Source: Bacteroidaceae bacterium (GTDB lineage: Bacteria > Bacteroidota > Bacteroidia > Bacteroidales > Bacteroidaceae). Taken from it: 33,617 bases of DNA. This document shows, piece after piece, positions 1-33,617 of this stretch. The notes under the pieces are model-generated. The model was not told where the DNA came from. It saw only the letters and a list, made by a program, of their open reading frames with translations, and searched no databases. Both the position numbers and the translations under genes were made by a program. Within the stretch, counting starts at the first letter, position 1. Every line of letters begins with the position of its first letter. The stretch spans positions 1-33,617 of the forward strand of contig JAFWXS010000095.1 of assembly GCA_017517925.1 (NCBI GenBank). Direction: 5' to 3'.

Positions 1-105
1 TGACGACATCATGAAATAGCTTCTTGTACTACTTGTCTGTATGGAAAATATTTTCAAAGAACGATTCTCTAACACAACCTCAAGGGGCGTCCCTCTCAAT
101 TGCGG
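1..105 (-). promoter_or_regulatory. Probable rRNA operon leader, transcribed leftward off the window
   Basis: Read on the minus strand, this stretch has no start codon leading to a gene. It contains a boxA-like GTTCTTTGAAAA (62-51) and then a segment (about 43-20) reading ACAGACAAGTAGTACAAGAAG. From memory, that phrase closely resembles leaders preceding 16S rRNA genes in Bacteroides and Prevotella. The 16S gene itself would start just left of base 1 and is not in the window. The assignment rests on recall of the leader phrase plus the strong promoter next to it. The alternative is the 5' untranslated region of a protein gene. Confidence 0.55.
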
Positions 106-108
106 ATG

Positions 109-140
109 CAAAGGTAGACACTTTTAATTTACTGACCAAA
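109..140 (-). promoter_or_regulatory. Bacteroidales-type promoter firing leftward
   Basis: On the minus strand a -33 box TTTG (140-137) is followed by exactly 20 bases and a -7 box TACCTTTG (116-109). This is the canonical Bacteroidota sigma-ABfr arrangement. It would start transcription near 102, into the putative rRNA leader at the left edge. Confidence 0.75.
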
Positions 141-329
141 CAAATCGGAAACTTTTTTCATCTATTTTTTTCAAGAATTTGATAAGTGTCTGATTTACAC
201 CATAAGGCGTAGAACCACTAAGCCTCCTACATGAATAAAACTGCCAACCCAACCTTACAAAAAGGATATATTTTAATCTTTCAATAATATATATAGGAAA
301 TCGCCTAATGCCACTTCATCTTTTTTTAG

Positions 330-337
330 TACCTTTA
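330..337 (+). promoter_or_regulatory. Weak promoter -7 box upstream of the phosphatase gene
   Basis: TACCTTTA differs from the Bacteroidota TAnnTTTG box at its last base and lies 26 bases before the ATG at 363. No TTTG is seen at the -33 position. The surrounding 30 or so bases recur, somewhat changed, at about 1058-1095. Confidence 0.35.
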
Positions 338-362
338 CGCTGTAATTACAAAAGAGAGTGAT

Positions 363-827
363 ATGAAGAAAATATTATTTGTTTGCTTAGGCAACATCTG
401 CCGTTCGTGTACAGCAGAAGAAGTGATGCGCACCTTGCTGAAGCGCGAGGGGTTGGACAAGAGCATTGAGGTAGATTCAGCCGGACTTATCAGCTATCAC
501 CAAGGCGAACAGGCCGACCCTCGCATGCGCGCTCATGCAGCACGGCACGGATACCACATCACCCACCTGTCGCGTCCAATGCACATGAGCGATTTCGAGG
601 AGTTCGACCTCATCATCGGCATGGACGACAGCAACATCAGTCGTCTGCACGAATTGGCACCCAGCATCGAAGCTGAAAAGAAGATTCATCGCATGACGGA
701 GTACTGCACCCGTATCGTGGCCGACCATGTGCCCGACCCCTACTATGGCGGGGCGCAGGGGTTCGAGAACGTCATCGACATCCTCGAGGATGCTTGCGAG
801 GGGTTGCTGGAGGCTGTGAGGGATTGA
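363..827 (+). CDS. Low-molecular-weight protein-tyrosine phosphatase
   Basis: This 154-residue cytosolic phosphatase has the usual length of the low-molecular-weight PTP family, which dephosphorylates phosphotyrosine and, in bacteria, often acts against BY-kinases. The P-loop CLGNICR at residues 8-14 supplies the nucleophile Cys8 and the phosphate-binding Arg14. The DPYY motif at 125-128 supplies the general acid Asp125. Ser15 is followed by Cys16 where most relatives have Pro (CRSP), a small departure near the active site. The gene stands alone, with a weak promoter upstream and a strong terminator at 951-990. A BY-kinase is encoded about 9 kb away (10098-12548) and is a possible substrate, but this is inference; no linkage is seen. 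The gene could equally serve other arginine- or tyrosine-phosphorylated targets. Confidence 0.92.
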   Translation: MKKILFVCLGNICRSCTAEEVMRTLLKREGLDKSIEVDSAGLISYHQGEQADPRMRAHAARHGYHITHLSRPMHMSDFEEFDLIIGMDDSNISRLHELAPSIEAEKKIHRMTEYCTRIVADHVPDPYYGGAQGFENVIDILEDACEGLLEAVRD

Positions 828-851
828 GGGTTGAGGGTTGAGGATTGAGAG
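824..851 (+). repeat. Four tandem heptads of the TTGAGGG type
   Basis: Starting on the stop codon of the phosphatase gene are TTGAGGG, TTGAGGG, TTGAGGA and TTGAGAG, followed by TTAAC. Related purine-rich sequence built on AATTGAAAGTTGAGAGTTAA lies at 20990-21010 and a looser version at about 2925-2955, each directly after or between genes. They look like members of a dispersed intergenic family. Confidence 0.7.
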
Positions 852-950
852 TTAACAACTGCGTTGTTGAACTTTGGCTGCGCTCGCTGAGCGATTTGTA
901 AGTGAACTTACATCGCGCTCGCTGGCACAAACCTTGAGAGTGAACAATAA

Positions 951-990
951 AAAAGATAAAGCGTGGCCACAGGGTCACGCTTTATCTTTT
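951..990. terminator. Strong bidirectional terminator
   Basis: A perfect 15-base inverted repeat (951-965 pairs with 976-990) has a 10-base loop. The stem runs from an A-rich start through GCGTG to a T-rich end, so it can act as an intrinsic terminator on either strand. It ends the phosphatase transcription unit. Confidence 0.85.
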
Positions 991-1122
991 ATTATTGCTG
1001 TCCGATAAAATATTTTTTGATTTATTGCAATATTATTGTAATTATTACAATTATATTTTCAGCACCTTTACGCAGCAATCACAAAAAAGAAAAATGCGCC
1101 TAATTAGGTGCATAACTTCTGC

Positions 1123-1154
1123 AGGATTTATGTAGGATTTTATGTAGGATTTTG
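1123..1154 (+). repeat. Left arm of a perfect 32-base inverted repeat
   Basis: Bases 1123-1154 are the exact reverse complement of 1668-1699. Each arm is itself built of three copies of an AGGATTT unit spaced by TATGT. A further partial copy, ATGTAGGATT, lies at 1196-1205, just inside. The arms bound a 577-base segment. Confidence 0.85.
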
Positions 1155-1667
1155 CAATATAACAACATTGTTATCAGCAAGATGACCCACAATTTATGTA
1201 GGATTGTGTAATATGCATATATTTTTGTCATACATACCTTTTGTTGCATGCATCTGAATCCCCAAACACTAAACATTCCCTCCACTTTGCCCTCGCCACC
1301 ACTGGGATGTTCACACCCTTACGCCACAGATAGACACGAATGGTCACAAATAACATATGCTCGAGCTTGTTTTTCGGATGCCGAACTTACGTTACCTCAG
1401 TGAAAATTCGTGAAGCTTAGTGACTAAAACACTACGATTAACTTCCATCAAGAAATTCAGGAACTTAGCACGTTCCTCGATAGCTACCACGGAAGGCATC
1501 GGAAGCAAGTGAGGCTTTCCGCGGTAGCTACTGAGCCACGCCGAGAAAGTAGACTCTAACACACTTTTCAATACGACAGAATCAAAATGGGACAAAAAAA
1601 ATATCAGCAAAATGAAAATCCTACCGAAGTTAGCACTCATCCTGCTGATTATTACGCAACTATAGGA
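1155..1667. other. Interior of the inverted-repeat segment, no convincing gene
   Basis: There is no recognisable protein. A minus-strand reading frame of 92 codons (1670-1392) is open, but it has no promoter or recognisable domain and overlaps the right arm. Within it, 1482-1494 and 1517-1529 form a 13-base stem with one mismatch that becomes a G-U pair in minus-strand RNA, so a structured minus-strand RNA is possible. AATCCTACCGAA occurs at 1617-1628 and again at 1694-1705 across the end of the right arm. The phrase GTGAAAATTCGTGAAGCTTAGTGA at 1399-1422 resembles low-complexity intergenic sequence common in this phylum. The segment could be a small non-autonomous mobile element or its remnant. 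Confidence 0.5.
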
Positions 1668-1699
1668 CAAAATCCTACATAAAATCCTACATAAATCCT
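1668..1699 (-). repeat. Right arm of the 32-base inverted repeat
   Basis: This is the exact reverse complement of 1123-1154. It lies 9 bases beyond the stop codon of the tonB-like gene, so transcripts of the exb-tonB operon would run into it. Confidence 0.85.
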
Positions 1700-1708
1700 A
1701 CCGAAACT

Positions 1709-2488
1709 TTATCGCAACTTAAAGTAGTAGGTGATGGTACCGGTCTGATTATCCACTGCATCGATTGGATTGAACCGAGCACGACGAGCAGCATCCTCAG
1801 CCGCCTTGCGCAACTCAGGATTCACCGTATTGGAACGGCGGTTGATGCTCGTGGCAACGACCTGCCCTTCGGGATTTACGGTAATATTCACCACTACACG
1901 CCCTTCGTCCTGTACAGTATTGACGGGAATGGGCAGTCCGTCACCCGAGATGCTGCGCCCATTAAGATCAAACGTACCTTGCACACCGACGCCGACGCTT
2001 TTCTCTGCAGAAGAGACACCTGTCTCTACCCCCTGAGTGCCCTCCTCAGGCTGCTGCTCAGCGGTTTCGCCCTTGCTCCCCATTTCAAAGCCTTTCCCAA
2101 AGGCGCTCGCCATCTGCTGAGCAGCCCGCTCAGCCGCCAGGCGCTCAGCCTCAGCACGCCGCTGCGCCTCTATCTCTTCTGCAGTGGGCATATCGACCGT
2201 CGGTTCATCAGGTTGAGTAATAAGGGGTTCATCCACTTGGGGCTGAGGTTCGGGAAGCGGAGCATTATCCACATTGGGCACATCACTCCTGACCGATGAC
2301 ACCTCAGTAAACTGGTATGACTCGGTGAAACCCATTGCCTTAGCTACATTGCCCAAGGTTACGGGAATACCGCTCTCCTCCTCTTGTACGGGCACATGGA
2401 GTTTGAGCACCACAAGCAGCACCACCACGAGGGCATGCAGCACGAGGGTGACAGCCGCACCGGATATTTGATTCTTATCTACTTTCAA
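1709..2488 (-). CDS. TonB-family energy transducer
   Basis: This 259-residue protein has the TonB plan: a short cytoplasmic start, one membrane helix at about residues 9-30, a periplasmic spacer rich in Pro and Glu (about 75-115), and a C-terminal TonB domain (about 180-259). The domain includes the typical phrases VVVNITVNPEGQV and ARRARFNP and ends in YYFKLR. It transmits the proton-motive force harvested by ExbB-ExbD to outer-membrane receptors. The start read here is TTG at 2488, sharing bases with the TGA stop of the upstream exbD-like gene (four-base overlap), which implies translational coupling. A start further upstream inside exbD is possible. It is the last gene of the pdxJ-exbB-exbD-tonB unit. 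Bacteroidales carry several TonB paralogues, so no specific receptor can be assigned. Confidence 0.88.
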   Translation of the reverse strand: MKVDKNQISGAAVTLVLHALVVVLLVVLKLHVPVQEEESGIPVTLGNVAKAMGFTESYQFTEVSSVRSDVPNVDNAPLPEPQPQVDEPLITQPDEPTVDMPTAEEIEAQRRAEAERLAAERAAQQMASAFGKGFEMGSKGETAEQQPEEGTQGVETGVSSAEKSVGVGVQGTFDLNGRSISGDGLPIPVNTVQDEGRVVVNITVNPEGQVVATSINRRSNTVNPELRKAAEDAARRARFNPIDAVDNQTGTITYYFKLR

Positions 2489-2910
2489 CGCTTGCTCTTT
2501 TTATCGGGACGACGCGTCGCGAGCACCATCTTGAACTGGTTCTCGTTGGCGATGTTCAATACGTTTACAATCTCGCGATAAGGCACACGCTCGTCGGCAT
2601 AGAGCGCCACATACATCTCTGGTTCCTTGGCAGCGCAGTCCTGCAGGAATGCGGTCAGCTCTTCGGGGAGGATGGGCATCTCGTCTTCGTTGCCGAAGGC
2701 TGTATAGTAGTTAAGGTCCTTATCGATGATTACGCGCGTAAGGGGCTTGGCAGAGGTCTGCTGCTTACCCTGCGGCAGAAGCACCTTGATGGCATTGGGA
2801 GTCACCATGGTGGAGGTAATCATGAAGAATATCAGCAAGAGGAACACGAGGTCCGTCATCGACGACATGCTGAATGAGGATTCTATCTTGGTTCTTCGTT
2901 TCAGGCTCAC
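2485..2910 (-). CDS. ExbD/TolR-family proton channel subunit
   Basis: This 141-residue protein has a single N-terminal membrane helix (about 20-38) beginning SMTDLVFLLLIFFMI. Asp20 is placed like the essential proton-path aspartate of ExbD. A periplasmic domain follows, with the usual spacing for ExbD/TolR. The start read is GTG at 2910, since no ATG lies closer to the conserved region. It works with the ExbB-like product upstream as the motor that energises TonB. The 48 bases between it and the exbB stop hold imperfect AATTGRAAAT-type repeats. The Arg/Lys-rich C-terminus ends on the TGA that overlaps the tonB start. Confidence 0.9.
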   Translation of the reverse strand: MSLKRRTKIESSFSMSSMTDLVFLLLIFFMITSTMVTPNAIKVLLPQGKQQTSAKPLTRVIIDKDLNYYTAFGNEDEMPILPEELTAFLQDCAAKEPEMYVALYADERVPYREIVNVLNIANENQFKMVLATRRPDKKSKR

Positions 2911-2958
2911 GGGGATTCGGAATTGGAAATCGGGAATTAGTAACTGAAAATTAGCATC

Positions 2959-3654
2959 TTAACTCTTTAAATCCATAAACGAGAGGGTCTGCGCCTCAAG
3001 CACATTGGCCACATCGTTCACGCGCGACACTAAATAGTTATAGGCAAACATGGCTACAATACCTACGATAAGACCACCCACGGTAGTCACCATAGCCTCG
3101 TAGATACCGCTCGAAAGCAGTGTAATGTCAATATTGTTGCCGGCATTGGCCATCTCCCAGAAGGCCTTCACCATACCAAGCACCGTGCCCAAAAAACCTA
3201 TCATAGGAGCACCCGACGAAATGGTAGCCATCACGGGAAGTCCCTTCTCGAGTTTGGCTATCTCGAGGTTACCGGCATTCTCCAATGCAGCCTGTACCTC
3301 AGCCGCAGAACGGTCGATACGTTCGAGCCCCTTCTCTATCATGCTGGCAGCAGGAGTATTGGTGATGCGGCAGTAGTTGATGGCCGACTTCAACTCGTCG
3401 GTCTTCACGTAGTCGTGTATGCGCTCCATGAATACGGGGTCAACCTTAGAGGCTTTACGTATTGTCATCAGGCGCTCCACAAAAATATACACGCAGAGTA
3501 CCGACAACAGAGCCAGAACAATCATTATCCAACCGCCCTTGACGGCCATATTCCACAGATTCATCTCGGTTGCGACCTCCACCACTTCGGTGAGGACAGG
3601 ATTTTCGGCCATCTCAGTCACGGCCTCTTGCATTTGTGCTTGTAAGAATAACAT
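2959..3654 (-). CDS. ExbB/TolQ/MotA-family proton channel protein
   Basis: This 231-residue inner-membrane protein has a first membrane segment at about 40-60. The MotA/TolQ/ExbB core follows at about 95-225, including the phrases MATISSGAPMIGFLGTVLGMVKAF and GGLIVGIVAMFAYNYL, which form the last two helices. It forms the pentameric channel in which ExbD sits and drives TonB. It starts with ATG at 3654, 37 bases after the pdxJ stop, and so is probably co-transcribed with pdxJ. The N-terminal 35 residues, rich in Glu, Met and Val, are less typical of the family. Confidence 0.92.
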   Translation of the reverse strand: MLFLQAQMQEAVTEMAENPVLTEVVEVATEMNLWNMAVKGGWIMIVLALLSVLCVYIFVERLMTIRKASKVDPVFMERIHDYVKTDELKSAINYCRITNTPAASMIEKGLERIDRSAAEVQAALENAGNLEIAKLEKGLPVMATISSGAPMIGFLGTVLGMVKAFWEMANAGNNIDITLLSSGIYEAMVTTVGGLIVGIVAMFAYNYLVSRVNDVANVLEAQTLSFMDLKS

Positions 3655-3691
3655 TTTCTTAAATTCTATTTTGACGATTTAAATTTACCAT

Positions 3692-4408
3692 TCATTTCTT
3701 CAGGCACTCCTTATACCTTCGGATTGTCTCCTCTATGCCGAGATACAATGCATCGCAGATGAGCGCATGGCCTATCGAAACTTCATCAAGGTGAGGTATC
3801 TGTTCGGCAAAGTAAGCTAAATTCTTCAGGCTGAGATCATGCCCGGCATTGAGACCAAGGCCTGCCTTCTTGGCCGCCTTGCCTGCTTTAATATAAGGGG
3901 CAATGGCAGCAACACGATCTTTGGCATAATTCGCAGCATAGGGTTCTGTATAGAGTTCCACACGGTCGGCACCGATCTTGGCAGCATACTCTACCATCTT
4001 CACCTCGGGGTCGACAAACACCGAAGTACGGATACCCACTTCTTTGAATGTGGCGACAACTTCGGAAAGAAAACCCTGATGTACTACGGTATCCCAGCCA
4101 TGATTAGAGGTTATCTGATCGGGGCTATCGGGGACTAAGGTCACCTGAGTAGGCTTTACCTGCAACACAAGTTCGATGAATTCACTGTTAGGATAGCCCT
4201 CGATATTGAACTCAGTATGCAACAAGGGACGCAACGCAAACACATCGGCACGTCGTATGTGACGTTCGTCGGGACGTGGATGTACGGTAATACCCTCACC
4301 GCCCATTGCCTCACAATCAAGAGCAAAACGGCACACATCGGGATTGTTACCACCACGAGCGTTGCGCAACGTGGCCACCTTATTGATATTTACGCTAAGT
4401 TTCGTCAT
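3692..4408 (-). CDS. pdxJ: Pyridoxine 5'-phosphate synthase
   Basis: This enzyme closes the ring of vitamin B6 by joining 1-deoxyxylulose 5-phosphate and 3-amino-1-hydroxyacetone phosphate. The 238 residues starting [20 protein letters not shown] match the family from its first strand. The family signatures [13 protein letters not shown], the TLVPD phrase, the conserved Glu in [10 protein letters not shown], and [10 protein letters not shown] with EVSIGHALI near the C-terminus are all present. A longer frame open to 4480 is rejected because it runs through the promoter and adds a Cys-rich stretch not found in the family. It is the first gene of a four-gene leftward unit and is divergent from nadK. 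Confidence 0.96.
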
Positions 4409-4426
4409 ACAAAACAAAAAAAGTAT

Positions 4427-4434
4427 TATCTTTG
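4427..4434 (+). promoter_or_regulatory. Promoter -7 box for nadK
   Basis: TATCTTTG matches the Bacteroidota TAnnTTTG box on the plus strand, about 100 bases before the nadK start. No clear TTTG is seen 20 bases upstream. Confidence 0.5.
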
Positions 4435-4466
4435 CAAGTGCTTGACACTTGTATGCAAAATCGCTA

Positions 4467-4474
4467 CAAAGGTA
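4467..4474 (-). promoter_or_regulatory. Promoter -7 box for the pdxJ-exb-tonB unit
   Basis: On the minus strand TACCTTTG lies 58 bases before the pdxJ ATG at 4408. It sits inside the divergent intergenic region, overlapping the expected nadK leader, so the two promoters face away from overlapping territory. Confidence 0.6.
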
Positions 4475-4534
4475 ACACATTTAATTGACAATTTGGTTAT
4501 CAACAAATCATAAATAACAATTCAATCATCGAAA

Positions 4535-5404
4535 ATGCGCTTCGCCCTATTCGGAAATACTTATGAAACCTATAAGTCGGTACACGCCGAGCAATTGTTT
4601 GCCATCCTCTCAAGCCATGGCGATGAGGTATACGTAGACCGCGACTTCCATCGCTTCCTCTGCGAAGCACAGTCCTTCGCTTTTAATCCTGCCGGTATCA
4701 TCGACAACCTTGACAACCTTGGTATAGACATGGCTATCAGTCTCGGTGGCGATGGCACCTTCCTCAAAGCCGCCCGCTGCGTAGGAACTACTGGCATTCC
4801 TATCGTGGGAATCAACACCGGACGTTTGGGCTTCTTAGCCGATGTATCGGCCGATGAAATGGGAGACTTCTTCACCAAACTGCACAAAGGACATTACACC
4901 ATACGCGAACGCAGCCTATTGGAGCTCACCACCAGCGACAATAGTGAGCCAAGCTATGCCATCAATGAGATCACCGTATCGAAACACGACAGCTCATCGA
5001 TGATTGCCGTACATACCGCTGTCGGAGGGGAACATTTGGCCACTTACATGGGCGATGGCCTTATCATTGCCACACCCACGGGTTCAACAGCCTATTCGCT
5101 CAGCGCCGGCGGCCCCATCATCTACCCACAAGCCGATGTGTTTGTGCTCACCGCCGTAGCGCCACATAGCCTCAACGTACGCCCCATCGTCATTGCCGAC
5201 AACAAGGCGATAGAACTCCGCATAGAAAGCCGCAGCGGAAGCTTCCTCGTAGCAGTCGATGGCATCAGCCGTAGCTACCCCGAGCACACCACCCTCACCT
5301 TGCGCAAAGCAGCACACACCATTTGTGTAGTAAAGAAAGAGGGCAACACCTTCTTCCATACCCTACAAAAGAAGATGATGTGGGGCACCGACCCGAGACA
5401 ATAG
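4535..5404 (+). CDS. nadK: NAD kinase
   Basis: This enzyme phosphorylates NAD to NADP in the cytosol. The 289-residue length is normal. The diagnostic GGDGTFL motif is at 71-77, with the catalytic Asp73. NTGRLGFL follows at about 94-101, then the NE motif in YAINEITVSK and the glycine-rich TPTGSTAYSLSAGGP that binds NAD. ATG at 4535 gives the typical N-terminus with GN near the start. The gene is a single unit, ending in a perfect palindromic terminator at 5448-5467 shared with the convergent rny gene. Confidence 0.96.
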   Translation: MRFALFGNTYETYKSVHAEQLFAILSSHGDEVYVDRDFHRFLCEAQSFAFNPAGIIDNLDNLGIDMAISLGGDGTFLKAARCVGTTGIPIVGINTGRLGFLADVSADEMGDFFTKLHKGHYTIRERSLLELTTSDNSEPSYAINEITVSKHDSSSMIAVHTAVGGEHLATYMGDGLIIATPTGSTAYSLSAGGPIIYPQADVFVLTAVAPHSLNVRPIVIADNKAIELRIESRSGSFLVAVDGISRSYPEHTTLTLRKAAHTICVVKKEGNTFFHTLQKKMMWGTDPRQ

Positions 5405-5447
5405 TAATAGTATTTTGAAGAACTATTATATTATTAAAGGAATTACA

Positions 5448-5467
5448 AAAGGGGGCTAGCCCCCTTT
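5448..5467. terminator. Bidirectional terminator between nadK and rny
   Basis: The 20-base sequence AAAGGGGGCTAGCCCCCTTT is a perfect palindrome followed by CTT. It sits between the converging nadK and rny genes, 44 bases from the nadK stop and 25 from the rny stop, and can serve both strands. Confidence 0.75.
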
Positions 5468-5491
5468 CTTGTCAGCACACATTTCGCGCGA

Positions 5492-7036
5492 TTAGCGAGC
5501 ATAGCTCACGGCACGAGTTTCACGGATTACCGTAATCTTCACCTGACCGGGATAGGTCATCTCGTCTTGAATCTTTTTGGCAATGTCGGCTGAGAGTGCC
5601 TCGGTAGTCTTGTCGTCAATCTTGTCGGCACCTACGATAACGCGGAGTTCACGACCTGCCTGGATAGCATAGGTCTTCACCACGCCGGGATATGACATGG
5701 CCAGTTGCTCAAGGTCGTTGAGGCGCTTCATGTAGGCCTCCACAATCTCACGGCGTGCACCGGGGCGTGCTCCTGAGATGGCATCGCACACTTGTACGAT
5801 GGGCGCGAGCAGAGTCTCCATCTCGACCTCATCATGGTGGGCACCGATTGCATTGCAGATGTCGGGCTTCTCCTTGTACTTCTCGGCCAGCTTCATACCA
5901 TAGAGTGCGTGGGGCAGTTCGTTCTCCTCGTCGGGTACCTTACCTATATCATGGAGGAGTCCGGCACGCTTGGCCTTCTTGGGGTTGAGGCCCAACTCCG
6001 AGGCCATCACGGCACACAGGTTGGCTGTCTCGCGAGCATGTTGCAAGAGATTCTGACCGTACGATGAGCGGTACTTCATCTTACCTACGATACGGATGAG
6101 GTCGGGATGCAGCCCGTGGATGCCGAGGTCGATGGTGGTGCGCTTGCCTGTCTCGATAATCTCCTCCTCTACCTGTTTCTTCACTTTGGCCACCACCTCT
6201 TCGATGCGTGCGGGGTGGATACGGCCGTCAGCTACCAACTGGTGCAGAGCCAGACGGGCTATCTCGCGGCGTACGGGGTCGAAGGCAGAAATAACAATAG
6301 CTTCGGGAGTGTCGTCAACCACGATTTCAACACCTGTTGCAGCTTCAAGGGCGCGGATATTGCGTCCTTCGCGACCGATGATGCGTCCCTTCAGTTCGTC
6401 TGAGTCGATATGGAATACGGTGACGGAGTTCTCGATAGCCGTCTCGGTAGCTACGCGCTGAATAGACTGAATCACGATGCGCTTGGCCTCCTTGTTGGCT
6501 GTCAGCTTGGCATCATCCATAATCTCGTTGATGTAGGATGCTGCTTGGGTCTTGGCCTCCTCTTTGAGTGACTCTACCAGCTGCTCGCGTGCCTCATCGG
6601 CTGAAAGCCCTCCGATGGTTTCGAGGCGCTCGCGCTCCTGTGCCTGCAGTTTGTCAAGTTCCGCCTGCTTCTCGCCCACAATCTGCATCTGGTTATCGAG
6701 ATTGGCCTTGATGGCATCAATTTCGTTGCGGCGGCGCTGGTTTTCGCTCTGCTGCTGGTTGAGCTGCAGTTCGCGCTGCTTGATGCGGCTCTCAGCCTGC
6801 TGCAGTTTCTGGCTGCGGGCGGCAACTTCCTTCTCTAACTCCGCTTTCTTGTTGAGGAACTTCTCCTTTACTTCGAGGAGCTTGTTTTTCTTCATCACTT
6901 CGCCTTGCGCCTCGGCTTCCTGAAGGATGCGTTTCGCCTTGGAGCGGGCACCGGAAAAGGCGATAAGATAGGTGAGCGCAGCACCTATGATGAGGCCTGC
7001 CGCTCCGACAATTACCGGTATTAACGTTGTTGTCAT
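5492..7036 (-). CDS. rny: Ribonuclease Y
   Basis: RNase Y is a membrane-anchored endoribonuclease that starts mRNA decay. The 514-residue length is typical. An N-terminal membrane helix (about 5-27) is followed by a long Glu/Gln/Arg-rich coiled coil (about 30-170). A KH RNA-binding domain follows, with [12 protein letters not shown] at 217-228, and then an HD domain with the metal-binding His362-Asp363 in LLHDIGKV and the second pair His400-His401 in AHHDE. The C-terminal family phrase ending [12 protein letters not shown] is intact. ATG at 7036 gives the standard membrane anchor. A long hairpin lies in its leader (7068-7117). Confidence 0.97.
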
Positions 7037-7061
7037 GGTTGGTTACTTGGTTTTAGTTATT

Positions 7062-7117
7062 AAAAATGCACTACCTCATGGCTTAAAGTACAGATGTCTT
7101 TAAGGCTTCAGTAGTGC
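7062..7117 (-). terminator. Hairpin plus U-run between zapA and rny
   Basis: On the minus strand, GCACTAC (7117-7111) pairs with GTAGTGC (7074-7068) and, inside, CTTAAAG (7104-7098) pairs with CTTTAAG (7088-7082). The structure spans about 50 bases with a symmetric internal loop and is followed by A-TTTTT (7067-7062). It could be the terminator of the zapA unit or a regulatory leader of rny. The T-run favours termination or attenuation. Confidence 0.55.
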
Positions 7118-7142
7118 GTGGTTATACCTTAATATATATAAG

Positions 7143-7451
7143 TCAAACGTGCTTTTCGCTCTCGGCAAGAAATTCATCGAGTTTGATGCTCAGTTCCTCG
7201 AACTTTTCCTGAAAAGGGAGGGTATCGGTACGCATCCGCTCCTGTTGATAGAGCACTCCTATATGAAGAGCTATCATGGCGAGGTATTTCTCGGTGGTTT
7301 GCCCCGGGAAATGCTCCCGATACACGTTCAACTTATCATCAATGTGCTTTACCGCCTTGCGTATGGCCTCCTCCTCTTTGGGGTCAATCCTCAGGAAGAA
7401 GGTCATCCCGGCAATAGTCACCTTTATTCTCAGTCGGTCGGTCGGTGTCAT
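7143..7451 (-). CDS. zapA: Cell division protein ZapA
   Basis: This 102-residue protein is of the ZapA family, which binds FtsZ and bundles its filaments at mid-cell. The globular N-terminal half contains RIKVTIAGMTFFLRIDPKEE, and the helical region with YLAMIALHIGVLY is typical. A C-terminal coiled coil follows (about 70-102). The start chosen is ATG at 7451, because it overlaps the stop of the upstream coiled-coil gene by four bases (ATGA); an in-frame extension to 7496 adds only non-conserved residues. The gene is translationally coupled to its upstream neighbour. Confidence 0.88.
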   Translation of the reverse strand: MTPTDRLRIKVTIAGMTFFLRIDPKEEEAIRKAVKHIDDKLNVYREHFPGQTTEKYLAMIALHIGVLYQQERMRTDTLPFQEKFEELSIKLDEFLAESEKHV

Positions 7452-7765
7452 AGCATGTCTTCTTTTTGCTCTGAGGCATTGAGTAGTGCTATACACTTGT
7501 CCACTTCACGCACTAACTTCGACAATCTTCGCTGCGCGTCTCCTATTTCGGAGTCATTCACGCTGATTATCTTGGCCAGTTTGAGGCTCGAGTAAGATTC
7601 GGCAAGCTCAGCATATTGCTCACGTGCTTTGTCCAACTCAACGGATTGGAGGGACAGCCGCTCACGCAGTGTGGCATTCTCGGCCGAAAGTTGCGTATAG
7701 GCCTCCATCAATCTGTTCAGTTTCGACTCAAAGTTTCCGATTACAATTTCATCTACTTCCGTCAT
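7448..7765 (-). CDS. Small coiled-coil protein, likely ZapA partner
   Basis: This 105-residue protein is nearly all helix, with heptad-like stretches at about 12-58 (FESKLNRLMEAYTQL, ENATLRERL) and 75-100. It has no signal peptide or membrane segment. It overlaps zapA by ATGA, and both genes read from one promoter (7784-7791). That makes it a candidate ZapA-binding partner analogous to ZapB or to the ZapA-partner proteins of other phyla. I do not recognise a named family from sequence alone. ATG at 7765 is preferred over TTG at 7774 because the latter is almost at the predicted transcription start. Confidence 0.75.
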   Translation of the reverse strand: MTEVDEIVIGNFESKLNRLMEAYTQLSAENATLRERLSLQSVELDKAREQYAELAESYSSLKLAKIISVNDSEIGDAQRRLSKLVREVDKCIALLNASEQKEDML

Positions 7766-7783
7766 CTTAACCAAACTTCGTTA

Positions 7784-7791
7784 CAAATGTA
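7784..7791 (-). promoter_or_regulatory. Promoter -7 box for the coiled-coil gene and zapA
   Basis: On the minus strand TACATTTG fits TAnnTTTG and lies 18 bases before the ATG at 7765, giving a very short leader. No TTTG at the -33 position is seen. Confidence 0.5.
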
Positions 7792-7821
7792 ACCTTTTTT
7801 TTGTAATTGCGGAATTGTTTG

Positions 7822-7858
7822 GGCGAAAAAAACGCCTCTACACTCAAAAAAAGAGTGT
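7822..7858 (-). terminator. Two tandem small hairpins with A7/T7 loops
   Basis: GGCG (7822-7825) pairs with CGCC (7833-7836) across seven A, and ACACTC (7840-7845) pairs with GAGTGT (7853-7858) across another seven A. On the minus strand the loops are T7. The pair lies just beyond the stop of the glycosylase-family gene at 7898 and probably ends its transcript, though the T-runs fall in the loops rather than after the stems. Confidence 0.4.
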
Positions 7859-7897
7859 TTTCCCCAACATCGTCACACTTACTTCTCGAAATCGGAG

Positions 7898-8485
7898 TCA
7901 AATCACCCCCAAATCCCGGAACAGAGCATGATAGTAAGCCGCTTTTTTCTCCAAAGCCAAGGGATAGGCCCGCGAGGTAGAGGGCATGCGATAAAACTGC
8001 AATACACGGTCGTCTATCACAAGCTGCTTGCATTCGCCGATTTTGGGTTTTTCCACCTTATAGCGCGATACGATTTCGTCAGTAGCCTTCTCGCCCGTCG
8101 TGACTATCGCCCGGCACGAAGGGATTTGCCGCAACAGACCGTCAATATCGGTAGGGCGTACAATCTCAAGGAAGTTGTCCGAGGCATTGTCGCGCAGGCG
8201 ACAGACCGCCTCAGCCGTATCGTAGAGTGCAATCCCCACTTCTTCAGCAAACCGCTCGATGTCTTCTTGACGAAAACATTTTTTCACACTGTCCACAAAA
8301 ACATGTCTATCTGCAAAGAATATCGCTCCCATGATACGCCACATGTCGTTTTGGAAGTTGGGGTAAAAGAAATCCATACTCCAACGTTTCCGTTGGGGCG
8401 GGAAACTGCCAAGCATCAGCACCTTGGCACCGTGTGGCAGGAATGGCTTCAGCGGATGCTCCTCAATGGCGGGCACAGACGGCAA
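7898..8485 (-). CDS. Uracil-DNA glycosylase superfamily protein
   Basis: The 195-residue protein has the ends of the UDG fold. An N-terminal motif VLMLGSFPPQ (about 22-31) is followed by FFYPNFQNDMWRIMG, which resembles the Mug/hypoxanthine-DNA-glycosylase branch (small residues, then a Tyr/Asn/Trp phrase). A C-terminal MPSTSRAYP (about 168-176) resembles the MPSSS-type DNA-intercalating loop. A base-excision role against deaminated bases is likely, but which base it removes cannot be read. ATG at 8485 is only four bases after the stop of the upstream gene, so the two are probably co-transcribed. Confidence 0.75.
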   Translation of the reverse strand: MPSVPAIEEHPLKPFLPHGAKVLMLGSFPPQRKRWSMDFFYPNFQNDMWRIMGAIFFADRHVFVDSVKKCFRQEDIERFAEEVGIALYDTAEAVCRLRDNASDNFLEIVRPTDIDGLLRQIPSCRAIVTTGEKATDEIVSRYKVEKPKIGECKQLVIDDRVLQFYRMPSTSRAYPLALEKKAAYYHALFRDLGVI

Positions 8486-8489
8486 CTAC

Positions 8490-9104
8490 TTAGTCCTTCT
8501 TCTTGGGTTCTTTCTTGGCCAAGCGGATTACGTTGAACACAAAGTCAGTCATCCACTTGCCCGAGTAGCCGAGCGCGTGTTGCAGTTGGCGTACCTCGCC
8601 TACAGCCTTGAACATCGAGGCGTCTTTCCAGTTATTCTTAGTGAGAATATTGCTGATGGCCACCTCCGTCTGTGCATAGAGCATCTTTTTAAAGGGAATA
8701 CGCATCGTCACCTTCATCTCATTGCTCACGGCCATCATGAGGCTCTCGTTGAAGCGTTGGAACTGAAAGAAGTAGCTGTTCACCATGTTCACATTGCGAC
8801 AGTTCTTCTTGATGGAGGCATCTATCTCCTTGAAGAACGATTCGTCAAGACTGTAAATCTGCATCAGCATCTTCTTGCAGCGCGACTTCTCGGCCACACC
8901 CAGTTTGTTGTTCTGCGTAGCCACCTTCAGCGTGCGCTTGAACATGGCCAAGTCGGGCAATATGTTGATGTTGCTGATACCCAGGTTGCCCGCCATCACG
9001 GCTTGATAATATACACGGATGAGGGTCATGAAATCCTCAATTCCACCGATTTTTCCCTCTTCGCTTGTCATTTTCTTACGAAACAAATTTCCTAAAAATC
9101 CCAT
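8490..9104 (-). CDS. Conserved protein of unknown function
   Basis: I do not recognise a family. The 204 residues are soluble and mostly helical, with a basic N-terminus (MGFLGNLFRKK) and a Lys-rich tail (KKEPKKKD). There is no signal peptide and no obvious membrane segment. Aromatic and Asn-rich stretches such as VNSYFFQFQRFNES occur in the middle. It precedes the glycosylase-family gene by four bases and a promoter-like TACTTTTG lies 20 bases upstream, so it heads a two-gene unit. It may belong to a lineage-specific family. Confidence 0.75.
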   Translation of the reverse strand: MGFLGNLFRKKMTSEEGKIGGIEDFMTLIRVYYQAVMAGNLGISNINILPDLAMFKRTLKVATQNNKLGVAEKSRCKKMLMQIYSLDESFFKEIDASIKKNCRNVNMVNSYFFQFQRFNESLMMAVSNEMKVTMRIPFKKMLYAQTEVAISNILTKNNWKDASMFKAVGEVRQLQHALGYSGKWMTDFVFNVIRLAKKEPKKKD

Positions 9105-9123
9105 AGTTACTTACATTTTGGCA

Positions 9124-9131
9124 CAAAAGTA
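9124..9131 (-). promoter_or_regulatory. Promoter -7 box for the unknown/glycosylase pair
   Basis: Minus-strand TACTTTTG matches TAnnTTTG 20 bases upstream of the ATG at 9104. A TTTG is present at 9145-9142, but its spacing of 10 bases is too short for a standard -33 box. Confidence 0.5.
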
Positions 9132-9258
9132 CACAAAAGTTTAGAGTTGAGCAAACTTGCGCATATTTTGTTATAGACAAGAACAGGCTACCCTCCTTTA
9201 ATCGCACCTTTTTCCATTAAAGTCGATAAAAAATACATGTTATATTAAAAATATATAC

Positions 9259-9266
9259 TACCTTTG
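9259..9266 (+). promoter_or_regulatory. Promoter -7 box for the export/kinase pair
   Basis: TACCTTTG lies 36 bases before the ATG at 9303. It shows that the in-frame TTG at 9264 cannot be the start, since it falls inside the promoter. The upstream sequence is very A+T rich and has no clear TTTG. Confidence 0.6.
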
Positions 9267-9302
9267 CAGAATAATATAAACACTGCATCCAAAAAGGATT
9301 AT

Positions 9303-10085
9303 ATGAAAAGATTTAAGCTTTTATTGTTAACAGGCCTACTTGCCATAACCTCTTGTACATCATACAAGAAAGTTCCTTATTTGCAAAATAGTACAGAAAT
9401 TGACACCACCGCCATTTCTGGATTTTATGATGTACGCATACAGCCGAAAGACATGCTAACAATTACTATAAGTAGCGAAAAGCCTGAAGCTGCGATACCC
9501 TTTAACTTAACGGTCCCCTCGGTCATCTCCGCCTCCAGCAAAAGTCTTTCATCACAGCCTATGTTGCAAAGCTATTTAGTTGACAATGATGGATGCATAG
9601 ACTTTCCCACATTAGGCAGACTAAAGGTCGACGGATTAACAAAAAGAGAACTGGAAATAATGATACAAGAACGAATCAAATCAAATTTCACGAATGCTCC
9701 TATTGTCACAGTCCGCATGACTAATTATAAGGTCTCTGTTTTAGGAGAAGTCGCATCTCCAGGAGTCCACACGATATCTAACGAGAAAGTCAACATCTTT
9801 GAAGCATTGGCTTTATCTGGAGATCTTACCGTGCACGGTAAACGTGACGGAGTTAAACTCATAAGAGAGAACACCGACGGAACCAAAAAGATAGTATCGC
9901 TCAATCTTAACGATGCCAACATCATCCATTCCCCTTACTATTATTTACAGCAAAACGACATTCTGTATGTAGAGCCCAATAAGGCAAAAGCACGCAATTC
10001 TGACGTGAGCAACATGACCAGCATGTGGTTCTCAGCGACATCACTGCTTATGGCCGTAGTTACTTTCTTGTTGAACCTTTTATAA
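9303..10085 (+). CDS. Polysaccharide export outer-membrane lipoprotein (Wza-like)
   Basis: This 260-residue protein has a lipoprotein signal peptide (MKRFKLLLLTGLLAITSC) with the lipobox Cys at residue 18. The polysaccharide export domain (about 45-140) contains YDVRIQPKDMLTITI. A SLBB-type domain follows with YKVSVLGEVASPGVH, GRLKVDGLT and NDILYVEPNKAKAR. A C-terminal hydrophobic helix (about 238-260) may cross a membrane, as in Wza. It forms the outer-membrane exit of capsule or exopolysaccharide, paired with the inner-membrane kinase encoded 12 bases downstream. It starts after the promoter at 9259-9266. A+T content is visibly higher than in neighbouring genes. Confidence 0.92.
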   Translation: MKRFKLLLLTGLLAITSCTSYKKVPYLQNSTEIDTTAISGFYDVRIQPKDMLTITISSEKPEAAIPFNLTVPSVISASSKSLSSQPMLQSYLVDNDGCIDFPTLGRLKVDGLTKRELEIMIQERIKSNFTNAPIVTVRMTNYKVSVLGEVASPGVHTISNEKVNIFEALALSGDLTVHGKRDGVKLIRENTDGTKKIVSLNLNDANIIHSPYYYLQQNDILYVEPNKAKARNSDVSNMTSMWFSATSLLMAVVTFLLNLL

Positions 10086-10097
10086 TTGAAACAAAAT

Positions 10098-12548
10098 ATG
10101 ATTGATGAGAACTTGAACATAGCCCGCTTTGAGGAAGAAGAAAGCGGATTTGACATTAAGTCAGTTTTGGTAAAGCTACTTATTAATTGGAAGTGGATTG
10201 TCGCTTCAATCATAGTGTGCCTGTGTTGTGCTAAAGTTTATTTACAAAGACAGCCCCCTGTATATCGGATACAGGCTGCCATCATGATTAATGACGACCA
10301 AAAAGGGTCATTCCTAAACCAAATGCAAACTTTCCAACAAGACTTTGGTATAATCAGCACTACCAGTGGAATAGATAACGAAATAGAAGTACTTCGTTCC
10401 AAGTCAATCATCAAGCAAGCCGTTATAGATTTAGGATTACACACGAGATACAGTATAGATAATGGATATTTCAAACCCGCGACAACACTTTACGGCGCAT
10501 TTCCTATAAACTTCACTATTGACTCGGCAGCCTTGAGACGCTTAAACACCGCTATATCTTTTGAGGTTACTCAACCAAGCCCCACATCATTCGTTATTAC
10601 CTATAATCGTTTCGACAAAGAAAAGAACGAAATTGTTGCGACCAAAGAAGAAATAAAATCGCTACCTCATACATTAAACACCCACGTTGGTCACCTCGTG
10701 CTTACCAAAGGAGAAATGGCACCCCTAACCCCCAATCAGAAGATGAGAGTATCAATCCTCCCCCCTATTCTCGTTGCAAAATCTTGTTTGGGCGCATTGA
10801 GCATCGAACCAACCTCCAAAACCACGTCTATTGCCAAAATATCATATTTGGATGTAAACAAACGCCGCGGAGTTGATTTTGTCAACCAACTTGTGGCAGC
10901 ATACAATACGGAAAACAACAACGATAAAAACATCGTTGCAATAAAAACCGAGGAATTCATAAGCAAGCGTCTCGAAAAAGTTTCAGCAGAATTGGAAGCA
11001 GCCGAAGAACAGGTAGCACAGTTCAAGCGCTCAGCAGGAATGATCAACTTATCAGGCGATGCACAAAGAGTCATCCAAGGAAGTTCCGAGTATGAAGAGA
11101 AACAAACAGAAGTGGCGACCCAATTGAGATTGACCAGTTTCTTGAAAGAATACATCAATGACCCACAGAACAATCTACAACCATTACCCACCAATGTAGG
11201 ATTGACCGACCAAAACCTATCTGCCCTCATATCACGCTATAACGAAATTGTAGTAGAACGAAGTAATTTATTGCGTACAGCCAGCGAGAACAACCCCGCC
11301 ATTGTTGAAGCTACGACTATGGCCAATTTGATGGCCGATGCTATAAGAACTTCTATTGAGTCGCAGTTAAGTTCTCTCAACATCAGAAAGGAAGATTTCG
11401 AGCAACAAGCAAAAAAATATGACTCTAAGTTAGGCGATGCCCTTACACAAGAGAAAGTATTAGCAGGTTATAAACGACAATTGGAGGTTAAGTCAGGTCT
11501 CTACATGATGTTGCTGCAGAAACAAGAAGAAAACTCTATCGCATTGGCCGCTACTGCAGACAATGCAAAGTTAATTGACGCAGCGCTGGCTAATGATGGT
11601 CCGGTATCACCAAACCGTAAAATGATTTGGCTGATAGCATTTGTTATTGGTATAGCTATACCTATTGTTTTCATTTACCTGAAAGAGGTTCTCCGTTATA
11701 AAATCGAAGGACGCAATGATTTGGAAAAATTAACCAAAGTACCTGTCCTTGGCGATGTTGCGATGTCTCATGGAATCAAAAACGAAAAACATGCAATCGT
11801 CGTTCGCGAAAATGCCAATGATCTTATGGCAGAAACATTCCGATCTATACGTACCAATCTTCAATTTATCCTTGACGGCCCCCAAAAGAAGGTAATCCAA
11901 TTCACTTCTTCAACCTCCGGTGAAGGCAAGACTTTTGTCTCCTCTAACTTGGCAACCAGTATGGCTCTGTTAGGAAAGAAAGTACTTCTCGTCGGACTTG
12001 ATGTAAGAAAACCACGATTGGCCGAAATGTTCAATCTTGCGGATTATAAAAAAGGTATTACAATATTCCTTTCAGGCGATGCCAATGACAAGACATTACT
12101 CTTTGACCAAATCATGCCATCGGGTGTAAATAAGAACTTAGACATTCTGCCTGCAGGTATTATTCCACCCAACCCTGCTGAATTATTATCACGAAAGAAT
12201 CTTGACAAGGCGATAGAATATTTAAAAGAAGTATATGACTATATCATATTGGACACTGCACCTGTTGGTCTCGTTGCAGACACGCTGATTATCTCACGTG
12301 TCACTGACGCAACAGTATATATCTGCCGTGCAGACTATACTCCCAAGAATGACTTGAACTTAGTAAACACTTTATATCGTGAGGAAAAATTGAAGAATAT
12401 GAGTATTATCCTCAATGGAATAGATATGACTAAACGCAAATATGGCTATTATTATGGCTACGGGAAATACGGCAGCGGAAGCTATGGACGATATGGCTAT
12501 GGAAAATATGGAAAATATGGTCAATATGGCTACGGCAATCACAACTAA
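10098..12548 (+). CDS. Wzc-like BY-kinase and chain-length determinant
   Basis: This 816-residue inner-membrane protein couples polysaccharide chain-length control to tyrosine autophosphorylation. A Wzz domain with a first membrane helix (about 32-50) is followed by a periplasmic coiled-coil and GNVR region (about 270-470) and a second membrane helix at about 508-530. The cytoplasmic BY-kinase domain has Walker A SGEGKT with Lys611, Walker A' LLVGLDVRKPRL and Walker B YIILDTAPVG. The last 37 residues hold 13 Tyr in a Gly-Tyr-Lys pattern, the autophosphorylation cluster. ATG at 10098 is chosen over TTG at 10086. No glycosyltransferase, flippase or polymerase genes adjoin. Confidence 0.93.
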   Translation: MIDENLNIARFEEEESGFDIKSVLVKLLINWKWIVASIIVCLCCAKVYLQRQPPVYRIQAAIMINDDQKGSFLNQMQTFQQDFGIISTTSGIDNEIEVLRSKSIIKQAVIDLGLHTRYSIDNGYFKPATTLYGAFPINFTIDSAALRRLNTAISFEVTQPSPTSFVITYNRFDKEKNEIVATKEEIKSLPHTLNTHVGHLVLTKGEMAPLTPNQKMRVSILPPILVAKSCLGALSIEPTSKTTSIAKISYLDVNKRRGVDFVNQLVAAYNTENNNDKNIVAIKTEEFISKRLEKVSAELEAAEEQVAQFKRSAGMINLSGDAQRVIQGSSEYEEKQTEVATQLRLTSFLKEYINDPQNNLQPLPTNVGLTDQNLSALISRYNEIVVERSNLLRTASENNPAIVEATTMANLMADAIRTSIESQLSSLNIRKEDFEQQAKKYDSKLGDALTQEKVLAGYKRQLEVKSGLYMMLLQKQEENSIALAATADNAKLIDAALANDGPVSPNRKMIWLIAFVIGIAIPIVFIYLKEVLRYKIEGRNDLEKLTKVPVLGDVAMSHGIKNEKHAIVVRENANDLMAETFRSIRTNLQFILDGPQKKVIQFTSSTSGEGKTFVSSNLATSMALLGKKVLLVGLDVRKPRLAEMFNLADYKKGITIFLSGDANDKTLLFDQIMPSGVNKNLDILPAGIIPPNPAELLSRKNLDKAIEYLKEVYDYIILDTAPVGLVADTLIISRVTDATVYICRADYTPKNDLNLVNTLYREEKLKNMSIILNGIDMTKRKYGYYYGYGKYGSGSYGRYGYGKYGKYGQYGYGNHN

Positions 12549-12560
12549 AATATATCATAT

Positions 12561-12600
12561 ACAGAAAAGCGAGAGAGGTTAGCCTCTCTCGCTTTTCTGT
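12561..12600. terminator. Strong bidirectional terminator
   Basis: A perfect 18-base inverted repeat (12561-12578 with 12583-12600) has a four-base loop TTAG. The A-rich 5' side and T-rich 3' side allow action on both strands, between the converging kinase and aspC genes. Confidence 0.9.
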
Positions 12601-12621
12601 ACTTAATACAAACTTTTTAGC

Positions 12622-13815
12622 CTATACAAGTTTCACTAATGCCTCCTTGATGCGACGCATGGCCTCCACGATGTTCTCGTCGGAGGTGGCATAGCTCATA
12701 CGGATGCACTCGGGCGAACCAAACGAATCACCGCCCACGCAAGCCACGTGACCCTCTTCGAGGAGATACATGGCGAGGTCCGAGGCGGTCTCAATCACCT
12801 TGTCGCCATACCTCTTGCCAAAGTAAGCACTGCACTTAGGGAAGAGGTAGAAGGCACCCTGCGGTTCGTTGACCTCGAAACCGTGAACCTCGCGACCGAG
12901 CTTCACGATAAGGTTGCGTCGACGCTCGAAAGCCTTGCGCATCTCCTCCACGGGCTCCTGCGTGCCACGGTAGGCAGCCTCGGCTGCCTTCTGCGATACC
13001 GAGCAGGGACCGCTGGTGTACTGACCCTGCAACTTATTGCAAGCCTTCACCAGCCATTCGGGCCCAGCAATAAAACCGATGCGCCAACCAGTCATAGCAT
13101 AAGCCTTGGATACACCATTGATGATGACCACGCGATCACGTACACCGGAGAACTGGGCAATGCTCTCGTGACGACCCACATAGTTGATGTGCTCATAGAT
13201 TTCATCGGCAATCACGTATACCTGCTCGTGACGTTCAAGCACGGCAGCCAGTGCGGCCAGTTCGTCACGGCTGTATACCGAGCCGGTGGGGTTGGAGGGC
13301 GAGCAGAGGATGATGGCCTTGGTCTTGGGTGTAATAGCGGCTTCGAGTTGCTCGGGGGTAATCTTGAAGTCCTGCTCGATGCCTGCGGGCACGATGACAG
13401 GGGTGCCATTGGCCATGAGCACCATCTCGGGGTAGCTTACCCAGTAGGGTGCGGGCACGATAACCTCGTCGCCTTCGTTCACGAGTGCCATAACCACGTT
13501 ACATACCGATTGCTTGGCACCGTTAGCACAAGAGATCTGGTTAACGGTATACTCAAGGTCATTTTCGTTCTTCAGTTTGTCTACGATAGCCTGACGCAGG
13601 GCAGGATAACCGGGGACGGGAGAGTAACGCGAGAAGTTGTCATCGATGGCTTGCTTGGCAGCCTCTTTGATGTGATCAGGAGTATTGAAGTCGGGCTCGC
13701 CCACACTGAGATTGATAACATCTATGCCTTGAGCCTTGAGCTCGGCGCTGCGCTGCGACATTGCCAGCGTGGCCGACGGCGACAGACGGTTGATAAGATT
13801 GCTTAATGCGTTCAT
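12622..13815 (-). CDS. Aspartate aminotransferase (class I PLP enzyme)
   Basis: The 397-residue enzyme fits subgroup Ib aspartate aminotransferases (transfer of the amino group between aspartate and 2-oxoglutarate). Visible PLP-site residues are Asn175 in SPSNPTG, Asp204 and Tyr207 in IADEIY, and the Schiff-base Lys237 in NGVSKAYAMTGWRIGF. The C-terminal Arg of ECIRMSYA binds the substrate carboxylate. It begins 31 bases after the ribBA stop and is the third gene of the leftward lptF-ribBA-aspC unit. Prephenate or other amino-acid specificity cannot be excluded. Confidence 0.9.
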   Translation of the reverse strand: MNALSNLINRLSPSATLAMSQRSAELKAQGIDVINLSVGEPDFNTPDHIKEAAKQAIDDNFSRYSPVPGYPALRQAIVDKLKNENDLEYTVNQISCANGAKQSVCNVVMALVNEGDEVIVPAPYWVSYPEMVLMANGTPVIVPAGIEQDFKITPEQLEAAITPKTKAIILCSPSNPTGSVYSRDELAALAAVLERHEQVYVIADEIYEHINYVGRHESIAQFSGVRDRVVIINGVSKAYAMTGWRIGFIAGPEWLVKACNKLQGQYTSGPCSVSQKAAEAAYRGTQEPVEEMRKAFERRRNLIVKLGREVHGFEVNEPQGAFYLFPKCSAYFGKRYGDKVIETASDLAMYLLEEGHVACVGGDSFGSPECIRMSYATSDENIVEAMRRIKEALVKLV

Positions 13816-13846
13816 AAAGGATAAGTTTATCTAATGGTTAATCTAT

Positions 13847-15079
13847 TTATTTCTTGAAATGGAGTGTATGTCCCATACGGTCCTTTTTTGTGCGCAAGTA
13901 ACGTTCATTATACTCGTTAGGAGCTATTTCAATGGGGACATTCTCTATAATTTCGAGGCCATAGGCTTCGAGGCCGATGCGCTTCACTGGGTTATTGGTA
14001 AGCAAGCGCATCTTGTGTACTCCGAGCGAGCGCAATATCTGTGCGCCTACGCCATAGTCGCGCTCGTCGGCATCAAAGCCGAGGTGTATATTGGCATCCA
14101 CGGTGTCAAGTCCTTCTTCCTGCAGTTTGTAGGCCTTGATCTTGTTCATCAGACCGATGCCACGGCCCTCTTGCATCATGTATACCACCACACCCTTTCC
14201 GGCAGCGTCAATCTCCTCCATCGCCTTGTGCAATTGGTCGCCACAGTCACAACGGCAAGAGCCGAAGATGTCGCCCGTCATGCACGAAGAGTGCATGCGC
14301 ACGAGGATGGGCTCGTCCTCCTGCCACTCACCCTTAATGAGTGCCACATGCTCGGCACCGTTGGAGAGTTGGCGGAAAGGAATCAGACGGAAGTGGCCGT
14401 GAGCGGTGGGCATATCCACCTCCTCGCCACGCTCGATCATCGACTCGGTTTCAAGACGGTAGGCGATGAGGTCATGGATGGTGATGAGAGGAATATCCAA
14501 CTCGCGTGAAATCTCTATCAACTGAGGCATACGCGCCATTGTGCCATCCTCGTTCATGATTTCGATGAGAGCAGCAGCAGGATAAAGCCCAGCCAAACGA
14601 GCGAGATCAATAGATGCTTCGGTATGTCCGGCACGGCGAAGCACGCCCTTGTCCTGTGCGTAGAGCGGATTGATGTGGCCGGGACGTCCGAAATCCTCTG
14701 CTTTGCGGGCAGGGTCGGCCAAGGCACGAATGGTAGCGGCACGATCAGCTGTAGACACACCTGTAGAGCAACCTTCGATAAGGTCTACCGTCACTGTAAA
14801 CGGTGTACCCAGGATACTGGTATTATTGTTTACCTGCGGTGCGAGGTTCAATTCCTCACAACGCGAGAGGGTTATAGGAGCACACAGCACACCACGTCCG
14901 TATCGCAACATGAAATTGACAATCTCGGGAGTTATCTTCTCGGCAGCAACGATGAAGTCGCCTTCGTTCTCGCGGTCTTCGTCATCGACCACAATCACGA
15001 CTCCTCCCTGGCGGAAGGTTTCAACTGCCTGCTCAATAGAGCTCAGTTGCCATTCCTTTTCGTTAGAGTTTTCTTTCAT
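13847..15079 (-). CDS. ribBA: Bifunctional 3,4-DHBP synthase/GTP cyclohydrolase II
   Basis: This 410-residue fusion catalyses the two entry reactions of riboflavin synthesis. The N-terminal RibB half (about 1-210) has the acidic signature [11 protein letters not shown] and the HTEAS phrase. The C-terminal RibA half has the zinc-binding [18 protein letters not shown], three Cys, and the GTP-binding [11 protein letters not shown] and LLTNNP phrases. Length and order are normal for the fused form. The ATG at 15079 lies 17 bases inside the end of lptF, so the two are coupled. Confidence 0.96.
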
Positions 15080-16976
15080 AGAGATGGATGATATCTTGTA
15101 TTTCTTTATTTATTTTCACTATTCTCTTCATGTCGTTCTTCAAACGATAGCGAAAGAAGACAGCTCGTGCATAGAACAACAGTCCTATGGGGAATACCAT
15201 ACCAATTGTCACATTCATCCACTTACGAGGGAAGGGAGTCATATGAGCATTAACCGAAATCATGGGATAGGCGTTTATTTTATTTATAAATTCCTGATAG
15301 CGACTATTGGACAATTGTGCTATGATGCGGCTGAGTTGTAAGTCAATGCTGATCAATGCTCTGTCACGACCGTTCGGAGCAGTGAACATCACCACATAGT
15401 CGGGCAGCAGCCTACGCAGATAGGTGCGATAATAGTCTTTACAAGCAAAAGTCAACACTGTGAGTTCACGACTGGCGACTTGATAGTCCGGGTCATCGAT
15501 GATGACTTCTTTCACGACGTTGTTGCGCTTAGCACGCAATCCCAGCAACCTGCGGAATGCCGTCTTGTAGAGGTCTATGTTGAACACGCCCGAGTCTTTA
15601 TTCGCCTGATAGGTGAGGACTATGCCCAAGGGAGCCAGCACTGAAGTGCTCATCCAAGCCCCCCACCAAACGGAAATTTCGCCCTCACGGGCAAGCTTGG
15701 TCCCTTTGGTGTCCAAGATATAGTATACGATAAAGGTAAATACCGAGACAACGACCGGCATACCCAATCCCCCCTTGCGGATAATGGCTCCTAAAGATGC
15801 ACCGATAAGGAAGAACACAAGACACGAAAGCGACATAGTAAACTTGTAGAACCACTCTATCTGATGGCGCCGCATGTTCTTGTCGGCATTGTATACGGTC
15901 TTTGCCTTCAGTGCCAGTTCATTTTTCAAATTGTTTATGCGGCGTTCCTCGTTTTCCAGCCATTTCTTGCGCTGGTCACGTGTGGAGGAATGGAAGAGGC
16001 TGTCCACATCAACAACTGAGGCTTCGTTATTTTCCACAAGTCCCTCCAACTTGACCGTATCAGCCTTCGACAGGTCATGCGATGCGAATGAGTTTCTCTT
16101 GAGCTGTGCGAAGTAGGCTCGTCCGATACTGTCCTGCACGGTCGACATGGAGTCTATGTCATGGGATAGCTGGCGCATGTTCTTGTTCATGGCATTGCCG
16201 CTGAGGAAACTGCCGTCCATCATATCAAAATCTGTACTGAACTCGATGAGCATGGTCTTCTCACCGAACTGTTCGCGACGGTAGGGGATGTTCTTCGAGT
16301 TAATCTGTCCGTCCTTAAGATTCTCAAACTGCTCGCCATGATAAAGTATAAACTTCAAGTGCTGCTTGTCAGCCGTAGTCTCTAAGCGACCGCTGTCGGC
16401 CTTCAGGATGGTGGCGTTCTCGAACCCGTTGGTTAGGTTGTAGATGACCACGCCATAGAGCATGCCCGTGTTGGAATCTTTCTTCTTGACATAGAGGTTG
16501 TAATTCTCGATGCCGTCGTAGAAAGCACCTTCGGGTATCTCCAGTTCGGGCGACTTCTGTTTCATGGAGATGAGCAGTGTCTGCAACTTAAGATTGGCAT
16601 GCGGGACGGTCACATTCTGGAAGTAGAAGGAGAGCATACCCAACCCGATACTGAACACAATGAGCGGACTCATCACCCTAAGGAGGGGTACACCAGCGGC
16701 CTTCATGGCCGTCAGTTCCATGCGCTCGCCAAAGTTGCCGAAAGTTATGAGTGCCGCCAGCAGCACTGCCAGAGGAAGCGACTTGGGCACCAATGTAAGG
16801 GCTGCATAATAAAAGAACTTCACCAGCACATCCATCGGGATACCCTTGCCCACCAGTTCATCTACATACAGCCAAAGGAGCTGCATGATAAAGATAAACA
16901 AGCAGATAAAGAACGTCCCGACAAACATGAAGCCGAAACTTTTCAGTACGAATATGTCGAGTTTTTTGATGCGCAA
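15063..16976 (-). CDS. LptF/LptG-family lipopolysaccharide export permease
   Basis: This 637-residue inner-membrane protein of the YjgP/YjgQ family forms the permease of the Lpt machine that extracts lipopolysaccharide. Three N-terminal helices (about 10-35, 55-80, 100-120) precede a large periplasmic beta-jellyroll region containing [10 protein letters not shown] and LYGVVIYNL. Further helices lie at about 380-465, and a C-terminal extension of about 170 residues ends in one more hydrophobic helix. E. coli LptF and LptG are near 360 residues; the longer form is familiar in Bacteroidales. It heads a unit with ribBA and aspC. A promoter lies at 17002-17033. Confidence 0.9.
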
Positions 16977-17001
16977 AGTAACAGCACGTTTAATTCACGC
17001 G

Positions 17002-17033
17002 CAAAGGTAGTAAAAAACAAACAAATAAACAAT
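17002..17033 (-). promoter_or_regulatory. Promoter for lptF-ribBA-aspC
   Basis: Minus-strand TACCTTTG (17009-17002) lies 25 bases before the lptF ATG. ATTG (17033-17030), one base off TTTG, stands 20 bases upstream of it. Confidence 0.65.
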
Positions 17034-17073
17034 GTTTATTTCCCACGAGCCGCAAGTATTCTCCGGCCACACG

Positions 17074-17451
17074 TCACAGTCCAGCCACACGGCGGAGATC
17101 TTCCATCTGGCTTTCCCACATCTGCCTGAGGTCTTCCTCCTCTTCGTTAAGCGAGATTTCAGTAATCTCCAGCACATGCGCCTTAGTCAGTTCGCTAACG
17201 TTGATACGCAGTTCAAAATAGGTCTTCGGAGCCTCGTCGAGCCAGTGAAAGCGAATATACACTCCTTCGCGGCAACCCAAGAGTTCGGCCTCGCGCTTCT
17301 CGTCTTTGCCCCATTGGAAGGTATATACACCATCCTTCTCGGTAATTCTGTCGGCCATCCAAGCCTCCAGCCCGCCCGTTGTACCTATAAAGTTCCATAC
17401 GATATTCCTCGTGTTTCCGTTGAGTGGATATTGCAAATGAATTCTTGTCAT
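17074..17451 (-). CDS. START-like (SRPBCC) domain protein
   Basis: This 125-residue single-domain protein resembles the small START-like family of Bacteroidota. An N-terminal strand (IHLQYPLNG) is followed by a Trp-containing helix (LEAWMADRI), a central sheet with YTFQWG and IRFHWLDE, and a long C-terminal helix rich in Glu and Met that would cap the cavity. The fold binds hydrophobic ligands in other families, but no ligand can be assigned. ATG at 17451 is chosen since 17484 (in frame) is within the leader after the promoter and adds only non-conserved residues. It is a single-gene unit upstream of lptF. Confidence 0.8.
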   Translation of the reverse strand: MTRIHLQYPLNGNTRNIVWNFIGTTGGLEAWMADRITEKDGVYTFQWGKDEKREAELLGCREGVYIRFHWLDEAPKTYFELRINVSELTKAHVLEITEISLNEEEEDLRQMWESQMEDLRRVAGL

Positions 17452-17470
17452 GGTTTTAGTCTTTTGTTCG

Positions 17471-17502
17471 CAAATATAATACAACCCATCGTAAAAAGCA
17501 AA
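17471..17502 (-). promoter_or_regulatory. Canonical promoter for the START-like gene
   Basis: On the minus strand TTTG (17502-17499), 20 bases, then TATATTTG (17478-17471), about 20 bases before the ATG at 17451. Confidence 0.8.
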
Positions 17503-17862
17503 TATTACACCACACTTTTACCACCTCATGCTTTGAATCAAGCTACTCCGCTTCGAGGGTATACCGTTCATTGAAATGGATAACCCATTTTTAAGTCAGA
17601 ACTACCCGTTTTCAAAATCAGGATAGTTCGATTTCCTTTGCGGTCCAATCCTATACAAATATCTAATTACAAGCATCGTATCATAAGAGAGGAGGGAGCA
17701 CTTTATTTATGGATTTTTTTGATATAAAATAATTATCGCTTACTGTGTAGTAAACAACATTTATTCTTTTGCGCGATATACTAAAAAAGCACTTCAAGAG
17801 TGTCCCAAAACGACTCGCACAGTGAAGAAAATACCGCATTTCTCTATTTTCGTTCGTTGAGA
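17503..17862. other. Non-coding gap before trpS
   Basis: I see no gene, tRNA or strong hairpin here. The stretch is A+T rich, with partial inverted repeats such as GGGT...ACCC around 17556-17585. An AGAGTGTCCCAAAACGA phrase at 17799-17815 faintly recalls transposon ends, but no transposase is present. Confidence 0.5.
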
Positions 17863-17894
17863 TTTGGCATTTTGCTCGCCTTGCACTATTTTTG
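17863..17894 (+). promoter_or_regulatory. Canonical promoter for trpS
   Basis: TTTG (17863-17866), 20 bases, then TATTTTTG (17887-17894), about 40 bases before the trpS ATG at 17935. Confidence 0.8.
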
Positions 17895-17934
17895 CACCCT
17901 CATTAAATCACAGGAAAAATAACGCACTATAGAT

Positions 17935-19023
17935 ATGGGAAAAATCATCCTTACCGGTGACCGTCCTACCGGTCGTCTCCACTTGGGGCATTTCGTGGGT
18001 TCGTTGCGCCGTCGCGTCGAATTGCAGAACTCCGGTCTCTTCGACAAAATCTTCATCATGATTGCCGATGCACAGGCCCTCACCGACAATGCCGACAATC
18101 CCGAGAAGATACGTCAGAACATTATCGAGGTGGCTCTCGACTACCTCGCCTGCGGCATCGACCCCTCGAAAAGCACCATCTTCATCCAGTCACAGGTGGC
18201 CGAGCTGTGCGAACTCGCTTTCTATTACATGAACCTCGTCACCGTAAGCCGCCTGCAGCGTAACCCGACGGTGAAGACCGAGATTCAGATGCGCAACTTC
18301 GAGACCAGCATCCCCGTAGGCTTCTTCACCTACCCCATCAGCCAGGCTTCGGATATCACCGCCTTCCGCGCCACCACGGTACCTGCCGGTGAAGACCAGC
18401 AGCCGATGATTGAGCAGGCACGCGAGATTGTGCGCCGCTTCAACGGTATTTACGGAGAGAACACCCTTATTGAACCCGAAATCCTGCTCCCCGACAATGC
18501 CGCCTGCATGCGCCTGCCGGGCACCGACGGCAAGGCCAAGATGTCGAAGTCATTGGGTAACTGCATCTACCTTTCCGACTCCTCGGAAGAAGTGCGCAAG
18601 CGCGTCATGAGCATGTATACCGACCCCGATCACATCCGTGTGGAAGACCCGGGCAAGGTAGAGGGCAACACCGTGTTCACCTACCTCGATGCTTTCTGCC
18701 GCCCCGAGCACTTCGCCAAATACTGGCCCGACTACTGCAGCCTCGACGAGTTGAAAGCGCACTACATGCGTGGCGGATTGGGCGACGTGAAGGTGAAGAA
18801 ATTCCTCTACGCCATCCTGGAAGAGCTGCTCACCCCCATCCGCGAGCGCCGCAAGGAGTGGGAGAAGGACATCCCTGCCGTATTCGACATACTGAAGAAG
18901 GGCAGCGACGCTGCACGAGAAGTGGCCGCCGGCACACTGGCCGACGTACGCCGTGCCATGCGCATCGACTACTTCGACGATGCCGAGCTGATTGCCGAAC
19001 AATCACGCAAGTTTCAGGGTTAA
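17935..19023 (+). CDS. trpS: Tryptophanyl-tRNA synthetase
   Basis: This class I synthetase charges tRNA-Trp. The 362-residue length fits. The HIGH-type motif is HLGH within [16 protein letters not shown] (about 8-23), and the KMSKS loop is intact in [11 protein letters not shown] (about 202). The ADAQAL phrase and the Gln-rich [12 protein letters not shown] also match the family. The variant start LTGDRPTG is one of the two common forms of this enzyme. It starts a rightward cluster and coaX follows after six bases. Confidence 0.96.
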
Positions 19024-19029
19024 AAGAGA

Positions 19030-19770
19030 GTGGCACAGCAACTGATTATAGACATAGGCAACTCGTCGACCAAGGTAGCACTTTTCGAGGGCGACACGCT
19101 CATCGAAGACTTTCGCGTAGAGCATGAGGCTTTAGCCCATTTCCTCACCGACAAGGCCACCGACAGCACCATCCGTGCAGCCATCATCTCATCGGTGATA
19201 CCGTTCGGCGAAGAGGTAGAGCAGGCCATCAAGGCACTCCCCTACTCTTGCCTACGCATGTCGGCACAGTTGAAGATGCCCTTCACCATCGCCTACAGAA
19301 CCCCCGGGACATTAGGTCCCGACCGTTTGGCGGCTGTCGCCGAAGCATACGCCCGAGAGCCTGGCCATGATCTGCTCATCATCGATGTAGGCACGGCCAT
19401 CACTTATGACATGGTGATCGCCGACGGTACCTACCTCGGTGGCAACATATCACCTGGCATTGGCATGCGGTTCAAGGCACTCAACCTGCTCACAGGCAGA
19501 CTGCCCCTCGTGGACAAGGAGGGCGAGCGCATACCCATAGGCAACACCACAATAACAGCTATCAGAGAAGGTGTTTTGCAAGGTGTAGATAAAGAAATCG
19601 AAGGCTACATCCAGGAATACACCGCGAAATACCCTGGCCTTTTGGTTTTTTTAACGGGCGGCGGCGCTAATTTCTTGGATAATCGGGTAAAAAGTCGCAC
19701 CTTTGCAGACAGTTTGCTCGTAATAAAAGGTTTGAACCGAATATTGACGCTGAACAATGAAGTTATTTAA
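19030..19770 (+). CDS. coaX: Type III pantothenate kinase
   Basis: This enzyme carries out the first step of coenzyme A synthesis. The 246 residues begin with GTG at 19030, placing the phosphate-binding IDIGNSSTKVALF at residues 6-18. Further family motifs are GPDRLAAVAEA, IDVGTAITYDMV with the catalytic Asp, and GGNISPGIGMRF. The last 14 bases overlap the start of the outer-membrane protein gene, so the two are probably translated in coupling. No feedback site can be judged. Confidence 0.94.
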   Translation: MAQQLIIDIGNSSTKVALFEGDTLIEDFRVEHEALAHFLTDKATDSTIRAAIISSVIPFGEEVEQAIKALPYSCLRMSAQLKMPFTIAYRTPGTLGPDRLAAVAEAYAREPGHDLLIIDVGTAITYDMVIADGTYLGGNISPGIGMRFKALNLLTGRLPLVDKEGERIPIGNTTITAIREGVLQGVDKEIEGYIQEYTAKYPGLLVFLTGGGANFLDNRVKSRTFADSLLVIKGLNRILTLNNEVI

Positions 19771-20986
19771 GGCACTCGTCATCCTGCTCCTCACCCTGCT
19801 CGTACTCCCCATATCAGCGGAGAATGGCATGAACTCACCCTACACCCGATTCGGGTTCGGCCAACTGTCATCCATGGCAACCGGCACAAGCAGCAGCATG
19901 GGCGGCACGGGTATCGGCGTGCACAACAGCAACCAGATCAACATGCTCAACCCCGCCTCGTATGCAGCGGTCGACACGCTCACTTTCCTCCTCGATGTAG
20001 GCATGAGCATGGGCAACACCCACTTGTCAGAGAACGGAGTGAAGATGAATGCCGCCAACGCCACCTTCGACTACCTCGCCATGCAGTTCCGCCTGAAGCC
20101 CCACCTCGGTCTCACGCTCAGCATGACCCCTTTCTCGAATATCGGATATGACTTCAGCGAGACCCACCCCATATACAACGATGACGAGGGACAGACAACC
20201 GTCACCAACCGTTATCTCGGCACCGGCGGTCTGCGCCGTGTGACTGCCGGTATCGGTTATGCCCCGTTGAGAGGGCTATCGGTGGGTGCCAATTTCTCCT
20301 ACATCTACGGTGAGATATACCATTATATATACAACCAGTACAGCGATGCAAGCATCGGGTCGCGCGCCAGACAATACCGTGCCGATGTCACCACCTACGA
20401 CATCGACCTTGGCATGCAGTACCAGCTCCATGTGGGGAAGAACAGATTCACCATCGGCGCCACCTACCGTCCGGGGCACACTATCGACGACAAGGCCTAC
20501 ACCATCGAAACCGTATCCTCGAACGACACCACAGACGTCACCGATCTGAGTATCCCCTCCGCATACGGTGCCGGTGTATCGTACACTTATGACGACCGTC
20601 TCACCATCGCTGCAGACTATAGCATGGAGCAGTACAGCACCACCGCATTCTTCGGGGCAGAAGGTGCCGACCGCCACCGCGCGTCGATAGGCATGGAGTA
20701 TATCCCCGAGCTGCTCACCCGTAAGCTCTTCCGCCGAGCACGTTACCGCGCTGGCCTCCACTACACCACCTCGCACTACAAGCAGGGTCCCACCGAGTAC
20801 GGAGCCACCATAGGTATCGGCCTGCCTATCATGAATCGCTGGAACGGCAAGAGCATTGTCAACATATCAGGCCAATACATCCACGCACGCCCCAACGTGC
20901 CGGGCATGATTACCGAGAACTCACTGAGGCTGAGCATCGGTCTGTCGTTCAACGAGACATGGTTCAACAAGTGGAAGGTACAGTAG
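19757..20986 (+). CDS. Outer-membrane beta-barrel protein, unknown role
   Basis: This 409-residue protein has a cleavable signal peptide (about 1-21, ending PISA). The mature part begins NGMNSPYTRFGFG and continues with alternating polar/hydrophobic strands, many Tyr, Gly and Thr, such as YAPLRGLSVGANFSYIYG and YDIDLGMQYQL. It ends in strands typical of barrels. It resembles a FadL-like or general Bacteroidales barrel family, but the transported substrate is unknown. It overlaps coaX and lies upstream of envelope genes (TPR protein, lptC, ppiD), suggesting a constitutive envelope function. Confidence 0.8.
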   Translation: MKLFKALVILLLTLLVLPISAENGMNSPYTRFGFGQLSSMATGTSSSMGGTGIGVHNSNQINMLNPASYAAVDTLTFLLDVGMSMGNTHLSENGVKMNAANATFDYLAMQFRLKPHLGLTLSMTPFSNIGYDFSETHPIYNDDEGQTTVTNRYLGTGGLRRVTAGIGYAPLRGLSVGANFSYIYGEIYHYIYNQYSDASIGSRARQYRADVTTYDIDLGMQYQLHVGKNRFTIGATYRPGHTIDDKAYTIETVSSNDTTDVTDLSIPSAYGAGVSYTYDDRLTIAADYSMEQYSTTAFFGAEGADRHRASIGMEYIPELLTRKLFRRARYRAGLHYTTSHYKQGPTEYGATIGIGLPIMNRWNGKSIVNISGQYIHARPNVPGMITENSLRLSIGLSFNETWFNKWKVQ

Positions 20987-21012
20987 TAAGAATTGAAAGT
21001 TGAGAGTTAAAC
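20987..21012 (+). repeat. Dispersed TTGAGAGTTAA-type intergenic repeat
   Basis: AATTGAAAGTTGAGAGTTAA right after the outer-membrane gene stop is related to the heptads at 824-851, which also end in TTGAGAGTTAA. Confidence 0.55.
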
Positions 21013-21081
21013 TTTCCTTGAACAGTTGAGTCAAATAGACAGAAACAAAAAATAAGGATAATAATAAATACAATAGAAACT

Positions 21082-22449
21082 ATGAGATTAAAAGCACTTA
21101 TCGCATTATTCGCACTGACCGCTTCTGTTGCTATGGCACAAAAGGGCGTAGAAGACGGTTCACGTTTCGGCCACGGTCAGGACAGTATCGACTGCCTGAA
21201 CAACATCAGCCTCTACAGCGAGAACCTCAAGACCAAGAACTATACCGATGCCTACACCTACTGGAAGAAGGTATTTGCCGATGCACCAGTATCGCGCCAC
21301 AGCCTTTACACCGATGGTGTGACCATTCTGAAGAGCCTTATCGCAGGCACCAAGGTGCTCGATGAACGTAAAGGCTATGCCGACACGCTGATGCTGGTAT
21401 ACGACCAGCAGCTCCAGTACTTAGACAAGCTCAACCTGCTACGCAAGACCCCTTGGACCGAGTATTACGTAAAGGGCGAGAAGGCACACACCTACCTCAC
21501 CTACTACCCCCGCATGGACAACAACGTAGCCTACGACATGCTGCGCGAGGTGATCGAGACTGCCGGTGACAAGAACCAGTACTACATCATCGGCGACTAC
21601 ATGAAGGTATCGCTGGCCAAACTCAAGAACGACTCCACACACCGCGAGCAGTTCATTCAGGACTACCTCGTCTCGGCCGAGCATATTGCATCAATCAACG
21701 ACAAGGTACAGAAGATGAGTACCCCCAACCCCAAGCTCATCGAGGCCGTAGCCAAGATCAAGGACAACGTTGACGGTTACTTCATCAACAGCGGTGCTGC
21801 CGAGTGCAACCAACTCGAGGCCATCTATGCTCCCAAGGTAGAGGAGAACAAGGACAACCTTGAGTACCTCCGCAAGGTAGTGGGTGTTATGGCTATGCTC
21901 GACTGTACCGAGTCGGAGGTATACTACACCGCCTCAGAGTATGCCCACCACATCGCCCCCACCGCTGCCACTGCTGCCGGATGTGCCTACAGCTACCTCA
22001 AGCGTGGTGATATGGCCAAGTCTATCGAATACTTCGACCAGGCCATTGAGCTCGACACCGTAGTCGAGAGCAAGGCAGAGTACTGCTACAAGGCTGCTGT
22101 TATCCTCAATTCTGACCGCCAGCTCAGCAAGGCCAAAAGCTATGTAACCAAGGCCATTAACCTCAACGCCAACAAGGGCAGCTACTACATCCTCTTAGCT
22201 AATATCTATGCTGCCGCTCCCCAATGGAACGACGAGCCCCTCATCGACAAATGCAAGTACTTTGTCGTACTCGACCGCCTCTATCAGGCCAAGCGCGTCG
22301 ATGAGAGCGTAGCCGAGGAGGCCAACAAGATGATTGCCGCATACTCAACCCACACACCCGGCAAGGAACAGCTCTTCATGCTCGGTAAGAAAGAGGGCGA
22401 CAAGGTACATGTAGGCGGCATCATCAACGAGACCACTACCATACGCTGA
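21082..22449 (+). CDS. Periplasmic tetratricopeptide-repeat protein
   Basis: This 455-residue protein has a signal peptide ending in AMAQ (about residue 20). Two or three TPR-like helical pairs are clear near the C-terminus (about 300-390), such as GCAYSYLKRGDMAKSIEYFDQAIELD and AKSYVTKAINLN. The N-terminal two-thirds are helical without a recognised family. It has 95 bases of leader after the barrel gene and is five bases before lptC. A scaffolding role in the envelope is plausible, but no partner is indicated. Confidence 0.82.
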   Translation: MRLKALIALFALTASVAMAQKGVEDGSRFGHGQDSIDCLNNISLYSENLKTKNYTDAYTYWKKVFADAPVSRHSLYTDGVTILKSLIAGTKVLDERKGYADTLMLVYDQQLQYLDKLNLLRKTPWTEYYVKGEKAHTYLTYYPRMDNNVAYDMLREVIETAGDKNQYYIIGDYMKVSLAKLKNDSTHREQFIQDYLVSAEHIASINDKVQKMSTPNPKLIEAVAKIKDNVDGYFINSGAAECNQLEAIYAPKVEENKDNLEYLRKVVGVMAMLDCTESEVYYTASEYAHHIAPTAATAAGCAYSYLKRGDMAKSIEYFDQAIELDTVVESKAEYCYKAAVILNSDRQLSKAKSYVTKAINLNANKGSYYILLANIYAAAPQWNDEPLIDKCKYFVVLDRLYQAKRVDESVAEEANKMIAAYSTHTPGKEQLFMLGKKEGDKVHVGGIINETTTIR

Positions 22450-22454
22450 CAGCA

Positions 22455-23087
22455 GTGGACTCGAGTAAGCGCCAACTGCATACAAGACACTATGGCATAA
22501 CAATCGTCGCCACGACGATTGTTATGCTGTTTATGTTATCGGCATGCCACAAGCAGAAGCAGCCGATGGCCGATGCTATCACCAAGCGCGACTCGGTACC
22601 CATTATGGTCACCCGAGATGTTTCTACCTATATCAGCGACTCGGGTGTGGTACGTTACAAGATTATCACCGACGAATGGCAGGTGTTCGACCGCCTCGAC
22701 CCTTCACGCTGGACCTTCGAGAAGGGTGTCTACTTAGAGAAGTTCAACAATGACCTCGTCATAGAAGCCACCATCGTAGCTGACACCGCCTACTACTACG
22801 ACAAGGAGGAGTTGTGGGAACTGCGCAGCAACGTGCACATCGAGAACGAACAGGACGAGCAGTTCGACACCCAACTGCTCTTTTGGAACCAAAAAACAAA
22901 AAAAGTGTATTCCGACCGGTACATCCGCATACGCCAGCAAAAGCGCATCATCACCGGCATCGGCTTCACATCGAATCAGGACTTCACCAATTACACTATC
23001 AAGCAGACACAAGGTATCTTCCCCATCGAGGAGGAACAGGTCACTCCTACAGATTCTGCTGCGGTAGCAAGCGACACGATACAATAA
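22455..23087 (+). CDS. lptC: LptC-family lipopolysaccharide export lipoprotein
   Basis: This 210-residue protein has an N-terminal hydrophobic segment (about 14-30) ending in a lipobox LSAC at about 31. The LptC-type beta-jellyroll follows, with VRYKIITDEWQVFDR, WELRSNVHIEN and FDTQLLFWNQKTKKVYSD, the A-strand and sheet phrases of the family. LptC bridges the inner-membrane LptBFG complex (an lptF-like gene is at 15063-16976) to LptA. The start read is GTG at 22455. The C-terminus carries an acidic Thr/Ser tail. It is nine bases before the CNNM-type gene. Confidence 0.85.
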   Translation: MDSSKRQLHTRHYGITIVATTIVMLFMLSACHKQKQPMADAITKRDSVPIMVTRDVSTYISDSGVVRYKIITDEWQVFDRLDPSRWTFEKGVYLEKFNNDLVIEATIVADTAYYYDKEELWELRSNVHIENEQDEQFDTQLLFWNQKTKKVYSDRYIRIRQQKRIITGIGFTSNQDFTNYTIKQTQGIFPIEEEQVTPTDSAAVASDTIQ

Positions 23088-23096
23088 ACCAACGGC

Positions 23097-24359
23097 ATGG
23101 ACACTACCGGCATATTCCTACTCATTGCAATGGTCTTCTCGGCCTTCTTTTCAGGCATGGAGATTGCTTTCGTATCATCCAGCAAACTGCGCTTCGAGGT
23201 TGACAAGAGCACCAGCAGCCTCTCGGGTAAACTGCTGACCGTCTTCTACAACAACCCCAACAACTACATCTCCACCATGCTCGTGGGCAACAACATCGCC
23301 CTCGTCGTATACGGCATCATGATGTCGCGCATCATCGACGGTTTTCTCATCGAGCACATCACAGCTAACCCCGCACTGCTACTGCTCGTCGACACCGTCA
23401 TCTCCACGCTCATCATCCTCGTGGTGGGCGAGTTCGTGCCCAAGACCATCTTCAAGATCAATCCCAACGCCACGCTCCGCTTCTTCGCGCTGCCCACGTT
23501 CCTGATATACTGCGTGCTCTACCCCATCTCAAAGTTTGCCACCGCCTGTGCCCGTGGCGTATTACGTCTTTGTGGCATCAAGCTCAACAAGGAGAACTCC
23601 AGCAAAGCCTTCACCAAGACGGACCTCGACTACTTTATCCAATCGAGCATACAGCAGGGCAACGGAGCCGAGAATGTAGACACCGAGGTCAAGATATTCC
23701 AGAACGCGCTCGACTTCTCCAACCTGCGCATCCGCGACTGCATGGTCCACCGCACCGAGATTGAGGCCATAAACAAGAGCGCCACGGCCGAGGAGCTCAT
23801 GCGCGTGTTTGTGGAGACCGGCTACTCCAAGATTATCGTCTACGAGGAGACCATTGACAACATCATCGGCTACATCCACTCCTCCGAGATGTTCAAGCGC
23901 ACGGCCACGTGGCAGGACAACATCACCAAGATGCCCTTTGTGCCCGAGAGTATGCAGGCTCAGAAGCTCATGGAGCAGTTCCTGCAGCAGAAGCGCTCGC
24001 TCGCCGTAGTAGTCGACGAGTTTGGCGGCACTGCCGGCATCATCTCCTTGGAGGACATCGTAGAGGAGCTCTTCGGTGAGATTGAAGACGAGCACGACGT
24101 AGACGACTACATCGCCAAACGGAACGACGACGGCTCGTACCTCCTCTCGGCCCGCCTCGAGATAGAGCGCGTCAACGAGATGTTCGGGCTCGGGCTTCCC
24201 GTCTCCGATGAATACCAGACTCTCGCAGGCTTCATCCTCTACCGCTACAAGAACTTCCCCAAGACACACGAAGTGATACAGATAGACCAATTCAAATTCA
24301 AGATAATGAAGGTAGAGAGCAACAAAATCGAGCTCACGACCTTGAAAATAGAAGAATAA
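23097..24359 (+). CDS. CNNM/HlyC-type membrane protein with CBS pair
   Basis: The 420-residue protein has a DUF21 (CNNM) membrane domain of about four helices at residues 1-180, including FSAFFSGMEIAFVSSSKLR and VGEFVPKTIFKINPN. Two CBS domains follow (about 205-325) with RDCMVHRTEIEAI and VVVDEFGGTAGIISLEDIVEELFGEIEDE. A CorC/HlyC domain ends the protein (about 335-418). Relatives transport Mg2+ or other divalent ions, and in gliding Bacteroidota one member is GldE; no gliding genes are near. The old name hemolysin should not be taken as a function. Confidence 0.88.
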   Translation: MDTTGIFLLIAMVFSAFFSGMEIAFVSSSKLRFEVDKSTSSLSGKLLTVFYNNPNNYISTMLVGNNIALVVYGIMMSRIIDGFLIEHITANPALLLLVDTVISTLIILVVGEFVPKTIFKINPNATLRFFALPTFLIYCVLYPISKFATACARGVLRLCGIKLNKENSSKAFTKTDLDYFIQSSIQQGNGAENVDTEVKIFQNALDFSNLRIRDCMVHRTEIEAINKSATAEELMRVFVETGYSKIIVYEETIDNIIGYIHSSEMFKRTATWQDNITKMPFVPESMQAQKLMEQFLQQKRSLAVVVDEFGGTAGIISLEDIVEELFGEIEDEHDVDDYIAKRNDDGSYLLSARLEIERVNEMFGLGLPVSDEYQTLAGFILYRYKNFPKTHEVIQIDQFKFKIMKVESNKIELTTLKIEE

Positions 24360-24415
24360 ACAGAGGCAAAGCCACTTTTTTTGCCCAATCTTTATGCTGT
24401 TAAAAGTTTTTTTCG

Positions 24416-24423
24416 TACTTTCG
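24416..24423 (+). promoter_or_regulatory. Possible promoter -7 box upstream of the ppiD-like gene
   Basis: TACTTTCG deviates by one base from TAnnTTTG and lies 49 bases before the ATG at 24472. No TTTG lies 20 bases upstream. Confidence 0.35.
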
Positions 24424-24471
24424 TGCGCTCAAAACGTATTTGGAATAATATAAACTAACAAAATACACAAA

Positions 24472-26619
24472 ATGGCAACATTACAATCCATCAGAAAACA
24501 CGGCGCAGCCTTGGTCATCGTGATCGGCATCGCGCTGTTCGCATTCATTGCCGGTGATGCCGCCAAGGTATTCCAGCCCGGCATGAATTCACAGAACGTA
24601 GGTGAAATCAACGGTAAGAAGATTGAAGTACAGCAGTTCCAACAGTTGGTCGAGGAGTACACTCAGGCCATCAATTTCGTACGTGGTACCAACTCACTCA
24701 CCGAGGCCGAGAACGCCCAGATCAAGGATGAGGTATGGAACACGCTCGTGACCAACACCCTCATCGGCACCGAGGCCGACAAGCTCGGTCTCACCGTGAC
24801 CACCGCCGAGTTGCAGGCAGTCATCGATGCAGGCACCGACCCCCTGCTGGCCCAGTCGGCTTTCCGTAACCAGAGCACTGGCCTGTTCGACCGCGACGTA
24901 CTCATGAAGTTCCTTGCCGAGTATGCCGCCATGGACCCCGAGATTATGCCAGCCGAGTACGTGGAGTATTACCACCAGCTCTACAACTACTGGAAGTTCA
25001 TCGAGAACAACCTTATCAGTAGCTTGCTCATGCAGAAGTACGAGGCACTTGTGGTAGAGTCACAGTTCTCCAACCCCGTAGCCGCCGAGTACAACTTCAA
25101 CGCGCGCAACAACCATGCCGAGGTGAAGTACACAGTCGTACCTTTCAGCAGCGTGCCCGACTCGCTCGTGAAGGTTTCAAATAGCGACATCAAGCGCCTC
25201 TACGACGCCAAGAAGGAGCTCTACAAGCAGCCTGCCGAGACACGCGTCATCAAGTACATCGATGTAGCCGTGAAGCCCAGCCAAGCCGACCGTGACGAGC
25301 TCCTCGCCGAGGTCAACGAATATGCCAGCCAGCTCGCCACCACCGACGAGGTAGCCGCTCTCGTGCGCCTTGCCAACTCCGAGGTAGCCTACTCGGCCGT
25401 TCCCGTTACAGCCAACGCCCTTCCCGAAGACGTAGCCACCCGCCTCGACTCAGTGAATGGCAGCGAGGTATACGGTCCCTACTACAACGCAGCCGACGAC
25501 TCATACAACGCATTCCGCATATTAAATAAGGTACAGCAGCCCGACTCAGTGCAGTACCGCCAGATCTCGGTAATTGACAACGATGCCACTCTTGCCGCCG
25601 AGCGTGCCGACAGCATCTACCGTGCCCTCACCGCCCGCAGAGATGCAGCCAAGTTTGCCGACCTCGCCGAGAAGTACGGCCAGCCCACCGAAGCCGCATG
25701 GCTCTCTACAGCCAACTTCGAGGGAGCAGCTATCGAAGGCGACAACGCCACCTACCTCAACACCCTCTTCAGCATGAAAAAGGGCGAGACGAGGCAGCTC
25801 AACCTTGGCGGCGGCCACCTCATCATCGAGGTCCTCGACACCAAGAATCCTGTCGAGAAATACGAGGCAGCCGTCATCAAGCGCCCCGCCTACTTCAGCA
25901 ACGAGACCTATGCCGAGGCATACAACCAGCTCAGCGCCTTCGTAGCCAGCAACCAGACCCTCGAGGACATCGAGGCCAATGCCGAGGAGGCAGGCTTCCG
26001 CCTCTACCCCATCGCCGAGCTCAATAATGCCGCCCACACCATCGGTGGCGTGCAGGGTACCCGTGAGGCACTCCGCTGGGCATTCGGAGCCGAGAAGGGC
26101 GAGGTATCACAAATCTTCGAAGCTGGCGATAACGACCACCTCATGGTGATCGCCGTAGCCGACATCCACAAGGCAGGCTACCGCCCCGTAGCCGACATGG
26201 CCGACATGTTCCGCCACCAAGCCCTCAACGACAAGAAAGCCGAGAAGATCCTTGCCGAGGCCAAGAAGGTGACCACCATGGACGAGGCCACCGCCCTCAG
26301 CGGTGCCAAGAACGACGTGCTGCGCCGCGTAAGCTTCAGTTCACCCGCCTACGTGAGCAAGACACCTGCCAACGAACCCGCCATCAGCGGTGCTGTAGCA
26401 AGCCTTGAAGAAGGCGTACTCAGCGCACCCATCAAGGGCAACGGCGGCATCTACTTCCTCGAGGTAGTGAAGAAGGAGGCCGGCAATGCCACCTTCGATG
26501 CAGCCGCCGAGCAGAAGACCCTCGAGACCACCGCCACACGCAACATCAACAGCAACACCATCCTCAACGAGCTCTACCGCAAGGGCGAGGTGAAGGACAA
26601 CCGCTACCTCTTCTTCTAA
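24472..26619 (+). CDS. PpiD/SurA-type periplasmic peptidyl-prolyl isomerase
   Basis: The 715-residue protein is anchored by an N-terminal helix (about 13-28) and follows the PpiD plan. A SurA-like chaperone region (about 40-230) contains VGEINGKKIEVQQFQQL. A parvulin domain (about 360-465) contains FADLAEKYGQPTEAAWL and TRQLNLGGGHLIIEVLD. A second helical chaperone portion ends the protein. It helps outer-membrane proteins fold in the periplasm, matching its position behind the barrel and LptC genes. The terminator at 26660-26691 ends the cluster. Confidence 0.9.
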   Translation: MATLQSIRKHGAALVIVIGIALFAFIAGDAAKVFQPGMNSQNVGEINGKKIEVQQFQQLVEEYTQAINFVRGTNSLTEAENAQIKDEVWNTLVTNTLIGTEADKLGLTVTTAELQAVIDAGTDPLLAQSAFRNQSTGLFDRDVLMKFLAEYAAMDPEIMPAEYVEYYHQLYNYWKFIENNLISSLLMQKYEALVVESQFSNPVAAEYNFNARNNHAEVKYTVVPFSSVPDSLVKVSNSDIKRLYDAKKELYKQPAETRVIKYIDVAVKPSQADRDELLAEVNEYASQLATTDEVAALVRLANSEVAYSAVPVTANALPEDVATRLDSVNGSEVYGPYYNAADDSYNAFRILNKVQQPDSVQYRQISVIDNDATLAAERADSIYRALTARRDAAKFADLAEKYGQPTEAAWLSTANFEGAAIEGDNATYLNTLFSMKKGETRQLNLGGGHLIIEVLDTKNPVEKYEAAVIKRPAYFSNETYAEAYNQLSAFVASNQTLEDIEANAEEAGFRLYPIAELNNAAHTIGGVQGTREALRWAFGAEKGEVSQIFEAGDNDHLMVIAVADIHKAGYRPVADMADMFRHQALNDKKAEKILAEAKKVTTMDEATALSGAKNDVLRRVSFSSPAYVSKTPANEPAISGAVASLEEGVLSAPIKGNGGIYFLEVVKKEAGNATFDAAAEQKTLETTATRNINSNTILNELYRKGEVKDNRYLFF

Positions 26620-26659
26620 TACATAATAAGTAGAGAAGAACCTGTTCATAGGAAACAAA

Positions 26660-26699
26660 CTGCGAGGGTGCATTCAAATGTATCCTCGCAGTTTTGCTT
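26660..26699 (+). terminator. Terminator after the ppiD-like gene
   Basis: CTGCGAGG...CCTCGCAG forms the base of a 15-base-pair stem (26660-26674 with 26677-26691, two G-T positions) with a two-base loop, followed by TTTTGCTTT. Confidence 0.8.
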
Positions 26700-26724
26700 T
26701 ATTCGTTCATTTTCCATACCTTTG
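26693..26724 (+). promoter_or_regulatory. Canonical promoter for the first sialidase gene
   Basis: TTTG (26693-26696), 20 bases, then TACCTTTG (26717-26724), 39 bases before the ATG at 26764. The -33 box lies in the T-run of the preceding terminator, so the two elements are nested. Confidence 0.8.
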
Positions 26725-26763
26725 CGACTGACAATACAACATGAAAATCAATACCCAAATATA

Positions 26764-28800
26764 ATGAACAGACAACATCTTCCGAAAGGTATACTATGCA
26801 TCCTTTTCTGTATAGTATTTCATCCAACAAAAGCAAATATACCCGACATCTTTTCTCCTTCTACTGCTGAGGGTGATCTTGTTCCCGTACAAATCTACAA
26901 CAATCGCGACAAAAGCTATACCATCAAAATGCATATAACCGATGATTACAGCAACAAGGCTGTAAATAGTGGCGATTGCAGCTTCCACGAGTCCGAGATA
27001 TGGTATCTCGTAGGAACAGCCGATTCATTCAAGATGTATAACCATACCGCAGGCATGTCATTGGCACTGACATTAGCCAACGACGGGCCTAATGCTGCAG
27101 CCATTCTTACCAGCGAAGGCACCGACTTATGCCTCACCCGACAAAGCGATGACAGCTATGCCATCTCCCCCACAAGCAATACCACGCAAAGCTTCAACAT
27201 GCATGGTGGCAACGGACGCGACATTAAGCTCTATAATACCACCGACAAAGGGTCCACATGGCATTTCCGCCGTATAGACATGAGTAGAGCCCTCACTCTC
27301 AACTACAAGATACAGCCCACGGGAGGTTACAAGCAGAACTACAAGATAGGGCAGCTAACCTTCACCATTGCTGGTGTCACCAACGCCACCATGCTCGAGA
27401 AGAACTCTCTACCTACATCGAGCACTTGCTACTTACCGGAGGGTGCGGTGTTCTCCATCGGTAAAGGCCTGATCTGTCATGGATGGACGATGACCTTCAA
27501 CGGCAATGAAAGCCTCCCAGCCCAAGTTCTTCCCGCAACCGGACTCACAGTAGATGTCAATATTGCCGTAGCCCCTGACAACAAGTTCCAGTACTTATAC
27601 TATTCACCTGGTCCAGACGGACACCCTTATCGCATACCAGCCATTACCACTACAGCTAATGGTTACGTATTTGCCATCAACGACTACCGTCCCTGCGGAA
27701 ATGATATCGGGTTCGGCGAAGTAGACCTCGTAATGCGCCATAGCATAGCCCCTGGTAAAAGATGGGATGGCCATACATGGACCGCTCCAATCACTATCGC
27801 CGATGGTGAAGGTTCATCGGCCCACACTCGCGGCGAGACATGGAAGGTTGGCTTTGGCGACCCTGCCATCGTGGCTGACCGCGAAAACAACGAGATTCTT
27901 GTGATGAGTGTATGTGGCAACCGTCTCTGTTGGCATGGGAACTATGGTGCCGGCACCATTGATAACCCCGAAAACCCCAACCGTATATCACGTATACGCA
28001 TCAAATACAACAAACGTACCAAACAATGGGTTGCTGGTCAACCCGAAGAGGTCACCTACGACATCTATCCCCTATTCAAGGACAGTAAGGGGCACGCTCA
28101 TGTAGGCTCCCTTTTCATTGGTGCCGGACGCATAGCCCAAAGCAGTAAGATTAAGGTGGGTAGCCACCACCGCATCTACTGTGCCGTATGGGCTGTTGCC
28201 ACCGGTAGCGGCCGTCACCATAATTATGCCATCTACTCTGATGACTTCGGTGAGACCTGGCATCTACTCGGTGAGCTCGGCAATGACTTCAACGACAGTC
28301 CAGCCCCCTACGGCAATGAGCCCAAATGCGAAGAGTTGCCAGATGGCAGTGTACTCCTCAGCAGCCGTAAGGGATATGGCCGCTATTTCAACGTATTCCG
28401 CTATACCGACATCAAAAGCGGTAAAGGCGCATGGGATGGTGTTGTATCCACCGACCAAGTAGGCGACCTCAAATGGGGAAGCAACGACACCAATGGCGAG
28501 CCCTTGCGCATAGGCAATGTACTTTTCCAATCAGCTCCCACAGGCAATGGACGCAGTCACGTATCAGTTTTTTACAAGGTACTGAGCGATAATCCCGCTG
28601 ACTATACACCCACCAAACTATCTAACGGATGGACCCGAATAGCCGTATCCGACAGAGAGTCAGCCTACTCCTCCATGACACTCCTCCCCGATGGGAATAT
28701 TGGCTTGTACTATGAAGAGGCACCTGACGGATATTCTATGGTATATGTCCCCTTAGACCTTAAAAAAATACTTCCGGCCGATGTATACAAAAAGCTATAA
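26764..28800 (+). CDS. Exo-alpha-sialidase (GH33) with N-terminal accessory module
   Basis: The 678-residue secreted enzyme hydrolyses terminal sialic acid. A signal peptide (about 1-25) precedes an accessory region (about 40-180) with IWYLVGT near its start and GSTWHFRRID at its end, probably a ricin-like trefoil. A linker domain (about 180-280) leads to the catalytic beta-propeller, which starts with YRIPA (Arg290). It has the acid/base region NDYRPCGNDIGFGEVD, an Asp box SDDFGETW, the Glu/Arg phrase EPKCEELPDGSVLLSSR and a Tyr in ESAYSSM. No C-terminal sorting tail is present. An in-frame GTG at 26668 is rejected, as it lies inside the terminator hairpin. A+T content is higher than in the next gene. 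Confidence 0.92.
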   Translation: MNRQHLPKGILCILFCIVFHPTKANIPDIFSPSTAEGDLVPVQIYNNRDKSYTIKMHITDDYSNKAVNSGDCSFHESEIWYLVGTADSFKMYNHTAGMSLALTLANDGPNAAAILTSEGTDLCLTRQSDDSYAISPTSNTTQSFNMHGGNGRDIKLYNTTDKGSTWHFRRIDMSRALTLNYKIQPTGGYKQNYKIGQLTFTIAGVTNATMLEKNSLPTSSTCYLPEGAVFSIGKGLICHGWTMTFNGNESLPAQVLPATGLTVDVNIAVAPDNKFQYLYYSPGPDGHPYRIPAITTTANGYVFAINDYRPCGNDIGFGEVDLVMRHSIAPGKRWDGHTWTAPITIADGEGSSAHTRGETWKVGFGDPAIVADRENNEILVMSVCGNRLCWHGNYGAGTIDNPENPNRISRIRIKYNKRTKQWVAGQPEEVTYDIYPLFKDSKGHAHVGSLFIGAGRIAQSSKIKVGSHHRIYCAVWAVATGSGRHHNYAIYSDDFGETWHLLGELGNDFNDSPAPYGNEPKCEELPDGSVLLSSRKGYGRYFNVFRYTDIKSGKGAWDGVVSTDQVGDLKWGSNDTNGEPLRIGNVLFQSAPTGNGRSHVSVFYKVLSDNPADYTPTKLSNGWTRIAVSDRESAYSSMTLLPDGNIGLYYEEAPDGYSMVYVPLDLKKILPADVYKKL

Positions 28801-28877
28801 GTTACTTTATCGGCATACAAACACGTCAGTTAAGAAAGTTTAACTAACTGAAAAAGGGGTTTTTATCACATTCCAAT

Positions 28878-28885
28878 TATCTTTG
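28878..28885 (+). promoter_or_regulatory. Promoter -7 box for the esterase-sialidase gene
   Basis: TATCTTTG lies 52 bases before the ATG at 28938. The -33 position lacks TTTG; a T-run at 28860-28865 is the nearest candidate. The 28801-28850 interval between the two sialidase genes holds only a weak CAGTTA...TAACTG repeat. Confidence 0.55.
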
Positions 28886-28937
28886 CTCCGAGAATTATTA
28901 TTATAATAAAAACACAACTAAAGATCTAACCATTACC

Positions 28938-31900
28938 ATGAAAAAAATTTCGACACTCCTTGTGGCACTGCTGTGCACAACTGCCACAATCTTTGCCGAT
29001 GCCCCATTCCGCAACCATCGGTACGATGCATTCAAAGTGCTGCCTGTAAACGCGGAGCACATCGTATTCGTAGGTAACAGTATCACCAACATGCACGAGT
29101 GGTGGGAAGCCTTCGGCGACCACAACGTAGTGAACCGCGGCGTATCGGGAGCCGTCACCGATGAAGCCTTGGCCAACATCGAAGCCATCGCTGCCGGCAA
29201 ACCCAAGAAGGTGTTCCTGATGTTGGGCACCAACGACCTCGGCACCGCAGGCATCTGCACCCCGGAACACGTGTTGCAGAACGCTACACTCATGGTGGAG
29301 CGCCTGCAGGCTGTGACTCCCGCAACAGAAATCTATATCCAGAGCCTGCTGCCCAGCGGCCATCTCGGCAGTGGCGGCACACGTACCATGGAGGCTCTGA
29401 AAGCAACCAACAAGGCACTCGAAGCGCTGTGCACAGAGAAGAATATCACCTACATCGACCTGTGGGACGAACTATTAGACGTGGCGACCAACGCCAACGG
29501 ATTCTCCTACGACAAGCTGCACCTCACGGCCAACGCCTACAAGGTATGGTGCGACAAGATTGCGCCCTACGTGACAGGCGTTGAGAATGCCACCTCGGTA
29601 TATACCGATGCCGCACAAGCCGACGGCGGACTGGGCGGAGCATACGGCATGCGCGCCACGGTATTCAGCAAGCTGCCTGTCGACAGCGACGACATCCTCA
29701 TCATCGGTGACGAGATGATACATGGCGGCGAGTGGCACGAGCTGCTCCAGAGCGACCGCGTGAAGAGCCGCGGCACGGCATGGGGATACCCGGGCCCGAG
29801 CGTGGTGGACATACAGAAGATGATCCCGCTCATCCTGAACAACGGGGCCACACCGGCACAGGCGTTCCTCTACGCTGGCGTAGGACCTGTCAACGGCGAC
29901 ACTGACCTGCAGACCATACTCACCAACTACAAGAATACCGTAGCCAAGATATTGGAGCTGTCGCCCAACACCAAAGTGACCCTGATGAGCCTGCAGCCCA
30001 CCACCGATGCCAACAAGAACACCAACCGCGTGGTGGCGTTCAACACCTCCCTCAAGGAGTATGCCGATGCTACCGAGGGCGTGGAGTACCTCGACATCTA
30101 CACCGACTTCGTGAAGGATGGCGTGGCCAACACCGCCTACTTCAACGGCAACTACCTCTATGGCAAGGGCTACGCAAAGGTGGCCCAGAAGATTGCCGGG
30201 CAAATCAACAAGATAGAGCCCACGGCCAACATCACCGCCCTCACCGACGAAGAGGCCAATGCGGCCTATACCCGCTTCACCAACCGTACGGCATTGGGCA
30301 CAGCCATCGTGAAGGTGGCCGCACTGCCCGAGGGCAACGACGTGGGTCAGTACACCACAGAGGACCTTGCCGGCGTGAAGGCTCAGATTGCAGCTGCCTA
30401 CGAGGCATTGAAGCGCTCCACCGATGCGGCAGACACATTTACCGAGGAGGCCAATGCCCTGACCGAAGCGGCCAATACGCTGCTGCCCAGGATCAACATG
30501 CCCGCATACAGCACTGCAGGTGACGAGACGTGGTACCAGCTCTATACCCCCAACCGCGGAAGCCGCTACCTCACGAGCAACGGCGCCGGAGCGGGCGTGA
30601 CGGGCGAGGAGGCCAACAACTACGCTACCTCCATGTGGAAGTTCGTGGAGCGCACCGATGGCAAGGGCCTTGACATCGTGAACCGTCACGACAACACCTA
30701 TCTGGCCCCCACAGCAGCCAACAACACACAGCTTACAACATCGGCCACACAGCCTGCCAACGGATGGGCGCTGGGCTACTCGAACAGTGCCGGGCTCTTC
30801 ATCGTGAGCAGCGGCACCGTACAGCTCAACCAGACACAGCAGTCGCTCAACTACCAGGTATACAACTGGGGCGGTGGCACCGACCGCGACGACGCGGGCT
30901 GCCAGTATAGGGTGACGCTCGTGGAGAACGAGCCCGACGAGCTACCCCAAGAAGAGCCCGCCCCGTCAGCGATGGACTACACCATCGACAAGACCAACGG
31001 TAACCTCTACCGGGGAACGACAGCCAACCAGAACTGGAACAACGTATGGAAGAGCAAGGCGGAACCCCAACTGCAGTTTGGCTGCGGCACGATAAACAAC
31101 ATGAACTGGGAAGGCAACCATGTACAGCTGATGACGGGAACAGCAGGCAAAGCGACATACTCCATCACAGCACCCGCAGGGTATGTCATCACCGAGTACA
31201 GCTTCACCTTCGCCAACAACGGCCACAACACCGCCCTCGACCTGACCATGGACGATGGCGCCATATACGCTACCAAGACCGAAGCACAGATCATCAGCGC
31301 CAGCAACGTGAAGACGGGCTCCGTATCGTTCGTCCTTGCAGGAAGCAACGGAAAGGGCGTTGTGCTCACCAACTTTACCGTAAAGGTGAAGGAAGACAAA
31401 ATAGAGAATGTGAAAATCAGTAACGAGGAGAACCAATACTGGTACTACATCACCAGCGCCTCGACCAAGGACTACTGCGCCGGCAAGGTGATATACTATG
31501 ACAGCGACGTGGAGAAGCTGCGCTTCGGCGACAAGACCTTCAGCGCCCGTCACATCTGGAGCTTCTGGGAGAAGGACGGCAAGCTCGCCATCAAGAACTA
31601 CAAGGGCGAATACTTCGGCACGGCAGGTGCAGGTACAGGCGGCGGCACTGCGTTCGGCGTAGTGGGCGAGCCCAACCACATCTACAACATCAGCAGCGCC
31701 CACGGCTTCTTCATCATCAAGGACAATGCCGTGGAGCTGCATGCCCAGAACGACAATAAGGTAATCGTGCGCTGGGGAGCCGAGGCCGGAGGTGCATCGC
31801 TCTGGAAGTTCGACGAGGTGGATGTAAGCAACGCCACAGCCGAGCTGGCACGCACCGTAGTCGAGCAGGGCAAGATAAGCACCGGCATCGGCAATACCGA

Positions 31901-33578
31901 CCAGCCTATCGTACGCTCGACCATCCGTGTGAGCGGCCTCGAGGGCTGCATCACCTTCCAAGGCGTCAAGGGAGCATTTGCAGGCACCGACAAGGGCGAC
32001 ATCACCAACGTGAAAGCCTACTTCGCCACCAATGCGCGTGAACTCTTCGTAGACCCCGGGCAGCAGATGACATGGCGCGAGGAGAACGGCGAGCAGTTTG
32101 GCGAGACGGTGACCCTCGCCGAGGACGGCACATTCACCATCACCGGCAGCAAGACCCTGGAGCCTGGCGACCACTACCTGTGGATTACCTACGACATCGC
32201 CGAGACAGCCAAGGAGGGCAACACGGTCGATGCCACCATCACCTCCTACACCATTGACGGCAAGGAGGTAGCCGAGACAAGCGGCAACCCCAATCATAGC
32301 GTCACCATCTTCCTCTCCGAGGGAGCCGTGCTCATGCCCATGGACAAGGGTTCGCTCTACTACCGCATCCCCTCCATCACCGTGTCCAAGGACGGCAAGC
32401 GACTCGTCACACTCACCGACGACCGCAAGGGACACAATGCCGACCTCCCCTCACACTGCTACCTCGTAGCCCAATACTCCGAGGACAACGGCCGCACATG
32501 GAGCGACCCCGTCACCGTGGCAGGAACGCCAGAGACTGGCGGTAACTACGGCCATGGCGACGCCTCTATCGTCACCAACCGCGACAACGGCGAGATCATA
32601 GGTATCATGACCAGTGCCGGCACCTACGGCCACGGCTTCTTCGCCGGAACATCCGAGCAGCCTCCCCGCTGGAAGAGCATCACCAGCCGCGACGGCGGAC
32701 TCACATGGGAGGCCCCCGTGGACCACACCGACGACCTCTTCGGTGCCAACTGTGACAACCCCAATACCAAGACCTGGAAGAGCGGATTCTCCGGCTCGGG
32801 TGCAGCCCTGCAGAAGCGCGACGGCACACTCGTATCAAGCTTCGTCAACCGTCAGGCCGACAACAGCCAGCACTTCTACTTCTTCATGAGTAAGGATGGC
32901 GGCAAGAGCTGGTACGTGAGCGGGACGAGCGGCACAGACGGAGCCGACGAACCCAAGACCTTGGAGCGCAACAACGGCGACCTCGCCATCAGTGTACGTG
33001 CAAGCGGCTACAACTTCTACAACTACACATCAGACGACGGCGCCACATGGCACAACCAGCCGCGAACACGCTTCACCTCCGGTATCTCGGGCAACGCCTG
33101 CGACGGCGAGTACATGGTATGGTGCTCCACCCTCGAGGGTAATCCCTGGAACATAGCCTTCCAGACCCTGCCAAACAGCGGTAGCCGCCAGAACGTGAGC
33201 ATCGCCCTATCTACCGACGAAGGCGCCACCTTCGGCACACCCAAGACCATCTGCCCCCGTGGCTCGGCCTACAGCGCAGCGGTAGTACTCCCCGACGGCA
33301 CACTCGGCGTATACTATGAGGAGAACGGGCTCTTCGGCGGCTACACCATGCGCTTCGTGCGCTTCTCACTCGACTGGGCCAGCAACGGCACATACAAGTT
33401 CACCGATGATGCCCCCTTCTACCCCATCAAGTCGACCAACCCCACAGACATTGATTGCCTGGAGCGGGCAGACGACGGACAACAGCCAACAGCCATCTAC
33501 GACCTCGCGGGCCGTCGCGTAGAGAAAATGGAGAAGGGCATCTATATCGTTAATGGAATGAAAGTTGTGATTAAGTGA
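28938..33578 (+). CDS. Fused SGNH esterase, degenerate SGNH domain and GH33 sialidase
   Basis: This is a 1546-residue secreted protein. A signal peptide (about 1-20) is followed by SGNH hydrolase 1 (about 30-215) with Ser48 in GNSIT, Gly68, Asn99 in GTND, and Asp192/His195 in YDKLH. This is an intact esterase, probably sialate O-acetylesterase. SGNH domain 2 (about 236-423) aligns throughout, but the equivalents are Glu259, Gly316, Asn403 and Tyr406, so it cannot use the usual mechanism. A helical linker (about 424-520), accessory modules at about 525-668 and 830-961, an intervening domain (679-820) and a sialidase N-terminal domain (about 967-1125) follow. The GH33 propeller has Arg1143 in YRIP and Asp boxes at Ser1181, 1250, 1318, 1365 and 1425. 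The tail (about 1519-1546) reads YDLAGRRVEKMEKGIYIVNG and resembles a type IX sorting domain. Confidence 0.92.
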   Translation: MKKISTLLVALLCTTATIFADAPFRNHRYDAFKVLPVNAEHIVFVGNSITNMHEWWEAFGDHNVVNRGVSGAVTDEALANIEAIAAGKPKKVFLMLGTNDLGTAGICTPEHVLQNATLMVERLQAVTPATEIYIQSLLPSGHLGSGGTRTMEALKATNKALEALCTEKNITYIDLWDELLDVATNANGFSYDKLHLTANAYKVWCDKIAPYVTGVENATSVYTDAAQADGGLGGAYGMRATVFSKLPVDSDDILIIGDEMIHGGEWHELLQSDRVKSRGTAWGYPGPSVVDIQKMIPLILNNGATPAQAFLYAGVGPVNGDTDLQTILTNYKNTVAKILELSPNTKVTLMSLQPTTDANKNTNRVVAFNTSLKEYADATEGVEYLDIYTDFVKDGVANTAYFNGNYLYGKGYAKVAQKIAGQINKIEPTANITALTDEEANAAYTRFTNRTALGTAIVKVAALPEGNDVGQYTTEDLAGVKAQIAAAYEALKRSTDAADTFTEEANALTEAANTLLPRINMPAYSTAGDETWYQLYTPNRGSRYLTSNGAGAGVTGEEANNYATSMWKFVERTDGKGLDIVNRHDNTYLAPTAANNTQLTTSATQPANGWALGYSNSAGLFIVSSGTVQLNQTQQSLNYQVYNWGGGTDRDDAGCQYRVTLVENEPDELPQEEPAPSAMDYTIDKTNGNLYRGTTANQNWNNVWKSKAEPQLQFGCGTINNMNWEGNHVQLMTGTAGKATYSITAPAGYVITEYSFTFANNGHNTALDLTMDDGAIYATKTEAQIISASNVKTGSVSFVLAGSNGKGVVLTNFTVKVKEDKIENVKISNEENQYWYYITSASTKDYCAGKVIYYDSDVEKLRFGDKTFSARHIWSFWEKDGKLAIKNYKGEYFGTAGAGTGGGTAFGVVGEPNHIYNISSAHGFFIIKDNAVELHAQNDNKVIVRWGAEAGGASLWKFDEVDVSNATAELARTVVEQGKISTGIGNTDQPIVRSTIRVSGLEGCITFQGVKGAFAGTDKGDITNVKAYFATNARELFVDPGQQMTWREENGEQFGETVTLAEDGTFTITGSKTLEPGDHYLWITYDIAETAKEGNTVDATITSYTIDGKEVAETSGNPNHSVTIFLSEGAVLMPMDKGSLYYRIPSITVSKDGKRLVTLTDDRKGHNADLPSHCYLVAQYSEDNGRTWSDPVTVAGTPETGGNYGHGDASIVTNRDNGEIIGIMTSAGTYGHGFFAGTSEQPPRWKSITSRDGGLTWEAPVDHTDDLFGANCDNPNTKTWKSGFSGSGAALQKRDGTLVSSFVNRQADNSQHFYFFMSKDGGKSWYVSGTSGTDGADEPKTLERNNGDLAISVRASGYNFYNYTSDDGATWHNQPRTRFTSGISGNACDGEYMVWCSTLEGNPWNIAFQTLPNSGSRQNVSIALSTDEGATFGTPKTICPRGSAYSAAVVLPDGTLGVYYEENGLFGGYTMRFVRFSLDWASNGTYKFTDDAPFYPIKSTNPTDIDCLERADDGQQPTAIYDLAGRRVEKMEKGIYIVNGMKVVIK

Positions 33579-33617
33579 GAGCAGAGCCATGCTTGCATGA
33601 GCTATGCCGAGCGTGAA

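Follow-up and report, generated by a model that had tools for sequence, protein, structure and literature searches.

A conserved pseudo-SGNH module beside an intact esterase module in a Bacteroidales sialidase fusion: a candidate dimer partner within one chain

O-acetylation shields the sialic acid of mucins from sialidases. The final gene of the window analyzed here, a stretch of 33,617 nucleotides from a Bacteroidaceae assembly (156 contigs, 76.58% complete), encodes a protein of 1546 residues (28938..33578, + strand; taken from the ORF list and its translation, with no internal stop) that carries an esterase module, a sialidase propeller and, between them, a second esterase-like module changed at four catalytic positions. 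This layout raises the question of why one polypeptide should keep an esterase domain that appears to be dead.

The modules, all on the + strand, were placed by a combination of family, structural and by-eye criteria. A signal-peptide-like N-terminus, read by eye from the translation (residues 1-20, 28938..28997), precedes an intact SGNH esterase module supported by Pfam and by PvSAE (6njc), here D1 (residues ~21-214, 28998..29579; S48, G71, N99, D192 and H195), and a pseudo-SGNH module supported by alignment, profile and model, here D2 (residues ~231-428, 29628..30221), in which E259, G316, N403 and Y406 occupy the catalytic places. These are followed by a helical linker (residues ~432-520, 30231..30497; helices 437-461, 474-493 and 502-518 by DSSP on the model), a weak ricin-type beta-trefoil lectin-like domain (residues ~530-668, 30525..30941; PF14200 at E 1.6e-4 and 22.7 bits, below the cut-off of 25.6), two mostly-beta regions with no family above cut-off (residues ~675-838 and ~850-980, 30960..31877), a BNR_assoc_N domain (residues 984-1109, 31887..32264; PF14873) and the GH33 propeller (residues ~1130-1480, 32325..33377), identified by BNR_2, a match to 8gn6, and motifs. 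Pfam itself returned Lipase_GDSL_2 (best stretch 54-202), BNR_assoc_N (984-1109) and BNR_2 (1182-1458). The C-terminal tail module (residues 1500-1546, 33435..33575), for which neither Pfam nor NCBIfam gave a match, resembles stretches at 11 other places in the same assembly and is possibly a sorting signal; a search for a type IX secretion marker with PF14349 gave no match, and none of its controls gave one either. In our best explanation, the protein would be a secreted enzyme of several modules that acts on mucin-type sialoglycans.

Both SGNH modules have the same nearest solved relative, PvSAE, a characterised sialate 9-O-acetylesterase: D1 matched 6njc at E 2.3e-33, and the D2 profile matched 7pzg at E 9.2e-32, which places D2 among SGNH homologues. 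A structure model of residues 1-640, covering D1 and D2, was of high quality (mean pLDDT 93.5, pTM 0.88), with ten-residue blocks across 231-430 averaging pLDDT 87-98 and D2 adopting the SGNH fold, and PvSAE was also the nearest solved match to the D1-D2 model taken whole. The model of residues 425-1546 was weak (pLDDT 71.4, pTM 0.42), and its GH33 match is the single result that we take from it.

A MAFFT alignment of the two modules paired S48 with E259, N99 with G316, D192 with N403 and H195 with Y406. Exactly these four substitutions had been read by eye in a preliminary description of this DNA, and alignment with PvSAE (Ser52, Gly75, Asn103, Asp199 and His202) yielded the identical mapping. 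The PvSAE report names Ser52, Asp199 and His202 as catalytic and Gly75 and Asn103 as oxyanion residues (PMC9063846). The D2 counterpart of the oxyanion glycine (G71 in D1) depends on the alignment, being W282, or G286 when a gap is opened.

Two collections of relatives were used to follow these positions. A D2-profile scan across named genomes returned 127 encoding stretches, the best 80 of which were kept (79 loci); together with the window they gave 82 ORFs carrying D1 and D2. The scan patterns for this set contain E265, E268, R278 and W282 and none of the four substituted places. The other collection, obtained by plain homology without patterns, comprises 33 domains, from 31 tandem ORFs in 201 genomes of the family and two in one further genome.

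The D1 catalytic residues were present in 81 of the 82 ORFs (best 80 of 127 stretches), the remaining one being truncated, and by the residues of blocks I, II, III and V, D1 qualifies as an SGNH/GDSL hydrolase. At the D2 serine place the same set has Glu in 80 of 82, Asp in one and Ala in one; Asn at the N99 place and His at the H195 place each occur in 0/82, and Asp at the D192 place in 1/82 (best 80 of 127). Among the 33 plain-homology D2 domains we counted Ser once, Asn never, Asp once and His never, with the Ser and the Asp in different rows. A full catalytic set is therefore found in none of the 82 D2 modules (best 80 of 127) and none of the 33, and the search for homologues with an intact D2 triad, proposed earlier as one way to overturn the pseudo-enzyme idea, came back empty in both sets. 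The 37 non-tandem SGNH domains in the comparison, a few belonging to longer proteins, carry Ser, Asn, Asp and His without exception; a further non-tandem domain (L068) has Ser and Asn and ends before the Asp/His block. Judged by its residues, D2 cannot be an SGNH-type esterase.

The loss is selective. At twenty-three positions the non-tandem relatives and D1 share one residue, with an identity of 90% or more in each group. Seven of these were lost from D2 (Ser52, Thr54, Asn103, Asp199, Leu201, His202 and Trp211 in PvSAE numbering, each surviving in no more than 1 of 33); Arg32 and Arg71, also among the 23, were kept in 33/33. The site has in part been rebuilt: in the 82-ORF set (best 80 of 127) D258 is present in 82, E259 in 80, W282 in 82, and Y406 in 75 with Phe in four more, and the D192 and N99 places vary, with 10 and 8 residue types. 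One genome holds two divergent D1-D2 proteins (L171:4570-6624, - strand, and L172:4873-10425, + strand) with Tyr or His at the D2 serine place.

Trees and substitution rates indicate that this state is old and maintained. A single branch, supported at 100/97 (93 rows) and 100/100 (68 rows), separates the D2 rows from the rest, and D2 thus has a single origin on these trees; a joint clade of D1 and D2, as expected if the tandem arose through duplication of D1, gave p-AU values of 0.10 and 0.27 on two trees. Of 157 pairs, 30 had a dS short of saturation in D1 and D2 alike; over these, median dN/dS (Nei-Gojobori) was 0.073 for D1 and 0.078 for D2, and purifying selection acts on D2 as it does on D1. 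In a wider set, where many pairs are near saturation, the medians were 0.068 for D1 (126 pairs), 0.088 for D2 (128) and 0.037 for GH33 (94); between the window and its nearest relative the values were 0.09 for D1 and 0.13 for D2. With one clade, no full catalytic set, and selection like that on D1, the earlier proposal of a retained pseudo-enzyme in place of recent decay holds up well.

That D2 is a functionless, degenerating relic of a tandem duplication is accordingly hard to credit, and we give it a very low probability. The free variation at the D192 and N99 places would suit a relic (best 80 of 127), as would D2 dN/dS values of 0.24-0.32 in 3 of the 30 pairs, 0.32 being the maximum; the low D2 median, the Glu held at position 259 in 80/82 (best 80 of 127), the single clade, and the constant company of D1 described below all speak against it.

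When 201 genomes of the family were searched with D1, 31 matches had at least 44% identity and 31/31 lay in ORFs that also carry D2; no D1 of this type lacking D2 was found among these genomes. The remaining matches, at 42% identity or less, were other kinds of protein or D2 itself. Across the 48 complete fusions (1128 pairs; best 80 of 127), distances in D1 and D2 correlated with a Spearman coefficient of 0.82, as against 0.64 and 0.67 for correlations with GH33. Discordant D1 and D2 (identity above 75% in one and under 50% in the other) occurred in 0/1128 pairs of this set, whereas GH33 exceeded 85% with D1 below 50% in 62/1128 and D1 exceeded 70% with GH33 below 40% in 7/1128 (all best 80 of 127). 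The window and L120, for instance, are 94% identical in GH33, 48% in D1 and 40% in D2. As these sequence comparisons read, the sialidase half has been exchanged and the D1-D2 pair has not been split. The window's own GH33 (32325-33377) shares 84-94% identity with the GH33 of 26 among the 47 remaining complete fusions (best 80 of 127), L120 and L129 included; in 24 of those 26, D1 and D2 are merely 38-49% identical to the window's.

The named relatives are Bacteroidales, many from ruminant or horse gut assemblies. Among the 82 D1-D2 ORFs, 48 complete and 7 cut ones carry GH33, and 24 complete and 3 cut ones do not (best 80 of 127). How frequent the three-part fusion might be had been left undecided in the preliminary description; with 48 of 72 complete D1-D2 ORFs, the window included, it is common (best 80 of 127). 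The idea that GH33-less D1-D2 proteins adjoin a sialidase gene gained little backing: our own HMM located another GH33-bearing ORF for 3 of the 24 complete ones (L089, L104 and L119) in the fetched stretches, which stop at contig ends. Adjoining D1-D2 genes were seen within one genome at L075 (1597-6261 and 6308-13414) and likewise at L038 (4810-6174 and 6207-9395). A fusion of reverse order, GH33 then a single intact SGNH domain, occurs at L187 (5741-8029, - strand). Proteins of 585-1004 residues (L160-L170, L173, L174, L176-L179 and L188) end in an SGNH domain of this kind that has its catalytic residues, preceded by an N-terminal part of no assigned family.

What D2 has kept is informative when set against the PvSAE dimer. 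PvSAE is reported to be a C2 homodimer of two live subunits, whose interface is formed mostly by the N-terminal helix of one subunit against the catalytic Asp/His loop of the other, with salt bridges involving Arg32, Glu58, Glu61 and Arg71; Asp199 bonds across the dimer to Gln31, the active sites face one another in a single cleft 15 A apart, and pairing of the subunits should, in the authors' view, set the catalytic residues in position (PMC9063846). The Arg32, Glu58, Glu61 and Arg71 places correspond in D2 to R239, E265, E268 and R278, which are kept in 33/33, 32/33, 33/33 and 33/33 of the plain-homology domains and in 80, 81, 82 and 82 of the 82 (best 80 of 127, the scan patterns including the last three). 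D1 keeps three of the four nearly always and varies at the Glu58 place (its Glu54), with Glu in 41/82 (best 80 of 127) and 20/33. Non-tandem relatives have Glu58 in 22/37 and Glu61 in 25/37, so that Glu61 is better kept in D2 than in these relatives; as both glutamates vary there, neither can serve as a general signature of the dimer. Retention of the interface places with loss of the catalytic ones indicates that D2 lost its active site and retained its dimer face.

Some observations fit this less well. The Gln31-Asp199 bond is not kept: D1 has His27 at the glutamine place (31/33), D2 has Met238 (29/33), and D2 lacks the Asp. In a coevolution analysis (mean-field couplings from 95 sequences at an effective depth of 65), interface pairs were not enriched in the top 200 inter-domain couplings, with 6 observed and 6.5 expected. 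The D2 interface residues are also close to active-site blocks, and folding alone might account for their retention.

Tandem SGNH proteins of another family offer a second case, some features of which favor the dimer reading and others not. Full-length matches to a tandem SGNH protein of 409-435 residues without GH33 were found in 14 of 119 genomes of another family of the same order, with weaker matches of tandem-like form in two genomes besides the 14. Their first modules have Ser, Asn, Asp and His in 14/14; their second modules have Ser in 3/14, His in 5/14, Asn in 11/14 and Asp, at the Asp199 place, in 14/14. The changes look stepwise, with Ser replaced by Asn, Gln, Thr or Gly and His by Lys or Ser; L199 still has all four residues in its second module, and across L180 and L190-L203 the second modules stand at different stages of catalytic-residue loss. 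Such stepwise-looking losses could be counted in favor of the relic reading given above. The Glu58, Glu61 and Arg71 places are kept in 14/14 of these second modules, which in 14/14 are without the N-terminal helix that bears Arg32. Their first modules have Gln31 in 14/14 and Glu at the Glu58 place in just 1/14; by analogy, the kept Asp and the first-module Gln31 would fit the cross-subunit bond of PvSAE. In one tree a single row of such a second module joined D2 (support 94/57), and in another analysis six rows did not, with one clade including D2 not rejected (p-AU 0.16).

The sialidase part completes the layout. Its motif residues are R1143, D1161, E1338, R1354, R1417 and Y1445, invariant in 21/21 aligned relatives, with four Asp boxes at 1181, 1250, 1318 and 1364. 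We take the six to be the Arg triad, the Asp acid/base and the Glu/Tyr pair of GH33, and by these motifs the domain is a predicted GH33 sialidase. Sialidase PG_0352 of P. gingivalis (8gn6) is its best match by sequence and by fold, and one title names D219 of PG_0352 as a mutant. A separate GH33 sialidase gene lies upstream (26764..28800, + strand), recognized by NF052328, our own GH33 HMM and motifs; the NF052328 match, at E 2.2e-56, is far under the equivalog cut-off, and our HMM scored 345 bits. Its start, ATG at 26764, was picked by eye, the longest ORF beginning at 26668. It ends 137 bases ahead of the fusion gene on the same strand.

We favor, with somewhat better than even confidence, a reading of D2 as a pseudo-protomer, kept as the partner of D1, through which the esterase dimer comes to lie within one molecule. 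D1 would be a sialate O-acetylesterase of the PvSAE/EstA type, the tandem of D1 and D2 would form a PvSAE-like dimer within a single chain, D2 would retain the partner surface with its own active site lost and rebuilt, and the GH33 sialidase would act after de-O-acetylation by D1. By analogy the two modules probably pack as the PvSAE subunits do, and D1 presumably needs D2; the esterase and sialidase activities, and which of the reactions comes first, are predictions from the residues and the domain order. The absent Gln31-Asp199 bond, together with the finding at the Glu58 place in the other family, takes a little off this rating.

Its main rival holds that D2 is a glycan-binding module, whose rebuilt site of D258, E259, W282 and Y406 binds a sialoglycan and feeds it to D1 or to GH33. 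We regard this as unlikely, yet worth serious attention: the four places are conserved in 82, 80, 82, and 75 plus four Phe of 82 (best 80 of 127), and as the two PvSAE active sites share one cleft, 15 A apart, the D2 site of a PvSAE-like dimer would line the active-site cleft of D1. The binding site is putative, W282 lies inside a scan pattern, and the rebuilt residues might merely fill or stabilize a dead pocket. An acidic pair and a tyrosine conserved at the nucleophile and base places could instead suggest an enzyme of different chemistry, working through D258/E259 and Y406; with the Ser, Asn, Asp and His places lost, nothing positive for a new reaction, and PDB matches that denote similarity only, we consider this most improbable. 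Between substrate binding and scaffolding, the sequence evidence leans to a scaffold, as a dimer partner. E259, W282 and Y406 are strongly conserved, although a pure scaffold could do without them, which suggests more than passive scaffolding. D1-D2 might be an asymmetric, covalently joined form of a homodimeric esterase, with a dead half that the live half cannot do without as its structural activator and whose rebuilt pocket (D258, E259, W282 and Y406) forms a wall of the common cleft, holding the sialoglycan and selecting the O-acetyl position that D1 clears before the sialidase acts; we put this combination forward tentatively and think it doubtful.

A type of gut Bacteroidales protein with esterase and sialidase in one chain, and a conserved dead esterase as the probable partner, opens to experiment the reason for which these sialate esterases form dimers and the way in which contacts between subunits can lock in a pseudoenzyme. 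An annotation as two esterase domains would be wrong for the second module of such proteins.

Parts of this architecture have precedents. Sialate esterases in tandem have been described before, as has the fusion of an esterase with a sialidase. A conserved dead second module is undescribed in the literature searched: among the matches listed, no title or abstract opening told of a second SGNH module that is dead and joined to a sialidase. P. gingivalis PG_0352 (8GN6, 8FEB) matches the GH33 part, its chains of 509-526 residues being without an esterase module. Bifidobacterium bifidum, which belongs to another phylum, provides a fusion. Its SiaBb1 joins O-acetylesterase and sialidase in one protein, as in the window, and the esterase-then-sialidase logic proposed here would parallel it; compared by description only, the portion of the SiaBb1 report that we draw on mentions no dead esterase module (PMC10017367). 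NanS of Tannerella forsythia, by the titles of Phansopa 2015 and Albers 2021 a sialate esterase that helps a sialidase, has two SGNH modules in tandem, as in D1-D2. The preliminary description was right that two-domain SGNH sialate esterases occur in oral relatives, but the title of the NanS paper calls both modules catalytic, for O7 and O9, and the PvSAE report words it as a 'bifunctional NanS' (PMC9063846). Compared by description only, NanS thus has two catalytic modules by title, whereas here D2 is predicted to be dead and GH33 is in the same chain. The closest likeness is to PvSAE (6NJC, 7PZG), to which EstA of B. fragilis is 81% identical by that report (PMC9063846): D1 has its Ser-Asp-His and oxyanion residues, and D2 its four interface residues. 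PvSAE is a single domain and a homodimer of live subunits, whereas here one chain holds both modules, one of them dead, and is often fused to a sialidase.
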